Positions 1 to 64,000 of a stretch of DNA of 64,000 bases are shown piece after piece. The notes under the pieces are model-generated. The model made no database searches. It saw only the letters and a list, made by a program, of their open reading frames with translations, and had not been told where the DNA came from. Where the stretch lies: NCBI GenBank assembly GCA_030752795.1, contig JASMDM010000003.1:1-64000 (forward strand), read 5' to 3'. The position numbers were made by a program, and so were the translations under genes. Position 1 is the stretch's first letter; the number at the start of each line of letters is the position of its first letter. Source of the stretch: SAR202 cluster bacterium. GTDB lineage: Bacteria > Chloroflexota > Dehalococcoidia > Lucifugimonadales > UBA1123.

Positions 1-1
1 T

Positions 2-184
2 ATCGGTGCGCGCGAACCCGCGCATCATGTGCGGCCAAGCCTTGGCCGATTATCGGCCCTCTGGTACCATTGCGGCAAAACGCACTCGGTCTCGCCGGAC
101 AAGCACATATACCCACGCTCCTGTCGTCGGTGTGGCGATGCATGGCTGGACGACGATGATGTCGCAATTCGTCAAGCAAATTGA
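2..184 (+). CDS. C-terminal fragment of a possible zinc-ribbon protein (partial)
   Basis: A reading frame is open from the left edge to a TGA at 182-184 and gives about 60 residues. It contains a His-Cys-Gly, then about 20 residues later Cys-Arg-Arg-Cys-Gly, a spacing typical of a small zinc ribbon. It ends in an acidic Asp-rich tail. The start lies outside the window. I do not recognise a family, and a chance open frame is possible. Confidence 0.3.
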   Translation: MGAREPAHHVRPSLGRLSALWYHCGKTHSVSPDKHIYPRSCRRCGDAWLDDDDVAIRQAN

Positions 185-335
185 TCCGAGAGCGTACGGC
201 TCATTTCGGACGCGATCATCAAACGGTTAGCCACCAAAGAGCTCCGAGATAGGCTGCCCGAGGTGAGTGCGTCCAGCGTAAGTTGGATTGTGGTCGGGCG
301 CGACGGTCTTAATCAGGAACGAAAAGGAGGCGGTC

Positions 336-565
336 ATGGTCAAGCTAGTTATCGTGACCAGAGAGCAGCAGGAAAGAGGCCGGGCTGAAATGGAGCGGTT
401 TGAAGCCAGGATCCACAAGCCCAGGAGAAGAAGAAGGAGGTAGAGCGCCAGATACGAGAGGAAAAGTCGCGGCGCGACACCGAGCACCGCGCACAAGGAG
501 CTGAGGCTAGGCGGCAGAGCTCGCCGATATCGCGGTCGCGCATCGGGCGCGGGGAGCGTGAGTGA
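336..565 (+). pseudogene. Small charged coiled-coil protein, frameshifted
   Basis: An ATG at 336 follows a strong ribosome-binding site (AAAGGAGG at 323-330) and begins MVKLVIVTREQQERG. This frame stops at 441-443 inside an Arg-rich run (purine stretch at 412-440). Shifting by one base in that stretch gives a continuous Glu/Lys/Arg-rich helix (QAQEKKKEVERQIREEKSRR) that runs to a TGA at 563-565. The purine-rich tract is a plausible slippage site. The final TGA overlaps an ATG at 565 (TGATG), suggesting coupling to the next gene. Function is unknown; the setting looks prophage-like, but no phage marker is recognised. Confidence 0.4.
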
Positions 566-568
566 TGG

Positions 569-1111
569 GTGTTGAGCCTTTCCTATCGCTATCGCCTCGC
601 TATCGCCTCGCTATCGCCAAACACTGAACTCGGCAATACCTACGATCCGGCGAACCCGTCAGCTTCGTACGGTACGGGATGGCTGGCCTGCTTCGGTGTC
701 ACTCACGGCTGGGGCGGCTGGTCGGCCGGCTGGTCGATAGCCGAACAGAGCGCCAATGACGAGACCCTCCTCGGTTACAGTGTTGTGGAGCTCGCCGACC
801 AAACCATTAGCGACTTAGAAACCGATGTCTACGGTCGCTCTTGCTTGCGCATAATATTTCGCGAGCGGAACGTCAGCACGGAGAAACAGTACCTGATGCT
901 CTTCGCCTTGCGCGGTATCGGGTCGCCCACCGCTCAGTTCTTCGTCAACGGAACCCTGGTGGACACCGAAGAGGTTGGCTCTAACGAACAGGTGGCTATC
1001 CTGTTCGACTGTCCGGGGGACGATGTATGGACCACCGTGTACGTACGGGTCGCGTCGTCTTCTTACAACGCGACCATAGGCTTCAGCGGAGTAGATATCT
1101 ACCTGCTCTAG
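569..1111 (+). CDS. Hypothetical protein, possibly phage or surface structural
   Basis: A 180-residue open frame begins at a GTG and ends at 1111. The protein is rich in Gly, Trp, Ser and Thr, with beta-strand-like composition, and has no membrane segment. A better-placed ATG at 565, overlapping the previous stop as TGATG, reads a different frame into the 11-bp repeat tract at 589-621 and dies soon after. The true N-terminus was therefore probably MGVEPFLSLS, and a change in repeat number broke the frame. The family is not recognised; a tail or surface protein is only a guess from composition. Confidence 0.45.
   Translation: MLSLSYRYRLAIASLSPNTELGNTYDPANPSASYGTGWLACFGVTHGWGGWSAGWSIAEQSANDETLLGYSVVELADQTISDLETDVYGRSCLRIIFRERNVSTEKQYLMLFALRGIGSPTAQFFVNGTLVDTEEVGSNEQVAILFDCPGDDVWTTVYVRVASSSYNATIGFSGVDIYLL
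589..621 (+). repeat. 11-bp tandem repeat inside a reading frame
   Basis: Two perfect copies of CTATCGCCTCG (589-599, 600-610) are followed by a third copy diverging only at the end (611-621), with a partial unit before them. Eleven is not a multiple of three, so gain or loss of a unit changes the frame. Adding one unit or losing two would join the coupled ATG at 565 to the long frame ending at 1111. Confidence 0.8.
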
Positions 1112-1241
1112 CGGGAAATCCACTGTCACAATATTAGCGAGCGCACTGTGTGGAGGCTCGGCGGCATTTCGACGTTCCGAATCAATCGGCGCCCGTTGAA
1201 CGTCGATTGCCGCAGGCAAGGTTATGCGAATTGAGTGAGCT

Positions 1242-1503
1242 GATGTTTAGGACCTGGTGCGCCGTCATCGCATTTTTGCTCACAACAGCGCGCACGTCGG
1301 AACTGCCGTCGACGCAGATGGTAGCCGGCCTGCGGGAGCGCACCGAGGCCTTTGCGGGGGAGTTAAGCGGTGAAACCAGGTTCGTAGTCTTCAAGTTCAT
1401 GAGCCTTCGATCTCGTGGACACTGCGCGTCCACCAACGAATTCGCCAGGGGCACATCCATCAAGTATGCCGTCGCCCTCGAAGAAATCATGATTGAACTC
1501 TGA
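1242..1503 (+). CDS. Hypothetical protein, doubtful
   Basis: An ATG at 1242 opens an 86-residue frame with a hydrophobic start (MFRTWCAVIAFLLTTA) resembling a signal peptide. No clear ribosome-binding site or family is seen. The frame can be extended to 1150. It is followed after 6 bases by another small open frame, which gives weak support for a real gene pair. Confidence 0.25.
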
Positions 1504-1509
1504 ACGCAG

Positions 1510-1815
1510 ATGAGGTTGGCGGAAGGCAAACTCATCGACTTTTCGATCGGCGAGATTTCCCTAGTGCGCAATGCCCGATACTTCACGGGAGACGAATACT
1601 ACGAGACAGAGCTCCTCATCGCGGGCCGGACCGAAAGCGAATACGTACGTTGGGTGTTCGAAGACGAAGAGTGGTGGCAGGAGCACATCCACTGGGACAA
1701 AGGCTGCCATTTCCCTATTTGTAACTGGACTCTACTGAGGCGCGCCTTCTGCCGTGACGGCACGGTTTACCGTGACGGGCGCCTCGATTCGATCCCGGGC
1801 TCGACGGGGCTGTAG
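1510..1815 (+). CDS. Hypothetical protein
   Basis: A 101-residue open frame rich in Glu, Asp and Trp (for example the stretch FEDEEWWQEHIHWDKGCHF). The skewed, non-random composition suggests real coding, but no good ribosome-binding site precedes the ATG and I recognise no family. Downstream, 1816-2049 holds no recognised feature. Confidence 0.35.
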   Translation: MRLAEGKLIDFSIGEISLVRNARYFTGDEYYETELLIAGRTESEYVRWVFEDEEWWQEHIHWDKGCHFPICNWTLLRRAFCRDGTVYRDGRLDSIPGSTGL

Positions 1816-2049
1816 GTCGGTCACGCACGACCGGTGAGGTGGAGGCCGCTGTTCCCACGTCAGCGCACGATCCCGCACCACAAGCGCATAGTCGAACAGA
1901 CGCGTAGACGTATGGGCGTCGGAGCCGGGACGCGATCAGCACGGCGCCAAGCGGCGCGACTGAGTTCGACGCGGTTTGACCCACTCGAAGCCAATCGCTA
2001 GACTCTCGCCATCGCCGAAATCTCTACTCGTTAAGTATGGAGGGCCAAA

Positions 2050-2475
2050 TTGCTGGACAAACTGACCAACTTCTCTATCGCCGTCAGCAGCATCGACGAG
2101 GCGGCGGATTACTACGCCAAGATGTTCGGCGTCAAGATGATGAGGGTCATACCCAATCCTTCGCATTACGGATTCCAGGCAGCTTGGATGGGCGACGGCG
2201 AAACCGCGTTCATCGAGCTCTTGGAGCCGACCGACCCCGAGGGCGCGGTCGCCCGCTTCCTCAAGTCCCGAGGCGGTGGCGTGTACATGGTCTCGTTCGA
2301 CGTGCCGGACCTCGCGGAGACCGTGCGACACGTGCGCGCCAACGGCGGACGCATCACCGGAATCCCCGACGATGAGGAGCCGGGCCCGAACACAAACGTC
2401 GTGTGGGTTCACCCGTCCACGACGATGGGCGTGTTCGTCCAGCTTCAACGTCCCGGCCGCGGCGTGCTCGAGTAG
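2050..2475 (+). CDS. VOC-family (glyoxalase/epimerase-like) protein
   Basis: This 141-residue protein is one vicinal-oxygen-chelate module: LTNFSIAVSSIDEAADYY at the N-terminus, then a central FIELLEP strand and a C-terminal half with VYMVSFDVPDL. The layout resembles glyoxalase I and methylmalonyl-CoA epimerase-like proteins, which bind a divalent metal with His/Glu ligands in the VOC fold. The substrate cannot be told. The TTG start at 2050 is favoured by GGAGGG at 2040-2045 just upstream. A decayed second copy of its 3' half lies at 3277-3395, so the locus was once duplicated. Confidence 0.75.
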   Translation: MLDKLTNFSIAVSSIDEAADYYAKMFGVKMMRVIPNPSHYGFQAAWMGDGETAFIELLEPTDPEGAVARFLKSRGGGVYMVSFDVPDLAETVRHVRANGGRITGIPDDEEPGPNTNVVWVHPSTTMGVFVQLQRPGRGVLE

Positions 2476-2660
2476 TTCGCGACTAGGCGACTGCCTCGAT
2501 CGCCGATCGGGGGCGCCCGCAATCCTGAAGGGGCGCGCGTCGATAGACGTGTCGCGGTTCGGGGAGCGCGGGATGCGACAGGGAGAGACCTGGGGTGAAG
2601 AGTGCTGAACAGGGTCGGCCTGATGGCAACAAACGAAATACGTGGCGCTGAACAAAAAGT

Positions 2661-2692
2661 TGTCATTCAGAGGCCGAAGCCGAAGAATCTAG
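2661..2692 (-). repeat. Dispersed repeat, family A (reverse copy)
   Basis: Read on the minus strand this is AGATTCTTCGGCTTCGGCC followed by TCTGAATGACA. It matches the ends (AGATTCTTC and GAATGACA) of copies at 7358, 19623 and 48987. This copy has a different palindromic centre. Confidence 0.6.
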
Positions 2693-2921
2693 TCGCCGAA
2701 CACGCACTTCTGCCAGCAGAACTCCAGAAGTTTCTCATTCTGCGGAAGATCAGGACGGCGAGAAGCGTAGAGCACAATGTATTTAGTAGATGACCTTAGG
2801 CCGAGCCCACTACCTCGGGTAGCGCACCGGCCGATGTGGTCATCAGCAGCGTTCGCCGGGCAATCAACCAGGCGCCCAATAATCGAACGGGGATCGTTGA
2901 GCGCCCGGCAATCGAGACCGG

Positions 2922-3101
2922 TTAACGGACGATCAGCGGCTCGCCTTTGCGGCTGCAACCAACGCCATGGGGGTCGCCGCACACCGCGGGACTCCCGCTG
3001 TTTTTCTGCGTGAGCGTCTCATACAGCTCTTTGTTCACCTGAGCTCCACATTCGCCCGGGCAGTACGCGTACGTGTCTTCTTTGAATTCCACTTCTGCCA
3101 T
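2922..3101 (-). CDS. Small Cys-rich protein (59 aa)
   Basis: An ATG at 3101 is preceded by a perfect GGAGG with six-base spacing, and the frame ends with TAA at 2922-2924. The 59-residue product begins MAEVEFKEDTYAYCPGEC. It has two Cys pairs, C14/C18 (CPGEC) and C41/C49 with an intervening His45 (CGDPHGVGC), which suggests a small metal-binding or redox knuckle. No family is recognised. It stands alone in a 1.4-kb region otherwise made of repeats and decayed sequence. Confidence 0.6.
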   Translation of the reverse strand: MAEVEFKEDTYAYCPGECGAQVNKELYETLTQKNSGSPAVCGDPHGVGCSRKGEPLIVR

Positions 3102-3276
3102 TTCATTCCTCCGGTTCTTGAAAGATTTATATGTTTGAGTCTACCAGTAATCGTTGCTTAGAATCATTATAGTTGTCGATGATTTCGGTTGAGGGCGACG
3201 GTTGGCGTCGCATTGGCCGGAGCGACAACCGCAGGCGCTGTCGACCAGCGGCAGATCGACTTTAACCCCCGAGTGC

Positions 3277-3395
3277 CACGTACGCGCCAACGGGGGACGC
3301 ATAACGAGTTCGTGGACGAGTCCTCGGGACCGGCCGGCACATCGTGTGATTCCACTCGTCCTCGACGATGAGCTTGTTCATGCAACTCTAACGAC
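3277..3395 (+). pseudogene. Remnant of a second VOC-family gene
   Basis: This stretch aligns over about 120 bases with 2330-2453 of the intact VOC gene. The opening block (CACGTACGCGCCAACGG against CACGTGCGCGCCAACGG) and the closing block (CGACGATGAGCTTGTTCAT against CGACGATGGGCGTGTTCGT) are both clear. Small deletions and in-frame stops prevent translation. Only the part encoding the C-terminal half survives. The rest of 3396-3893 shows no recognised feature. Confidence 0.7.
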
Positions 3396-3893
3396 CTGGT
3401 CACGGTGTGCTGGGATGATGGGCGGGGCCGGCGATCGATTCCGTCACCGACCCCTAGCGACCACGGTTCGGAACTGCGACGCCGCGCGAGTGTACCGGCG
3501 TGTGGGCGGGAATGGCCTGCGCCGGGTCAAGCCGGTGCTATTGAGTTTCTGATGCGCGGGCAAACCGCAAAACCCGAGGGTAGGCCGATCTGACGCGTTT
3601 CGGGCTTTGAGTCATGCGTGTTTCGCCGCACAGGCTAATCCGTTAACAGGCGACTACGCGCTTCGACAGCTCGTCCTAGCCCGTACGTGATTCGACGCCT
3701 ATCTCATTCAACCAGAGGACTGCTGCGCTCCTTCGGCGGCGCATATTTCGTACGTTTCTGCCACTCGCCAGGTCAAGTGACGACGCAAGCCCTTTCGCCT
3801 GACAGACGGGGTGACAACACCAGCTCCGTGATACGTTACATGCGCCATTCGCACGAATTTTGCGGAGCATCAAGACAAACGTTTGGAGATACG

Positions 3894-5882
3894 GTGGGAC
3901 CTTCAAAAGTGTTGACGCTAACAGCAGCGACAATCCATTCGTTCCGGTCCATACTGGGAGAGGTTCGGGTTCCGATTGAACCGGGGATCCAATTCCTCGT
4001 AGGACGAAATGGCAGCGGCAAATCAACGATTCTGCAAGCGATCGGCTTGTTGAGTTCCTCTGCCAACGTTCCGCCAAACCGGTTTCCCAAAGCTCTAACC
4101 CAAACTGAGAGACGCGCTCTGCCGAATGACACCGTACTTGTGTCAGCCGAGTTTCAAGTTCGACGTACCGACAATGGTCACAATCTTTCTTTGCCAGAGG
4201 ATGTTACTGGGATCATTCGCCGCGTGTTCGCCGACGGCAATCGAACGGCCACAACGAATCTGGGTGAATCGCCTGAAATAGACGATTCGCACTCCAACGT
4301 AGTGCAAGAATCCATCGCAGGGATCAACTCGTATTTGGACTCCTTCAACTTTGAGAGTAGTCACTCTGAAGGCCTCGCGGACTTGGTACAGACCGCTATT
4401 GGGCTTACAAGAGATGAAGCGTCAGCAACTCTGTTTCGTCCCCTGACCGACCTCGCCAATATGCCAGCGGCGGATGGTTTCAATGTCGAATCTGAGGAGC
4501 TAAACCAGCTCGTCCATGTATTGCGAGGGAGTTTTTCGCAGTTCGACCGTAGACCACAGTGGGCCAACGACATTGACTCGTATTTTCCGGCAGTGACGTT
4601 CGTTCCCTCGAGGTACGACTTGCCGGACGAATTCGCCCTTGCTCAGGCAGAAAACGCTGCTAACGGCTCGATGCTCTCAGCGAAGAAGCTCCTACAACTT
4701 GCGGGGCTATCGCCGGCAAGTCTCAGGGGCCTCGAAGAAAGGGAGCGCCAACAGGTCGTCCATCAGGGAAACGAGATTCTGCAAGATGTGATCCAAGAAC
4801 ACTGGACTCAAGAAAAGTTGACGATTCAACTAACCGTCAACCCGGACGATCGTGTATTCGTATCCCTCAGAGAAAGTACCGGCGCATATGTAGCGCCGTC
4901 CGAATCGAGTGAAGGGTTGAAGTGGTTCTTGCCATTTTTCATCAACATGATGGTTGATCTCGGCAGTGAATGGAAAAATGCCATCATATTGGTCGACGAC
5001 TCAGGGGTATTTCTTCATTTGGAAGCTCAGAAAGAAGTCCGAGACTTGTTGATCGCGCTGGCCGACTCTAACGCAGTTGTCGTGGCTACCCATAGCCCGA
5101 CGCTTCTTTCACTAGCCGATTCCCGCAGAATATATGTGGTCGAAAAACAAGAAACGTCCGCAAGTCATCGTGGTGGAACAACCGTCACAGAAGCCAGATC
5201 TTCCGGAAAAGATGAGCGAGTGGTAATCAGAACCGCGATGGGCATGACAATCGGCGACACGTTGTTCGGGAACCAAACGACCCTCATTGTCGAAGGCCCA
5301 AGCGATCGCTGGTATGTCGAAGGAGCCGTGCGACTGAGAGCATTTCGAGACGTGTCGGACAGGCCCGGCGACGCAATTGGCGTCCTTTCTGCAGAAGACG
5401 CCGACAATATCGAGAAATACGCGGTGTGGTGTGACACGAAACGGCGCGAGTTTGCGGTCATACTTGACAGTGATTCGAAAGGGCGAGGCCGGAAAAAACG
5501 ACTCGAGGAAATAGGCTTAGGCGACCACGTCGTGCTGATAACCGACTATTTACGGCCCGATATCGCGGGGGACGGGACGATTGAAGATGTGTTCGGCGCT
5601 GTGGCGTTCGACGAATCGTTGTCGTCCAGCCATGCAACGAACTCCATGCCCGCAAAATCAATCGCTGCAGCGGCGACCGAGCAGCCTACCGACAAGATGA
5701 ACCCCACGCGAGGAAACGGTACTCTGGCAAGATTGCGCGGCAAGAAAACGAAGGTAAACAAGAATGACCTTGCGATCGAATTATTCAATCGGATAACGCG
5801 CGACCCTTCGCACGAACGTTCTCTCAATCGCCTCGTCGAACTCGCGCTGGCGTCGGTCAACAAAGCTTCGACGGCTCGTTAA
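3894..5882 (+). CDS. OLD-family ATP-dependent nuclease (ABC ATPase + TOPRIM)
   Basis: The protein joins an SMC/ABC-type ATPase to a C-terminal TOPRIM nuclease domain, the arrangement of OLD (overcoming lysogenization defect) proteins. Visible motifs are Walker A GRNGSGKST (residues 37-45), a degenerate Walker B ILVDDSG, the H-loop THSP, the TOPRIM glutamate in LIVEGPSD (E467) and the DxD pair in VILDSDS (D525, D527). OLD proteins act in antiphage defence or DNA processing. The GTG at 3894 is chosen because GGAG lies at 3885-3888 with good spacing and the ATPase fold starts just after; the frame is open back to 3687. No UvrD-like partner is adjacent, so this is not an obvious Gabija pair. A Nudix pseudogene follows 4 bases downstream. 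Confidence 0.85.
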   Translation: MGPSKVLTLTAATIHSFRSILGEVRVPIEPGIQFLVGRNGSGKSTILQAIGLLSSSANVPPNRFPKALTQTERRALPNDTVLVSAEFQVRRTDNGHNLSLPEDVTGIIRRVFADGNRTATTNLGESPEIDDSHSNVVQESIAGINSYLDSFNFESSHSEGLADLVQTAIGLTRDEASATLFRPLTDLANMPAADGFNVESEELNQLVHVLRGSFSQFDRRPQWANDIDSYFPAVTFVPSRYDLPDEFALAQAENAANGSMLSAKKLLQLAGLSPASLRGLEERERQQVVHQGNEILQDVIQEHWTQEKLTIQLTVNPDDRVFVSLRESTGAYVAPSESSEGLKWFLPFFINMMVDLGSEWKNAIILVDDSGVFLHLEAQKEVRDLLIALADSNAVVVATHSPTLLSLADSRRIYVVEKQETSASHRGGTTVTEARSSGKDERVVIRTAMGMTIGDTLFGNQTTLIVEGPSDRWYVEGAVRLRAFRDVSDRPGDAIGVLSAEDADNIEKYAVWCDTKRREFAVILDSDSKGRGRKKRLEEIGLGDHVVLITDYLRPDIAGDGTIEDVFGAVAFDESLSSSHATNSMPAKSIAAAATEQPTDKMNPTRGNGTLARLRGKKTKVNKNDLAIELFNRITRDPSHERSLNRLVELALASVNKASTAR

Positions 5883-5886
5883 CCTC

Positions 5887-6254
5887 ATGCCAAAACGTTG
5901 ACGCGGGACAGCTCTCGTAGTCAGTGACGGAAAGATACTCCTGGTACGCGATAGAGGACGTACGCGCTACTCGCTTCCAGGTGGCGGCATCAACCGCAAT
6001 GAGCCCGCGCTGGCCGCTGCGGCCCGCGAAATATACGAGGGAACCCGACTTAGTCCTTACCGAGCGAAATGGGTGTTTCAGTACAGTGGAACGTCGCAAG
6101 AACGCTGTATGTACTTGAGCGAGGTCAACCGGAAACCCGGCTCGACCACAAAGAATTGCGGGGCTACAAGTCGTGAGATGGTGAAGAAGATGTCCCGGGT
6201 TTGGCGCACGCCGACGACATCGTCCGAAAATGGAGGAACATGATCGCTGAATGA
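5887..6254 (+). pseudogene. Nudix hydrolase pseudogene
   Basis: Starting from the ATG at 5887, the sequence reads MPKR, a TGA (5899-5901), then RGTALVVSDGKILLVRDRG and SLPGGGINRNEP, a recognisable Nudix strand and box. The box continues AAAAREIYEGTRL, one residue short of the consensus REUxEExG. A frameshift near 6133 then restores RLDHKELRGYK. A second TGA (6174-6176) follows, and family-like sequence continues to a TGA at 6252-6254. Two stops, one frameshift and a damaged Nudix box mark it as inactive. It lies immediately behind the OLD gene, as if once co-transcribed. Confidence 0.75.
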
Positions 6255-6360
6255 TGTGTGTGAAGTTCAAAGCCAGGGTTGAACTTCAACAGGCGCGACT
6301 TCGCCGCATTCCTGATAAGCTGGCCCGACTGATCACGACACCTGAAAGGAACACACCGAC

Positions 6361-7128
6361 ATGGCATTCGAACCATTTGATTTGACGGGGAAGGTTGCGC
6401 TGGTTACCGGGGGGAACAGCGGGATCGGGCTTGGGATGGCGGTTGGGTTGGCGCAGGCAGGGGCGGACGTTTGCGTTTGGGGGACGAATCCGGACAAGAA
6501 CGCGGCGGCGGAGGCCGAACTCCTGAAGATCAAGGGCAAGGCGGCGGCGATTCGTTGCGACGTGTCCGACGAGGAGCAGGTCGAGGCGGCGTTCGCCCAG
6601 ACGCTCGAGACGTTCGGCAAGGTGGATTCGTGCTTTGCAAACGCGGGGGCCGGCGGCGGCGCGCTGTTCCACGAGTTCCCGACCGAGACCTGGAAACGGG
6701 TGATGGGCATCAACCTCGACGGGACGTTCTTCACGTTCCGGGCGGCGGCGAGGCACATGATCGAGCGCGGCGAGGGCGGGCGTCTGATCGGGACGTCGAG
6801 CGTTTCTTCGATCCATGGCGCCGCTCGAAACGAAGCGTACGCCGCGACGAAAGGGGCGATGATTGCGCTGGTCCGGAGTCTGTCGGTTGAGCTCGCCCGT
6901 CACGGAATCACGGCGAACTCGATCATACCCGGCTGGATCGAGACGGCGATGACGGCGTGGAACGTCGGGAACGAGAAGTTCGAGGACCGGGTGATGCGAC
7001 GAGTGCCGGTGCGACGCTGGGGACAGCCCGCCGATTTCGCGGGGATCGCGGTGTATCTCGCGAGCGATGCGTCGTCGTATCAGACGGGCGAGGAGTTCGT
7101 GATCGACGGCGGGTACACGCGGTTCTAG
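6361..7128 (+). CDS. SDR-family oxidoreductase
   Basis: A classical short-chain dehydrogenase of 255 residues, typical family length. It has the NAD(P)-binding motif TGGNSGIG (16-23), the NAG strand motif (N94) and catalytic Tyr160/Lys164 in YAATK. The family C-terminal signature is also present (SYQTGEEFVIDGGYTRF). It would oxidise or reduce a hydroxyl/carbonyl substrate that cannot be named. AAAGGA lies before the ATG. It is separate from neighbouring operons and is followed by a hairpin that may end transcription. Confidence 0.9.
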   Translation: MAFEPFDLTGKVALVTGGNSGIGLGMAVGLAQAGADVCVWGTNPDKNAAAEAELLKIKGKAAAIRCDVSDEEQVEAAFAQTLETFGKVDSCFANAGAGGGALFHEFPTETWKRVMGINLDGTFFTFRAAARHMIERGEGGRLIGTSSVSSIHGAARNEAYAATKGAMIALVRSLSVELARHGITANSIIPGWIETAMTAWNVGNEKFEDRVMRRVPVRRWGQPADFAGIAVYLASDASSYQTGEEFVIDGGYTRF

Positions 7129-7150
7129 GCGTCGGCTCAACGGCTATCGA

Positions 7151-7184
7151 ACACCGCTCGCGGATATCGGAACGTGAGCGGTGT
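7151..7184 (+). terminator. Possible terminator after the SDR gene
   Basis: A 9-bp perfect stem (ACACCGCTC at 7151-7159, GAGCGGTGT at 7176-7184) with a 16-nt loop is followed by CTTGTTT. The U tract is weak. Confidence 0.5.
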
Positions 7185-7301
7185 CTTGTTTCTCACAGAT
7201 TCAGGTGGATGTCGGGCGCCTGTAGCGCGTGTTGATGCAACTCCACGGTCGACGGGGGTTGGCGCCGGCGTAGCAGCCGGTTTGGTGGGTCGGGGCCGAG
7301 C

Positions 7302-7330
7302 GGGAGGGTTTGCCAAACCCTCCCCCACGG
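7302..7330 (+). repeat. Dispersed repeat, family B
   Basis: GGGAGGGTTTGCCAAACCC followed by TCCCCCACGG is a palindrome that recurs at 57962 (GGGAGGGTTTGAAACCCTCC, then CCTACGGAT) and, degenerate, at 49155. It lies in the intergenic space between two convergent genes. Confidence 0.7.
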
Positions 7331-7357
7331 AGGCCTGCCTTGTCTGCCTTCGGGGCC

Positions 7358-7400
7358 TGAGATTCTTCTTCCTTCCGAGCTCGGAAGGACCGTAATGACA
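7358..7400 (+). repeat. Dispersed repeat, family A
   Basis: Ends AGATTCTTC and AATGACA flank a 16-bp perfect palindrome, CTTCCGAGCTCGGAAG. Related copies are at 19623-19665 and 48987-49024, with a reverse variant at 2661-2692. Confidence 0.75.
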
Positions 7401-7489
7401 ATCTGTTCGCGCCGCGATTGGCGTCTCGCTGCTGCCCCCGACATAATGTTGCTACCGGCAAGCTGTCGCTGAAAGTTGATGGCTGTGGG

Positions 7490-8434
7490 CTAAAACGTGG
7501 CGATCGGGTTGGCCGGGGAGCCGGTTCCGCCCATCACCACCAGCGGCGCTATTGTCAGGTAGAACTCGTAGCGGCCCTGTTCGGCGCAGATGGCCGCCAG
7601 GCGATCGAAGTTCGCGTTGTCGAGCAGCGGCAGGCCCATGTGCGGTATGACGACTTCATGGACGGCGATTCGGGCCGGGTAGTCGTGGTCGCGATAACCG
7701 GCTTCTTGCAGATCCCAACCGAGCAGCGATGCGTTGGTGTCGTACAGGTATTCGATGATCGACGGCGCGTTGCCGGGCGTGTTCGGCGGGAACGTGAGTT
7801 GAAGGTCCGGGTGCGCGGTCCAGAAGTCCGACATGCCGGAGCGCACCAGAACGGCGTCGCCGGCCATCGGCGTGATGCCCTGCTGCTTCGCCCAGTCCTC
7901 AAGGTCCCAGCCTTCGACGGGCTGATCGTACTCGACGTAGTCGCCGCCGCGCAGCTTCGGGATGTCGTAGAGCACGCCGCGGGTCACGATGCCGTCGCGC
8001 CAGTTGTCGACAGAGTTGGTCAGCGCGCCGCCGTCGGTCACGAGCGTCGGGTCGCGGTCATTGTACAGCCGGCCGCCCTCGTTGACGTTCGTCGTGAAGA
8101 AGTGGCAGAGGGCGTCGATGTGCGTGTTGACGAAGCCATGGTATGAGACGCCGATATAGTCGCCGGAGCCGGTCTCGCTGACCGACATCCTATGATCGGC
8201 AGGTCGCCCGTTCCGATGCTTGTCCGGGAGCACCGCCTCGGTGGCGATTGGGTTGGCGCACGACACGGTTTGGCCGGTCTTGATCAAGCTCGCGGCATGT
8301 GTGACGGTGTCGGCGGAGATGTGGTTCAACGTGCCGAACTGGTCGTCATCGCCCCACCGTCCCCAGTTGTTGAAGCGCTTCTTGTAATCGAGATACTCGT
8401 CGACTGTGGTTGGTGTTCTGTCCTTCAGTCCCAT
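7490..8434 (-). CDS. Cyclase family protein (kynurenine formamidase-like)
   Basis: A 314-residue member of the metal-dependent cyclase family, which includes bacterial kynurenine formamidase. The diagnostic metal-binding stretch is NTHIDALCHF (H-x-D-x3-H). The N-terminal NNWGRWGDDDQFGTLN and the later AVHEVVIPHMG also match the long subgroup of this family. It probably hydrolyses an amide or lactone; the true substrate is unknown. It is last in a minus-strand run of four genes with gaps of 40-54 bases, with the Ddn-like enzyme, a methyltransferase and DUF1330 upstream. Confidence 0.85.
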   Translation of the reverse strand: MGLKDRTPTTVDEYLDYKKRFNNWGRWGDDDQFGTLNHISADTVTHAASLIKTGQTVSCANPIATEAVLPDKHRNGRPADHRMSVSETGSGDYIGVSYHGFVNTHIDALCHFFTTNVNEGGRLYNDRDPTLVTDGGALTNSVDNWRDGIVTRGVLYDIPKLRGGDYVEYDQPVEGWDLEDWAKQQGITPMAGDAVLVRSGMSDFWTAHPDLQLTFPPNTPGNAPSIIEYLYDTNASLLGWDLQEAGYRDHDYPARIAVHEVVIPHMGLPLLDNANFDRLAAICAEQGRYEFYLTIAPLVVMGGTGSPANPIATF

Positions 8435-8481
8435 GTCTTCCCTCTTCCCATAGAATGATTTCCGGCTTGAGCATCGACCGC

Positions 8482-8775
8482 TCAGCCGTCGTATCCGACC
8501 ACCGTGAAGCCCTCGGAGTCGGCGGATCTGTGCCTGATCTCGGCGACTGGCCTGTACTCATCAGAGTCGCGGAAGGCGTTCATCTGCTTGAGGGTCGGGA
8601 ATTCCAGGATGACGACTCGTTTCGGATGCCAGGTCGTGCTGTCGGCCAGAATCTCGCCGCCTCGGACAAGGTACTTGCCCCCGAACGATTCGATGATCGG
8701 GGCGGCAAGTTTCATGTATTCCTGGTACGTGTCCCAGTCCTTGACGGTGATGCTTGCGACTGAATAGACGGCCAT
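8482..8775 (-). CDS. DUF1330 domain protein
   Basis: A 97-residue protein that fits DUF1330, a dimeric alpha/beta-barrel (ferredoxin-like) family. It shows MAVYSVASITVKDWDTYQEY at the start, the loop GGKYLVRGGE and RVVILEFPTLKQMNAFRDS. The biochemical role of the family is not established. It sits between the methyltransferase and the cyclase gene in the same run. Confidence 0.85.
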   Translation of the reverse strand: MAVYSVASITVKDWDTYQEYMKLAAPIIESFGGKYLVRGGEILADSTTWHPKRVVILEFPTLKQMNAFRDSDEYRPVAEIRHRSADSEGFTVVGYDG

Positions 8776-8828
8776 TCACGTTCTCCTACGCTTCTGTTGC
8801 TGTTTTCGTTGACTCGGGAGGTTGACGG

Positions 8829-9653
8829 TCAGTTCGCGGGACGCCACCAGATGAGGGCTGACTGCATGCCGTCGGGCCAACGGTACTCGTCACCGCGGCG
8901 CACGAGGCGGCGTTGCAGAGTCTCCATGATCGCTTCGTCGTGATCGTCGACGCTGAGCCGCAGGTGTCGTTTCGCCCTCAAGAGCGCGTCGTCGAGGCTG
9001 GTGTCGCTCCAGTGTCTGACCGGTTCCTCCATGACGACGTGGCCCGTGATTCCCGCCTCGAGCAAGGCGTTGTAGCCCACGGTGAAGTTGGGGCTGTCGT
9101 GCCAGTTGCCATGTATGCGATCGGAGAGCTCGCCGACGACGCCGTCATGCATGGGCACTCGCAAAACGATGTAGCAAGCCTTCCGTGCATGGCGCTCGAT
9201 CTTGCGTGCATAGCCAACGATGTCCGGACTCGTGTATGCCGAGTGCGACGCGAGGACGTAGTCGTGAATTCCGGGCTCGGCCGTCGACCAGTCGCCCTGG
9301 ATCGTCTGGATGTTGTCGATGCCCTCGTCGCGGGCGTTCTCTCGGAGGAGATCCAGCATGCCGGGCAGCGCGTCGAGCGCGGTTACGGATCGGGCTTTCT
9401 TGGCCATCGGGATCGACCATCTGCCGATGGCGGCGCCCACGTCGAGGATCGTGTCTTCTGGGCCGACCCTGTCGATAACGAACCGCATTAGCGGATCGTC
9501 GCGGTCACGTTTTCGGCGATGTTCGGTGTAGCCGGCACTTTTGACCTTTTTGCCCCATCGGGCGAGGAGCGAGTTTTCGCCTTGCGCCGGTTCGGCGGAG
9601 AACCCTTCGACCAGCTCTCGCCACGTTTGCTTCCAATATGTTTCAGTCAACAC
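8829..9653 (-). CDS. Class I SAM-dependent methyltransferase
   Basis: The 274-residue protein carries the SAM-binding motif I ILDVGAAIGRWSIPMAK, an acidic motif II region (VTALDALPGML) and a motif after IQTIQGDWSTAE. The substrate is unknown. The frame opens with adjacent GTG (9653) and TTG (9650) codons behind AGGAG; the TTG has the better spacing. The long C-terminal region after the Rossmann fold may confer substrate specificity. It is probably co-transcribed with its neighbours on both sides. Confidence 0.8.
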   Translation of the reverse strand: MLTETYWKQTWRELVEGFSAEPAQGENSLLARWGKKVKSAGYTEHRRKRDRDDPLMRFVIDRVGPEDTILDVGAAIGRWSIPMAKKARSVTALDALPGMLDLLRENARDEGIDNIQTIQGDWSTAEPGIHDYVLASHSAYTSPDIVGYARKIERHARKACYIVLRVPMHDGVVGELSDRIHGNWHDSPNFTVGYNALLEAGITGHVVMEEPVRHWSDTSLDDALLRAKRHLRLSVDDHDEAIMETLQRRLVRRGDEYRWPDGMQSALIWWRPAN

Positions 9654-9693
9654 TTCTCCTGATCGTCAACCGACGATCAAGCCAACCCGCCAG

Positions 9694-10122
9694 CTACACG
9701 GGCTCGGCTAGGAACACCGGAATCGTGCGGTCGGTCTTCTCCTGATATTCGTCGTACGGCGGATAAGCCTCGACCGAAAGGGCCCAGAGTCGCGCCCTCT
9801 CAGATGCGTCGTCGACTTCCCGAACACGCATCGCAGTGACCTCGGTTCCGTCGCGAATCTCGACGCTCGGGTCGGCCTTCAGGTTGTAGTACCAGACCGG
9901 GTGCGTTGGAGCTCCGCCGCGGGACGCGACCAGCACGTAGTTCGCTCCGTCGGCAACTCTCATCAACGGCGTCTTGCGCGTCGCGCCAGTCCTGCGGCCG
10001 CGGTTGGTCACGATGATAACCGGCATGCCTCGAAGGGTCGTGCCCTCCTTGCCGCCGCTTCCCTCGTAAAGTTCGACTTGTTCCGCCACCCATCCGGTCG
10101 GGCTAGGGATGTATTCGCTCAT
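9694..10122 (-). CDS. Deazaflavin (F420)-dependent nitroreductase-family protein (Ddn-like)
   Basis: This 142-residue protein matches the split-barrel F420H2-dependent quinone/nitro-reductase family. It has VIIVTNRGRRTGATRKTPLM, then YVLVASRGGAPTHPVWYYNL, and a C-terminal YDEYQEKTDRTIPVFLAEP. These elements bind the F420 polyglutamate tail and deazaflavin in known members. It heads the four-gene minus-strand run. With the LLM-class gene at 44818 it implies that the cell makes or scavenges F420. Confidence 0.85.
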   Translation of the reverse strand: MSEYIPSPTGWVAEQVELYEGSGGKEGTTLRGMPVIIVTNRGRRTGATRKTPLMRVADGANYVLVASRGGAPTHPVWYYNLKADPSVEIRDGTEVTAMRVREVDDASERARLWALSVEAYPPYDEYQEKTDRTIPVFLAEPV

Positions 10123-10524
10123 TGCTGCCTCACCATCTCACTTGCGTCCAACGTGTCCATCGAGCCGATCCCTTACGTTCTTTGTTGACCGTCGAATCGA
10201 GAGTCGGTTTTTGCTCCAGCAAGCAGTATAGTCCAGAGCGAAGGGCAAGGCCACCCGTCTGCATCGCCGCGCCCGAGCGCGACGACGTTTCGACCGGACG
10301 GATAGCAGTCGAATTCGCCCTCTATAGGTTTATCGAAACTTCGTGCTAAAATGCCAGCCGTGAGTCATCGGGATGCGGCGAAGCGCCACTGTGACTCCGC
10401 GATTGTCGCGATAAGCTTCCACGTCGAGACAACTGCGATGCGTCGTTGAACCGAGACCTCCACCCTGTCCGGCAACGCCGCCTCGAACACACTCGACTGG
10501 GCAACACTTTTAAGGAGGACACGA
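10123..10524. other. Intergenic region without recognised gene
   Basis: Divergent spacer between the Ddn-like operon and the nitroreductase gene. It must hold promoters in both directions, but no convincing box pair stands out and no small gene or structured element is seen. Confidence 0.5.
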
Positions 10525-11190
10525 ATGGATCTGATCGAAGCCATTCAAACACGCAAAAGCATCAGGGGTTACAAGCCCGACCTGGTGCCCAGGGACGTGC
10601 TGCAGGAGATCATCAAGATCGCCAGCCGGGCGCCGTCAGCTCTGAACTCCCAGCCGTGGGAGTGCACGATCGTCGCGGGCGACGTTCTAGACGACATCAG
10701 ACGCGACAACATCGCGGAATTCACCTCCGGGATCGCCCCGCATCCGGAACTTGTATGGCACGGCCGACTCGAAGGCGACTACCGGAAACGCCAGGTTTCA
10801 CTGGGAATTCAGCTATTCCAACTGATGGGCATTGCTCGCGAGGACCAGGAAAAAAAGATCGAATGGACGAAGCTCGGTTTTCGATTCTTCGACGCTCCCG
10901 CGGCGATCATCCTTTATATCGACGAGTCGATGCGAGACGTGTCGCAATTCGACATCGGCACGATCACGCAAACGATCGCCCTCGCTGCGATGCACTACGG
11001 TCTGGGAACTTGCATCCAGGGCCAGGGGCTCATGTATCCGGAAGTTATACGAAAGCACACTGGCATCCCTGAGACCAAACGGCTCAGCATCAACCTGGCC
11101 ATCGGCTATCCCGACTGGGACTTCCCAGCCAACAAAGTGCAGAGCGAACGCGAGCCTCTCGAGATCGCCACGACGTGGTTCGGCGTATAG
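10525..11190 (+). CDS. Nitroreductase family protein
   Basis: The 221-residue protein has nitroreductase hallmarks. These are an N-terminal AIQTRKSIRGYKPD with the FMN-binding Arg cluster, APSALNSQPWECTIV (FMN/NAD binding), and the C-terminal ALAAMHYGLGTCIQGQG. Such enzymes are FMN-dependent NAD(P)H oxidoreductases acting on nitro compounds, quinones or flavins. The ATG follows a full-consensus TAAGGAGG. A membrane protein gene lies 44 bases downstream and could be co-transcribed. Confidence 0.88.
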   Translation: MDLIEAIQTRKSIRGYKPDLVPRDVLQEIIKIASRAPSALNSQPWECTIVAGDVLDDIRRDNIAEFTSGIAPHPELVWHGRLEGDYRKRQVSLGIQLFQLMGIAREDQEKKIEWTKLGFRFFDAPAAIILYIDESMRDVSQFDIGTITQTIALAAMHYGLGTCIQGQGLMYPEVIRKHTGIPETKRLSINLAIGYPDWDFPANKVQSEREPLEIATTWFGV

Positions 11191-11234
11191 GCGCATCCAG
11201 GAAGCCGCTGCCTCGATACACCGGGTAGGATCTG

Positions 11235-11711
11235 ATGGAAAAGTACGCTTTCGCCAGGGTTGTGCACATTATCGCCATCGTGCTTTGGATCGGCGGAGTC
11301 GCGATGGTGACTACCGTGCTGCTCCCGGCGATTCGGCGCATGGCCTCGAAGGACGACCGGGTCGCGATCTTCGACAAGATCGAATCTCGATTCGCCCTGC
11401 AGGCGAAGATCACGACGGTCCTGACCGGCGCCTCCGGCTTCTATATGCTGTACTACATCGACGCGTGGAGCCGATACGCCGAACTCAGGTACTGGTGGAT
11501 GCACGCGATGACCATCGTCTGGGTCATCTTCACGCTCGTGCTGTTCGTGTTCGAGCCGTTGTTCCTACATCGCCTGTTCGAGAAGCACGCCGGAATCAAC
11601 CCGACGAGGACGTTTGCCATCGTGTTCCGGCTGCACCTGGTGCTGCTGGCGCTGAGCCTCGTGGCAATCGCGGGAGCGGTCGCCGGCAGCCACGGATGGC
11701 TGCTGTTCTAG
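11235..11711 (+). CDS. Small integral membrane protein (CopD/DUF2269-like)
   Basis: A 158-residue protein with four predicted membrane helices: residues about 7-29, 58-75, 87-109 and 130-152. The first helix region, ARVVHIIAIVLWIGGVAMVT, resembles the His-containing first helix of CopD/DUF2269-type proteins. His10 and several other conserved-looking His residues could bind haem or metal, but this is not shown. Function is unknown. Confidence 0.7.
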   Translation: MEKYAFARVVHIIAIVLWIGGVAMVTTVLLPAIRRMASKDDRVAIFDKIESRFALQAKITTVLTGASGFYMLYYIDAWSRYAELRYWWMHAMTIVWVIFTLVLFVFEPLFLHRLFEKHAGINPTRTFAIVFRLHLVLLALSLVAIAGAVAGSHGWLLF

Positions 11712-11768
11712 CGGAGAGAACCGCCGACTGAGTTCAGGCGGAAACGACATCGCGGATGTCCGATGCCC

Positions 11769-13319
11769 TTAAATGAGGTCGCGTGCTTCGGCTGGATCTC
11801 GGAGGATTCGAGGCACTTTGCGATGCCCCTGTTCGCCGGTTCGAGCTTGGAGCCACAGCTGAAACTTTCGAGGCTCGACAAGCGCAACTCGGCAAGAGCC
11901 GATCTGCGGTTGAATTCTGGAGAAATACTCGTAATTCTTGCTGTGTACGCACAGGCGTTCATCGAGCCTGGCGGCGATCGACTCCAGTGGAGTATCGGAC
12001 CACGTCGAGTCGTCTTCGATCACCCAGACGTAATTTGGCTTTTCTCCGCTCGTGTCGACGGTCACGAAGAACTCAACGGATGACGCGCCCAATTCTTCGG
12101 AAACATCAAGCAGCGTCTTTTCCACCGCCTCCACCGAGGTCTTCTCGGCGACAACGTCCAGCGTCAACACTGTACGGCCGGCGATCTGGAACCTTGGCGC
12201 CGCGCCGACCGACGTGCATCGAAGAACGTCTCCGACAACGTAGCTGAACGCCCCACTCCCAGTGGTGATCAACAGGGTGTACGGCGCGCCGGCCTCCAAC
12301 CGGTCCACCCCGACCCTGCGGCTGTAGTCTCCCGCCAAATAGTCAACGTGCAGGATGAATTTGAAGAGGGTCTCGCCCGCGAACAACTCCAGGCACGTCG
12401 GATCGTCCACGGGTTCGTGGCCCAGCACTCCCTCGCTGGCCATGTAGAGATTGATGTACTCAGGATCTTTTACGAGCGATGTTTCGATCTTGCTTCTGTA
12501 GGGAAGATGACTCAGCCCTGAAGACACGATTAGCTCCAAATTAGAAGCAAAGCACCGATATCTCTCCGGCGACAAGACCGTTGTCGTTCGCTCAAGAAAC
12601 GACACGATCGAAGAAGGTATTCCAGCGATGAATCCGATGGTTTTGCCATCGGATTCTTGTGCCATTCGGGTCAGCTTCTCGTCCCAATATTCAATATTGA
12701 GCGGGGCCATTGACGGGACGCCTCGAGCGCGCAAAACCGGATAAGTGATCTCGATCCCAATTCCCGAAATCAGGCCACACGGGATCCCAGCCGCCGTCTT
12801 CGTCACGCGTGATCGTCCGGTGATCCCCAGGCCTGCCTTGAACAACAGACCGGATTCGGGGTGTCGGATCAGATAGATCGACAATGCGTGCACGAGCTGT
12901 CGACGGCTGTTCTTGGTGAACGATTCAGTGACGGGCACGAGTTTCCTGGCGCCGGTCGTTCCCGCCGTCATCGCGAAATGTGTGACGGTTTCATCGGTGA
13001 ATACCTGATGTTCGCCACGTTCCGCCCGTTCCCAATACGGCTTCAGGTCTTCAAAATGCAGAACGGGCTTGGCATCGACATAATCGACCATCGTCCCGAC
13101 GCGATCCAAGCCATAGTCGGACGCGAATCTTGACCCCTGAGCGTGTTTCAGTATCCGCATCAGCGCCCGTTCCTGCGCCAAGAATGGGTCGGATTTCTGC
13201 CGTGCGTACCGGACGAACATATGATTGAGAACACGGAACATAGACTGCATATAGCGCCGCCTCAGTACGGGGAACTGCGGTAAAAGAGCGACCATGAACG
13301 GAAGCGCGCTCACGATCAC
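11769..13319 (-). CDS. GH3-family acyl-adenylate-forming enzyme
   Basis: The 516-residue protein resembles the GH3 family (named for plant auxin-amido synthetases). It has an adenylate-forming P-loop-like FAMTAGTTGARKLVPVT, INLYMASEGVLG in the acceptor region, and a later TTGSGAFSYVVGDVLRC followed by FQIAGR. In plants GH3 enzymes conjugate acyl acids to amino acids; bacterial members are poorly studied. It is monocistronic. Upstream, 13320-13856 is non-coding. Confidence 0.85.
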   Translation of the reverse strand: MIVSALPFMVALLPQFPVLRRRYMQSMFRVLNHMFVRYARQKSDPFLAQERALMRILKHAQGSRFASDYGLDRVGTMVDYVDAKPVLHFEDLKPYWERAERGEHQVFTDETVTHFAMTAGTTGARKLVPVTESFTKNSRRQLVHALSIYLIRHPESGLLFKAGLGITGRSRVTKTAAGIPCGLISGIGIEITYPVLRARGVPSMAPLNIEYWDEKLTRMAQESDGKTIGFIAGIPSSIVSFLERTTTVLSPERYRCFASNLELIVSSGLSHLPYRSKIETSLVKDPEYINLYMASEGVLGHEPVDDPTCLELFAGETLFKFILHVDYLAGDYSRRVGVDRLEAGAPYTLLITTGSGAFSYVVGDVLRCTSVGAAPRFQIAGRTVLTLDVVAEKTSVEAVEKTLLDVSEELGASSVEFFVTVDTSGEKPNYVWVIEDDSTWSDTPLESIAARLDERLCVHSKNYEYFSRIQPQIGSCRVALVEPRKFQLWLQARTGEQGHRKVPRILRDPAEARDLI

Positions 13320-13856
13320 GGAGTCGACCGCCCGATCGTGGGGGCGCCAACCAATCTTGCCGCGATGATTGACGACGCCGACGGATCACGAACGGACCCC
13401 ATGAATCCGGGCGCCTGGAGCTAATTCGCGGAAAGCAGCAGCATCCGAAATTGCGCGGCGGGAATCGCCGCGTCGATACAAGCCTGCCAACGAGAATTGC
13501 TACCCGCGAATGGGCGACAAACATCCCAACAGAATTTGACCGTGATGATATCGATGCAAGGCGCCAACGTCAACGCAATATTGGACTGAATCTCGTGGCG
13601 TAAGACGTGATGTGCGGCGAGATCGGCTCAGTCACTGGGCGCCCGAGGATCGATGCCCGCGCCGCAGCTCGCGAAGAGATTTCGAGCGCCTGAAATAATC
13701 GGGTGCGGGGATTCGCCGCACGGTGACACGCCACGCATTCTGTGATAGCTTTGCAGCCGTCACGGGTTCGATCTTTGGGCGTGCGCCGAATCGAACCTCG
13801 CGGCCTGATTCGGGCTCGCACACCATGAAGAATTCAACAACCCAGGGAGGTTGACT
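13320..13856. other. Intergenic region without recognised gene
   Basis: Divergent spacer of about 540 bases between the GH3 gene and the flavoprotein. The open frames in it have random-looking composition and lack ribosome-binding sites. I see no repeat or RNA gene. Confidence 0.5.
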
Positions 13857-15548
13857 ATGGCGGAAACTATTCAGACCGATGTGTTGGTCGTCGGCGGCGG
13901 TGGGGCGGCAGCCCGCGCGGCAGCCGAGGCCAACAGAGCTGGCGCATCGGTGGTTCTAGCGACTAAGGGACGATTCGGCGCGACAGGCGTTCGCGGCGGG
14001 GGCGCCACGGGCATATCGATTTCCGAGGCGACCGGCTCCCATGGACTGGGCCGTGTCGGCATGCGCGGCTGGACGGCTGAACAGGTCTTCGACGACGTCA
14101 TCCAAGTCGGCCTCGGTATGGCCGACCGCAAGATGGTTCAGATACTTATCGAAGACACCATCGATTCGAGAAATGCGCTCGACGAATGGGGCATCGTGCA
14201 CCCCGGCGGCCAGGGCATGGGCGCCCGCCAGCACGGCGTGCCGATCATGGACGTGCTGCACAGGGTCATCCGGCAGAGCGATGTTCGGATACTCGAGCAG
14301 TGCCTCGTGACTGACCTCGTAATCAACGATGGCGAATGCGTTGGCGCGGTCGGCGTGGGCGACGACGGAACCCAATACATCTTCCAAACCAAGGCCGTGG
14401 TTCTCGGCACCGGCGGCAACGGTCAGCTCTTCCGATTCAACATGAACCCGACCGATGTAACCGGCGACGGGTATTCGATGGCCTACAACGCGGGCGCCGA
14501 CCTGATGAACATGGAGTTCATGCAGATTTTCCTGGGCACCGTCTATCCGACGACCAACCTCGTCCATAGCTGGGCATGGAGGCGCGGCGAACGGATGACC
14601 AACACTCTAGGCGAGGAATTTGCCGCGAACTACATTCCCGAAGGCGGAACTCTGGCGCAGGCCCAAACCGAGCACGGAAGGCACAACCCATTCTCCGCGC
14701 GCGACCAGTACTCGCGGTACCTCGACATCGGCATGGTCAATGAGGTCGTCGAAGGTCGCGCTAGCGAACACGGCGCGCTCAACATGTATCTGTCGGACCC
14801 GGAGGCGATCCCGGCCGAGCTCAGGGATTGGTACAACTACCGAGGCATACGCTGGGAGGACGGCCCGCTGCAGGTCGCGATCTGCCACCACTGCTCCAAC
14901 GGCGGTCTGGTCATCGACGAGAACGCACAGAGTACGCTCCCTCGGCTTTATGCCGCGGGCGAACAGGCCACGGGCCCCCACGGCGGCGACCGGCTGGGTG
15001 GCCACATGCTCACCGCCTCGCAGGTGTTTGGCGCCAGGGCTGGCAAGCACGCGGCCCGGGTGGCCAAGGGTGCCGCGCCGACGTTCGACTTCGAGGGCGC
15101 TCAGGACTCGATCGTGGCGATCGAGGCGTTCGCAAACAGCAGCGGCGACGAGTCGCCGGCCGCGCTGAAGTCGGAGCTCCAGCACAGCGCTTGGGCGAAT
15201 TTGCTGGTGGCACGGTCACCCGAGACCTTGAGCCAGGTGCTGGCGGACATCGGATCGATTCGAGAACGGCTGGCGAACGTCTCGATCAGTAAGCCAACCG
15301 ACGTCGTACAGGCCCTTGAGGTTCGAAGCCTGCTGACCGTCGGCGAGATGGTCGCCACCGTTGCGATGAATCGCACCGAGAGTCGCGCAGGCCATTATCG
15401 CGTTGACTACCCCGAGCAGAACGACACCGACTGGTTGAAGACGATCAAGGTCCGGCGCGCGGGCAGCAAGATGGAACTTGAGTCATTCGCCATCGATCCG
15501 GACTGGACATCGCGTGAAGGCGACATGGGAGAGATGGGCTGGGGCTAG
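13857..15548 (+). CDS. FAD-dependent flavoprotein (succinate dehydrogenase/fumarate reductase A-like)
   Basis: About 563 residues. The N-terminal dinucleotide motif VLVVGGGGAAARAAAEA and KGRFGATGVRGGGATG follow the fumarate reductase/L-aspartate oxidase flavoprotein fold. The C-terminal half has PRLYAAGEQATGPHGGDRLG followed by GHMLTASQVFGARAG, a near copy of the SdhA/FrdA FAD-capping signature. The substrate-side motif is CHHCSNGG where FrdA has HxxGG, so the substrate may differ. No iron-sulfur or membrane subunit is adjacent. The ATG at 13857 is preferred over the TTG at 13851 because of GGGAGG at 13844-13849. Confidence 0.85.
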   Translation: MAETIQTDVLVVGGGGAAARAAAEANRAGASVVLATKGRFGATGVRGGGATGISISEATGSHGLGRVGMRGWTAEQVFDDVIQVGLGMADRKMVQILIEDTIDSRNALDEWGIVHPGGQGMGARQHGVPIMDVLHRVIRQSDVRILEQCLVTDLVINDGECVGAVGVGDDGTQYIFQTKAVVLGTGGNGQLFRFNMNPTDVTGDGYSMAYNAGADLMNMEFMQIFLGTVYPTTNLVHSWAWRRGERMTNTLGEEFAANYIPEGGTLAQAQTEHGRHNPFSARDQYSRYLDIGMVNEVVEGRASEHGALNMYLSDPEAIPAELRDWYNYRGIRWEDGPLQVAICHHCSNGGLVIDENAQSTLPRLYAAGEQATGPHGGDRLGGHMLTASQVFGARAGKHAARVAKGAAPTFDFEGAQDSIVAIEAFANSSGDESPAALKSELQHSAWANLLVARSPETLSQVLADIGSIRERLANVSISKPTDVVQALEVRSLLTVGEMVATVAMNRTESRAGHYRVDYPEQNDTDWLKTIKVRRAGSKMELESFAIDPDWTSREGDMGEMGWG

Positions 15549-15573
15549 GATAGCCACTGTGCTTCGATTCCCG

Positions 15574-15600
15574 GGGCGGCGCACTCGACCCGCGCCGCCC
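15574..15600 (+). terminator. Hairpin after the flavoprotein gene
   Basis: A perfect 9-bp GC-rich stem (GGGCGGCGC at 15574-15582 with GCGCCGCCC at 15592-15600) lies 25 bases after the stop. No U tract follows, so it may be a stabilising stem rather than an intrinsic terminator. Confidence 0.45.
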
Positions 15601-15891
15601 TGGGTGAATGTATGCGGTTTCCGACCGACGGTTGTTAGATTACAAGACACGTGGCTTGCCACAGCGCCACCCGCCAGGCGACCTCGGATATCGTCGGTCT
15701 GATTCCTCCATCGAATTTGCTGAAGTTGCGTCACAAACGGGACAGGCCAACACCGCGGATTGTCGTCAGCGGAACGCATCAAGCTCATAGATCGAGTTGA
15801 ACCTTGTCGATCCGGATCTGTCCCACCCGCCCACCCGCGAAAGTTCTGTGGGGACACCCCACACCCCGGCAGGGCTTCGCCCTTGCATCCC

Positions 15892-15991
15892 GATTCAATC
15901 CGATTGATGCCGACAGTTGTCCAATCTGATCATTCTGTCGTCGGATTGAATCAGCAAGGTTGCGTAGACCTTCACCACAAATGCGGTGAAG
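15892..15991. other. Pair of strong inverted repeats, possible structured RNA or element ends
   Basis: GATTCAATCCGA (15892-15903) is perfectly complementary to TCGGATTGAATC (15941-15952). Inside them CGACAG (15911-15916) pairs with CTGTCG (15935-15940). A second hairpin follows at once: CTTCACC (15970-15976) with GGTGAAG (15985-15991). No gene occupies 15549-16142. The role is unknown. Confidence 0.6.
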
Positions 15992-16142
15992 TCGTTGACC
16001 CATAGCAGGGTAAATGTTTCGACTGATAACGCGAGTCAGGCAGAATTCTTGCGTGCGGGAACATCGTGTCCTTCGCGGGGCGTAGGGCGCCACAAGTGCG
16101 AGTGGGATTGGTTTGGAACGCTCGCGGATTGAGGGAAAACGT

Positions 16143-17339
16143 ATGCCACTAGGATTCGGAATAATTGGCGCCGGGCAGCGGTGTATGTACTTCTTTGGAC
16201 CTGACATCCAGCGCAATGCCGACCGCGCGAAGTTGGTCGCGCTGGCCGAACCTGACCAGGGACGCCGCAGCAGCGCGATCGACGACCTTGGCGGCGACAT
16301 CCGCGCGTACGGCGACATCGAAGAACTGCTCGGAGACCCGAAGGTCGATGCGGTCATTATCGCGTCCCCGGACTTCACCCACCAAGAGCTGCTCGACAAG
16401 GCGCTGGACGCGGGCAAGCATGTGATCTGCGAGAAGCCGATGGCGACCACGTTGGACGACGCCCGCCACATGGCGCGTCGAGCGCAGGCAGCGCCCCAGG
16501 TCGTGCAGATCGGTTTCATGCTGCGTTACGCGCCCATGTTCGTGCGCATCAAAGAGATCGTCGATTCCGGGATCATCGGTGACTTGGTCCAGGTCAGCGC
16601 CGCCGAGATTATCGAGTACTATCACGGGGCATCGTTCTACCGGCGGTGGCAGCGATTTCGGAAGAACAGCGGCGGTCTTCTGGTGCACAAGGCATGCCAC
16701 GCATTCGACGTCGTCAACTGGATCGTGGGCTCGGCGCCGACTCAGGTTAGCGCCACCGGCAACAATGACACGTTCGTAGCAAAACCCGACGCCGCCTCGC
16801 GTTGCCGGGACTGCTCACTTGCTCCAACCTGTCCGGCGGTCTACCGGGACGATGCGTACAACTACGTCTACCCGACCGTCGCGGAGCGCGCCAATCCGGG
16901 CGAGCTCGGGAACGACATATGCGCGTTCAATTCGGAAAAGGACATCATCGACAACGCCACGGGCATGGCTTCTTACGAGAACGGGGTTCGGTTGTCGTTC
17001 AACTTCGCGACGACCGGCCAGCGCCACGATCGGCGGTTCATGTTCGTCGGGCAGCGAGGCGTCGTGACGGCGAGTCAAGCCGACGGGACCCTCGTCGTAG
17101 AGCCGGTCGGCGGAGAGATCGAGACCACGGTGTTGCCGGAGGAGCTCCGCGACGAACACGGCGGCGGCGACGAATACTTGCTGCAGTCATTCCTCGACTC
17201 GGTCGCCGGCGGAGAGCCGCCCGCCGCCGACGTTGTCGCGGGAATGCACAGCCTCGCGCTTGCTTTGGGCGCAACGGAGTCGATCGATCGTGACGGAGCG
17301 GCGGTTGATCTGCGTCCGCATCTCGAAGGTCTGTCGTAG
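16143..17339 (+). CDS. Gfo/Idh/MocA-family oxidoreductase
   Basis: A 398-residue NAD(P)-dependent oxidoreductase. It has an N-terminal Rossmann motif (GFGIIGAGQRCMYF), then the family signature AGKHVICEKPMATT with the catalytic-region Lys. A Cys-rich insertion, SRCRDCSLAPTCP, lies in the C-terminal domain and may bind a metal. Such enzymes oxidise sugars, inositols or related polyols. The ATG at 16143 follows GAGGG and removes a non-conserved extension that opens at 16113. It converges on the crotonase genes, from which a bidirectional-looking hairpin separates it. Confidence 0.85.
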   Translation: MPLGFGIIGAGQRCMYFFGPDIQRNADRAKLVALAEPDQGRRSSAIDDLGGDIRAYGDIEELLGDPKVDAVIIASPDFTHQELLDKALDAGKHVICEKPMATTLDDARHMARRAQAAPQVVQIGFMLRYAPMFVRIKEIVDSGIIGDLVQVSAAEIIEYYHGASFYRRWQRFRKNSGGLLVHKACHAFDVVNWIVGSAPTQVSATGNNDTFVAKPDAASRCRDCSLAPTCPAVYRDDAYNYVYPTVAERANPGELGNDICAFNSEKDIIDNATGMASYENGVRLSFNFATTGQRHDRRFMFVGQRGVVTASQADGTLVVEPVGGEIETTVLPEELRDEHGGGDEYLLQSFLDSVAGGEPPAADVVAGMHSLALALGATESIDRDGAAVDLRPHLEGLS

Positions 17340-17360
17340 ACGCCAGCGCAATCGTCGAAA

Positions 17361-17395
17361 TAAAAACGCGGAGATCGCGCCATGCGATCCCCGCG
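17361..17395 (-). terminator. Intrinsic terminator of the crotonase run
   Basis: A 12-bp stem with one mismatch (17367-17378 with 17384-17395) and a GCCAT loop. On the minus strand it is followed by GTTTTTA, a good U tract. It would end transcripts of the minus-strand crotonase gene that stops at 17418, and may also stop the converging Gfo/Idh transcript. Confidence 0.75.
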
Positions 17396-17417
17396 CCGTC
17401 CAGCGTCCTGAGTGCTG

Positions 17418-18233
17418 TTACCTGTTATGGAAGACCGGCGGCCGCTTTTCCAACCACGCGCGCCGGGATTCCTGCGAATCTTCCGAGTTGCGCATCTTGG
17501 CCGTGGTTCCCTCCCAAAGGTACTCCCACGCCGTCCGCGGATGGTCCAACGGAAGATCTAGGCTGCGAAGCGCTACTTCTTTGGATGTCTGCACGCCGAT
17601 TGGCGGGTTGGCGGTCAGCAAGCGAGCGTACGCCTCGGCGGTCTCCATCAACTTGGCGTGCGGAACGACTTCATTGACGTAGCCGACGCTGTGCATGTAC
17701 TGCGCGGACATGTACTGGCCGCTGAGCAGCATCCACATCGCCACCTTATATGGGACCTGTCTGGGTAGACGGAATATGCCGCCGCCACCTGGCAACCCGC
17801 CAGCGTGCCGTATCTCCGGAACGCCGAACTGGGCGTGTTCTGAGGCGATCACGATGTCGCAGTGAAGCGTCATCTCCATGCCGCCGCCGACCGCGAATCC
17901 GTTGACCGCCGCAATCATCGGCTTCCAGATTTCGGTCGGCAGAGCGCCCGCCGGGCCGATTCGGTTGATGTCCGACTGGTAGTTCGACTCCCAGGGCGGG
18001 GATTCGTCGGGATTCTCAGTCCTCCACTTCAGGTCCGCGCCGGCGCAAAACGCCTGGTCGCCCGTTCCGGTCAAAATGACAACCCAGCTATCGTTGTCGT
18101 TCCGGAAATCGTTCAACGCGTTCCAAGTCTCTATCTGGGTGGGCGGATCGATGGCGTTTCGACGCTCCGGGCGGTTGAACGTTAGATAGGCGATGTGGTC
18201 TCGTTTTTCGTAGATGATGTTTTCGTACGCCAT
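17418..18233 (-). CDS. Crotonase/enoyl-CoA hydratase-family protein 1
   Basis: The first of three tandem paralogues, 271 residues. Oxyanion-hole motifs are CAGADLK and NGFAVGGGMEM. The first catalytic Glu of enoyl-CoA hydratase is kept (FGVPE, E140). At the position of the second Glu, however, the sequence is AMWMLLSG, with Trp167. It may therefore catalyse another crotonase reaction (isomerase, hydrolase or dehalogenase type) rather than simple hydration. The start has a perfect AGGAGG. The same start region, including upstream sequence, is shared with paralogue 2, which indicates recent segmental duplication. Confidence 0.88.
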   Translation of the reverse strand: MAYENIIYEKRDHIAYLTFNRPERRNAIDPPTQIETWNALNDFRNDNDSWVVILTGTGDQAFCAGADLKWRTENPDESPPWESNYQSDINRIGPAGALPTEIWKPMIAAVNGFAVGGGMEMTLHCDIVIASEHAQFGVPEIRHAGGLPGGGGIFRLPRQVPYKVAMWMLLSGQYMSAQYMHSVGYVNEVVPHAKLMETAEAYARLLTANPPIGVQTSKEVALRSLDLPLDHPRTAWEYLWEGTTAKMRNSEDSQESRRAWLEKRPPVFHNR

Positions 18234-18330
18234 ATTGCCTCCTGCGCGGTTCGGGTTGCTCTATGATGTCGCGAGTGTTGCAGTCGTGGGCCGGATTCCC
18301 GTTGAACTCACTGTGAGACCCTCGACGCGA

Positions 18331-19146
18331 TTAACGGTTGTGGAACACTGGGGGCCGCTTTTCAAGCCATGCGCGCCGGGATTCTTGGGCGTCTTCCGAG
18401 TTCCGCATCTTGGCGGTGGTTCCTTCCCAGAGGTACTCCCACGCCGTTCGGGGGTGGTCCAAGGGCAGGTCCAGGCTGCGAAGGGCGACTTCTTTGGATG
18501 TCTGCACACCGATGGGCGGATTCGCCGTCAACAAACGGGCGTATGATTCCGCTGTCTCCATCAGCTTCTCGTGCGGCACGACTTCGTTGACGTACCCGAC
18601 GTTGTGCATGTACTCGGCTGACAAGTATTGGCCGCTCAACAGCATCCACATGGCGATTTTGTAGGGCACTTGTCTGGGCAAACGGAAAATGCCTCCGCCT
18701 CCGGGCAAACCTCCCACGTTCCGGACCTCCGGTACGCCGAATTGTGCGTGCTCAGACGCAATTACGATGTCGCAATGGAGGGTCATCTCCATCCCGCCGC
18801 CGGCGGCGTAGCCGTTGACCGCCGCGATCATCGGTTTCCAGATTTCGGTCGGCAACGTGCCGGCAAGCCCAATCCTCTCGGGGTCCGACTGATAGTTGTG
18901 TCCCCAGTTGGGTGACTCGCCCGGATGCTCGTTCCCCCACTTCAGGTCATGGCCGGCCGAGAACGCGCGGTCTCCGGTGCCCGTCATGATTACGACCCAA
19001 CTATCGTTGTCATTTTTGAAATCGATCAGCGCATCCCAGAGCTCGATTTGCGTAGGCGGGCTGATGGCGTTTAGGCGCTCGGGCCGATTGATGGTGATGT
19101 AGGCGATGTGTTGTCTCTTTTCGTAGATAATGTTCTCGTACGCCAT
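18331..19146 (-). CDS. Crotonase/enoyl-CoA hydratase-family protein 2
   Basis: The second tandem paralogue, 271 residues, very close to paralogue 1 throughout and ending in the same WLEKRPPVFHNR. Differences cluster in the substrate-side loops (SAGHDLKWGNEHPGES instead of CAGADLKWRTENPDES) while the core and the Trp at the second Glu position are unchanged. The AGGAGG ribosome-binding site and roughly 40 upstream bases resemble those of paralogue 1. It is probably co-transcribed with paralogue 1, 97 bases away. Confidence 0.88.
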   Translation of the reverse strand: MAYENIIYEKRQHIAYITINRPERLNAISPPTQIELWDALIDFKNDNDSWVVIMTGTGDRAFSAGHDLKWGNEHPGESPNWGHNYQSDPERIGLAGTLPTEIWKPMIAAVNGYAAGGGMEMTLHCDIVIASEHAQFGVPEVRNVGGLPGGGGIFRLPRQVPYKIAMWMLLSGQYLSAEYMHNVGYVNEVVPHEKLMETAESYARLLTANPPIGVQTSKEVALRSLDLPLDHPRTAWEYLWEGTTAKMRNSEDAQESRRAWLEKRPPVFHNR

Positions 19147-19749
19147 ATTGCCTCCTGGTGAGTGCGCGGTTTGGGTTGTTCGTGGCTCCGTCGTGACATC
19201 GAGTTAAACGCCGTTCAGATTATCGTGTTCTCGCGTCGATCTGGGTACCCGCAGGTCGGGGAGAAGCCCTCTACATTCGCGAGTTCATCCGTCCGGGGGC
19301 CACCGGCCTCGAGATTCTCCAAGCACGTCGTCGTCGCCGTCGCGGAGAAACGGCGCACCACATGTCAGTTGACGCGGAACGCTTCGGTAGGGCGCCCTCC
19401 GTCTTGAGGGACTGGCCTTCGACTGATGCTCTTCATCTGCGTAGAGGAGTTTGCGCTCTAGTCGACTCGCCCGATCTCGCGCGGTTATTTCGGACCCCGA
19501 CAGCGCAAGCGCCTGTTACGTAATCGACCGAATAAACCGTGCTCGACCCTTCTCGCGACGGCGTACCTTCAACAAAGGGAGAGGCATCCGGAGTCGCTTA
19601 GTCAAAGGTTCATGTTCTCCGACCAGATTCTTCGTCCTTCCGGGCTCGGAAGGATCTGAATGACAAGAATTGTTCGACGCCAATAATCTCGTTGTTCGTC
19701 ACCACGTGCGACGGCGGAATCCTCACCAAGAATCCGATCCGAGGCGCGG
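19147..19749. other. Intergenic region with one dispersed repeat
   Basis: About 600 bases upstream of crotonase 2. Apart from the family A repeat at 19623-19665, no gene or clear promoter pair is recognised. It separates crotonase 3 from crotonases 1 and 2, so the three may form two transcription units. Confidence 0.5.
19623..19665 (+). repeat. Dispersed repeat, family A
   Basis: CCAGATTCTTCGTCCTTCC, a GG centre, CTCGGAAGGATC and TGAATGACA form an imperfect palindrome with conserved ends. It matches the copies at 7358 and 48987. Confidence 0.75.
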
Positions 19750-19756
19750 CTATCTG

Positions 19757-20566
19757 TTATGGAACACGGGCGGTCGTTTCTCGAGCCAGGCTCGACCTTG
19801 ATTCTTGCGCATCTTCCGAGTTCCGCATCTTGGCGGTGGTTCCTTCCCAGAGATACTCCCATGCCGTCCGAGGATGGTCCAACGGCAAATCCAGGCTGCG
19901 CAGGGCAACTTCCTTCGAGGTCTGCACACCGATCGGCGGGTTCGCGGTCAACAGTCGTGCGTACGACTCCGCCGTTTCCATCAGTTTCTCGTGCGGCGCT
20001 GCCTCGTTTACGTAACCGACGGTGTGCATGTACTGCGCGGACATATACTGGCCGCTAAGCAGCATCCACATCGCAGCCTTGTATGGCAACTGCCTGGGCA
20101 ATCGGAATATGCCTCCGCCCGACGGCAGCCCTCCGACGTTGCGCACTTCAGGAACGCCGAACTGGGCGTGCTCCGAAGCGATCACGATGTCGCAGTGGAG
20201 CGTCATTTCCATGCCGCCTCCCACCGCGTAGCCGTTGACCGCTGCGATCATCGGTTTCCAGATCTCCGTGGGCAGCGCGCCCGCAGTTCCGACACGCTCG
20301 GGGTCCGATTGGTAGTTCGGCCCCCATGGCGGCGTCTCGTCGGGATGCTCGGACCTCCACTTCAGGTCGTTGCCAGCCGAAAATACGTGGTCTCCTGCCC
20401 CGGTCAGGATGATGACCCAGCTATCGCTGTCGTTGCGGAAATCAATTAATGCGTCCCACAGCTCGATCTGGGTCGGCGGGCTAATCGCATTGCGGTGTTC
20501 GGGACGGTCGATCGTAATGTACGCGATGTGGTCTTTCTTTTCGTAGATGATGTTTTCATACGCCAA
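19757..20566 (-). CDS. Crotonase/enoyl-CoA hydratase-family protein 3, C-terminus frameshifted
   Basis: The third tandem paralogue, 269 residues in the present frame, with the same motifs (NGYAVGGGMEM, FGVPE, AMWMLLSG). The last residues diverge abruptly from its sisters (SRSSLARETTARVP). The cause is visible: one extra base at about 19795 after ESR. Without it the sequence reads RAWLEKRPPVFHNR and stops at 19750, exactly like paralogues 1 and 2. The altered tail may reduce oligomerisation or activity, or the base may be a sequencing error. An AGGT ribosome-binding site precedes the ATG. Confidence 0.85.
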   Translation of the reverse strand: MAYENIIYEKKDHIAYITIDRPEHRNAISPPTQIELWDALIDFRNDSDSWVIILTGAGDHVFSAGNDLKWRSEHPDETPPWGPNYQSDPERVGTAGALPTEIWKPMIAAVNGYAVGGGMEMTLHCDIVIASEHAQFGVPEVRNVGGLPSGGGIFRLPRQLPYKAAMWMLLSGQYMSAQYMHTVGYVNEAAPHEKLMETAESYARLLTANPPIGVQTSKEVALRSLDLPLDHPRTAWEYLWEGTTAKMRNSEDAQESRSSLARETTARVP

Positions 20567-20631
20567 GTTACCTCCGGTCGCCTACACTGTCAAAACGGGG
20601 TCGGCGGTGCTCTGAATTGTGGATGGTTGTA

Positions 20632-21855
20632 TTAGAAGAAGACTCCCGCTTCCTGGAGCTCGTCCATGCGGCCGCTGTCGACGCCCAAGACTTCGCTGAA
20701 CACGTAGTCGTTGTGCTCGCCGATCATGGGCGCCGCGCGCCGAACTTCCCCGTTGCTTCCCGAGAATTTGGGGACGACGCCTTCCATCCTTAAAGTTCCG
20801 ACTTCTCGGTCCGGATGCCAGGCGTCCACGTAGTGTTCGCGGTCCGCCATTTGTTCGTCGTGGTCCATCAGGTCATGTATGTTCTGGACAACCGCCGCGC
20901 CTATGCCTGCCGCCTGCAGCGCATCCATCACGTCTTCGGCGGTTCGATCTTGGGTCCATTTCCGCACTTCGGCTTCCAGGGCTTCCCAATTTTCGACGCG
21001 GTCGGACACGAGTTTGAAACGAGGGTCGCCGAGGAGGTCCTGCCGGCCGATGGCCTGGCAAACGGCCTGCCACTCTTCGTCGGTGTAGACGCCGATGGCA
21101 ACCCATCTATCGTCGCCCTGGCATCGGAACACGCCCTCGACAGAAGCGGCCGGATGGGACAACCGATTCCCGTTGGCTCGGGGTTCGTTGCCGTTCGCGG
21201 CGTACTCGAGATACGCACTGCCCATGACATGGGCCATAGAAGTAAGCTGGGACGCGTCGATGTACTGCCCCTGCCCTGTTTTGTTCCGGTACTCGAGCGC
21301 CATCAAAATCGCCGCCGCCGCGTGCAATCCGGACGTGGTGTCACCGTAAGCTCCCGTGACCACCGGAACGTCGCCTTCGTATCCAGTCAGTTGCGTGAAG
21401 CCGGGCATGGCCTGCGCTATGTGGTAGTGCGACGCGTATGTCGCGTAGGGACCGGTTTGCCCGTAACCGGAGAGGCTGATGTAGATGATGTCCGGCTTGG
21501 CCTTCCGCATCTCTTCGTAAGTCAGGCCCCAGCTCTGGAGCACGCCGCCCCTGAAGTTTTCGACCACGACGTCGCTGACTGAGATCATGTCCTTGATCAG
21601 GGCCAAGCCCTGTGGGTCACGAGCGTTTACTGACACACCCAACTTGCTCCGGTTGAAGTTGTCGAACGTGCCATAAGGGAACGGTTTGTCGAGATCGTTG
21701 TAACGGTTGACGTAGTTGCGCATGCCGTCGGGCCTGATCCGCGCCTCGATCTTGATCGATTCGGCGCCCATGTCGGCCAGAGTCTTGGTGCAGAACGGAC
21801 CTGCGACCACCCAGGTAAAGTCTGTAATGCGGACTCCGCTCAAAGGTCCTGCCAT
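20632..21855 (-). CDS. CaiB/BaiF CoA-transferase (family III)
   Basis: A 407-residue family III CoA-transferase, which moves CoA between acyl-CoA and a free acid through an aspartyl-CoA thioester. It has the N-terminal GVRITDFTWVVAGPFCTKTL and ADMGAESIKIE, and a later RNKTGQGQYIDASQ. The ATG at 21855 follows GGAGG; the frame extends to 21954 without family sequence. It lies beside crotonase 3 and a second family III gene, so an acid may be activated by CoA transfer and then processed by the crotonases. Confidence 0.9.
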   Translation of the reverse strand: MAGPLSGVRITDFTWVVAGPFCTKTLADMGAESIKIEARIRPDGMRNYVNRYNDLDKPFPYGTFDNFNRSKLGVSVNARDPQGLALIKDMISVSDVVVENFRGGVLQSWGLTYEEMRKAKPDIIYISLSGYGQTGPYATYASHYHIAQAMPGFTQLTGYEGDVPVVTGAYGDTTSGLHAAAAILMALEYRNKTGQGQYIDASQLTSMAHVMGSAYLEYAANGNEPRANGNRLSHPAASVEGVFRCQGDDRWVAIGVYTDEEWQAVCQAIGRQDLLGDPRFKLVSDRVENWEALEAEVRKWTQDRTAEDVMDALQAAGIGAAVVQNIHDLMDHDEQMADREHYVDAWHPDREVGTLRMEGVVPKFSGSNGEVRRAAPMIGEHNDYVFSEVLGVDSGRMDELQEAGVFF

Positions 21856-21975
21856 TGCCGTCCTCCGGTCTGTGTGATTCTGTCGAGCCACTGTCCGTGG
21901 CCCGATATTGGTTGAAATGAAATCGGCGAACTGCCGGTCGCATCCGACCGGCAAATGCCGAGGAACTCGACCTGG

Positions 21976-23211
21976 TCAGATAATGCCTTCTTCGGCCAGA
22001 ACGGTCAGCTCTGGCTTCGAAAGCGAGAGCTCTTTCTCGTAAATCGCTGTATTGTCTTCGCCGGTCAACGGCGCACGCCGCCGCATCGTCCACGGGGTGT
22101 CCGAGAATTGATATGGGGCGCCCGGGTACTTGATCTCGCGCCCGAGCTCGTTATGTTCGACGTCGACCCAGAATTCCCTGCTCTCCAATTGAGGATCGGC
22201 AAACACTTCGGATACGGAGTTGAGCGGAGCACACTCGAGACCTCTGGCTTGTCCTTGATGAAAGAACTGTGCTTTGGTCTTGGTCATCGCCCAAGCGGTA
22301 ACCACTTTTACGACATGGTCGACGTTGGCGCGCCGGTACTTGGGGTCCTGCCACTTCTCGTCGGTCAGGTCGCCCGCGGACTCCTCTTCGTCCATCCATT
22401 TCACGATCTGGTTTCCTCTCGGACTCCATCCGACGTTGATGTGCACCCAGCCGTCTTTGCACTGGATGACTTTGGTGCCTCCGAAGCCATTGACGTGGTC
22501 GTTGCCTCTACGGCCCGAGACGATGTTGTCGCCAACGTAGAACGAGACATCGTGCTCGACCTGTGCGGCGACGGCTTGCTGGAGCGATATGTCGACGTGC
22601 TGACCTTGACCCGTGCTCCAGCGCACATAGGTCGCAGCTAACGCCGATCCCACGGCAAACAGGCATCCAGCCTGCGAGGCTTGCCGCGCCCAGGGTCGTG
22701 TCGGCTGTTGCCAGCTCCAGCCGGTAGTGAACATGTATCCGCTCGACGCCCAGCCGACCAGGTCGCCGCCTTTAAGGTGACCTTTCGGGCCGCCGCGACC
22801 GAACGGGCTGATCGATACATACACCAGCGCCGGGTTAACCTCCTTGAGCTCGTCGAACGACAAGCCTCTGTCGTCCATATACCCCGGGGGCATGCTCTCG
22901 ACAAGGATGTCCGCGGTTTTGACGAGCCGTGCGAAGAGTTCTCGGCCTTCCGGTTTGTCCAACGAGAGCGTTACGCTTTTCTTGTTTGTGTTGTAGTGCC
23001 AGAAATGTATGCTTCGTTCGGGATGCGGCGCTTCATCCAGGAAGGGCCCTATCCGGCGTGTCTCCGCGCCTCCGGGCGGCTCGACGCGAACCACGTCGGC
23101 GCCCATGTCCGCAAACATCTTGCCGCAAAGTTCTCCCATGTCGTCCACGACCTCCAGCACACGCAGGTGCCCAAGGGCGGACGGTCGGGTGTCAGCACTC
23201 TCTTGAATCAT
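21976..23211 (-). CDS. CaiB/BaiF CoA-transferase (family III)
   Basis: A second family III CoA-transferase of 411 residues. It has LRVLEVVDDMGELCGKMFAD, ADVVRVEPPGGAETR and, further on, RWSTGQGQHVDISLQQ. The ATG at 23211 has an excellent GAGGAGG. Paired family III subunits can form heterodimers; the two adjacent genes here could do so, but they are quite divergent and separated by 120 bases. It is probably the first gene of the minus-strand catabolic run. Confidence 0.9.
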   Translation of the reverse strand: MIQESADTRPSALGHLRVLEVVDDMGELCGKMFADMGADVVRVEPPGGAETRRIGPFLDEAPHPERSIHFWHYNTNKKSVTLSLDKPEGRELFARLVKTADILVESMPPGYMDDRGLSFDELKEVNPALVYVSISPFGRGGPKGHLKGGDLVGWASSGYMFTTGWSWQQPTRPWARQASQAGCLFAVGSALAATYVRWSTGQGQHVDISLQQAVAAQVEHDVSFYVGDNIVSGRRGNDHVNGFGGTKVIQCKDGWVHINVGWSPRGNQIVKWMDEEESAGDLTDEKWQDPKYRRANVDHVVKVVTAWAMTKTKAQFFHQGQARGLECAPLNSVSEVFADPQLESREFWVDVEHNELGREIKYPGAPYQFSDTPWTMRRRAPLTGEDNTAIYEKELSLSKPELTVLAEEGII

Positions 23212-23803
23212 CGTCGAGCCTCCTCTTGGCAAACTGCCTTCGGCGGTCGGAATTATAGAACAGCTAATCAGGTTTCTCAATGCTGTTATCTTTGAGTGTC
23301 ATGTTGCGATAGATCCAACCATGGCCAGATATCCGCCCTAGAAGCGAATTTGTTGGAGGAATCATTGCGTTTCGCTGTTGGATACAACCTTAACCATCTG
23401 ATTCGAGGTGGGAAGACAAACAAACTGAGGTTTGGAGATCGCTCATTGCGCGCGTTTGCCAACTGCTCCGTTAAGTCAACATGAGGTTCACGTATACACC
23501 GCCAGGTAATTGTGGCAGGATCGGATGGTTCATAACGAACCGCCTGATTAGGGTCGCTTTGATCCTGCAATTCCTGTATTGACATGCGCATATCGCAGTG
23601 CTATCGTACCCATCCAAGCGTGCCAAGAGGGGCAGCGCGATTCAGTTGGCCCTAGGAATTGTGTAGGGACGCCGATCAATTCGACGTCGCGTGGGGGGTC
23701 CTGCATCCGCATACTCGCCATTACGAAGCGGTCTTGAGTCCGTACAGGGATCGTCTCATTTCATTGAGTCGACGAGAACCCAGAAGTTTGAAGGAGGGAA
23801 GTA
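23212..23803. other. Intergenic region without recognised gene
   Basis: Divergent spacer of about 590 bases between the CoA-transferase gene and the first ABC operon. It presumably contains promoters both ways. I see no convincing box pair, small gene or repeat. Confidence 0.5.
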
Positions 23804-26047
23804 ATGAGTTTTTGGAAGAAGAGTAGGTCGACGACGACGTTGGCCTTTGTAGCGATGTTGGTATCGCTGGCCTTGATCTTCGGGGCTTGCGGAGCCGACG
23901 AAGAAGACGAACCGGATACGCCGGCAGCGCCTGCGCCGGCTCCCGTTCCGGCGGCGACCACCGCTCCCGCCCCGGCCCCTGCTCCGGCGCCCGCCCCGGC
24001 TCCCGCCCCCGCCCCGGCGCCGGCTCCGGTAACGCCGTCAACGCCTTCGTCGTCCGGCACCGATCTGGTCGGAGTACTCGAGGGCCCGGTCACTTTGACC
24101 GACGTCAGCACGTTCCCGACATCCTTTGGCGAAGCGCCTCAACTGGCCGCCATGGTCGCCGCGGGCAAGCTTCCACCGGTCGAAGAGCGACTGCCAAGCG
24201 CAGAAGGTTTGCTCGTAATCCAGTCCGTTGACGCTGTCAGAGGCGAAAACGGCATTGGTGAGTACGGCGGCATTTGGCGGCGAGGCTTTACAGGCCCAGC
24301 CGACAAGTGGAACGGCTACCGCTGCTGCTCCGGACCGGACCACGTGTTGTTCTGGGACTTCACAGGATCCGTCCCTCAGCCGAACATCGCGAAAGGCTGG
24401 GAATTTAATTCAGACGGCCGAGAGTTGACCCTTTTCTTGCGTGAAGGCATGAGATGGTCTGACGGCGACCCGTTTGATGCGGACGACTTCATGTTCTGGT
24501 TCGACGTTCTGTATCAGAATGAAGAGCTTGTGCCAAACAAAACGCCATGGTTTGCCATCAATGGCAAACAGGGCACCATGTCGAAAATCGACGATTACAC
24601 GCTCAAGATCACGTTCCCTGACCCATACTTCTTCTTCGCGGACGTGTTGGCAGGCGCAACGGCGTTGGGCGGGCATGCGTACCAAGGCCTTCGAGGCATG
24701 GGCTTTTTCGCGCCGAAGCATTACCTCGAGCAGTTCGTCCCCGAAATCGCTGGTCAGGACGTCGTCGACAAATTGGCGTCGGACGAAGGCTACGACAACT
24801 GGGTGAACCTGTTCAAGTTCAAGAATGACTGGGCGCTCAACCCAGAGGTGCCGGTAGTCACCCCCTGGCAAACCGTAACACCGATCAACACCCCGACGTG
24901 GAAGCTCGAGCGCAACCCGTACTACTTCGCGGTAGACACGGAGGGCAATCAGCTCCCCTACATCGACACCGTCATTCTGTCGTTGGCTGAAGACCTCGAG
25001 GTCATTAACCTGCGAGCAATCGCCGGTGAGTTTGACTGGCAAGCCAGGCATCTGAACATGGCCAAGGTGCCGGTGTACATCGAAAACCAGGAGAAGGGCG
25101 ACTACACGCTCTACTTCGACACACAAGAGGTCGGAAGCGACGTCGCGCTGAAGTTCAACATGGACTTCACACTCGACCCAGAGGTGGGCAAGTGGCTCGC
25201 CAGCGCCGACTTCCGCCGAGCCGTGTCCATGGGCATCGAACGGGACCAGCTCAACGAGGTGTTCTGGCTTGGTTTGGGCGTTCCCGGTTCCCACTCGCCA
25301 GCTGCATCGAACCTGTATGCTCCGGAACCAGAATCTGAATGGCGCGACAAGTGGTCGACGTTCGACCCCGAGCTCGCAAACCAGATGCTGGACGACCTGG
25401 GCTTGGACAAGCGAGACAGCGACGGCTTCAGGCTGCGCACCGACAACGGCGAACGCTTGGTCATGGAGATCAGCGGCCGCACGGCGCAGTTCATGGAGTT
25501 CGTGCAGATCGCAGAGATGGTCGCCGAGCAGTGGGGCAATAACCTGGGCCTCAAGACCAACGCGATCGGAGTCGAGCGAAGCCTTGAAGGTGAGCGTGAG
25601 GTCTCCGGTGAGATTCAGATTTCGTCCGCCTGGGGTGACGGCAGCGACCACCTGTTCACGTTCCCCGGACACGTATTCACGTCCAACGCGTTCGGATACC
25701 AGTTGCAGTTGTGGCGCATTACGAACGGCGAGAAGGGCACAGAGCCCCAGCAGCCGTTCAAGGATGTCATCGCGAAATACGTGAAGGCATTCGGCGTACC
25801 TGCTGACGAGCGGATCAAATTGGGCAAGGAACTCTGGGAGATCGTCATCGACCAGGCGTGGATCGTTGGCCTCGTCGGCCAGTCTCCCGCCTCACTAGGT
25901 GTACGAGTTGTGAAGAACGACCTGGGCAACATCCCCGCCAGGCAGTACAACAACCCAGACACCAAAACCCCCAGCATTTCTCGACCAGTCACGTGGTACT
26001 GGAAGAGCGCTGAGAATCGTCAACCACAACCCCTGTCCTACGAATAA
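23804..26047 (+). CDS. ABC transporter substrate-binding lipoprotein (SBP family 5)
   Basis: A 747-residue periplasmic-type binding protein of the oligopeptide/nickel family (SBP_bac_5). A signal peptide ends in the lipobox LIFGAC, so it should be lipid-anchored. The mature N-terminus is acidic, then about 35 residues of Pro-Ala repeat form a rigid spacer before the binding domain. Family sequences include LTLFLREGMRWSDGDPFDAD and LKITFPDPYFFF. GAAGGAGGG precedes the ATG. It heads an operon with two permeases and two ATPases. The ligand is unknown; peptides or other oligomers are typical. Confidence 0.9.
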   Translation: MSFWKKSRSTTTLAFVAMLVSLALIFGACGADEEDEPDTPAAPAPAPVPAATTAPAPAPAPAPAPAPAPAPAPAPVTPSTPSSSGTDLVGVLEGPVTLTDVSTFPTSFGEAPQLAAMVAAGKLPPVEERLPSAEGLLVIQSVDAVRGENGIGEYGGIWRRGFTGPADKWNGYRCCSGPDHVLFWDFTGSVPQPNIAKGWEFNSDGRELTLFLREGMRWSDGDPFDADDFMFWFDVLYQNEELVPNKTPWFAINGKQGTMSKIDDYTLKITFPDPYFFFADVLAGATALGGHAYQGLRGMGFFAPKHYLEQFVPEIAGQDVVDKLASDEGYDNWVNLFKFKNDWALNPEVPVVTPWQTVTPINTPTWKLERNPYYFAVDTEGNQLPYIDTVILSLAEDLEVINLRAIAGEFDWQARHLNMAKVPVYIENQEKGDYTLYFDTQEVGSDVALKFNMDFTLDPEVGKWLASADFRRAVSMGIERDQLNEVFWLGLGVPGSHSPAASNLYAPEPESEWRDKWSTFDPELANQMLDDLGLDKRDSDGFRLRTDNGERLVMEISGRTAQFMEFVQIAEMVAEQWGNNLGLKTNAIGVERSLEGEREVSGEIQISSAWGDGSDHLFTFPGHVFTSNAFGYQLQLWRITNGEKGTEPQQPFKDVIAKYVKAFGVPADERIKLGKELWEIVIDQAWIVGLVGQSPASLGVRVVKNDLGNIPARQYNNPDTKTPSISRPVTWYWKSAENRQPQPLSYE

Positions 26048-26241
26048 CCTGTAAGACGAACCCAGGGAAACCATATGGGCTGCCTCAGGGAGACGCGCCA
26101 TGCCAACCGAATGGATGTGCGAGTCGCCCTGGGGCGGTCCATCAATCGTGTCACAAGCCGCTGGGCAACTGTTGATTGAGGAGCCGGGAGTGTCCCAATG
26201 GCTCGTGGTCCAAATCTCCGTGAAATCATCAAAGGTCTGAA

Positions 26242-27231
26242 GTGCTAGGCTTTATAATTCGTCGTCTCCTGCTCTCACTGCTGACCATATTTGCGGTGTC
26301 GGTCATTTCTTTTGCAATTATCCAACTCCCCCCCGGCGACTACGTTTCGACGTATATCGCACAGCTCCTGACATCTGGTGAGGTGATCGACGAGACCGAG
26401 GCGGCAAACTTACGTGCCCAATACGGTCTGGATAGTCCGTTTCCCGTGCAGTATTACAAATGGGTAAGCAGCGCCATTCAAGGCGATTTCGGCCTTTCCA
26501 TGGAGTATCAACGGCCTGTCGGTGACGTTATCGGAGATCGCCTCGCGTTAACGGCAGCGCTGGCGTTCGTCTCCATTGTTTTTACCTGGGTATTGGCGAT
26601 CCCGATAGGCGTCTATTCTGCGGTGAAACAATACTCTGTCGGCGATTATGTATTCACGTTCATAGGCTTTTTGGGCTTGGCCATCCCTAACTTCCTGCTG
26701 GCACTCGTATTGCTGTATTTCGGGTTTGTATATTTGGACGCCAACATCGGCGGGCTGTTCTCACCTGGAATGGTTGACCAACCGTACGGCCCCGCCAAAG
26801 TCTGGGACCTGTTGACTCACCTATGGCTGCCGTCGCTGATACTTGCTGTGGCAGGCACGGCCCAACTCATTCGCGTATTGCGGGCGAACATGCTGGACGA
26901 ACTGCGAAAACCGTACGTGGTCACTGCTAGGGCGAAGGGGTTGGGTGAGTGGCGCGTCGTGACCAAGTACCCTTTGCGCGTCGCCATGAACCCGCTGATG
27001 AGCACGGTGGGTTATTTGCTGCCCCTGCTGGTGTCCGGCAGCATCATCGTTTCCATCGTGATGAGCCTGCCAACTGTCGGTCCGATGTTGCTTCGGTCCC
27101 TGCTGGCTCAGGACATGTTTTTGGCTGGCACCATCATCATGCTCATTGGAGTCATGACCGTAATCGGAACTTTTATCTCAGATTTATTGCTAGCGTGGAT
27201 TGATCCTCGTATAAGAGTGGAGAACTCATAG
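26242..27231 (+). CDS. ABC transporter permease (DppB/OppB-type)
   Basis: A 329-residue membrane protein with six predicted helices. An N-terminal helix is followed by a large extracellular loop containing the family motif LRAQYGLDSPFPVQYYKW. The EAA-like cytoplasmic loop (TARAKGLGEWRVVTKYPLR) contacts the ATPase. The GTG start at 26242 has AAAGG upstream. Its stop TAG abuts the ATG of the next permease, indicating translational coupling. It pairs with the DppC-type subunit to form the channel. Confidence 0.92.
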   Translation: MLGFIIRRLLLSLLTIFAVSVISFAIIQLPPGDYVSTYIAQLLTSGEVIDETEAANLRAQYGLDSPFPVQYYKWVSSAIQGDFGLSMEYQRPVGDVIGDRLALTAALAFVSIVFTWVLAIPIGVYSAVKQYSVGDYVFTFIGFLGLAIPNFLLALVLLYFGFVYLDANIGGLFSPGMVDQPYGPAKVWDLLTHLWLPSLILAVAGTAQLIRVLRANMLDELRKPYVVTARAKGLGEWRVVTKYPLRVAMNPLMSTVGYLLPLLVSGSIIVSIVMSLPTVGPMLLRSLLAQDMFLAGTIIMLIGVMTVIGTFISDLLLAWIDPRIRVENS

Positions 27232-28377
27232 ATGGCCGAAGAAAGCGCTGCTCTGGGGAGAGCCTTGGACGACGCAGCGGATCGTTCGTCGGAGCGAGTC
27301 TATTCTGCCACTCAGTGGCAGTTGATGTGGTGGCGACTCCGCAGGCACCGACTGGCGATGGTCGCGGCTGTTGTATTAATTGGGTTCTACATAGTAGTCC
27401 TTGGCGCGAATTTTTTGGCAATTTCTGATCCGCAATTCAGTGAGGCCTTTCGGGGTGAAATGCCGCCTCAGCGTCTGCATTTCTTTGACGGTTGGTCGCC
27501 AGGCTTGTACGTCAATGGTGTGTCCGGTGCGCGAGACCTCAAGACTTTCAAGAAAATCTACGTGAACGACCCCGAAGTCAAAATTCCGGTGAGGTTGTTT
27601 GCGCGCGGGTATGAATACAAATTCCTGGGCCTCATCAGGACCGACAGGCATTTGCTTGGAGTCAGTGCTCCTTACAAATCCGAGGAGACCCTATTCTTGA
27701 TTGGCACCGACGTTCAGGGCAGAGACGTCTGGTCACGGCTGATGTTGGCGACCAGAATATCCATGCTCATTGGTTTGGTCAGTGTGGTGATTAGCCTCAT
27801 ACTGGGAGTCGTGCTTGGAGGAGTATCGGGTTACTACGGAGGTTGGCCGGACATAATAATTCAGCGCGTGATCGAGATCCTTCGATCCATTCCCACGATT
27901 CCTCTCTGGATGGGCATCGCGGCGGCAGTGCCTCGAGAGTGGTCCATCATCAAGATATATTTCGCCATCACCATCATCATCTCACTGATCGGCTGGACGA
28001 CACTGGCACGCGAAGTACGCGGTCGGTTCCTCTCATTGAGAGACGAAGACTTCGTAACGGCCGCCGAACTCTCGGGCGCGAGCAAGATGCGGATCATCTT
28101 CCGCCACATGGCGCCGTCGTTCTTGAGCCACATCATCGCATCGACGACTCTAGCGCTGCCGGCGATTATCATTAGCGAAACATCTCTGAGTTTCCTTGGG
28201 TTGGGACTTCGGCCGCCGGCGATCTCTTGGGGCGTCATGCTCCAAGCCGCGCAGAACGTGCAGACGATCGCCCTCACACCGTGGTTGATGGTCCCTGCAG
28301 TCCCCGTGATCGGCGCCGTCTTGGCGTTCAACTTCTTGGGCGACGGCCTTCGGGACGCCGCGGATCCTTACGGGTAA
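27232..28377 (+). CDS. ABC transporter permease (DppC/OppC-type)
   Basis: 381 residues, longer than the usual 300 or so. It has the DppC N-terminal extension, one helix (about 44-63), and a long insertion (roughly residues 70-155) before the motif LFLIGTDVQGRDVWSRLM. The remaining five helices follow, and the EAA loop is AAELSGASKMRIIFRHMAPS. The inserted extracytoplasmic domain is larger than in E. coli DppC and may contact the bulky binding protein. It is coupled directly to the upstream permease. Confidence 0.92.
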   Translation: MAEESAALGRALDDAADRSSERVYSATQWQLMWWRLRRHRLAMVAAVVLIGFYIVVLGANFLAISDPQFSEAFRGEMPPQRLHFFDGWSPGLYVNGVSGARDLKTFKKIYVNDPEVKIPVRLFARGYEYKFLGLIRTDRHLLGVSAPYKSEETLFLIGTDVQGRDVWSRLMLATRISMLIGLVSVVISLILGVVLGGVSGYYGGWPDIIIQRVIEILRSIPTIPLWMGIAAAVPREWSIIKIYFAITIIISLIGWTTLAREVRGRFLSLRDEDFVTAAELSGASKMRIIFRHMAPSFLSHIIASTTLALPAIIISETSLSFLGLGLRPPAISWGVMLQAAQNVQTIALTPWLMVPAVPVIGAVLAFNFLGDGLRDAADPYG

Positions 28378-28381
28378 ACTA

Positions 28382-29416
28382 TTGGAAGTTAACGTGAGCA
28401 ATCAGACAGAAGAATTCCTCTCCGTGCGCAATCTGGTAACCCACTTCCCGCTCGACGAAGGAACCGTCGTCGCGGTCGATGGAGCGAGTTTCGATGTCCA
28501 GGCAGGCATGACACTCGGGATCGTTGGAGAGAGCGGTTGCGGAAAGAGCGTCGCCGCCCGGTCCATACTGCGCATATTGGATAAACCCGGCGTTATTGTC
28601 GACGGCGAAATACGGTTCCGGCGCAGAAGCGCCAACGGCGAAGTCGGCGAAGTCGTCGACCTAACCACGTACGACGCGGACGGAGACGAGATGCGCTCCA
28701 TCCGCGGTGGTGAAATCGCGTACGTATTCCAAGAGCCGATGACTTCCTTCAGTCCTGTCCACACAATCGGCAACCAACTTATGGAAGCCATACTGCTCCA
28801 TCGGAACGTTTCTAAAAAAGAAGCCGAAGAAATCGCATTAGACATGCTGAGGCAAGTGGGCATTCCGTTGCCGGAAGAGCGCATTCGCCAGTATTCGTTC
28901 GAGTTGAGCGGAGGACTGAGGCAGCGGGCTATGATTGCGATGGCCTTGTCGTGCAACCCTAGCCTCCTGATCGCCGACGAACCTACAACCGCATTGGACG
29001 TAACGACCCAGGCGCAGATTCTCGAGTTGCTCCAGAACCTGCAAAAAGATTTCGGGATGGCTGTGATGCTGATCACCCACGACCTTGGCGTGATCGCTGA
29101 AATGGCCGACAACGTAGTCGTCATGTACCTGGGCAAAGTCGTGGAGAGTGCGCCGGTCGACGATATCTTCCACAACCCGAAGCACCCATACACCAAAGCT
29201 TTGCTCGAATCGATTCCCCGTGTTCAATCGGGGTCGAGAGAAAAGCTAGCGTCCATAACGGGATCAATCCCCCATCCGTATGACAGACCCACCGGATGCG
29301 CGTTCAATCCTCGTTGCCCCGCGTTCATGGAGGGCACTTGCGACGTTGGAGAACCCGAATTAACAAACGTGGAAAGCAATCATCAGGTGAGCTGCTTTCT
29401 GTTTCAGGGAGGATGA
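28382..29416 (+). CDS. ABC transporter ATP-binding protein (DppD/OppD-type)
   Basis: A 344-residue ATPase with Walker A GESGCGKS, signature ELSGGLRQR, Walker B LLIADEPTTALD and the C-terminal oligopeptide-transporter extension (GCAFNPRCPAF plus further Cys). That extension binds an iron-sulfur cluster in some members. TTG at 28382 or GTG at 28394 may be the start. It is tightly spaced in the operon (4 bases from the permease, 3 from the next ATPase). Confidence 0.92.
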   Translation: MEVNVSNQTEEFLSVRNLVTHFPLDEGTVVAVDGASFDVQAGMTLGIVGESGCGKSVAARSILRILDKPGVIVDGEIRFRRRSANGEVGEVVDLTTYDADGDEMRSIRGGEIAYVFQEPMTSFSPVHTIGNQLMEAILLHRNVSKKEAEEIALDMLRQVGIPLPEERIRQYSFELSGGLRQRAMIAMALSCNPSLLIADEPTTALDVTTQAQILELLQNLQKDFGMAVMLITHDLGVIAEMADNVVVMYLGKVVESAPVDDIFHNPKHPYTKALLESIPRVQSGSREKLASITGSIPHPYDRPTGCAFNPRCPAFMEGTCDVGEPELTNVESNHQVSCFLFQGG

Positions 29417-29419
29417 CGC

Positions 29420-30472
29420 GTGGTTGAAAGTACCCAGCAAGCTCCTAAAAGGCTTTTGGACGTCACCGACCTCCGCAAGTACTTTCCGATCAAAAAGGGG
29501 TTCCTCAGAAAACAAGTTGGCGCCATACGCGCCGTTGACGACGTCAGCTTTTTCATCAACGAGGGCGAGACATTAGGGCTTGTCGGCGAAAGCGGTTGCG
29601 GCAAGACAACGACTTCACGTTGCATTCTGAGGGCGGTCGAACCAACCTCAGGACAGATAATGTTCAGGAGCACGATCGGCGAAGAAGTCGATGTCGCAAA
29701 GCTCCCGTCGTCGCAACTCCGGCTGCTGCGACGCGAGATGCAGATGATCTTTCAGGATCCTTTCTCGTCGCTGAACCCGCGTATGACCCTTTTGGACATC
29801 GTGGGCGAGCCTCTGACGAATCACAACATCGGCAACCGCAGCGAGCGCGAAGACCGGGTTGCGGACGCTTTGAAGTTGGTGGGGCTGCGCCCCGAATTCA
29901 TGCGGAGGTTTCCGCACGCTTTCAGCGGAGGCCAAAGACAGCGCATCGGCATTGCGCGAGCGCTTGTGCTCAGGCCGCGCCTGATAGTTGCAGACGAACC
30001 GGTGTCGGCGCTCGACGTGTCAGTCCAGGCCCAAGTGCTCAACTTAATGTTGGACCTGCAAGAAGAACTCGATCTAACATATCTGTTCGTCGCCCACGAC
30101 CTCAGCGTCGTCAAGCACATCAGCGATCGAGTCGCGGTGATGTACGTCGGAAAGATGGTCGAGGTTGCGACGTCGGAGGAACTGTTCGCTCAACCCAAGC
30201 ACCCGTACACGTCCGCCCTTCTGTCGTCCAACCCTCAACCAGACCCCAGAACCCGTTCCGAACGAGTGGTGCTTCAAGGCGAGGTCGCCAACCCAGCCGA
30301 CCCGCCTCTGGGATGTTATTTCAATCCGCGTTGCTCATATGCGACAGATGTGTGCCGATCGCAACCTCCACAGTTGACTGAGATCTCACCCAACCACTTT
30401 GTGAGTTGCCATCGAGCGGAAGAGCTTGAGTTGCCCGGTGTCGCAATGGCCAAAGCGGACGGCATTGGCTGA
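29420..30472 (+). CDS. ABC transporter ATP-binding protein (DppF/OppF-type)
   Basis: A 350-residue ATPase and partner of the preceding one. Walker A is GESGCGKTT, the signature AFSGGQRQR and the Walker [13 protein letters not shown]. The C-terminal extension is present ([15 protein letters not shown]). The start is a GTG. It completes a full SBP-permease-permease-ATPase-ATPase transporter and overlaps a membrane protein gene by a few bases. Confidence 0.92.
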
Positions 30473-31139
30473 CAACCGCACCGATCGAGAGATCGAGGCT
30501 GCCGAAACATTAAGAGCGCGGAGTCATTGGCGCAAGATCCGCCGCATTCGGCTGGTGGTGTCAGTGGCGATTTGCGGCGGAGGGGTCGGCGTTGCCGCTC
30601 TGTATCTGGTCTTCTTGGCGGCGACTGAATATCCGAAAACCCCTGAACACCTCGACTTCACGAACGCGCTGATATTAGGCCTCGGGGCTTTCGTGCCCAC
30701 CGCACTTTTAGCAGCAGCAATTACGTGGGCGATAAGCGAGAGGGTTGAGAACGCCCGCGGGATTCTTGTTTGGGTAGGCGTCGGTTTCAGCTTCGGCATA
30801 TCATCCTCGTTTGTGACCGGCTTGTTCATTCCGTTCGGCACGGTGTTCGTCCGGTTCTTCACTGGGAAGATCGCGGCTGGCGACGTGTTCGTCGACGCGG
30901 TGGATTCGTTGTTCCGCGGTATTTCGGTCGCTTTCTCCCACGGCGCGTTCGGCGTGTTCACGGGCATGACGGCCGGAGTGATTTTGAGCGTGGGCGCCTA
31001 CGTGATCGACCGCACAAACTCAATGTTGAACTTGACGGTCCAGCGTTTCGCTCCACCCACGATCGCGGTTGTGATCGCGATCATTGTCGTCGCAATCGCG
31101 TCATTCGGCCCTGTCGAATTCTTGGCGAAACTCGGATAG
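30465..31139 (+). CDS. Hypothetical membrane protein at the end of the ABC operon
   Basis: About 224 residues with roughly five predicted membrane helices and a charged N-terminus. A TTG at 30465 overlaps the end of the DppF-type gene by 8 bases; the frame is open back to 30426, so the start is uncertain. No family is recognised. Translational overlap suggests it belongs to the transporter operon, perhaps as an accessory factor. Confidence 0.6.
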
Positions 31140-31337
31140 ACCCCACTTCACACTCTTCACTCGAAGCCCAACCGGACCTTGAATCCGAGAGACAAGCGTC
31201 AGTACGGAAACGTCGCCGAGGCAAGCTACCTTCTGCGGTAACCAAGCTTGCGAGTCCGCTTGACCGACGCATAGCGCCGGTGATAGCTAGCTTGCAGCAA
31301 AACGTCTGTTAATTCGAGAAACGTTCTTCAGGTAAAC

Positions 31338-32621
31338 ATGCGTTTACGACGATCCCCGGCTCCACCAACCGACGCTTCGACAGCCAAACCCACGCTGCTG
31401 TCAGCCCTGGCTCAATTCCGGATGTTCGAATCGCTGCAGATTCGCGACTTCCGGTGGTTGTGGCTAGCCTCCATGGGCTCGTTCATGGCCATGAACATGC
31501 AGATGATCACGAGAGGCTGGCTCGTCCTCCGCCTGGCCGACGACTCTCCCCTGGCGCTGGCATTCGTAATGATGACGTTCTCGGTGCCAATGACACTGGT
31601 CTCGCCGCTGGCTGGAGCTCTGTCGGACAGAATCCCCCGAAAACGTCTGGTGATTATGAGCCAGGCCGGCAATGGCGTGTTTACGCTCATGCTTGCAGCC
31701 CTGGATCTATCCGGAGTTGTCACGTTCTGGATGGTTTTGGTAATCGGCGTATTGAACGGATCGATGTCCGCTTTCCAGATGCCGAGTCGCCAGGCGATGA
31801 TTGCCGACATCGTGCCCGAGTCCAAGCTGATGAATGCGATCTCTCTGAACAATTCGGGGATGAACATATCGCGCATCGTTGGCCCTGCTCTGGCGGGCGT
31901 GCTGATCATTTTCATCGAGACCGCCGGTGTTTTCTTCGTAGTGGGCGGCGTGTATCTGGTCTCGGTTGCGGCGGTCATGAGGATCACCGGGACGCAGGTG
32001 ATAATCGACCGCCCTCGCAAGAGCGTTCTAGGAGACATACGCGAGGGCCTGGTGTACGTTGCCGCCGACCCAGTGCGACGCGGTCTCATTATCATGGCGA
32101 TCATTCCGGAGCTATTCGGGTTCTCGTTCTTCGTCCTGCTTCCCGCGTGGGCGCGAGAGGCTTTGGACGTGCAATCGGACGGCCTTGGGATGCTCCTAAC
32201 GTTCATGGGAATCGGCGCGTTGGCGGGAACCCTCATCCTCGCTTCAATGAACAATTTGAGCCGACGAGGGATGGTCGTCGTGGTCTCGTGCGTGCTGTGG
32301 GGAATCGGGTTGACGTTCAGCTCGCAAGTGACATCCTACGTCCTGGCGGTGCCGCTGCTGCTGTTTGTCGGCTTTGTCAGCGCGCTGTTTATGTCCCTGA
32401 GCGTGACGCTCATACAGCTCAACTCCGCTCCCGAGATGCGGGGCCGGATGATGAGCGTACGCATGATGACGCTCGGGTTCATGCCGGTGACTTCCGTGCC
32501 GTTTGGGGCCGTCGCGGAGCGCATCGGGACTCCGGACGCGCTGCTCATCAGCGGGGTGCTTCTGATGGTGGTCACAATCGTGTTCGCGCTGGCCAGCCCC
32601 GGTTTCAGAAGGATCAAGTGA
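31338..32621 (+). CDS. MFS transporter (DHA/EntS-like)
   Basis: A 427-residue protein with 12 predicted helices. The start of the transport domain is SLQIRDFRWLWLASMGSFMA. The loop 2-3 signature is present (LAGALSDRIPRKRLVIMS), as is MPSRQAMIADIVPESKLMNA, typical of the MFS_3/EntS-like exporters. It is probably an efflux pump with unknown substrate. It resembles the second pump at 62205 in general layout. Confidence 0.88.
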   Translation: MRLRRSPAPPTDASTAKPTLLSALAQFRMFESLQIRDFRWLWLASMGSFMAMNMQMITRGWLVLRLADDSPLALAFVMMTFSVPMTLVSPLAGALSDRIPRKRLVIMSQAGNGVFTLMLAALDLSGVVTFWMVLVIGVLNGSMSAFQMPSRQAMIADIVPESKLMNAISLNNSGMNISRIVGPALAGVLIIFIETAGVFFVVGGVYLVSVAAVMRITGTQVIIDRPRKSVLGDIREGLVYVAADPVRRGLIIMAIIPELFGFSFFVLLPAWAREALDVQSDGLGMLLTFMGIGALAGTLILASMNNLSRRGMVVVVSCVLWGIGLTFSSQVTSYVLAVPLLLFVGFVSALFMSLSVTLIQLNSAPEMRGRMMSVRMMTLGFMPVTSVPFGAVAERIGTPDALLISGVLLMVVTIVFALASPGFRRIK

Positions 32622-32798
32622 CGGCGAGGTCGGGTCGGGCGCTCCCGCATGCGGGATCTATCAACGGGCAGGTGCAACGAGCGGTTTTCGTGGCGTTCCC
32701 CAAGGCGCCAGAATATCCCAGCGCCGCGTCTGTCAACGATTGGCGCTTGGCTCGCGCCAATTTTTCCATTCACCGCCCCGGATATCGCTAACACTGCC

Positions 32799-33614
32799 AT
32801 GATTATCGACGCACACGTACATCTGTCGCTCTACGACGGCAACGCAAATTCCCTCGCAGACAGCAAAACCGTATTGCTGGACGAGATGCGTCGACGCGGC
32901 ATCGATCGCGCGATCGTCATTCCGGACAGCCAAGAAGCGCGCTATGACATCGCGGGTTTCGAAACCGCGCGTACGCTCATCGACGATGCTGATCCACTCG
33001 ATTTGTTAGGCAGCCCCGATATCCTGGACGGCCGAGTGCAGGATTTCGACCGATACGAAATATTACTGGCGGACAGGACGATTCACGGTTTGAAGTTCTT
33101 TCCTGGTCACGAGCCGTACTATCCCACTGACAGCAGATGCCTTCCCTACTACGAGATTGGCCAGCGTCAACGCCTACCAGTCGTGTTCCACACAGGTGAG
33201 AATCCCGAAAATCGCGACGCGGCGAGATTCAACGACCCCAAGTACATCGCCGAGGTCACCGAAAGATTTCCGGCCCTAAGTGTAGTAATCACCCACTATT
33301 TCTGGCCTCGGATCGAATACTGCTACGAAGTGACAAAAGATGTCCCCAACATTGACTTCGAGCTCGCCGGAACTGCAGACGGAGCAGTAGTTCGAGCATC
33401 TGGAGGGATAGGCGCGATGCGAGACGTGTTGGGACGCATGATTCAGGATCATCCGAGTCAAGTCATGCTCGGAACCGACTGGCCGATGTGCAACATTCAA
33501 GGTCACCTGGATCTTGTCGATTCGCTCGGATTAAATCAACCGACCGCAACAGGGTGCTGGGTGGAAACGCGGCGGCCGTTTTCGAACTGCCGGTATGACA
33601 TAACGAATCCGTGA
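32799..33614 (+). CDS. Amidohydrolase_2 family hydrolase, C-terminus frameshifted
   Basis: A TIM-barrel metal-dependent hydrolase of about 270 residues. Metal ligands are visible in MIIDAHVHLS at the start, then VVFHTGE, the VVITHYFWPR strand and LGTDWPM, the usual order of the family. The last part is out of frame. One missing base in TTAAATCAACC (33531-33541) replaces the family ending VLGGNAAAVFELPV (stop at 33596-33598) by an unrelated tail to 33614. Either a genuine tail mutation or a sequencing error is possible. The frame opens upstream at 32649, but the ATG at 32799 begins the conserved barrel. Confidence 0.8.
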   Translation: MIIDAHVHLSLYDGNANSLADSKTVLLDEMRRRGIDRAIVIPDSQEARYDIAGFETARTLIDDADPLDLLGSPDILDGRVQDFDRYEILLADRTIHGLKFFPGHEPYYPTDSRCLPYYEIGQRQRLPVVFHTGENPENRDAARFNDPKYIAEVTERFPALSVVITHYFWPRIEYCYEVTKDVPNIDFELAGTADGAVVRASGGIGAMRDVLGRMIQDHPSQVMLGTDWPMCNIQGHLDLVDSLGLNQPTATGCWVETRRPFSNCRYDITNP

Positions 33615-33757
33615 CGTGTGGTTCTTGATCACGTTGATTCTCTGTTCCTGGGCGTCGAGGCCATAGCCGGGAGGCGGCTGCGGAATTGGTGGACGCATCG
33701 GCCGCGGGAACGAGCCGGGAGGGACGAGCCCCGCAATCGAGGATAGAAAGAAAAAAG

Positions 33758-33789
33758 AAAGGACGGGCGCATGCGAGAGCCCGTCCTTT
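33758..33789. terminator. Bidirectional terminator
   Basis: A perfect 11-bp stem (AAAGGACGGGC at 33758-33768, GCCCGTCCTTT at 33779-33789) with a 10-nt loop. It has A-rich sequence on the left and T residues on the right, so it can stop both the plus-strand amidohydrolase and the converging minus-strand deiodinase-like gene. Confidence 0.85.
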
Positions 33790-33828
33790 GTTCGTCTGAT
33801 TGGTTCGGATGCCCGAGATGACTGAGTT

Positions 33829-34483
33829 CTAGTCCCCGTCACCGCCGACCGGCACGCTCACGTCGGCCATGCCTTCCGCTCGGAGCTCTTGGAGCACCTT
33901 CACGACCTCTTCGTGCATGGTCCACGTCGACTTGTAGACGACCCTGCCCGTTTTGTCGATGACGTAGATCATGTTGGGCAAGCCACCGAACATCTTGTGG
34001 ATCGCCTCGTCATATCCGTCGATCAAAACCGGAACTTTCATGCCATGGTCCTCAACGAGCTCGCACGCGTAGCCTGTCTTGTGTTCATAACTCGTATGCT
34101 TTGAGTACTGCTCGAATCGCTTTCTACCAGCATGAGGCTCCCGCATGTACACGTTCAAAATCTGGATGTTGCCCGCGAACTCCTCGGCGGTTTCTTCCAC
34201 TACGGCAACCTGCCGCAGATAGGGGGGTCAGGTGATCGCGCCGAACTCAATCACAAGATGCTTCTTGCTCAAGAAGTCGGCCGCGTCGATCCAGTCGCCT
34301 TCCGTGGTTTGCAACCGGAACGTTGGAGCCTGGGAACTTGGTTCGATGATCGTTTTGAAGTCTTTAAAAAAGCCGCCTTGTTCTCGGGTTGACCTTCCTC
34401 CGGGCTGTCGCAATTACGCTGACTTGTCGCTACACGTCGACCGGTCGCGGTGGAAGACTCGGATAGTCTGCTCGTGGTTCCAT
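33829..34483 (-). CDS. Deiodinase-like thioredoxin-fold protein, probable selenoprotein with in-frame TGA; N-terminus frameshifted
   Basis: Two same-frame pieces, separated by one TGA (34228-34230), make a single iodothyronine-deiodinase-like domain. Before the TGA comes SKKHLVIEFGAIT; after it PPYLRQVAVVEETAEEF, then ILNVYMREPHAG with the deiodinase Glu-x-His, and PNMIYVIDKTGRVVYKSTW. Deiodinases carry Sec in T-U-P-P, exactly the TGA position, and a hairpin at 34200-34218 fits a bacterial SECIS. Ordinary gene calling would see only the C-terminal part from the GTG at 34200. An ATG at 34483 with AGGAGG begins MEPRADYPSLPPRPVDV. Later N-terminal pieces (DSPEEGQPENKAAF, then KDFKTIIEPSSQAPTFRL) lie in other frames. 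One shift is explained by an A6 run (34366-34371, T6 on the coding strand) that may have been seven. It is either a real selenoprotein with sequence errors, or a decaying one. Confidence 0.7.
34200..34218 (-). promoter_or_regulatory. Candidate bacterial SECIS hairpin
   Basis: On the coding strand CTGCGGC-AGGTT-GCCGTAG folds into 7 pairs (one G-U) with a five-base loop. The loop begins 16 nt after the in-frame TGA. E. coli fdhF has an AGGUCU loop 17 nt after its UGA, so distance and loop are close to a known SelB-binding element. Confidence 0.65.
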
Positions 34484-34656
34484 GTGGGCTTCCTCCTGCC
34501 ATGCAATCCTTGAATATATTCGTAACGCCGAGTCGCGACGACCAAGGCATTGCCCCATTTGGCGACCGGTGTGCATCAGCCTGCGATCGTTGTCAACCAC
34601 GGCTCGCTTGACGTCTATACCGCATCGATCCGAGGCGCCGATTGGCTGCGGTGGTT

Positions 34657-34685
34657 TTGACCGCTGGCTATCATAGTGATATTAT
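34657..34685 (+). promoter_or_regulatory. Sigma-70-type promoter for the SPFH gene
   Basis: TTGACC (34657-34662), a 17-base spacer, then TATTAT (34680-34685) in an AT-rich patch. Transcription would begin near 34692, about 78 bases before the SPFH start codon. Confidence 0.6.
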
Positions 34686-34769
34686 TTTCATAGCATATAG
34701 AGATTGAAGACCGTCCGTTGGACCGTGAATATCGTCTCGAGAAAGCGGCACTCCCAGGAAGCATGGACA

Positions 34770-35630
34770 ATGATTCAGGAGAAAAGAGCTCTCGCAGTTA
34801 ATGGTTGGCCGGTCGTGATTATAGGAGTCGCTTGCATCGCCGGATTTGCGGTCTCCGTCATCAACGAGGTGATCGCCGGTTGGATCGTGTCGGCCGTGGG
34901 CGTCGCGATCGGCGCGTTGATCGCGGCCGGATTGTTCATCGTGAACCCGAACGAAGCGAAGGTCGTCCAGCTCTTCGGAAAATACGCTGGCACCGCTAAA
35001 CAGCCAGGGCTCTGGTGGATGAACCCGTTCGCCTATCCGAAGCTAAAAGTGTCCCAGCGAGTTCGCAATTTCGAGAGCGGCCGGCTGAAGGTCAACGACC
35101 GCGACGGCAATCCCGTCGAGATCGCCTCAGTCGTCGTGTGGAAGGTCGACGACACGGCGGACGCCGTATTCCAGGTGGACGACTACGAAAACTTCGTGCA
35201 GGTGCAAAGCGAGGCGGCTCTTAGGAACATGGCCACCACGTACCCGTACGACACCGACGTCGACAGCGAGCTCGCACCGAGGCGCAGCAACGTAGAGATT
35301 ACAGACAAGCTGCGCTCGGAGATCCAGGATAGGCTTACGAAGGCGGGCATCGACGTGATCGAAGCGAGGATCAGCCACATCGCCTACGCCGCGGAAATCG
35401 CGGGCGCGATGCTTCGACGCCAACAGGCCGGGGCCGTGGTGGCGGCAAGGACTCAGATCGTCGAAGGCGCGGTTGGAATGGTGGAGATGGCCCTCGAGGC
35501 CCTGACGAAGAAAGAGGTGGTCCAACTCGACGAAGAACGCAAAGCCACGATGGTGAGCAACTTGATGGTCGTGCTATGCGGTGACAGAGAGGCGCAGCCC
35601 GTCGTCAACACCGGCACGCTGTATCAGTAG
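34770..35630 (+). CDS. SPFH/band-7 domain protein
   Basis: 286 residues. Two hydrophobic N-terminal helices (about residues 10-55) anchor it in the membrane. An SPFH domain follows: GLFIVNPNEAKVVQLFGKY, then a beta-rich part with LKVNDRDGNPVEIASVVVWK, and a helical region ending AGAMLRRQQAGAVVAARTQI. Band-7 proteins form membrane scaffolds. The ATG at 34770 is preceded by AGGA; the frame opens at 34704. A ribbon-helix-helix gene follows 6 bases later, a pairing I have seen in other genomes, which suggests a shared function. Confidence 0.88.
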   Translation: MIQEKRALAVNGWPVVIIGVACIAGFAVSVINEVIAGWIVSAVGVAIGALIAAGLFIVNPNEAKVVQLFGKYAGTAKQPGLWWMNPFAYPKLKVSQRVRNFESGRLKVNDRDGNPVEIASVVVWKVDDTADAVFQVDDYENFVQVQSEAALRNMATTYPYDTDVDSELAPRRSNVEITDKLRSEIQDRLTKAGIDVIEARISHIAYAAEIAGAMLRRQQAGAVVAARTQIVEGAVGMVEMALEALTKKEVVQLDEERKATMVSNLMVVLCGDREAQPVVNTGTLYQ

Positions 35631-35636
35631 CCGATC

Positions 35637-35822
35637 ATGGCGAAGAAGAAGGCTTTCCTGCTGCGGCTGGACCCTGTCGTCCTCGAATCCTTGCAGCGAT
35701 GGGCGGCGGATGACCTCCGCAGTGCGAACGCCCAGGCCGAATTCCTGCTGCGTCGAGCGCTGCACAGCGCCGGGCGGCTGAACGACCGCAACGTCCCCGC
35801 AGCCGAAAATGGCGAGGAATAG
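35637..35822 (+). CDS. Small Arc/ribbon-helix-helix-like protein
   Basis: 61 residues, starting MAKKKAFLLRLDPVVLESLQ and continuing with SANAQAEFLLRRAL, the strand-helix-helix pattern of Arc/MetJ-type DNA-binding dimers. It sits 6 bases after the SPFH gene. It could autoregulate the pair from the promoter at 34657. No toxin partner is seen, so an antitoxin role is unlikely. Confidence 0.7.
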   Translation: MAKKKAFLLRLDPVVLESLQRWAADDLRSANAQAEFLLRRALHSAGRLNDRNVPAAENGEE

Positions 35823-35868
35823 ACGGATCGGGACATTCCGCCCGCGGCGACTCAGTCTTGGGGGTGTG

Positions 35869-37968
35869 TCAGTCCGCTGGAGTGGACGCTACGTCGCGCT
35901 CCGGGGGCGTGGAGGCCATTTCCGTTAGCTCAGCGAGCGGTATGTGGCAGTAGACGTCGTGCCCTTCTTCGGTTCCTTCCAGGCGTGACGGAGGCGTTGA
36001 ATCGCAGACATCGCCGACTTTCCGAGGGCACCTGCCCGCAAAGAAGCATCCTTTGAACGCGGATCGGAGCGTCGGCACGGATCCTTCGAGGCGGATATGC
36101 GCCGGCTCGGCGTCGGGGTCCGGCACTGGGGCCGCCGACAGCAGCGCTTCAGTGTACGGATGCGACGGCGTGTTCAATACAGCTTCGGCTGGCCCGTATT
36201 CGGCCACGTGTCCCGCGTACAGTACGAGGATGTCGTCGGACACGTACCGGACCACGCCGAGATCGTGCGTGATGAACATGTATGAGGTCCCTGTTTCGCG
36301 CTGATGTTCTTCGAGCAGGTTGAGCACCTGCGCCTGGACCGATACGTCCAGGGCCGAAACAGCCTCGTCAGCTACGATAAGCGTAGGATTGGCGGAGAAC
36401 GCTCCAGCAAGTGCGACGCGTTGCTGCTCTCCCCCGCTGAGCTCCACCGGGTGTCGATCGAGATAGGTCGGGTCGAGCCCAACGGCTTCCATCAGCTCGA
36501 CAGCTCGGTCCTCGCTTTCGCTTTTGCTGAGTCCGGCCAGTTTTCGCAGCGAGCGGATGATGGCGTGGCGAACAGGCAGTCTAGGATTCAACGACGCCGT
36601 CGGATTCTGGAACACCATTCGCATGGCGGCTCTCTGGTCACCGGTCCGATCCTCGACGCTTCGCGCCAGATCGTCGCCCTCGAGCTGCAGGTCGCCACTG
36701 CTGCGCGGCACCAGACCGACGACAGCGCGAGCCGCGGTCGTCTTTCCTGAGCCGCTCTCGCCAACAACGCCCAAGGTTCGACCGGAGCCTATGTCGAAGT
36801 CGATATCCACCAAGGCGCGGACAGGCGGCCTGCCCTTGGGTCCAAAGAATCCGTATCTTTTTCGCTGACGCCCGTAGAAACGGCGCAACCCGCGCGCCTC
36901 CAACACGGGCTCGGGTTCTTCGTCTGTCAGTTCTTCGACTCGTATTTGCGACTCGCCCCAGATTTCAGGCGCAACATCGTCCGGAAACAGACAACGTGCG
37001 AAGTGGCCGTCACCCGTGCTGGCCATCGACGGCGCTTGATTGTTGCAAGATTCCTGAGCGATCGGACATCGCAGCGCGAATAGGCATGACTCACCGCCCT
37101 CTTCCTGGGCCGTATACACGGCACCGGGGATGCTGGTGAGCCGATCGCCCTGACCTTCGTCCGTGGGCGGCTGCGGCACGCACGAAATCAGGCCCGAGGT
37201 ATACGGGTGCCTGGGAGACTTGAAAATGTCTCGTGCGAGGCCGTGCTCCACGGTCTGGCCCGCGTACATGACGGTCACTCGATCCGCGACTCGGGCGATA
37301 ACGCCAAGGTTATGGCTGACGAATAGGATCGCGGCAGAAACTCGGTCTTTGAGTTCGATCACCAGGTCGAGAATCGTCGCTTCGGTGGTTACGTCGAGAC
37401 CGGTCGTCGGCTCGTCCATGATCAGCAAGTGTGGGTCGCATGCCAACGCCATCGCTATGACAACGCGCTGCTGCATTCCGCCGCTCAGTTGGTGAGGGTA
37501 ACGCCGCCCTATGCGCGTCGGATCCGCGAGGCCAACACTCTCGAACAATTCGGCCGTTCGCTCTCGAGATTGTTCGGAGTTGAGGTCTGTGTGACGCTTC
37601 AACACCTCTTCCAACTGCGGGCCGACCCTCATCGTGGGGTTCAGCGCTGTCGCCGGGTCCTGATAGACCATCGCGATGCGGGAGCCTCGCAAGTCTTGGA
37701 GCTCCGCGGCAGGCATCGTCGAGACGTCGGCGCCTTCGAACAGGATGTCGCCGTCGACCCGGGTGATGCCAGGCAGGTATCCCATCATCGCGAATGCGAC
37801 GGTGGACTTTCCGCATCCGGATTCGCCGACCAGTCCCAGGACTTCACCGGGCCTGATCTCGAACGAGACGTCACGCACCGCGCGTACGGTGCCTCTCGGA
37901 GTGAAAAATGTTACGGCGAGGTCTCGGACCTCAGCAACCGGCACATCGACCGGTCGTGCGTCAATCAT
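35869..37968 (-). CDS. Fused ABC ATPase with two nucleotide-binding domains (DppD-DppF type)
   Basis: A 699-residue protein in which both oligopeptide-transporter ATPases are joined. Domain 1 (about 10-330) has Walker A GESGCGKST, signature QLSGGMQQR and Walker B LLIMDEPTTGLD. Domain 2 (about 355-690) has GESGSGKTT, ELSGGEQQR and TLIVADEAVSALD, with Ala-Val in place of the usual Pro. Each domain keeps its Cys-containing C-terminal extension (CLFALRCP, CFFAGRCP). The start overlaps the permease stop by 8 bases. In the first ABC operon the same functions are separate genes. Confidence 0.92.
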   Translation of the reverse strand: MIDARPVDVPVAEVRDLAVTFFTPRGTVRAVRDVSFEIRPGEVLGLVGESGCGKSTVAFAMMGYLPGITRVDGDILFEGADVSTMPAAELQDLRGSRIAMVYQDPATALNPTMRVGPQLEEVLKRHTDLNSEQSRERTAELFESVGLADPTRIGRRYPHQLSGGMQQRVVIAMALACDPHLLIMDEPTTGLDVTTEATILDLVIELKDRVSAAILFVSHNLGVIARVADRVTVMYAGQTVEHGLARDIFKSPRHPYTSGLISCVPQPPTDEGQGDRLTSIPGAVYTAQEEGGESCLFALRCPIAQESCNNQAPSMASTGDGHFARCLFPDDVAPEIWGESQIRVEELTDEEPEPVLEARGLRRFYGRQRKRYGFFGPKGRPPVRALVDIDFDIGSGRTLGVVGESGSGKTTAARAVVGLVPRSSGDLQLEGDDLARSVEDRTGDQRAAMRMVFQNPTASLNPRLPVRHAIIRSLRKLAGLSKSESEDRAVELMEAVGLDPTYLDRHPVELSGGEQQRVALAGAFSANPTLIVADEAVSALDVSVQAQVLNLLEEHQRETGTSYMFITHDLGVVRYVSDDILVLYAGHVAEYGPAEAVLNTPSHPYTEALLSAAPVPDPDAEPAHIRLEGSVPTLRSAFKGCFFAGRCPRKVGDVCDSTPPSRLEGTEEGHDVYCHIPLAELTEMASTPPERDVASTPAD

Positions 37969-38899
37969 GGTCCCCTCCTACAGGTAGGCCACGCGCCTGC
38001 CGGAGCCCGTCCGTCAACAGGTTTACGCCAACGACCAACGAAGCCACGCCCGCGGCTGGTGCCAGCCCGATCCACGGGGCGTCTACCAGGAAGTTGCGGC
38101 TCTCGCTAATCATGAGGCCCCAATCCGGCGACGGGGGTTGGACACCAAGTCCCAGGAACCCGAGTGAAGAGGCCAGCAGAATAGCGTAGCTCAATCGCAC
38201 GGAGGCTTCCACGGCCAGCACTGGGATGGCGTTCGGCAGGATCTCCCTGAAGATGATGTACAGCGCGGGTTCGCCTCGGAGACGCGCGCTTTGGACAAAT
38301 TCAAGAGTTTTCAGAGACAGCGTTACGCTGCGAAGCACCCGAGCGACTCTCGGCATGAACACCACGCCGATTGTCGCGATGATATTTTCGTGATTGGCAC
38401 CGAGCGTGCTTAGGACCAGCAACGCGAGCAACAAGGACGGGAACGACATCAGCCCGTCCATCACGCGCATGACGATCTCGTCGGTGCGGCCGCCTTTGTA
38501 GCCGCTGCTCATGCCGACGACCGTGCCCAGGAAGATCCCGAGCCCAGCTCCCGCAACGGATACGGCGATTATCGAGCTCGCTCCGGACATGACCCTGGAC
38601 AAGACGTCCCGTCCAGCGTTGTCCGTACCTAGCCAATAGGTGGTATTGGGGCTCTGGAGTTGGAGCACCCTGTTATCCTCGTCGCGTTGAAAATCTGTTG
38701 CTGAATAAGGAGCCAACAGCGGCCCGACAGTCGCCAAGATCAAATGGAATATGACCAGCGGCAACCCGATTTTTCCCGCGGTGGTGCGCAGCGCCAACGC
38801 CAGTTCATTGCGCAGCATCCGCCCGGAAGCGGCCACTCCGTTGACAATCGCTTGCCCGAATCGCGAACCCTGTTGGGACGTCGTTGCTGAAGAAGCCAT
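37961..38899 (-). CDS. ABC transporter permease (DppC-type)
   Basis: 312 residues with six helices. It has the DppC motif TYWLGTDNAGRDVLSRVMSG and the EAA loop SARLRGEPALYIIFREILPN. The ATG at 38899 shares a base with the stop of the upstream permease (TAATG), so the two are translationally coupled. The frame opens further up at 38938, but that extension overlaps the neighbour. Confidence 0.92.
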   Translation of the reverse strand: MASSATTSQQGSRFGQAIVNGVAASGRMLRNELALALRTTAGKIGLPLVIFHLILATVGPLLAPYSATDFQRDEDNRVLQLQSPNTTYWLGTDNAGRDVLSRVMSGASSIIAVSVAGAGLGIFLGTVVGMSSGYKGGRTDEIVMRVMDGLMSFPSLLLALLVLSTLGANHENIIATIGVVFMPRVARVLRSVTLSLKTLEFVQSARLRGEPALYIIFREILPNAIPVLAVEASVRLSYAILLASSLGFLGLGVQPPSPDWGLMISESRNFLVDAPWIGLAPAAGVASLVVGVNLLTDGLRQARGLPVGGDHD

Positions 38900-39843
38900 T
38901 ACGCCAACCTTATCCGCGGATTGAGTACGCCGTAGCAAAGATCAGCCGCAAGGTTGCTCACCGCGTATGTGACCGCGATTAGCAACGACAAAGCCTGCAA
39001 CAGCGGCACGTCACGTGAATCGATCGATTCCAAAAGCAGCCGTCCAAGACCGGGGTACGAGAACACGTTCTCGACGATGATAAGCCCACCGAGCATCCAT
39101 CCCAGATTCATGGCGATGATGCTGATGGTCGGGAGCATGGCATTGGGAACGACATGGCGGAGGAGGACGCGTCGCATCGGGAGGCCTTTTAGGATTGCCG
39201 TGCGAACATAGTGTGTCTCCATGACTTCGATGACGTTCGCTCGGGTCATGCGCATAACGTATGCAAATAAGACTCCGGTCAGTGTGAGGACCGGCAAAAC
39301 GAGTATTGACGGGCTGGTTAACGGATTAGTGCCTGGGAATATGAAACTGGAAGACGGCAACCAATGCAGGGTGGTGGAGAAGATCACCATGAGCAATATT
39401 CCGGTGACAAACTCCGGCAAGGAGATCGCCACGAGGCTGCCAACGCTCATCGTATGGTCGCCCCAGGAATCGCGCTTGACCCCCGCCCATATTCCGGCGA
39501 GTATCGCGGAGGGAACTGATACTGCGAACGTAAACACGGCGAGGATCAGGGAGTTCCCGATTCTGCCGCCGATGACCTCGGTTATCGGCGTTTTTCGAAT
39601 TAACGATTCTCCGAGATCGCCGCGCACCACGCCGCCCATCCACTCCGCGTAACGTACAACGGGCGAACGGTCCAGTCCGAGCTCAGCTCGCCTGGCCTTC
39701 AGGTTTTCCTCGGTGGCGCCTTGGCGCAGGCTCATGACAGCCGCGTCGCCCGGGAGTATCTCAGTGACGGCAAAGATCGCCAGCGACACTACGAAAAGTG
39801 TCACGACTATGAGACCGGTCCGTACCATGAGAAAACGCGCCAT
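38899..39843 (-). CDS. ABC transporter permease (DppB-type)
   Basis: 314 residues with six helices. It has RRAELGLDRSPVVRYAEWMG after the first helix and the EAA loop TAILKGLPMRRVLLRHVVPN. It is the first permease downstream of the binding-protein gene, from which two hairpins (39853-39896) separate it. Confidence 0.92.
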   Translation of the reverse strand: MARFLMVRTGLIVVTLFVVSLAIFAVTEILPGDAAVMSLRQGATEENLKARRAELGLDRSPVVRYAEWMGGVVRGDLGESLIRKTPITEVIGGRIGNSLILAVFTFAVSVPSAILAGIWAGVKRDSWGDHTMSVGSLVAISLPEFVTGILLMVIFSTTLHWLPSSSFIFPGTNPLTSPSILVLPVLTLTGVLFAYVMRMTRANVIEVMETHYVRTAILKGLPMRRVLLRHVVPNAMLPTISIIAMNLGWMLGGLIIVENVFSYPGLGRLLLESIDSRDVPLLQALSLLIAVTYAVSNLAADLCYGVLNPRIRLA

Positions 39844-39852
39844 TAAATGGGG

Positions 39853-39896
39853 CCACCCTTATGGGTGGAGGGTCGCCCTTTTGCGGGCGACCCTCC
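39853..39896 (-). promoter_or_regulatory. Two intercistronic hairpins between binding protein and permease genes
   Basis: A 12-bp stem (39867-39878 with 39885-39896) is followed on the minus strand by a 6-bp stem (CCACCC/GGGTGG, 39853-39868, sharing two bases). No U tract follows. Such stems commonly stabilise the abundant binding-protein mRNA and lower permease expression. Confidence 0.6.
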
Positions 39897-39910
39897 GGTT
39901 GATTCAGAGC

Positions 39911-41932
39911 TTAGTCGTCGAGCCACGCTTTGTGGAGCAGAAGCCACCGCGACGGATGCGCCGCAACGCCACGCACGTTGTCTCTAACGCCGAAGAACAC
40001 CGGGCTGAACACAGGGATGATGCGGGGCACTTCTTCGACCACGAGGGCTTGGAGTTCTCCGTAGGTCGCCTTGCGGTCCGCCAGATCGGCCTGGCCTCGG
40101 GCCTGGACGATTAACGCATCGGCCGCGTGGCTGACCCAGAATGCTTCGTTCCAAACGGCATCTGACTTGTAGACGATGCTGAATGCCTGGTCCGGGTTTC
40201 GTCCGTTCCAGCCGACCGTGGTAAACGGCTCGGTCATCCAAACGCTGGCCCAGTATTTGTCTTCCGGAGCTCGCTCGATGCTGATGTTGATGCCAGCGGG
40301 CGCTGCCGACTCTTTGAGCGCGACTGCCATCTCGACCATACCTGGGGTGACGGTGCTCGTGTGGAGCGTAATGTCGAGCCCGTCAGCGAATCCGGCGTCG
40401 GCCAGAAGCTGTTGGGCTTTGGCTACGTCGTACGCGGGGATGGCAACGCTGTCGTCGTAATGAGGGTCGTTCGGCGGGACGGGATGGTCGTTGGCGATCG
40501 CGCCTCGACCGAACAGCGCGACCTGGCGGATCGTCTCTCGATCCGTGGCCGCCTGGATGGCTTGTCTCACGCGGACATCGTCGAACGGGGGAACTCGAAC
40601 GTCCATCGAAAGGTTCAGGTAGGCAGATGACGCCGTCTCCAACACAACCGCGCCGCGAGCCGATTCGACGCCGCTCACGCTGGAAGGCTCCAGCGGGAAC
40701 TGGATGTCGACCTGGCCGGACTTGAGGGCCTCGGCTCGTGTTACGGGCTCAGGCATGTAGAAGATAGCCACCTTGTTCAGATAAGGCTTACCTTCGTCCC
40801 AATAGTCGGTGTTTCGGTCATAGGACACGAGTTCGTTCGGCCTGGACTCGGTGAGCGAGAACGGGCCGGTGCCGAACATCTCGGTTGCCAGCCTGTCTGC
40901 GTCGATGTCCGACGGGATGATGCGGCCTTGGTAGAGCGACAACGTGTCAGGCAGGAACGCGTTCGCTCCGGCCATGTCGATTGTGACCGTGTAGTCGTCC
41001 AGAACCGTAACTCCGGTAATAAAGTCGAGAGCCGATCTCGCCGGGGAACCGGTCGCTTCGTCAAGAATTCTCTCGAACGTGAAGACGACGTCTTCAGCGG
41101 TCATCTCTTTGCCGTGGACAAACTTGACGCCTTCGCGCAATTTGAACTCGTAGCTCGTCAAGTCGTCGTTTGGCGTCCATGACGTGGCCAGATGGGGCTC
41201 CAACGACAGATCTTCCATGCGCAAGATCAGATTGTTGTATGCCTGCATCGTAGTTGTGTTGTCGATCGTGCTCAAGCTCAGCGCTGGATCCAGTGTGTTG
41301 CTGTCCGTGGGCATCACGACACGCAACGTCCCGCCGGTTTTGATCTCGCTCTGAGCAAACGTGGGAGTCGGTGTGGCCTCTGCCGCAGCAGCCTGCTGAG
41401 CCACGACCTGGTACACCGTTTCGGCTGCGGCTTCGGCGGCGGCGGCGGCTTCGGCAGCGAGAGCCGCCGCTGCACCGGACGCCTCAACGGCCTGGGTGAT
41501 CAGCCCTTCGATATCTTCCCGGGAAGCCGATCCGCTTGTGGCGGCAGCGAGCGCGGCCTCGACCATCGAGTTGATGTCCGCGGCGCTTAGCGGCTCGGTG
41601 GCCTGTGCGGCGGAGGCGGCGATTGCCGATTCCACCATGGCTTGGAGCTCTGCTGCAGACACCTGATCAGGAATCTCAGGGGCAGGGATACTCGAAACAG
41701 CGCCACTAACCATGGACTGGATCTCGGCTGCCGTAACTGGCGCGAGAGCGGCCGGAGCCGCCTTCAACGCCTCCGCAACCGCTTCTTGCACGGCGGACGA
41801 GATCGCGCCTGTGTCGATCGGCGCCGCCGGGGCGGGCTCGCTGTCGCTGGTGCATGCAGCGGCGATCAGGGCAAGCGCCACGACGACGAGCATCGACGGG
41901 AACAGCCTGTTCCAGTGTGGTTTACCTATCAT
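39911..41932 (-). CDS. ABC transporter substrate-binding lipoprotein (SBP family 5) with Ala-rich repeat stalk
   Basis: About 673 residues. The signal peptide ends in the lipobox LIAAAC. The next 150 or so residues hold four related helical units (AAEIQSMVSGAV, AAELQAMVESAI, AADINSMVEAAL, REDIEGLITQAV), then an Ala/Glu-rich helix before the binding domain (GGTLRVVMPTDSNTLDPALS). The family core includes YEFKLREGVKFVHGKEMTAE. The stalk probably holds the binding domain away from the membrane. The ATG at 41932 follows GAAAGG. Ligand unknown. Confidence 0.9.
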   Translation of the reverse strand: MIGKPHWNRLFPSMLVVVALALIAAACTSDSEPAPAAPIDTGAISSAVQEAVAEALKAAPAALAPVTAAEIQSMVSGAVSSIPAPEIPDQVSAAELQAMVESAIAASAAQATEPLSAADINSMVEAALAAATSGSASREDIEGLITQAVEASGAAAALAAEAAAAAEAAAETVYQVVAQQAAAAEATPTPTFAQSEIKTGGTLRVVMPTDSNTLDPALSLSTIDNTTTMQAYNNLILRMEDLSLEPHLATSWTPNDDLTSYEFKLREGVKFVHGKEMTAEDVVFTFERILDEATGSPARSALDFITGVTVLDDYTVTIDMAGANAFLPDTLSLYQGRIIPSDIDADRLATEMFGTGPFSLTESRPNELVSYDRNTDYWDEGKPYLNKVAIFYMPEPVTRAEALKSGQVDIQFPLEPSSVSGVESARGAVVLETASSAYLNLSMDVRVPPFDDVRVRQAIQAATDRETIRQVALFGRGAIANDHPVPPNDPHYDDSVAIPAYDVAKAQQLLADAGFADGLDITLHTSTVTPGMVEMAVALKESAAPAGINISIERAPEDKYWASVWMTEPFTTVGWNGRNPDQAFSIVYKSDAVWNEAFWVSHAADALIVQARGQADLADRKATYGELQALVVEEVPRIIPVFSPVFFGVRDNVRGVAAHPSRWLLLHKAWLDD

Positions 41933-42271
41933 TGTTTCCAACCTTTCTCAAATCTGTCCGACGATATTTGTTCAATGGAGGCCCGTGGGTGGGAATCTTC
42001 CCGATTGTCCCCAGACGGAGCCTTTGAGCTTTTTTCAAAACGATCTCGATTGACCAACGCTCGTTTCGCGCTTCGCTGTTTGGTCTGTTCCCTTCAACCA
42101 CTCCGTCGCTGATTCACAGGCGTGCATCTGGTGTAAACGAAGTCTGACTTCGATCCAACGGCCTGGGGTCTGTCGTCGTAAATTTCCGCCGAAATTGGCC
42201 GTTGGGCGACCGCAGCGGGACACAGACCGGAAAGGAGCGGGGACGAACCTACACTACAATAGGGAGCGCGC
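41933..42271. other. Intergenic region upstream of the second ABC operon
   Basis: No gene seen. At 42255-42260 there is TACAAT, a possible -10 box for the RNA candidate that follows. No matching -35 box is visible. Confidence 0.4.
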
Positions 42272-42391
42272 TGAGGTGATACGCGAGTGCAAAAACTGGG
42301 TGTAGAGCCGAAGGGTGGAGATCGGGTCTAGCCGTGGATCAAGCGATCCACGAAAGGTTCGGGACAACCTAATAATGGCGTGGTCACCTCA
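42272..42391 (+). ncRNA. Candidate structured RNA, cloverleaf-like
   Basis: The ends pair: TGAGGTGA (42272-42279) with TCACCTCA (42384-42391), extended by ACGC (42281-42284) with GCGT (42378-42381). Three hairpins lie in series inside. They are 42303-42330 (4+4 bp around a single mismatch), 42333-42352 (8 bp perfect, loop AAGC) and 42355-42370 (5 bp). A TACAAT box ends at 42260, placing the expected start just before the closing stem. No known RNA family is recognised and no open frame fits. The strand is inferred from that box. Confidence 0.5.
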
Positions 42392-42745
42392 AGGGTCGTC
42401 GAGTCTGCTCATGTTGTGTTCTCCAATCATGACGGTCCTAAATGTCGCCCCATTCTTCTGAGACCGCCCTGCTCATCGTAGCTTCTGACTTTCCGCCATC
42501 GCAGCACTCTGCAATTTGACCCAAGGTCGACGATCAGCCGCTAACACGCTACACGGTAGCACCCCGCGAGGAGTCAGTCAAATTACCTGAACTGATTGAA
42601 ATCCCCGTCGATGAGACCTGAACTAGCTCTATTTAGTCTCTAATCATCGACGCATCGCGGTTTCCCGCCATCGATACTCCGTGGTGACGAAAACGCCTCA
42701 ATAGCTGAAATTTAGTTCGCGAACGCCCCTCTTATGACCGTACGA

Positions 42746-42774
42746 TTGACACTGAAAGTGCATGCTCATACACT
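42746..42774 (+). promoter_or_regulatory. Sigma-70-type promoter for the Gfo/Idh gene
   Basis: TTGACA (42746-42751), a 17-base spacer and TACACT (42769-42774). Transcription would begin near 42781, giving a leader of under 30 bases before the ATG at 42808. Confidence 0.7.
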
Positions 42775-42807
42775 CGCGAATGATACGCACCGCCTCAGGA
42801 GGCCGAC

Positions 42808-43869
42808 ATGGACCAGGCGCGAATCGGCGTCATCGGCGCCGGCTGGTGGGCGACCCAGCACCACATGCCTAGCCTCGTTGGCTACGACAGAGCCGAGTTG
42901 ACCGGGATAGCGGACGTGGAAGCGGAAAAGGCTAAGCGCGCCGGTGAATTCTACGAGGTCAAAGACAGGTTCGAGGATCACCGCGAGCTGCTGGCCTCGG
43001 GAATCGACGGTGTCGTCATTGCCGTCCAGCACGCCTATCACTACCAAGTCGCCAAGGACGCTCTCGACGCCGGGGTTCACGTCTTGGTCGAGAAGCCCAT
43101 GACGTTGAAAGCGTCAGAGGCTTGGGACCTGGTTGAGCGGGCCGACCGACTCGGCCTTCACTTGATGGTCGGCTACACCTACCAGTTCACAAAGCACGCC
43201 GAAGCGGCCCGTAAGATCGTACAGTCCGGACGGATCGGCGAACTGCAGTTCGTCAGCGGAATCTTCACGTCGATGGTGGAGTCTTACCTTCGCGGCAAAC
43301 CACAGGAGTACGCTTCGGAGTTCAACTTCCCGATTACCGGTCCGAGCGAGGACACGTACTCCGACCCCACCGTCGCGGGAGGCGGCCAAGGCGTGTTACA
43401 AGTCACTCACCCCATGGGTATGGTGATGCGCGTTACAGGCCTAAAAGCGACTCAGGTATTCGCGTTCATGGAAAGCTTCGACCTCGATGTCGATCTCGTC
43501 GACACGTTCAGTTACCGCCTAGAAAACGGCGCTGTCGGCACCATGAGTTCGACCGGTGGAGTTCGGCCGGGTCAACCGTCCGATCAACGGATTATCTATT
43601 TCGGGACCAAAGGCCAAGTTCGCCAGGACATGATCAACGGCCGCCTCGACGCCCATTTTCACGACGGAACAACGGAAGAATTCACCGACCTGACCAAAGA
43701 CGAGCTCTACCCCGCCCACGCAACCTCTCGAGCGCTGGTCGACCTGATCCTGGGAGACGGCGATAATCGCGCCCCAGGCGAGCAGGGGGCGCGAGTGGTC
43801 GAGTTCTTGGAGGCCGGCTATCGATCTGCAGAGACAGGCGCGCCGGTGACCGTGGCAAAGTTGCACTAG
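42808..43869 (+). CDS. Gfo/Idh/MocA-family oxidoreductase
   Basis: 353 residues. The Rossmann motif is IGVIGAGWWATQHHMPSL, the family motif is AGVHVLVEKPMTLK, and a dehydrogenase-type C-terminal domain follows. AGGAGG precedes the ATG, and a consensus-like promoter lies just upstream. It is followed after 57 bases by an amidohydrolase_2 gene, so the pair may oxidise and then hydrolyse a sugar-lactone-like compound. This is an inference from context. Confidence 0.88.
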   Translation: MDQARIGVIGAGWWATQHHMPSLVGYDRAELTGIADVEAEKAKRAGEFYEVKDRFEDHRELLASGIDGVVIAVQHAYHYQVAKDALDAGVHVLVEKPMTLKASEAWDLVERADRLGLHLMVGYTYQFTKHAEAARKIVQSGRIGELQFVSGIFTSMVESYLRGKPQEYASEFNFPITGPSEDTYSDPTVAGGGQGVLQVTHPMGMVMRVTGLKATQVFAFMESFDLDVDLVDTFSYRLENGAVGTMSSTGGVRPGQPSDQRIIYFGTKGQVRQDMINGRLDAHFHDGTTEEFTDLTKDELYPAHATSRALVDLILGDGDNRAPGEQGARVVEFLEAGYRSAETGAPVTVAKLH

Positions 43870-43926
43870 CCGGTTGGTCCGTGCCTCTTCCTCGCCCGCC
43901 CGAGAGTCTCAGCAAAGGAGCAGACA

Positions 43927-44799
43927 GTGAGCAAGCTTGATTTCGTCGACACTCACGTCCATTTCTACGACATGCAGCAACCGGACCTGCACTATGCGCA
44001 CTGGCAGCCGGACGTCGACCCGCCGATGATCGGCAAGCAGATGCGCAAACTAGGCGAGCGCAATTTCGTGGCCGAGGACTTCGTTGCACTGACGCGCGAG
44101 GCCAACGTGACCAAAGCGGTGCACGTTCAGGCGGCGATCGGATCGCCTGACCCGGTGATGGAGACGAAGTGGCTCCAGGAAGCATCCGACCGCACGGGCT
44201 TTCCGCACGCGGTAATCGCCTACGCCGATCTACGAGATGCGGCCGTCGAAGAGGTTCTTGCCAGGCACTGCGAATATCCGATCATGCGCGGGATCCGCGA
44301 TTTCTCGCACGGCGACTATCTGGTCGAGCCTGATTTTCACCGAGGCTTCGCGCTCCTCGAGAAATACAACCTACGTTCGAGTGTCGCCGTCCAATGGCAT
44401 GACATGGAAAAACTGCGAGCGCTCGCGGGCAAATATCCGAACGTGCCTATTGTCGTCGATCATGCGGGTGTTCCGGCTGCGCGCAACTCCGAATACTTCG
44501 GGCGCTGGGCGCAGGGCATCACGACCGCCGCTCAGGCCGAAAGCGTTGTGATGAAGATTTCAGGCCTCGGCATGGGCGACCACAATTGGACCGTGGACAG
44601 CATTAGGCCGTACGTGCTCCGCTGCATCGAAGCGTTCGGGACCGAGCGCGTGATCTTCGCCACCAATTGGCCCGTCGACAGCCTGTTCAGCGACTACGAC
44701 ACAATCGTCGACGCCTACACCGAGATCGTTGCCGATTTCACCGTCGATGAGCAGTCAGCGATGTTCTCGAAGAACGCCGAGGCGCTGTACGAGATTTGA
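43927..44799 (+). CDS. Amidohydrolase_2 family hydrolase
   Basis: 290 residues of the lactonase/decarboxylase-like amidohydrolase_2 type. It has FVDTHVHFYDMQQPDLHYAH at the N-terminus (first metal-binding His pair), VHVQAA, IVVDHAGVP and the C-terminal FATNWPVDSLF with the metal/catalytic Asp. The GTG start has AAAGGAG upstream. It is probably co-transcribed with the preceding Gfo/Idh gene; substrates in this family are often sugar lactones. Confidence 0.88.
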   Translation: MSKLDFVDTHVHFYDMQQPDLHYAHWQPDVDPPMIGKQMRKLGERNFVAEDFVALTREANVTKAVHVQAAIGSPDPVMETKWLQEASDRTGFPHAVIAYADLRDAAVEEVLARHCEYPIMRGIRDFSHGDYLVEPDFHRGFALLEKYNLRSSVAVQWHDMEKLRALAGKYPNVPIVVDHAGVPAARNSEYFGRWAQGITTAAQAESVVMKISGLGMGDHNWTVDSIRPYVLRCIEAFGTERVIFATNWPVDSLFSDYDTIVDAYTEIVADFTVDEQSAMFSKNAEALYEI

Positions 44800-44817
44800 G
44801 CGGCGCTTGCCCTGTGC

Positions 44818-45651
44818 CTATGCCGGCGCGTTAGGCATCACTTCTTTGGTGAACCACTCGATTCGCGACACCATCTCGTCCGCGGGGTACGCCCAGACGG
44901 CGCCATAGTTCGTGCAGCCGGCGTCGGCGTAGCTCCGGATTGTCGCCAGGAAGTCGTCGGTTTTTTCGTGCGGGGTGAAGTGCTGCAGCGAGGCTTTGAT
45001 GTCCCTGGGTACGCCCAAATCGGAACGCAACTTTCGCAGGTGTTCGATCCCGGTCCGATAGTCGTCCGGCTCGAGGTTGGTCGGTATCCAGCAATCGGCG
45101 TAACGCGCGGCGAGTCGCATCATCCGCCTGCCACGAGTTCCGAACCACAGTTGCGGCCTCGGTTGCTGCACCGGCAGCGGCGCGATCTGCGCCCCGGTTG
45201 CCGTGTAGTGGGTCCCGCTGTGGTCGACCGAACCGCCTCGCCACAGGCGATCGATGAGCTCGAGCGCCTCGATCGTCTGATCGACACGAACGCGCGGCGC
45301 CTCCCAGCGACTGAAGCCGTCGAATTCGGGTTGATGCCAGCCGGCCCCGACGCCGAGTATCGCCCTGCCCTTCGACAGAACATCAACCGTTGCCACGATT
45401 TTCGCGAGTTGCGCCGGGGGCCGGAACGGTATCGGAGTGACAACCGTTCCGAGCATGATCGACGAAGTCTTCCCCGCGACGAAGGCGAGGGTCGCCCAGG
45501 CGTCGAGCGTGTTGGGCCCGCCGGGGGTCATGTAGTGGTCCCACACCAGGAACGATTGGAAGCCCGCGTTTTCGGCGGCAACGGCTGCTGCCGTGACGTG
45601 TTCAGGGTCGCAGTAGCCTTCCCGCACCGGGTAGATCAAACTGAATTCCAC
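44818..45651 (-). CDS. LLM-class F420-dependent oxidoreductase
   Basis: 277 residues with the luciferase-like TIM barrel. It has a WDHYMTPGG motif after strand 2, then MLGTVVTPIPFRPPAQLAKI, GRAILGVGAGWHQPEFDGF and PQLWFGTRGRRMMRLAARYA. These match F420-dependent LLM enzymes (a subset of this class uses FMN instead). The GTG start at 45651 has AAGGAG. It converges with the upstream amidohydrolase. Substrate unknown. Confidence 0.88.
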   Translation of the reverse strand: MEFSLIYPVREGYCDPEHVTAAAVAAENAGFQSFLVWDHYMTPGGPNTLDAWATLAFVAGKTSSIMLGTVVTPIPFRPPAQLAKIVATVDVLSKGRAILGVGAGWHQPEFDGFSRWEAPRVRVDQTIEALELIDRLWRGGSVDHSGTHYTATGAQIAPLPVQQPRPQLWFGTRGRRMMRLAARYADCWIPTNLEPDDYRTGIEHLRKLRSDLGVPRDIKASLQHFTPHEKTDDFLATIRSYADAGCTNYGAVWAYPADEMVSRIEWFTKEVMPNAPA

Positions 45652-45793
45652 GATTTTCTCCTTCCGGGAAACTCACATCGTATTGCTCGAAGATATGTCG
45701 ATGTGCGATGTGCCCGGCATTTTCGATGCGCATCGTTTGTGCCCCACCCTGGGTTTTGGGCGTAAATATCCGGTCGGACTGTCAGTCGGCCAG

Positions 45794-46624
45794 CTAGGAG
45801 ACGACCGCTGGCCACAGGTTCGGAATGTCGAGCACCGGTTCGCCTTTAATGCTTTTCACGAGCTCGAACGTCTCGCGGACCCGTTCGTCGCTGCCGGCCA
45901 TCGCGAGGACAACGCTGCCCTCGGAACCGGCGACTCCGCCCGATGCCACGAGGGTGGCTTCGACGCCGCCGAGCACAGCCAGCGCTTCGATCTCTGTGAC
46001 CGCGTCGGCGTTCATGATCGGCACCAGACCGACCTTGCCTCCCATCACGTATTGGTAGAGTTCCTGTCCAGAATTTCGCGCGGCCTCGGCGACGGACGGA
46101 ACCAGTTTCTCTAGTCCGACAGGTGTAATCAGGTGGGCGCCGCGAGCCATTGCGATCGGCCACACGTCGCCGACCGTGCCACCCATGTTGTTCCCTGAAA
46201 GCACACCGACGTTGCCCAGCGAATCCAGAGCGTTGACGCCTTTGATGACCACGTCTTGAGCAGTGACTTCGCCCATCGCGTCCCCCATGCTCTGCTCCGA
46301 GAGCTGGCCGTCACGGATTACCCAGGGACCCAGCGGTTCGTCAGGGTTCGTGGAGCCGAGGATGCCGTCGGTTATGATGCCGGCAGTGCAGTTCGCCTTG
46401 TCCAGCGTGATCCCTAGCAGTTCCTCCGCAACGTAGGCGGTGGTCACACCTCTGCAGACGACGATGATGCCCTTGTCCAGGGATCGCTGAACCTCCGGGA
46501 GCATGACCATCGCTTTGGCGAGGAGCCGCCGCGACTCGGGCGGTGTCAGAACAACGATGCCGTGGGTGCGGTCGTCCCGGCCGCCTTCGATATTCTCAAC
46601 GAATCGTGATGCGTCGTAGTACAT
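45794..46624 (-). CDS. Conserved-looking protein of unknown function
   Basis: 276 residues with a strong GGAGG before the ATG at 46624. It is soluble, with alternating strand/helix pattern and Gly-rich turns (DVVIKGVNALDSLGNVGVLS, GNNMGGTVGDVWPIAMARGA). The centre vaguely recalls NagB/ribose-isomerase-like (ISOCOT) folds, but I cannot assign a family. A single gene, transcribed away from the next plus-strand gene. A function should not be assigned from this sequence alone. Confidence 0.7.
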   Translation of the reverse strand: MYYDASRFVENIEGGRDDRTHGIVVLTPPESRRLLAKAMVMLPEVQRSLDKGIIVVCRGVTTAYVAEELLGITLDKANCTAGIITDGILGSTNPDEPLGPWVIRDGQLSEQSMGDAMGEVTAQDVVIKGVNALDSLGNVGVLSGNNMGGTVGDVWPIAMARGAHLITPVGLEKLVPSVAEAARNSGQELYQYVMGGKVGLVPIMNADAVTEIEALAVLGGVEATLVASGGVAGSEGSVVLAMAGSDERVRETFELVKSIKGEPVLDIPNLWPAVVS

Positions 46625-47037
46625 CTTTTGCCTCCATGCGCCCTTGCTCGGGCGGTGCTTAGCCTGTTTGCGGATTGAAAGGTTGTTTGAGCGGGTCGCT
46701 CGGCCGCTCGAACTCGGCAACACTGCATCGTAAGCGACGGTCGGCGCGAGTAAGGCGCCCTACTGAGTTCGCCCCGCCGATGGCTGCCGGAAGTAATCCG
46801 AAATCGATCCGTCGGGTCGCGAGTGCAAGCGGCCTAACGCAGAGCGGCAGCAGCCGCATTATCATCGTTGGCTGGCCGATCCGATGGTATGATTCGCGCA
46901 CGCCGTTGTCAATCGGCGATCGCGTCGCGACAATCCGTGCCGCGGCGCGGCGTCGCTGATAGAATGGGGCGGCCAGCAACCAAGGGCGACGGTCGACCGA
47001 TCCCTGCTGATTTTACGAAAAACACGGAGGACTCAAT
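46625..47037. other. Divergent intergenic region
   Basis: About 410 bases between two divergent genes. It should contain both promoters, but no clear box pair, repeat or small gene is recognised. Confidence 0.4.
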
Positions 47038-47355
47038 TTGTATCTGATACGACGCATTTTCAACACCAAGCCCGGTGAGGCGCTAAACGTCGCGAACCTG
47101 TTGCATAAGCAGGCACAGCTCTATCACGACGCCGGACAGCGAGGCGAGTTCAGGGTCTCGTACAACGGCTACACGCTGCCAGGCGACCAGAATATCGTCG
47201 TGCTGGAGTGGACCGACGAGGCCATCCAATCGCCAGGGCGTCCGGGCAACGACCTGCCACAAGCGGCCCTCGAAGTCGGCGCGAAGGTTCGCCCGCTGAT
47301 CGAGAGCCAACGCATTGAATTCATGGAGCTCCTGACGCCCGACCAGGTGGTCTAG
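47038..47355 (+). CDS. Small protein, possible dimeric alpha/beta barrel (NIPSNAP/ABM-like)
   Basis: 105 residues starting at a TTG with GGAGG upstream (MYLIRRIFNTKPGEALNVAN). The pattern of one strand, a long helix, two strands (FRVSYNGYTLPGDQNIVVLEW) and a final helix resembles small dimeric ferredoxin-like barrels. Function unknown; single gene. Confidence 0.65.
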   Translation: MYLIRRIFNTKPGEALNVANLLHKQAQLYHDAGQRGEFRVSYNGYTLPGDQNIVVLEWTDEAIQSPGRPGNDLPQAALEVGAKVRPLIESQRIEFMELLTPDQVV

Positions 47356-47530
47356 AGGCGTCGAGCAGGGACGTTTCGCCGCGCGTAGTCGACTAGCGAG
47401 CCACGAATTGCTCGCCGCTCGCAGCCTCCGTTCTCGGAACCCAATGCTGTTCGTTCGTCTGACGAACGGATATGCCAAGTGCGACTGCTTGACCGCGACG
47501 ACGCCCTGCTCCCGTCCATGTACACTCGAC

Positions 47531-48595
47531 ATGACAGATGACCGAATTCGGATCGTACTGCTGGCCGACACGCATCTAGGTTACGACTTTCCAGTCAGGC
47601 CGCGCGTCGAAAGGCGCAGGCGCGGGCCGGATTTCTTCGACAAATTCCAACGCGTGCTCGACCACGCAACTCGAACGAAACCGGACATGTTAATCCACGG
47701 CGGCGACTTCTTTTTCCGGGCCAGGGTGCCGCCGAAGATCGTGGACATGTCGTACGAGATGCTGTACAAGTTCGCCCAGTCTGGCATCCCGACCTTGATC
47801 GTTCCGGGCAACCACGAGCGGTCGCGACTGCCGCCTTCAATCTGGTTGGGCCACCCGAACATTCTCGTCTTCGACCGACCCAAAACCTATCGGATCGAGA
47901 CGAAAAACGGCTCGGTCGCGGTGGCAGGTTTCCCGTTCGTACGAGGCGACCTCCACGAGCAGTTCGGCCCGGTTCTCGACGAGACCGGATGGGAAGACGA
48001 GCCGGCCGACGTGAAGCTGCTCTGCATGCACCAGGCGATCCAAGGCGCGCAGGTTGGGGCGAACAACTACACGTTCCGCACGGCCAACGATGTCGTCCAG
48101 ATGGCTCAGATCCCTCCCGAGTTCGACGCCTTGCTCGCGGGCCACATCCACCGCGCGCAAATCCTGAAACGACCGAGAGACGACGACGACATGCCGGTGA
48201 TATATCCGGGCTCGACCGAGCGGACATCGTTCGCCGAACGTTACGAACCCAAGGGGTTCTACGAAATCGACATCGTCAAAAACCCGGACGGCGGACGGCG
48301 TTCGGTCGAGGCGCGATTCCACGAGCTCCCTGTCCGCCCGATGGTCGATGTCGCTATCGACGACATTGTGAGCCCGGACGAGCTGAATAGTTTCTTGCGC
48401 GAAGAGGCCGCCGAAATCGACGCAAATGCCGTCGTGCGGATCACGTGCGAGAACGAGCTCGCCAACACGATTCACGATCGATTGACGGCGTCGTTTCTGC
48501 GATCGGTGTTCCCCGCCACGATGAGCGTGCAGTTGGGTGTAAACTTGTACGGCGAAGAGCGGCGGTCCCGGTCCGGGTCGAGGCGGCGGTCGTAA
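47531..48595 (+). CDS. SbcD/Mre11-like metallophosphoesterase (DNA repair nuclease)
   Basis: About 354 residues. All metallophosphoesterase motifs are visible: VLLADTHLGYD (D-x-H), LIHGGDFFF (GGD), VPGNHERS (GNHE) and, later, LLCMHQ and LLAGHIHRAQ (GH-x-H). These bind two metals in the SbcD/Mre11 nuclease family. It is shorter than E. coli SbcD, and no SbcC/Rad50 ATPase is beside it, so it may act alone or with a distant partner. The ATG at 47531 precedes the conserved strand; the open frame begins at 47408. Confidence 0.85.
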   Translation: MTDDRIRIVLLADTHLGYDFPVRPRVERRRRGPDFFDKFQRVLDHATRTKPDMLIHGGDFFFRARVPPKIVDMSYEMLYKFAQSGIPTLIVPGNHERSRLPPSIWLGHPNILVFDRPKTYRIETKNGSVAVAGFPFVRGDLHEQFGPVLDETGWEDEPADVKLLCMHQAIQGAQVGANNYTFRTANDVVQMAQIPPEFDALLAGHIHRAQILKRPRDDDDMPVIYPGSTERTSFAERYEPKGFYEIDIVKNPDGGRRSVEARFHELPVRPMVDVAIDDIVSPDELNSFLREEAAEIDANAVVRITCENELANTIHDRLTASFLRSVFPATMSVQLGVNLYGEERRSRSGSRRRS

Positions 48596-48818
48596 GTTGC
48601 GCGGCATCGAACGCCGAAGAAGATAGGGCTGCGCGGTCATGGAGTGCGCGGGCGAAGGATTGTCGGCTGTGGCATTGGCATGAAAGTGGCTGCACTGGGT
48701 CGGCCTGAAGGCCGAGCCCCCCATTCGATTGGTGCTCTGGCCCTTGTGATCATCAACTAAATAAGTTGTGCCCAACGCTCCTCGTGATGCTGGGCATCCG
48801 GCCATGGTGAGCCACGCA

Positions 48819-48852
48819 CCCATCCGTTCGCCCTGAGCCTGTCGAAGGGTCG
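48819..48852 (+). repeat. Dispersed repeat, family C
   Basis: CCCATCCGTTCGCCCTGAGC followed by CTGTCGAAGGGTCGC. Its reverse complement reappears, interrupted by an insertion, at 55304-55366. Confidence 0.7.
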
Positions 48853-48986
48853 CACGCATGCAAGAGTCGCTTGAGCCGTTACTGTCATTGACCCAGTACG
48901 TTGTTCTCAACGTTTCTTGCCATCCTGGGTGACCTGGAGAAAAAGAAACGTTTGGGGTCGCTCAGGCAACGAGCCGTGTTCAACGA

Positions 48987-49024
48987 CCAGATTCTTCTCC
49001 TTCCCCGGAAGGATCAGAATGACA
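48987..49024 (+). repeat. Dispersed repeat, family A
   Basis: CCAGATTCTTCTCCTTCCCC, then GGAAGGATCAGAATGACA. The centre CCTTCCCCGGAAGG is a short imperfect palindrome and the ends match the copies at 7358 and 19623. Confidence 0.75.
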
Positions 49025-49154
49025 CATTTTGGACAATGCCGATTATTTCGTTTATCGCCATCAGGGCCAAGCCTAGTGTTCATGCCCTGACACAAGGTGG
49101 CAAGTGTCATGAGTGTTTCTGTCGCGAGGCCGGTTTGCGGTGGCAAGTAGCTGC

Positions 49155-49193
49155 GGGAGGTTTTCCCGCCTCCAACGGGACTCCCCTACGGAT
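49155..49193 (+). repeat. Dispersed repeat, family B (degenerate)
   Basis: GGGAGGTTTTCCCGCCTCC, a short spacer, then CTCCCCTACGGAT. The end CCCCTACGGATT is shared with the copy at 57962. Confidence 0.55.
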
Positions 49194-49269
49194 TATCGCC
49201 AAGGTTCGCTGTTTTATTGGTCCGACACGATGAATGTTACTTGGGAACAATGCATTTCGGAGGGTGTAT

Positions 49270-49641
49270 ATGGAATCGCCGTCAGAAGAGATAAAGCAGC
49301 TTGAAGGTTCGCAGACGATTGCGGTGTTCGGATTTTCGCCCAACCCAGAACGGCCCAGCCATTATGTCGCCAAGTACCTTCAGGAAGTCGGGTATCGCAT
49401 CATTCCGGTGAACCCGGCGCTTGAGGATGGTCTCGGCGAAAAGTGCTACCCGGACCTCGAATCGATCCCCGAGCCTGTCGACATGGTGGATGTCTTTCGC
49501 CGATCCGAATTCGTCGGGCCCGTCGTCGACGGCGCGATAGCAATCGGGGCAAAGTACATCTGGATGCAGGACGGCGTCGTGAACGAGGAGGCAGCGGTGC
49601 GCGCCAGGGATGCTGGGCTGTCCGTGGTCATGGACAATTGA
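49270..49641 (+). CDS. CoA-binding domain protein (YccU-like), ending at a TGA in place of the conserved Cys
   Basis: A Rossmann-type CoA_binding_2 protein of 123 residues: IAVFGFSPNPERPSHYVAKY at the start, then YRIIPVNPALEDGLGEKCYP and YIWMQDGVVNEEAAVRARDA. Homologues end with VVMDRC or VVADRC plus about ten residues. Here VVMDN is followed by TGA (49639-49641) exactly at that Cys. Beyond it the frame continues TLRVHRRQLGDAK to a TAG at 49681-49683, which still looks like the family tail. Either the Cys codon has become a stop, or TGA is read as Sec; a 7-bp hairpin lies at 49657-49675. The ATG at 49270 has GGAGGG. Confidence 0.85.
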   Translation: MESPSEEIKQLEGSQTIAVFGFSPNPERPSHYVAKYLQEVGYRIIPVNPALEDGLGEKCYPDLESIPEPVDMVDVFRRSEFVGPVVDGAIAIGAKYIWMQDGVVNEEAAVRARDAGLSVVMDN

Positions 49642-49656
49642 ACGCTGCGGGTGCAT

Positions 49657-49675
49657 CGTCGCCAGTTGGGCGACG
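49657..49675 (+). promoter_or_regulatory. Hairpin downstream of TGA, possible SECIS
   Basis: CGTCGCC-AGTTG-GGCGACG forms 7 perfect pairs with loop AGTTG. The loop begins 22 nt after the TGA at 49639. Published bacterial SECIS models, as I recall them, ask for a G among the first loop bases and a UGA-loop distance of about 16-37 nt; this fits. It is weaker than the candidate at 34200. Confidence 0.35.
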
Positions 49676-49822
49676 CAAAATAGGCCGGCGGCTTGGCAAA
49701 CATATGTTTGGGGGTCTGCCTGCGCGGCTATCTCAATACTGTGCCTCGCGTGGACCTGGCTCCCTAAAACCTCGGTCCGCCATGGGCGCTCTACACCCGT
49801 GTCCTTTCTCGGGGACACCACA

Positions 49823-49854
49823 CAGCGCCGCCTCTGCCAAGTCAGGCGGCGCTG
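49823..49854. terminator. Convergent terminator-like hairpin
   Basis: A perfect 11-bp stem (CAGCGCCGCCT with AGGCGGCGCTG) and a 10-nt loop lie between the convergent CoA-binding gene and the minus-strand gene at 49887. No strong U tract is present on either side. Confidence 0.5.
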
Positions 49855-49886
49855 CTACTTTGCCGAATGTTGCCGGCGCACGTTAA

Positions 49887-50255
49887 CTAGTCCAGGATCG
49901 ACTCCGTGTACAGGTCGAACCGTTGGCGAATCATGTCGCAAGCCATTTCAAGCCCGTCCATCGCCTGCTCGGAGCTCGTGCCTTCAAGAAAAGTTCCCGT
50001 GATTCCGGACTCGTCGAAGCTAGCCGCGATTCGGGGCCTGTACAGCCACCGCGTGTACCCTCTGACCCAGTCGGCCAAGACGGGCGACGACTCCATGTTC
50101 AACTGTACCGCGTCGCCATTCGCGGCGTTGGACGCTTCCAATCGAAAAGCGATCGATCCGGACTCGTCTTTCGCGCTGAGTCGGAACTCGATGCCGGCGT
50201 TTAGGAACGCTAGCTTCAGATTGATATCCGTTGATTCGTTTGTGCTCATGTCCAT
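49887..50255 (-). CDS. Hypothetical protein (122 aa)
   Basis: Soluble, mostly beta then helical (LKLAFLNAGIEFRLSAKDES, then MDGLEMACDMIRQRFDLY). ATGs at 50255 and 50249 are both possible starts. The composition looks like real coding, but no family is recognised. It lies 111 bases downstream of the MenB-like gene on the same strand and may be co-transcribed. Confidence 0.5.
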   Translation of the reverse strand: MDMSTNESTDINLKLAFLNAGIEFRLSAKDESGSIAFRLEASNAANGDAVQLNMESSPVLADWVRGYTRWLYRPRIAASFDESGITGTFLEGTSSEQAMDGLEMACDMIRQRFDLYTESILD

Positions 50256-50366
50256 ATGCCTTTCGTACGATGCCTGCGCGTGTCAATCGGCCGTTGGTCA
50301 ATTCCCGTGTCATCTGACGCAATGTGCCCGATCGCCGATATTCTCACGACTAGCCTGAGACCGAGT

Positions 50367-51155
50367 TCAGTCCGTGTTGACCAGCGGGAGGTTTTTCGAC
50401 GGATCGATCGGACGCCGCTCGATGAACGCCAGTCTGCGCTCTTCGGCTTCGTCCGACGTGATGTAATTCGGAGCGTAACGGCCCGCGGCCGCCGGGATGT
50501 TTTCCATATACGAGGTTACCTCGTTGAAGGTCAGTTTCTGGAGTTGAAGGATGACCGGGCTGTTGTTCTTGATCAGAGCGCAGTATCGGTTCACTTCGGC
50601 TTCGAGCTTGTCGTGCGGCACCACCGAGTTGACCAGCCCCATGTCGAACGCCTGCTGGCCGCTGTACTGCTGGGTCAGCATCCACATCTCTCGGGCGCGC
50701 TTCTGCCCGAGGATTTGCGCGAGATACGCCACGCCGAATCCGGTGGCGGGGCTGCCGACCCTGGGTCCGGTCTGACCGAACGTCGAACGCGTGGACGCGA
50801 CCGTGAAATCGCAGGTATACGCGAGGATGTTTCCGGAACCGATCGCGAAGCCGTCCACCTCGGCGATCACCGGTTTCGGGAGGTTCCTGATGATCTTCGA
50901 ATAGTCGACGTCCGGATCCCCGGAATACTCGGGGCTGCTTCGATCTTCAGCCTGGTCCCTTCCCGAGCAAAAGGCGTTGGGTCCGGATCCGGCAATCACA
51001 ACCGCGCGAACTGACTCGTCAGCCCAGGCGTCTTTGAGAGCGACCGCCATCTCGTCGGTCGTCTTGCCTCTGATGGCGTTGTAGACCTCGGGTCGATTGA
51101 TAGTGATGCGGGCGATCCCGTCATCTGCAGAGTAGAGAATATCCGAAAATCGCAT
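50367..51155 (-). CDS. Crotonase-family protein, MenB/BadI-like
   Basis: 262 residues from an ATG at 51155 with AAGGAG upstream (frame open to 51179). The region FGQTGPRVGSPATGFGVAYL, then KRAREMWMLTQQYSGQQAFD and MGLVNSVVPHDKL is close to 1,4-dihydroxy-2-naphthoyl-CoA synthase (MenB) and the related BadI ring-cleavage hydrolase. Both classical hydratase Glu residues are absent, as in MenB. No other menaquinone gene is near, so a BadI-like ring-opening role is equally possible. Confidence 0.85.
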   Translation of the reverse strand: MRFSDILYSADDGIARITINRPEVYNAIRGKTTDEMAVALKDAWADESVRAVVIAGSGPNAFCSGRDQAEDRSSPEYSGDPDVDYSKIIRNLPKPVIAEVDGFAIGSGNILAYTCDFTVASTRSTFGQTGPRVGSPATGFGVAYLAQILGQKRAREMWMLTQQYSGQQAFDMGLVNSVVPHDKLEAEVNRYCALIKNNSPVILQLQKLTFNEVTSYMENIPAAAGRYAPNYITSDEAEERRLAFIERRPIDPSKNLPLVNTD

Positions 51156-51311
51156 AGTGCTTGTGTCTCCTTGGATCATGTCTCAACACTCAATTCTTGG
51201 GCGTCGGCGAGGCGCCCGTGCGGGGTCCTGGCGTCTAATCCTGCAAAGCCCTCGCCGCGTCGGACGGCGCATATTGTATCACCTGTCACTCGGAGCATTG
51301 GGCGTAATTTG

Positions 51312-51340
51312 TTGTGCCAATAATTGGCTGTGCGTATAAT
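51312..51340 (+). promoter_or_regulatory. Promoter giving a leaderless thiL mRNA
   Basis: TTGTGC (51312-51317), a 17-base spacer and a perfect TATAAT (51335-51340). The usual start point, about 7 bases downstream, falls on the A of the thiL ATG at 51347. No ribosome-binding site precedes that ATG, which supports a leaderless transcript. Confidence 0.7.
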
Positions 51341-51346
51341 GCGGCC

Positions 51347-52396
51347 ATGCTTGTTGAGGACATCGGTGAGTTCGATCTGATAAACCGCCTGGTTGGCTCG
51401 ATTGAGGCGCGAAACCAGCAATTCGCGTCTGCACTCGCGGAAGCGGGGGCGATCCTCGATCTTGGCATCGGCGACGATGCCGCGTCATGGTCGCTTGCAG
51501 GCGACGCCGTGGCGACCACCGACACGATGGTGGACGGCGTTCATTTCATCGCCGATCAGATCGGATGGGGCGACCTCGGGTACAAAGCGATCGCCACGAA
51601 CCAGAGCGACATCGCGGCCATGGGATGCATGCCGACGTTCGCGTTGATCACGCTGGGTTTGCGCGGCGATCTATCGGTCGAGAATCTCGAGGAGATGTAC
51701 GCGGGAATGGCCGACGCTTGCGAGCAGAGCGGCGGGATGATCGCAGGCGGCGATATCGTGAAGTCGCCCGTGTTTTTCATCGCCGTGGGATTAGAAGGAA
51801 TGACGGCCGCCAATGGGCCACTGATGCGCCGAGACAGCGCCAAACCGGGCGATCTGATCGGTGTGACCGGCCACCTTGGCTGCTCTGGAGGCGGCTTGAG
51901 GTTGCTAATGGATGGCACGGCCTCGGAAAGCGACGATCGGGCACACCTCACGTCGGCGCACTGGCGACCGACGCCTCGTATCGCCGAGGGTACGGCGCTC
52001 AACAGCCTCGGCGTCAGGTCAGCGATGGACATTAGCGACGGCCTGCTGGACGATCTGGGCAAGCTCTGCAGGGCCAGCGGAGTCGGCGCGACGGTGCAGG
52101 CGGGGCAAGTGCCCGCCGACGCCCCGTTGAAGTCGGCGTTCCCCGACGATTGGCTGAGTCTCGCGCTGGGCGGTGGCGAAGACTACGAGCTCTTGTTCAC
52201 GGCGCCGGAAGCGATCATGGAGCGAGCCGTTCGGGGATTGGACACGCCAGTGAGCGTAATCGGAAACATACGTGAGGGTTGGCCGTCCGTCGAGGTATTG
52301 GACGAGGCGGGCGCCCCCATGGAGGTCACATCGGGCGGCTGGGATCATTTCGCCCGAACTCGAAAAGCGACACGGTTGGAATTTCAGGAGGCATAG
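51347..52396 (+). CDS. thiL: Thiamine-monophosphate kinase
   Basis: 349 residues; phosphorylates thiamine phosphate to thiamine diphosphate. Family motifs: GEFDLINRL at the N-terminus, LGIGDDAASW, ATTDTMVDGVHF, the ATNQSDIAAMGCMPTFALIT segment, GGDIVKSP, MDISDGLLDDLGKLC and GGGEDYELLFT. The ATG at 51347 is fixed by the -10 box just before it. The acyl-CoA ligase gene starts 3 bases after the stop, so the two are co-transcribed despite unrelated pathways. Confidence 0.95.
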   Translation: MLVEDIGEFDLINRLVGSIEARNQQFASALAEAGAILDLGIGDDAASWSLAGDAVATTDTMVDGVHFIADQIGWGDLGYKAIATNQSDIAAMGCMPTFALITLGLRGDLSVENLEEMYAGMADACEQSGGMIAGGDIVKSPVFFIAVGLEGMTAANGPLMRRDSAKPGDLIGVTGHLGCSGGGLRLLMDGTASESDDRAHLTSAHWRPTPRIAEGTALNSLGVRSAMDISDGLLDDLGKLCRASGVGATVQAGQVPADAPLKSAFPDDWLSLALGGGEDYELLFTAPEAIMERAVRGLDTPVSVIGNIREGWPSVEVLDEAGAPMEVTSGGWDHFARTRKATRLEFQEA

Positions 52397-52398
52397 CT

Positions 52399-53991
52399 AT
52401 GACATCTTTGAGCCGATCCAGACGCTCGCTCGCGCCATACGAATCCTATCCAATGCAGGGCATCCTGACCCGCACCGCGGAACGCCTCCCGGATAAGATC
52501 GCCGTAATCGACGGGGACCGCACGTTCACATACCGCGAACTCAATGAGTTGAGCGACAAGTTCGGCGCGGCCCTTGCAACGTCTGGCATCTCTAAGGGCG
52601 ACCGCATAGGGCTGCTCGCGCCGAACTGCGTCGAGTTCGTCATCGCCTTCTACGGCATCGCCAAGATCGGCGCGATCGCGACTACGATCAACTCTGGCTA
52701 CCGCGAGCGAGAGATCGCCCACCAACTCAACGACAGCCAGGCCGAGACTCTGATCGTCCACGACGCGTTGAAAGAGATGGCCGACGCCGCGAGCGAGTTG
52801 GCGGCCGGCTTGAATCGCACGATTCGGATTTCGCCGGACTCGAGCGATTCATCCTCCTTCTGGGGAATGATCGAGGGCTCCACCTCCGCGTTGCCCGAGG
52901 TCCGCATCGACCCCGAAAACGACCTCGTCGCGCTCCCTTACTCCTCCGGCACCACCGGGCTGTCGAAGGGCGTGATGCTCACCCACCACAACCTCACGTC
53001 CAACCTAAAGCAGCTTGTCGGCCACCCCGACGAAGGCGCTTCGGTGACCGAGGACGACATCCTGTTAGTTCACCTCCCTCTGTTCCACATCTATGGATTG
53101 GAGGTGCTGATGAACGGCTGCATCGGAGTCGGCGCGACCCAGGTGATGATGGGGCGATTCGACATCGAAGAGTTCTTACAGCTCCTGTCGAGTCACAAGG
53201 TCACGGTGCTGTTCACCGTACCTCCGGTCGGCCTCGGCCTGACCCAATACCCCGACGTCGCCAACTACGACCTGTCGTCACTCAGGCTCGGATTCTTCGG
53301 CGCCGCCCCACTGTCCGCCGACATGCAATCGCGCATCCAGTCTGTACTCGGCTTCCCGATCATCCAGGGCTACGGCATGACTGAAACCTCGCCGGTCACC
53401 AACTTCGACTTCATGGAACCGGAGCGATCGCGACTCGGCTCCATCGGCCCTGCCGTGTCCGACACCGATGAGAAGGTTGTCGACCTCGAAACCGGCGAAA
53501 CCGAGGTTCCGCGAGGCGAGCCCGGCGAGCTCATGGTTCGCGGCCCGCAGGTGATGAAGGGCTACTTCAACAACGCCGAGGCCACCGCAGAGACGATCAC
53601 TGATGACGGCTGGCTCCACACAGGCGACATCGTGAAGATGGACGAAGACGGCTACGTCTGGGTCCTCGACCGCAAGAAGGAGCTCATCAAGTACAAGGGC
53701 TTTCAGGTGCCGCCGGCCGAGCTCGAAGGCATACTGCTAGAACACCCCGACATCGCCGACGCCGCGGTCGTCGGCAAGCTCGACGACGAGTCAGGCGAGA
53801 TCCCGAAGGCCTTCGTCGTCCGCGCCGCCAACGCCGACGTGTCCGACGCCGACGTCATGGGCTTCGTCCGCGACAAGGTCGCGACGTTCAAGCAGATCCG
53901 CGAAGTCGAGTTCATCGACGCGATCCCCAAAAACGCCTCCGGCAAAATCCTCCGCCGCGTCCTGATCGACCAGGAGCGCGGGCAGGGGTAG
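52399..53991 (+). CDS. AMP-binding acyl-CoA ligase (4-coumarate-CoA-ligase-like)
   Basis: 530 residues. It has the AMP-binding P-loop LPYSSGTTGLSKGVMLTHHN, the adenylation motif GYGMTETSPVTN, LHTGDIVKMDEDGYVWVLDR, the hinge KELIKYKGFQVPPAELE and the catalytic Lys in IPKNASGKILRR. The overall pattern follows 4-coumarate/long-chain acyl-CoA ligases. CAGGAGG precedes the ATG. It would activate an aryl or fatty acid as CoA thioester, fitting the crotonase and CoA-transferase content of the window. Confidence 0.92.
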   Translation: MTSLSRSRRSLAPYESYPMQGILTRTAERLPDKIAVIDGDRTFTYRELNELSDKFGAALATSGISKGDRIGLLAPNCVEFVIAFYGIAKIGAIATTINSGYREREIAHQLNDSQAETLIVHDALKEMADAASELAAGLNRTIRISPDSSDSSSFWGMIEGSTSALPEVRIDPENDLVALPYSSGTTGLSKGVMLTHHNLTSNLKQLVGHPDEGASVTEDDILLVHLPLFHIYGLEVLMNGCIGVGATQVMMGRFDIEEFLQLLSSHKVTVLFTVPPVGLGLTQYPDVANYDLSSLRLGFFGAAPLSADMQSRIQSVLGFPIIQGYGMTETSPVTNFDFMEPERSRLGSIGPAVSDTDEKVVDLETGETEVPRGEPGELMVRGPQVMKGYFNNAEATAETITDDGWLHTGDIVKMDEDGYVWVLDRKKELIKYKGFQVPPAELEGILLEHPDIADAAVVGKLDDESGEIPKAFVVRAANADVSDADVMGFVRDKVATFKQIREVEFIDAIPKNASGKILRRVLIDQERGQG

Positions 53992-54016
53992 GGCGTGGAC
54001 GCGCTCGGTGATGTCG

Positions 54017-55162
54017 CTACGGCTCGATGATGCTGGCGTGGGCGAGGTTACTTACCTGGTCCAGGCGGACGGTGTGCCACGGTTCCGGGGACTGGGTGTT
54101 CGACAGATAAGTGAACGATACGCCGGAGTCGGGGTCCGTCCACGAGTATGACGAGCCCGCGCCGCCGTGTCCGTAGGTGTTGGGCGAGCCGATCGAGCCC
54201 AGGCCGCGGATCGTTGGGGTGTAGCCTCGGACGTGCGGACCTAGGCCGCGATGCATGGGCATGCCCATGCTTTCGTCGAGGCGTTCTCCGGTGTGGTTTT
54301 GGGTTGCGAACTGGATGACGCGGGGGCTGAGGACGCGCGCTCCGTTGAGCTCACCGCTTGCCGCGAGCATCTGATAGAACGCTGCCATGCCTGCCGCGGA
54401 GGCGTATCCGCCGCCGCCAGGGATTCCCGCCGCCTTGTGCTCCGGGCGATTCATTCTCGCCGGCGCGACCATCGCGTCGTCTTCGAGCACGTGCATGGCT
54501 GCGCATCGGTCCTGCGACGCCGGAGGCACGCCCACGAAGATTTCGTTGGCCAAACCGATGGGCGCCAACAGGTCGTCTCTGACCACGTCGCGATAGTCTC
54601 GGCCGGTGATCGCTTCAATCAGGATTGCGGCCGTCCAGTGAGCCGAGCCGGAATGGTACTTGACCCTTGATCCGGGTGTCCACTCGAGCGTGAAGTCGCA
54701 GACCTCTTGTCTGAGACGATCATGCTCTTCCCATGTATCTTCCGATACGGCGGCAGCCGGGAATCCGCCCTGGTGCGTCAGAATCTCAAACAGCGTGATG
54801 TTGCCCTTCCCGTGCTTGCCGAATTCGGGGATGTAGTCGGTGATCTGATCAGCGAACCGCAGCGCTCCTTTGTCGACGAGCTGCCAAACGGCGGCGGTGA
54901 CGAGCACCTTGGTCTGCGAGAACAGCAGCCAAAGCGTGGATTCGTTCGCCGGGGTGGACGGGTCGAGCGACGCGCGACCGAACGTCTTCAGGCGGGCGAT
55001 TTTGCCGTGGCGCGCGATTGCGTATTGTGCGCCGGGGTATCGGTCGGCTTCGATGTGCCCTTCGATCAGGCCGTCGAGTTGGTTGAGACGCACGGGATCG
55101 AGGCCTGCGGCTTCGAGTGTCGTCGATTCGATGGGGAGGGTCGTTCCGGTTGTAGTTGCCAT
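54017..55162 (-). CDS. Serine hydrolase, beta-lactamase class C family
   Basis: 381 residues from the ATG at 55162 with GAGG upstream. The nucleophile motif S-x-x-K is seen as FSQTKVLV; a later Tyr motif is YHSGSAHW, in place of the typical Y-x-N; and HGGAGSSYSWTDP near the C-terminus replaces the KTG triad element. No signal peptide, so probably cytoplasmic. Such proteins are esterases or peptidases as often as beta-lactamases. Confidence 0.88.
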   Translation of the reverse strand: MATTTGTTLPIESTTLEAAGLDPVRLNQLDGLIEGHIEADRYPGAQYAIARHGKIARLKTFGRASLDPSTPANESTLWLLFSQTKVLVTAAVWQLVDKGALRFADQITDYIPEFGKHGKGNITLFEILTHQGGFPAAAVSEDTWEEHDRLRQEVCDFTLEWTPGSRVKYHSGSAHWTAAILIEAITGRDYRDVVRDDLLAPIGLANEIFVGVPPASQDRCAAMHVLEDDAMVAPARMNRPEHKAAGIPGGGGYASAAGMAAFYQMLAASGELNGARVLSPRVIQFATQNHTGERLDESMGMPMHRGLGPHVRGYTPTIRGLGSIGSPNTYGHGGAGSSYSWTDPDSGVSFTYLSNTQSPEPWHTVRLDQVSNLAHASIIEP

Positions 55163-55303
55163 ATGCGTCACCTCGGCGGCTCGCCGTCTGATTTCTTGGG
55201 TTGATGCAGCGTTGAGATCGTGCCAGGGCCCAGGACTGCTTGTACGTGAGCAACCACCATTGGACCGAGCTCATCTTGGTGCGCGGCCTACTTTGGGAAG
55301 GTC

Positions 55304-55366
55304 CTTCGACAGGTCCCGACAACGCCGGGATCCCGATGCGTCGGGACTCAGGACGAACGGATGGGG
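55304..55366 (-). repeat. Family C repeat interrupted by a nested palindrome
   Basis: CTTCGACAGG (55304-55313) and CTCAGGACGAACGGATGGGG (55347-55366) are the two halves of a reverse family C copy (compare 48819-48852). Between them lie 33 bases (55314-55346) with ends TCCCGAC and GTCGGGA, a second palindromic unit inserted into the first. Confidence 0.7.
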
Positions 55367-55405
55367 TCGCAGGTCGACCTACCGGCTCTGAGCTCCGAGT
55401 GCGGC

Positions 55406-56677
55406 CTAGTCCGCGACTCGGAGGAAGGCTGCATTCATCCGCTCGCTGGCCAGTTCGAGTTCTTCGACGGACGCGTTCGAGAACGCCAGCCGAAAATGGC
55501 TCGTATCCGATTCGAAACCGTCTTTGAAGAAGAACGAGCCTGTCGGAAACATCAGTCCTTCTTTGGCAGCCGCGTCGGCGAGCTCGGCTGACCCGACTCC
55601 GATGCATTCGACCCACAGGAAGAAGCCGCCGGCGGGCCGGATGAACTTGATGTACGGCTCGCAATCTTCCATGAGGCGATCGCTGAGCGTTTTGCACTTC
55701 AACGCATAGAGAGCACGCATTCGCTCGACGTGGGGTTCGAGCGCTCCCGAGTCCACGTAGCGTGCCAGGGCTCGCTGGACCAGCGGGTTGTTGCCCATGT
55801 CGAATCGAACGCGGGAAAGGGCATCGATGTACTCGGGGGTCGCTTCGACCCAGCCCACTCGGACGCCGGTCGCGATGATCTTGCTGAACGACCCCATTCG
55901 GAGCACGCCCTGTCCACCTGACAAAGCGAACATAGACGGCGGGGGCGGCTCGTCGAAGTAGAGCTCGGTGTAGGCGGCGTCTTCGAGGATCATGATGCCG
56001 TACTCGGCACAGATGTCGAGAAGTTCCAGGCGGCGCTTCAGCGACATCGTCAGGCCGGACGGGTTATGAAAGTCAGGGATTACGTAGACGAACTTCACGC
56101 GCTTGCCGTCCGCCACCGCGCGCTCGATGCAAGCCTTGACGCCGTCGACCGAGGTTCCTTGCTCGTCGATCCCGGTCTCGACAACGTCCGCCATATGGCC
56201 CCGGATCGTGCGGACTGTGCCGGAAAAGCTCGGGCCCTCGACGATCGCGATGTCGCCTGGGTTCAGAAACGCGTTGCAGATGTTGTCGAGGGCGCCGGAA
56301 CTTCCGTTGTGCATCGTGAAGTTTTCGGGTTTGAGGTCTATGTCTTCGATCATGCTCTGCCGCCGGGCTACGGACTCGCGAAGCCCTTCGAAGCCTACAA
56401 GGCCGCCGTAGGTCATGGAATCGTCGCGTTCTTCTGCGAGCACGGCTAGCAGCGATTCGCGGAGCTCGGCCACCGGAACTGTCAGGCTGTCAGGAATTCC
56501 TCCGGCTAATGCGATGGGATTTGGGACGTCCGTGGGCGCGATCCAAGATCTGCCCGCGTCCGTCGGACTGCCGGCGCCGATTGTGATAGCGGAGATTGAC
56601 AGCAGGTCTCGAAAATCCCGTTGTTCCCAGCTATGGGCCAATCGGCCGGCCAAATCACCGACATCGCTAACTGCCAT
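55406..56677 (-). CDS. PLP-dependent aminotransferase (class I/II, MocR/2-aminoadipate type)
   Basis: 423 residues, fold type I. NPIALAGGIPDSLTVP begins the fold, with TYGGLVGFEGLRESVA and a nucleotide-like HNGSSGALDNICNAFLNPGD. VYVIPDFHNPSGLTMS contains the PLP-contacting Asn/Pro, and the Schiff-base Lys lies in RMGSFSKIIATGVRVGW. There is no N-terminal GntR helix-turn-helix, so it is an enzyme rather than a MocR regulator. The ATG has AAGGAGC upstream. Substrate unknown. Confidence 0.9.
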   Translation of the reverse strand: MAVSDVGDLAGRLAHSWEQRDFRDLLSISAITIGAGSPTDAGRSWIAPTDVPNPIALAGGIPDSLTVPVAELRESLLAVLAEERDDSMTYGGLVGFEGLRESVARRQSMIEDIDLKPENFTMHNGSSGALDNICNAFLNPGDIAIVEGPSFSGTVRTIRGHMADVVETGIDEQGTSVDGVKACIERAVADGKRVKFVYVIPDFHNPSGLTMSLKRRLELLDICAEYGIMILEDAAYTELYFDEPPPPSMFALSGGQGVLRMGSFSKIIATGVRVGWVEATPEYIDALSRVRFDMGNNPLVQRALARYVDSGALEPHVERMRALYALKCKTLSDRLMEDCEPYIKFIRPAGGFFLWVECIGVGSAELADAAAKEGLMFPTGSFFFKDGFESDTSHFRLAFSNASVEELELASERMNAAFLRVAD

Positions 56678-57103
56678 CGTTGCTCCTTATCATTCGCATC
56701 ATCATCCAACATTGTCGCGACGGTCGTTCCGCGCACCGGGCCGAAACGTCGCGGTTGCCGACGGATCGATTCTCCAGCGTGCACTCATTCCGCCACCGGT
56801 GAACGATCGACGCTCCGAACGTAGCGGTCGGAGCGCACAGGGTAGTATCACACATCGAGCCGCCGTGTTGCGAGTCATTGGGGTCCTACGACAGGTTCGC
56901 TTGATGAACGGGTTTGAACCTCGATCACACTGACGGCGCCACGCTCTTTCCAATCGATGCCCGGCCTCCAAATCTTCACGCGGCGAGACGTCTTGAAATC
57001 GTTCGCCTCAGCCACGCAGGCGATTCGGCGAGTGGGTCGCAGTTCTGCTAGGATGTTGACTCCGAAAGAACCAAAATCGAACACTGAAAGATAAGGTGAT
57101 CCC
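56678..57103. other. Intergenic region without recognised gene
   Basis: Divergent spacer of about 425 bases. No repeat family, small gene or clear promoter is seen. Confidence 0.4.
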
Positions 57104-57769
57104 ATGGGCAAACACTACGACGACGCGGCCATACCGGACGAGTTGCGACGGAACTTCAACGTCTACGATCGGATCACAGAGTTGGGCGTGTCCCTGGGGT
57201 CGTTCGAGAGCGAAGTCACTTCGCTGGCCGGCGCCGGGATTGCCGGAGTCGTCCTCCACGAGGGCGGCCTCGTGTATCTTTCCGGAACTGGCGGCGGGAA
57301 GTACCCAATGAACGACGACGCCGAACGAATCGAGCACGGCCAGGCAGGCGCCCGCGACGCTGCGGATGTGCTGATCCGTAGGCTGCACTGGGCGCTGAGC
57401 TGCGGCGGCGAGGGAGACTTGAACGACGTGTTGTACACGGTCAAGGCGCTGGGCATGGTCGTCACCCCAGGCGGCGGAACGACGAGCGCCGGACCTCCCG
57501 TGACGAACGGTTTCTCGTTTCGCTGGCAATCGGTGTTCGGCGGTCCGAGAAGCGACTACGCGGTCGACGGCGTCGATCCAGGCGGATTCGCCGGAATCCA
57601 CGCACGGAGCGCCATCGGCGGGTTCGACGGCAGGTTCTCGATCGAGCCGGAGATCATCGTGGCGGTGCCGGCGTCGTTGGCGCGTAAGATCATCATGAAT
57701 CGCGGCTGGTTGTTTCCGCTGCCGCCTGTCATGCTGGAGAAGGTCACGGGGGCGCGAGCCGGGGCGTAG
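57104..57769 (+). CDS. RidA-family (YjgF/YER057c) protein
   Basis: 221 residues, longer than the classic 130-residue RidA. The conserved core has GLVYLSGTGGGKYPM near the start, then GQAGARDAADVLIRRLHWAL and a C-terminal AIGGFDGRFSIEPEIIVAV. An extra segment of about 40 residues lies in between. RidA deaminates reactive enamine/imine intermediates made by PLP enzymes; the PLP aminotransferase gene is its divergent neighbour. The key Arg of classic RidA is replaced or shifted, so activity is uncertain. AAGGTG precedes the ATG. Confidence 0.75.
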   Translation: MGKHYDDAAIPDELRRNFNVYDRITELGVSLGSFESEVTSLAGAGIAGVVLHEGGLVYLSGTGGGKYPMNDDAERIEHGQAGARDAADVLIRRLHWALSCGGEGDLNDVLYTVKALGMVVTPGGGTTSAGPPVTNGFSFRWQSVFGGPRSDYAVDGVDPGGFAGIHARSAIGGFDGRFSIEPEIIVAVPASLARKIIMNRGWLFPLPPVMLEKVTGARAGA

Positions 57770-57961
57770 TTCAACGTGGGCGGCTGGCGGGTTAGGCTTG
57801 GCCGTGAACTGCCAGAGCACCGCAGGCGGGTCAGGTGGGTCAGGCGGCGCTAGTAGACCTCCAACATGCCTGCGTTGGTTTTTGCGACGACATACGTTAT
57901 GGTTACGCATTTTGGCAAGCTTTATTATGTCATGGCAAGCGTTGTGTTGAGCCAGACACGC

Positions 57962-57990
57962 GGGAGGGTTTGAAACCCTCCCCTACGGAT
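57962..57990 (+). repeat. Dispersed repeat, family B
   Basis: GGGAGGGTTTGAAACCCTCC followed by CCTACGGAT. A near-perfect palindrome matching 7302-7330. It is the only recognised element in the gap 57770-58136. Confidence 0.7.
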
Positions 57991-58136
57991 TGTTGCGTAT
58001 CCTGGCGCCTCTGATGCGTGCCCGCGGTTGAATCGTTCCGTAATACCTTGGCCCAATCCTTGACCATGTGCCTGGTCGCTCCGTACACTGTGGCGCATCG
58101 TTTACGTCACGTTGATTGCCGGATGGAGGCGCTGTT

Positions 58137-59504
58137 TTGAGTCGATCGGAGCTATCCGACGCTCTGTTCACCGACCTGTACCAGTTGACCATGGCGCAGG
58201 CGTACTGGCAAAACGACGTGATCGGCGACGCGACGTTCGACCTGTACTTCCGCAACTTCCCGCCCAATCGCTCGTACTATGTTTTCGCAGGCCTTGAAGA
58301 CATCCTCAACTACCTAGAAGACTTCAGTTTCAGTGACCGCGACCTGACGGCGCTCGAATCGCTGGAAATCTTCGATCCGGGTTTCGTCGAATTTCTGTCG
58401 ATGCTGCGGTTCACGGGCCGAGTCCGCGCAATGCCCGAGGGCACGTTGCTGTTCGCCGAAGAACCGGTGCTTGAGGTGTCCGGGCCGATCATCGAGTGCC
58501 AGTTCGCCGAGACGTTCATCGTCAACCAGATCGGCCTGCAAACGATGCTGGCCACGAAGTCGGCGCGAATCGTGCACGCGGCGCAAGGGCGAATGCTGGT
58601 CGACTTCGCGGCGCGCCGCACACACGGAACCGATTCGGCGATGAAGCTGGTGCGAGCGTCGTACATGGTCGGCTTCGCCGGGACCAGCAACGTCCAGGCG
58701 GCGGCTACCTACGGCATCCAGGCCCACGGAACCATGGCTCACTCTTTCGTCACCGCGTTTCCGACTGAGCTCGAATCGTTCAGGGCTTACGGCGAATCGT
58801 TCCCAAATTCGAGCACTTTCCTCGTGGACACTTACGACACCGAATCCGGGGTCCGCAACGCGGTCAACGTTGCCAATGAGATGAAGAGCCGCGGTCAGAT
58901 GCTGCGAGCCGTGCGACTGGACAGCGGCGACATGTTGGAGCTGTCAACAATCGCTCGTGGGTTGCTCGACGAAGCTGGTCTCGAGGATGTGATGGTTCTC
59001 GCGTCGGGCGGGCTCGACGAGTACTCGATCGACGAGCTCGTGAAAGCCGGAGCGCCGATCGGCGGGTTCGGAATCGGCACCAGACTTGGGTCATCGGAGG
59101 ATGCGCCCAGCACTGAGTTCGTCTACAAGCTGGTGTCGTTCGAGGGAGCGCCGGTGGTGAAGCTGAGCTCCAAGAAAGCGAACCTGCCCGGCGCGAAACA
59201 GGTGTGGCGAGAATCGGTTGAAGGCGGCTTGATGCGCCGAGACGTGATCGCACTCGAGCATGAACCGAGCCCGTCCCCGACAGCCGCGCCGCTCCTGCGC
59301 AACGCGATGCGGTCCGGCAAGGCGTTGGCGCCCCATCCTGATCTCGGCGAGATGCGGGAGCGGTTCCAGAGCCAGTTCGCGTGCCTGCCGTACCGGTACA
59401 AGGAGCTCGAAGCGGCTCCGCGATTCGATGTCACGACGTCCGACGCTCTGCGAGAGCTGACCGACAATACACAACAACAGGCAAGAGAGCGCACTTCCTC
59501 ATGA
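58137..59504 (+). CDS. pncB: Nicotinate phosphoribosyltransferase
   Basis: About 455 residues; makes nicotinate mononucleotide from nicotinate and PRPP in the NAD salvage pathway. Family sequences include LFTDLYQLTMAQAYW at the N-terminus, DFAARRTHGTDSAMKLVRAS, then GTMAHSFVTAFP, VDTYDTESGVRNA, a phosphate-binding ASGGLDEYSIDELVKAGAPI and GGFGIGTRL. The TTG at 58137 is chosen for the GGAGG at 58125-58129; an upstream frame starts at 58116. Its stop overlaps the next ATG (ATGA), so both are coupled. Confidence 0.93.
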   Translation: MSRSELSDALFTDLYQLTMAQAYWQNDVIGDATFDLYFRNFPPNRSYYVFAGLEDILNYLEDFSFSDRDLTALESLEIFDPGFVEFLSMLRFTGRVRAMPEGTLLFAEEPVLEVSGPIIECQFAETFIVNQIGLQTMLATKSARIVHAAQGRMLVDFAARRTHGTDSAMKLVRASYMVGFAGTSNVQAAATYGIQAHGTMAHSFVTAFPTELESFRAYGESFPNSSTFLVDTYDTESGVRNAVNVANEMKSRGQMLRAVRLDSGDMLELSTIARGLLDEAGLEDVMVLASGGLDEYSIDELVKAGAPIGGFGIGTRLGSSEDAPSTEFVYKLVSFEGAPVVKLSSKKANLPGAKQVWRESVEGGLMRRDVIALEHEPSPSPTAAPLLRNAMRSGKALAPHPDLGEMRERFQSQFACLPYRYKELEAAPRFDVTTSDALRELTDNTQQQARERTSS

Positions 59505-60409
59505 CACAGTTCGAGAAACTGAAATCGAGAATCGACAGCGGCGAGGTCATCATCCTGGACGGCGCAACCGGCACCGAGCTCCAGCGTCGCGGAGCGCCGA
59601 TGCACGGCGTGTGCTGGAGCGCCACGGCGTTGTCTACTCATCCCGAAATCGTGCGCGAGACACACGAGGACTACATCCGCGCCGGCGCCGACATCATCAT
59701 CACGAACACGTTTTCGACAGACCGCCCTACCCTGGCGCTCGCAGGGATGGGAAACAGAGTCGGTGAGCTCAACGCCCGGGCCGTCGCGCTTGCGATGGAA
59801 GCGCGCGACTCGACCGCCGACAAACCCGTGTGCATAGCCGGTTCCATGGCGCGACACGGCGGGGGGTTGGAGCGCGCGCCGACCGCCGATCAGACGAGGA
59901 CCGGGTATCGCGAGATGGCCCATCTGCTGGCCGAGGGCGGCGTCGATCTAATCATGCTCGAGATGATGCGCGACATCGAAAGCACTGCCTTCGCGATCGA
60001 GGGGGCGCTGTCGACTGGATTGCCGACGTGGGTCGGATTTAGCGTCAAGTTCGACGAGGACGGGCAGGTCGTGCTGCTCGACAGTCGAGGCGAAAGCTTC
60101 GCCGACGCGTTGGATGCGCTGACACCGCTGGGCGCGAGCCTGGTCTCGGTGATGCATTCCGATCTCGAACAGACCAACGCGGCGCTCGAGATCGTCCGAG
60201 AGCGATGGTCAGGGCCGTGGGGCGCCTACGCGCAGGCGGGCCGGATGACCATGCCGGATTGGCAGTTCGAAGGGATCGCCACTCCCGACGAATACTTGTC
60301 TGAAGCCCAGGGTTGGGTTGACGCCGGCGGACAATTGATCGGCTGCTGCTGCGGGCTTGGCGCGGAGCACATTCAGGCGCTGAGCGAGGGGCTGTCGAAC
60401 GACGGCTGA
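59501..60409 (+). CDS. Homocysteine S-methyltransferase family protein
   Basis: 302 residues with the Zn-dependent homocysteine-binding barrel: IILDGATGTELQRRG at the start, TNTFSTDRPTL, then a central Cys (DKPVCIAGSMA) and the C-terminal zinc pair in LIGCCCGLG. It would methylate homocysteine or a related thiol from S-methylmethionine, betaine or another donor. It is translationally coupled to the nicotinate phosphoribosyltransferase gene (4-base overlap), an unusual partner. Confidence 0.9.
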   Translation: MTQFEKLKSRIDSGEVIILDGATGTELQRRGAPMHGVCWSATALSTHPEIVRETHEDYIRAGADIIITNTFSTDRPTLALAGMGNRVGELNARAVALAMEARDSTADKPVCIAGSMARHGGGLERAPTADQTRTGYREMAHLLAEGGVDLIMLEMMRDIESTAFAIEGALSTGLPTWVGFSVKFDEDGQVVLLDSRGESFADALDALTPLGASLVSVMHSDLEQTNAALEIVRERWSGPWGAYAQAGRMTMPDWQFEGIATPDEYLSEAQGWVDAGGQLIGCCCGLGAEHIQALSEGLSNDG

Positions 60410-60459
60410 CGTCATTCCGGCGGCGCAGCGTACTTCCAACGGCTGGCAACCAACCTGCT

Positions 60460-61103
60460 CAGAGACGCGAGCTCCATCGACTCGCTCGCATACCTTTGCC
60501 GCAGCGGCGTCTACGATGTCGGTCGCGGACACGCCGGTGAGCGGTTCAGTGTACTCGGGGGCGTATTTGTCGATGGTTCACGCCACTCGTCAAATCCCTC
60601 GGTTCGGTATTCGACGAACTTCTCGTCATGAGGTCCCTGGTCGGGGATCACGCGGGCGATTCCGTTGAACAATGCAACGTCCGTGCCCGGTCGCGGGCGC
60701 AGCCAGAGATCGGCGATGTCGCACATCTCTATGCGGCGCGGATTGATGACGATCGGCTTGGCGCCACGCTCCACGACCGCGCGCCGCATTCGAGCCGCGG
60801 CCACGGGATGGTTCGAGTTGGCGTCTGAGCCGACGATGACCAGGCATCCGGCCTCATCGTAGTCGACGTACGAATTCGATGTTGCGCCGCTTCCGAGCGC
60901 CGCCAGCATCGCCTCGACCAAGGGCGAGTGGCACAGGCGCGTGCTCGGTCGATGTTGTTGCTCTGCATGACGAGGCGAGCGAACTTCTGCTGGACGTAGT
61001 CGTCCTCGTTGGTCGCCTTGGCCGAGCACAGCGTTCCGAATTCGTCGCCGCGATACCCGCCGAGGCGCAAAGTGACGTAGTCCAGCGCCTCTGGTCCCAC
61101 TTA
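60460..61103 (-). pseudogene. Fragment of a formate dehydrogenase alpha subunit (molybdopterin oxidoreductase)
   Basis: Three frames together give a piece of FdhA: EFGTLCSAKATNEDDYVQQK, FARLVMQSNNIDRAR, then LCHSPLVEAMLAALGSGATS with Cys at the Mo-ligand position, GAKPIVINPRRIEMCDIADL, LRPRPGTDVALFNGIARVI and YAPEYTEPLTGVSATDIVDA. At least two frameshifts occur, and both ends of the roughly 700-residue enzyme are missing. On its 5' side it abuts a chemoreceptor fragment on the other strand. Confidence 0.75.
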
Positions 61104-61381
61104 CCGGCGTGAATTCGGCGACGCAGCAGAACACCGCCGCAGCGCAGGAGATGGCTGGGAGCTCGGGCGGGGTCGTAGACTCCATTGAGCTGATCAGCGC
61201 GATCTCGCGGCAGAACAGCGCGGCGTCCCAGGAGATGAGTGCATCCGCCGAAGAGATGAGCGCGCAGGTCTAAGAGGTTGTCGCCTCGGCGCAAAGCCTT
61301 GACTCGATGGCACAAGAACTGCAAAAGGCCATGTCGGTCTTCAAGCTGAGCAAGAATGGGCAGGCGGCAGACGTCGCCTGA
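61098..61381 (+). pseudogene. C-terminal fragment of a methyl-accepting chemotaxis protein
   Basis: The plus-strand frame ending at the TGA 61379-61381 reads NSATQQNTAAAQEMAGSSGG, then ISRQNSAASQEMSASAEEMS, a TAA (61271-61273), and SLDSMAQELQKAMSVFKLS. This is the heptad-rich end of a chemoreceptor signalling domain with one in-frame stop; the sensor part is absent. It lies just upstream of cheW and was probably part of the same operon before being cut. Confidence 0.75.
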
Positions 61382-61467
61382 TCGCCCTGTAACGTGGAGG
61401 CCAGGTTTGCCTCCCGGCTTCCACGGTCCATCTAGAACGTACACCCGGCTCGCATAGGGAGCGACAA

Positions 61468-61965
61468 GTGAGCACTACTACTGACTTGGAACGAACCGAG
61501 GAGCAATTGGTCGTGTTCGACCTCGCTGCCGAAGCATTTAGCGTCGACATCGGCTCGGTCCGTGAAATCATCCGAATGCAGGACATCACGCGGGTTCCGG
61601 GAGCGCCGGGATTCGTCGAGGGCATCATCAACCTTCGTGGCAACGTGATCCCGGTCATCGACCTCAGAAAGAGGTTCGATATTTCGGTGAATGAACTCCA
61701 CAAGGACAACCGCATCGTCGTCATGGACATCAGCGGTCAGGACATGGGCGTCGTCGTCGACGCCGTGACCGAGGTGCTGCGGATCTCCGCGGCGTCCGTG
61801 GAGCCGCCGTCGTCGGTGATCACAACGGCGGACTCGGTCTATCTTCTCGGAATCGTGAAGATGGAAAACCGGATGGTCATCCTGTTGGACCTGGACAAGG
61901 TTCTCTCCGACAGGGAAAAAGGCGCCTTGACCGATGTCGCCGCAATGGCTGACGCCGCTGACTAA
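61468..61965 (+). CDS. cheW: CheW-type chemotaxis coupling protein
   Basis: 165 residues with the CheW beta-barrel: LVVFDLAAEAFSVDIGSVRE, then ITRVPGAPGFVEGIINLRGN and VIPVIDLRKRFD, the typical family core. CheW links chemoreceptors to the kinase CheA. The GTG start has AGGGAG. No cheA or intact receptor is in the window, and the receptor just upstream is truncated, so it may now work with distant partners. A strong terminator follows. Confidence 0.93.
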   Translation: MSTTTDLERTEEQLVVFDLAAEAFSVDIGSVREIIRMQDITRVPGAPGFVEGIINLRGNVIPVIDLRKRFDISVNELHKDNRIVVMDISGQDMGVVVDAVTEVLRISAASVEPPSSVITTADSVYLLGIVKMENRMVILLDLDKVLSDREKGALTDVAAMADAAD

Positions 61966-62060
61966 CCGGACAGGCGCCGGCTTGATTGATTGAGGCGATT
62001 GGTTTGCAGCGAAGGGTTCCCTTCGACTTCTTCGCACGAGATGCAAGGCAAGCGTAGTAT

Positions 62061-62098
62061 TGCGCCGGAGACGGGTTTTGCGGCCCGTCTCCGGCGCA
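62061..62098 (+). terminator. Intrinsic terminator after cheW
   Basis: A perfect 15-bp stem (62061-62075 with 62084-62098) and an 8-nt loop, followed five bases on by TTTTT. Confidence 0.85.
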
Positions 62099-62204
62099 TC
62101 GCTTTTTCGTCGCTTGGCCCGTTGATGCGAATAGACCCGACCGGCTCTCTTCCCGATGACACCGCCGCCGTCATCATCAGCCGCCGCAACCACAAAAAGT
62201 TGGC

Positions 62205-63569
62205 CTAGGCTTGTTCGCGAAGCCTCTTAGACACGATCGCGAACGGCACCGCCACAACCAGTCCGGCGACTCCCATCGCGACCATCGCCGCCGTCGCGGA
62301 CGTCACACCGGCGAACCAACCAACCAGCAAACTCGAGCCGACGACGAACCCGTGTCCGTATCGCTGCAGACTGGTCACTCTGCCGCGGAGTTCGTCCGGC
62401 GTGAGCGTCTGGATCATTGTCCCCGATGTGGTGCGAAACGTGTTTTGACTGCCGGCAAAGACAGCAATGGCCACCAGCGCCGCCGGGAGCCACACCGCCT
62501 GAGTCAGCGCCAAAGCAATGCAACAGCTAGCGATTGCGGTAACAAGACAGACCTTTCCACGACCGTAGATGAAGCCGAACGACGCAATGACCACTGCCAT
62601 AACCAATCCGCCGAAGCCGCTCGCGGCCATCATGTAGCCGCCGACATCGGCGCCTCGACCGAGAACTTCCGACGTGAACAGAGGAAGCAAAAACATGACC
62701 GGCTGAAGGGCCACGTTCGGCACTAACGTTAGCATCATCACCAGGAACAGAACGCGGTTTCCGGACCAGACAAACCTTAACCCTTCCGCCATGTCCGACA
62801 ACATTCCGCTCACCCCGGACGCCACGCCACTCCTGGAAATCGTGTATGGCGTCTTCATCGGCAGGTAGGCCAATATCATGCCGACGTACAGCATTGACTC
62901 GATCGTAAAGTTCCAGAAGAAACCAAGAGTCGCAACGATGATGCCGCCGATGAAAGGACCGATCATCCGCGTCCCGGGGATTGTCAGGACGTTGGCCGCA
63001 TACGCATTGATCAATGCTTCCCGAGGGACGGTGTTGGCTATCAGCGCCTGGCGCATCGGCTGGCTCACCGAAAGGCAACCGCCGCTGACGATCGCGTATG
63101 CGTACACGTGCCATACGGCGACGGCGTCCGAGCGCACCAACATCGCGAACGAAAAGGCGAAAACCCCCATGAAGATCTGGATCGAAATCACGAGCTTGCG
63201 CCGGTCGACCCTATCGCCGAGGACGCCGCCCCAAGGTCCGATCAACAGGCCGGGCAGCGTATTGATCCCGCCAACCGTGACTACGAGCAGTGAGGAATTC
63301 GACGATCCTTCGGTCAGGTGATGGATAAGCCAACCCAGCGACATCAGTTGCAACCATTGTGCCGAGTTGGCGCAAAAGTTTCCGGTCCAAAGAAACCGGT
63401 AGTCGCGGTATTTCGCCCAGGCGTCGAACGTCCGCGGACGCGGCAACCTAGTGGTGAATCGTTGACCTATGGCGCTGCTCTTTTCGTGCTGGATGAAGAC
63501 GGGCACAAGCTTACTACAAAGGGGATGTGGCGGGCTACGCAGACGTCCCGCCGACCCGGCTTTCAGCAC
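62205..63569 (-). CDS. MFS transporter
   Basis: Up to 454 residues with about 12 helices. The transport domain begins AKYRDYRFLWTGNFCANSAQ; loop 2-3 is GPWGGVLGDRVDRRKLVISI, and loop 4-5 carries SQPMRQALIANTVPREALIN. It belongs to the MFS_3/EntS-like exporters, like the pump at 31338. The first 40 or so residues of the frame are not family-like, so the real start is probably internal (for example the GTG at 63506). Confidence 0.85.
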   Translation of the reverse strand: MLKAGSAGRLRSPPHPLCSKLVPVFIQHEKSSAIGQRFTTRLPRPRTFDAWAKYRDYRFLWTGNFCANSAQWLQLMSLGWLIHHLTEGSSNSSLLVVTVGGINTLPGLLIGPWGGVLGDRVDRRKLVISIQIFMGVFAFSFAMLVRSDAVAVWHVYAYAIVSGGCLSVSQPMRQALIANTVPREALINAYAANVLTIPGTRMIGPFIGGIIVATLGFFWNFTIESMLYVGMILAYLPMKTPYTISRSGVASGVSGMLSDMAEGLRFVWSGNRVLFLVMMLTLVPNVALQPVMFLLPLFTSEVLGRGADVGGYMMAASGFGGLVMAVVIASFGFIYGRGKVCLVTAIASCCIALALTQAVWLPAALVAIAVFAGSQNTFRTTSGTMIQTLTPDELRGRVTSLQRYGHGFVVGSSLLVGWFAGVTSATAAMVAMGVAGLVVAVPFAIVSKRLREQA

Positions 63570-63669
63570 ATTTTACGATCTGTCCTGCTAGCCGATTTCA
63601 AAGCGTCGCGTCCGTTCGACAGCGATTCAGCAGCGGTCGTGTGTTCATGGCGAGCACCGGAATCGCGGC

Positions 63670-64000
63670 ATGGCAAAAACTACTCGCACCGCAACAAAGC
63701 ATCGAACCGGAATCTACGTAGACGTCCAGAACTTCCAAGAGATAGCCCGCGAACTACTCTGCATCTTGATCAGCCGCTGGCTCGACGTTATGCCGGAACC
63801 TTCGACCCTGAACCTTTACGTCCGGGCAGACCACCAGCAACTTTGGCGCGTTTGGGCCACCTACCAGTTCAGCGACCTCGAAGTCACGGTCAAGGGCGTT
63901 CAGCACTACAGCCTTGCCGCGACCAAAAACGCGGCCGACATGGCGATCGCCGTCGATGCGATCTCCGACCTGCTTCATGAGCGCATCAGCCACGTCGCGG
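63670..64000 (+). CDS. NYN-domain (LabA-like) protein, partial
   Basis: An ATG at 63670 opens a frame that runs off the window. The visible 110 residues read MAKTTRTATKHRTGIYVDVQ, with the catalytic-type Asp in IYVDVQNF, and later KNAADMAIAVDAISDLLHE, where the second acidic cluster of NYN/PIN-like nucleases lies. Such proteins are predicted RNases. The C-terminus is not seen. Confidence 0.7.
   Translation, partial: MAKTTRTATKHRTGIYVDVQNFQEIARELLCILISRWLDVMPEPSTLNLYVRADHQQLWRVWATYQFSDLEVTVKGVQHYSLAATKNAADMAIAVDAISDLLHERISHVA

Follow-up and report, generated by a model that had tools for sequence, protein, structure and literature searches.

A deiodinase-like gene with a predicted selenocysteine codon and a distinct active-site variant in a SAR202 cluster bacterium

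An in-frame TGA interrupts a deiodinase-like reading frame in the window, the 64,000-nucleotide stretch of SAR202 cluster bacterium DNA analysed here. Is this codon read as selenocysteine (Sec), and what kind of reaction would the product carry out in a bacterium? Deiodinase-like selenoproteins from marine metagenomes, to which the initial annotation of this locus alluded, have indeed been in print since 2005. In their accessible parts, the Sargasso Sea study of 2005 lists four Sec and six Cys forms (PMC1088965), and the GOS study of 2008 has a deiodinase-like table row reading 22, 12 and 21 with the motif left blank (PMC2398784). The accessible text of reviews from 2022 and 2026 gives the family motif as UxxC (PMC9312934, PMC13188914), and that of the later review describes the functions of this group as largely uncharacterized (PMC13188914). 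The string 'chloroflex' is absent from the accessible text of PMC13188914, PMC2398784 and PMC9312934, and a search by title and abstract opening, whose coverage lies mostly outside subscription journals, found no paper on a Chloroflexota or Nitrospinota deiodinase-like selenoprotein. For two decades bacterial deiodinase-like selenoproteins have appeared in lists with no function assigned; here one such gene is placed with the Sec genes of its genome and with its Nitrospinota kin.

Results

A reading frame that continues through TGA

On the minus strand, a frame of 194 codons extends from TTG 34413 to TAG 33831-33829 and is open on both sides of its sole TGA, codon 62, which lies in the context FGAIT-TGA-PPYLRQ (Table 1). 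The initial annotation had assigned this TGA, within T-U-P-P, to the Sec position of deiodinases and had proposed that deiodinase-like coding with a Glu-x-His motif (REPHAG) continues beyond it; the codon, the open frame down to the TAG and the motif all bear this out. It had also correctly anticipated that standard annotation would report only the piece from 34200: the plain ORF list holds just this 123-aa ORF, and an identical piece is a database entry. The upper end that it gave, 34483, does not hold, as the ATG there opens another frame and the first start in the Sec frame is TTG 34413.

Among named genomes, 21 loci matched in a scan, and 16 of them, from 13 assemblies (L099-L114), form the nearest set; 13 of these are titled Nitrospinota, Nitrospinae or Nitrospinaceae and three just 'bacterium' (hereafter the Nitrospinota set). 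The other five come from Acidobacteriota (two), Chloroflexia, Thermomicrobiaceae and Rhodospirillaceae. The absence of Chloroflexota from the nearest set means little, because records close to that of the window's genome may be missing from the scan. Upstream of the TGA, the frame has 46% of its residues in common with the Nitrospinota set, and the second codon position varies least (0.214, versus 0.458 and 0.591 at the other two).

Table 1. Features of the locus, in window coordinates.
Feature	Position	Strand	Basis or remark
Deiodinase-like selenoprotein ORF	33829..34413	-	TGA codon 62 read as predicted Sec; start codon tentative
In-frame TGA, predicted Sec codon (T-U-P-P-Y)	34228..34230	-	TGA in 65/71 distinct aligned sequences
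123-aa ORF of standard gene calling	33829..34200	-	GTG start (34200) within hairpin; database entry P0002
Bacterial SECIS-like hairpin, 8 pairs (nt 10-17 with 21-28 after TGA), loop GGT	34200..34218	-	Covariation, synonymous-codon shuffle, fold
Thr61 before Sec (Dio3 Thr169 position)	34231..34233	-	Invariant in 56 aligned proteins
Tyr89-x-x-Glu92 (Dio3 Tyr197, Glu200 positions)	34138..34149	-	Glu invariant in 56, Tyr at least 90%
His94 of E-x-H (Dio3 His202 position)	34132..34134	-	Invariant in 56 aligned proteins
His106 of HTSYEHK (Dio3 His219 position)	34096..34098	-	Sequence alignment with Dio
ATG after AGGAGGA, near start of Nitrospinota relatives	34481..34483	-	Frame ends TAG 34432-34430
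Terminator-like hairpin and U-tract, 11 pairs, 10-nt loop, ~40 nt past stop	33747..33789	-	-21.3 kcal/mol

Family match, fold and active site

Read through the TGA, the protein scores 45.9 bits against T4_deiodinase (PF00837; cut-off 27), and the piece after the TGA scores 20. Among PDB sequences, Dio2 is the first match (7e-7) and Dio3 the second (8e-5), tied with a thioredoxin-like protein. The predicted structure (pLDDT 90.2, pTM 0.85) has a thioredoxin fold, and Dio2 and Dio3 share the top of its PDB fold lists with other proteins of that fold. Profile, sequence matches and fold lists therefore agree with the deiodinase-like identity first proposed for the gene.

The active site carries the deiodinase-like features of PF00837, with Sec after Thr, then Pro-Pro, and Glu-x-His. 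Gly, Thr, Sec/Cys, Glu and His are invariant in 56 aligned proteins; the roles of the Thr, the Tyr, the Glu and the two His in Dio are described in the accessible parts of PMC7506546 and PMC9141512. The clade of the window and its Nitrospinota relatives retains the Thr, the Tyr, the Glu and the pair of His known from deiodinases, has Ala for Ser167 and a short Omega-loop devoid of Trp, and carries no Cys at the third position past Sec. Neither a Ser at the Dio3 Ser167 position nor a Thr or Ser three residues before the catalytic residue was found in the window or in any of the 16 Nitrospinota-set sequences, all of which have Ala (GAITU). The AHxxDGW motif of the Omega-loop, which helps to bind thyronine (motif and numbering from the accessible part of PMC7506546), is likewise absent from the window protein, which has PHAGRKRF instead. 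Eleven residues separate the two His, versus 16 in Dio3, leaving an Omega-loop that is five residues shorter and without Trp. Because the Omega-loop motif and the Ser167 equivalent are missing, the protein is not a strict iodothyronine deiodinase; with so short a loop and no Trp, its sequence would not be expected to support action on thyronines, and the loss of the hormone-gripping loop makes it likely that another compound is reduced. The sequence alignments with Dio stop just before the Arg/Lys clamp (Dio3 Arg275).

Could the protein instead be a Sec peroxidase, a one-Cys peroxiredoxin or GPx-like enzyme acting on H2O2 or organic peroxides, whose likeness to deiodinases reflects ancestry only? 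We regard this as a serious possibility, somewhat short of probable. Redoxin (33.2 bits) and AhpC-TSA (32.7 bits) also match the window protein above cut-off, Redoxin outscores T4_deiodinase in the relative L108, the fold matches include one-Cys peroxiredoxins (AhpE), and a peroxiredoxin motif in the Dio fold is noted in the accessible part of PMC11592359. Yet both scores for the window protein lie below that of T4_deiodinase, the Thr of the TXXU motif of Sec peroxiredoxins (accessible part of PMC1088965) is the Ala described above, and what is conserved in its stead is the Tyr-x-x-Glu-x-His of deiodinases with their second His. Compared with AhpE and AhpC-TSA proteins, the window protein thus shares the fold and a subordinate family match, lacks the Thr or Ser three residues before the catalytic residue, and has Sec in place of Cys.

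No second Cys lies three residues after Sec (UPPY), and the sole Cys of the protein is residue 117. A Sec62–Cys117 selenenylsulfide formed in each cycle would make the enzyme a Sec–Cys redox pair rather than a one-selenol enzyme. Cys117 is kept in 12 of the 20 near-relative rows (the window included, and P0003-P0006 among them), but it occurs in just one of the 16 Nitrospinota-set loci, and we consider an inner partner of this kind unlikely.

Gene ends and neighbourhood

The TTG start of the Sec ORF has no clear ribosome site, whereas the out-of-frame ATG at 34483, which lies near the start of the Nitrospinota relatives, has a good one (AGGAGGA, 34497-34491) and a frame that is over after 17 codons. 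This 5' layout could reflect an error in the assembly, damage, or an N-terminus that is simply shorter. It also raises the question of whether the catalytic part is the remnant of a degraded copy whose 5' part has apparently gone out of frame, a reading to which the long tree branch of the window row (0.82) lends some weight. We think it distinctly unlikely: the TGA is intact, as are the pairing of the hairpin and the Thr-Tyr-Glu-His-His residues, 132 open codons follow the TGA and lead to a strong terminator hairpin, and the cluster of the 123-aa protein holds four member sequences on 43 contigs. The terminator hairpin (z -5.5, matched by none of 200 shuffles) was missed by a pattern scan with a loop limit of 8; together with its U-tract after the stop, it fits a single-gene unit.

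The window neighbours encode an MFS transporter, an amidohydrolase and a Band 7 protein. Ten neighbours at four relative loci (L085, L090, L100, L113) comprise an MFS pair, an FR47-like acetyltransferase, two luciferase-like monooxygenases, FtsH-like, methionine synthase-like and 2-hydroxyacid dehydrogenase proteins and two without a family. Neither the window nor these ten genes gave an operon clue to function. Clustering of neighbours often picked antisense ORFs over the Sec gene and is uninformative on the Sec gene itself. One gene cluster recurs beside or near the deiodinase-like gene in L108 and L110-L113 and, more loosely, in L083-L085, L089, L090 and L096; its two scanned members (L113, L085) are luciferase-like monooxygenases, and in genomes rich in these the recurrence may be due to chance. 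A phage origin or mobility was considered and rejected, with no match in the phage collection and, among viral contigs, 36 pattern matches of which none was confirmed.

A covarying hairpin follows the TGA

The initial annotation had described a SECIS-like hairpin with an AGGTT loop 16 nt after the TGA, and folding, shuffling and covariation uphold it. The stem begins 9 nt past the TGA and forms either 7 pairs around AGGTT, the loop then lying 16 nt past the TGA, or 8 pairs around GGT. Its minimum free energy is -13.9 kcal/mol over 41 nt (z -2.29 versus dinucleotide shuffles, of which 5 of 200 are as good), and against synonymous-codon shuffles of nt 4-33, z is -2.4, with 1 of 300 equal or better. 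A hairpin just after the UGA with a small apical loop containing G, as in the window, is the bacterial selenoprotein pattern given in the accessible part of PMC1088965. No Rfam model matched anywhere in the window at gathering scores.

Pairing is conserved across 65 sequences (57 distinct). Paired cells amount to 77.9%, compared with 46.9% after shuffling and 50.9% in the best slid register; two-sided changes number 145 cells, compared with a shuffled mean of 58; and the covariation score is 0.678, compared with 0.236 (best slid) and 0.176 (shuffled). None of 500 shuffles attains the observed value of any of these three measures. All eight pairs have some two-sided change, a count that is uninformative as 343 of the 500 shuffles do likewise. 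The end pairs are weak (10-28 unpaired in 38 of 57 sequences, 17-21 in 26 and 11-27 in 18), and all 65 sequences have G at loop column 18. Within the 26 UPP[FY] sequences alone, the covariation score is 0.442 (0.096 best slid, 0.113 shuffled), with two-sided changes at five of the eight pairs.

Synonymous-codon shuffles gave mean z values of -1.25 to -2.5 in the Sec groups, with 38 of 65 sequences below -1.5, compared with a mean of -0.65 and none below -1.5 in a small control of six non-Sec homologues. At eight other places in these genes, the same shuffle gave group means of -0.61 to 0.48 and single window values of -1.46 to 1.2. These contrasts, with a non-Sec control of only six, indicate that genes with TGA at this codon favour the hairpin more than their protein sequence alone would explain. 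Nine of the 16 nearest loci have 7 pairs in register; L099-L102 and L104 are one column off with 5 pairs, L109 and L114 have 5-pair variants, and L077 and L117 show little pairing when searched for a simple stem.

The codon in relatives and the Sec machinery

Among 197 genomes, the window's own included, 61 have a match to the deiodinase-like gene. The loci examined are a part of these matches, 30 loci and 20 chosen stretches, with weak matches left out. In 71 distinct aligned sequences the codon is TGA in 65, TGC in three, and TGT, AGC and GCG in one each; this set excludes one copy in the window's genome (L028 on contig C33), duplicates and sequences whose alignment ends short of the Sec column, and the 56-row alignment omits 15 of the 71, including the Ala form L039 and the Ser form L061. 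All 16 Nitrospinota-set loci have TGA. The concern attached to the initial annotation, that close relatives might have plain TGC or TGT and no hairpin, is thus allayed: near kin have TGA and the hairpin, and Cys forms are few and distant. In database relatives P0003-P0021, one of which (P0005) carries the name Dehalococcoidia, 17 of 19 entries start downstream of the Sec site, suggesting that entries of this family are often cut past the active site. The two longer entries have G (P0007) and W (P0008) at the site, and their sequences are probably gene calls under another genetic code.

The other condition raised at the outset, that the genome must have Sec machinery, also holds. The window's draft genome (3.5 Mb, 116 contigs, 91% complete, 5.6% contaminated) contains tRNA-Sec (71.9 bits; ARAGORN anticodon tca), SelA (545 bits), SelB (326 bits, pieces joined) and SelD (366 bits). 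The first two and SelD are on contig C44, SelB is on C67 and the window is on C3. SelD has an in-frame TGA in SCAG-U-AAKF (L022 1486-2421, minus) and, judging from this, is probably itself a selenoprotein gene and hence cut in standard annotation. Sec machinery is common in the lineage, as SelA scores above cut-off in 170 of 197 genomes, the window's own among them; three organism names occur among the 120 of 8,000 SelA matches listed, Dehalococcoidia twice and Chloroflexi once, which together with the name of P0005 is in keeping with a Chloroflexota host. A search of this genome with one RNase P model gave no match. Two further copies of the deiodinase-like gene are present there, one with Sec and the motif UPDC (L059, C65:1249-1728) and one, L028, with Cys at the site by ORF reading (C33:53069-53452).

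From these data, we predict that the TGA at 34230-34228 is almost certainly decoded as Sec. If it were an ordinary stop, the 123-aa protein from GTG 34200 that standard callers report and databases store would be the sole product; this is highly improbable, given that this piece falls below the PF00837 cut-off, that the upstream frame is shared with the Nitrospinota set and differs from it in a codon-like manner, and that the hairpin covaries and contains the GTG start. A code in which TGA means Trp or Gly, as the W of P0008 and the G of P0007 would have it, can be dismissed for practical purposes: TGA terminates 12 of the 36 long mechanical ORFs of the window, the genome has all four Sec components, TGA is at the site throughout the Nitrospinota set, and four of the six relatives without TGA have Cys.

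Four Sec clades

The 56-row tree supports four Sec groups: the window with the Nitrospinota set (UPP[YF], support 98/98, 12 rows); UxxC forms other than UPPC (99/97, 13 rows); UPPC forms, one of them UGPC (97/89, 18 rows); and UPP[FY] forms with an Omega-loop (100/99, 9 rows). Three Cys forms cluster apart (100/99) and L118 stands alone; the window row is a long branch, and long-branch attraction of the Omega clade to the Cys forms is possible. Paralogues from the same order have TGA and the hairpin at the same place as the window gene but belong to the other supported clades, in which UPPC and other UxxC forms have a Cys three residues after Sec and the Omega forms keep the animal loop motif. 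Where they could be read, genes from genomes of the same genus or family with a match (G001, G002 and G004, of seven) are UxxC or UPPC forms. The closest kin with a readable active site belong to another phylum, the closer database pieces P0003-P0006 being without that part; the gene may have passed between Nitrospinota and Chloroflexota in the sea.

The Omega clade of the same order consists of L076 (1998-2528, minus), L057, L058, L063, L073, L074, L075, L077 and L078. Seven of these nine genes have the animal motif AHPxDGW, with DGR for DGW in L073 and L075. L076 has GGxGP like Dio and is far closer to deiodinases than the window gene is, matching mouse Dio3 with an E value of 2e-26 (96 bits) and PF00837 with 118.9 bits. 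These genes bear on where animal deiodinases come from.

Discussion

The best overall explanation, to which we assign a probability of about 0.7, is that the TGA is decoded as Sec in a deiodinase-family one-selenol reductase that uses outside thiols. At the hairpin, SelB would supply the UGA with Sec-tRNA. The resulting selenolate would lie next to Thr61, Tyr89, Glu92, His94 and His106, which correspond to the deiodinase hydrogen-bond network, and might attack an electrophilic atom of a small substrate. Candidate substrates are a small organic halide or a peroxide. Retention of Tyr, Glu and both His, together with loss of the hydroxyl that peroxiredoxins have three positions ahead of the catalytic residue, tips the balance slightly towards a ring-bound halogen as the possible target (reductive dehalogenation) over the oxygen of a peroxide. 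This leaning toward a halide is slight and tentative, and we would hold it at a little under even odds. The Se-X or Se-OH intermediate would then be reduced by cellular thiols or, in members that have it, by Cys117. One-selenol chemistry with outside thiols seems fairly probable to us; it is proposed because of the missing Cys after Sec and the uneven occurrence of Cys117 in near relatives and the Nitrospinota set.

The window gene gives a known family a member with a distinct active-site variant. Like bacterial deiodinase-like selenoproteins described before, it matches PF00837, has a Sec form and a bacterial SECIS, and belongs to a group of uncharacterized function; unlike the UxxC motif given in the accessible text of the reviews, its clade has UPP[YF]. 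Because the accessible table of 2008 leaves the motif blank, UPP[YF] forms may already be among its sequences. With Dio1-3 (4tr3, 9h48) it shares the thioredoxin fold, T-U-P-P, Tyr-x-x-Glu-x-His and the second His, but it has Ala at Ser167, Ile at Cys168 and no AHxxDGW, and its bacterial hairpin lies inside the ORF. The SECIS is backed by covariation rather than appearance, and the four Sec clades are told apart by active-site anatomy, which makes the choice among halide, peroxide and disulfide testable with a small enzyme panel.

A broader proposal, which we consider speculative and on balance improbable, would combine two parts: that Nitrospinota and Chloroflexota share a selenium-dependent reductive dehalogenase, free of flavin and cobalamin, built on a deiodinase scaffold that has kept the active-site network and dropped the thyronine loop to act on small marine organohalides; and that a sister clade of bacteria already equipped with the Omega-loop gave rise to the thyroid deiodinases of animals.

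A further observation concerns annotation of the family. Many relative loci, among them L099 (4423-4965, minus) and L113 (8076-8777, minus), have an antisense ORF that exceeds the post-TGA piece of the Sec gene in length, and automatic gene callers may therefore choose the wrong strand.
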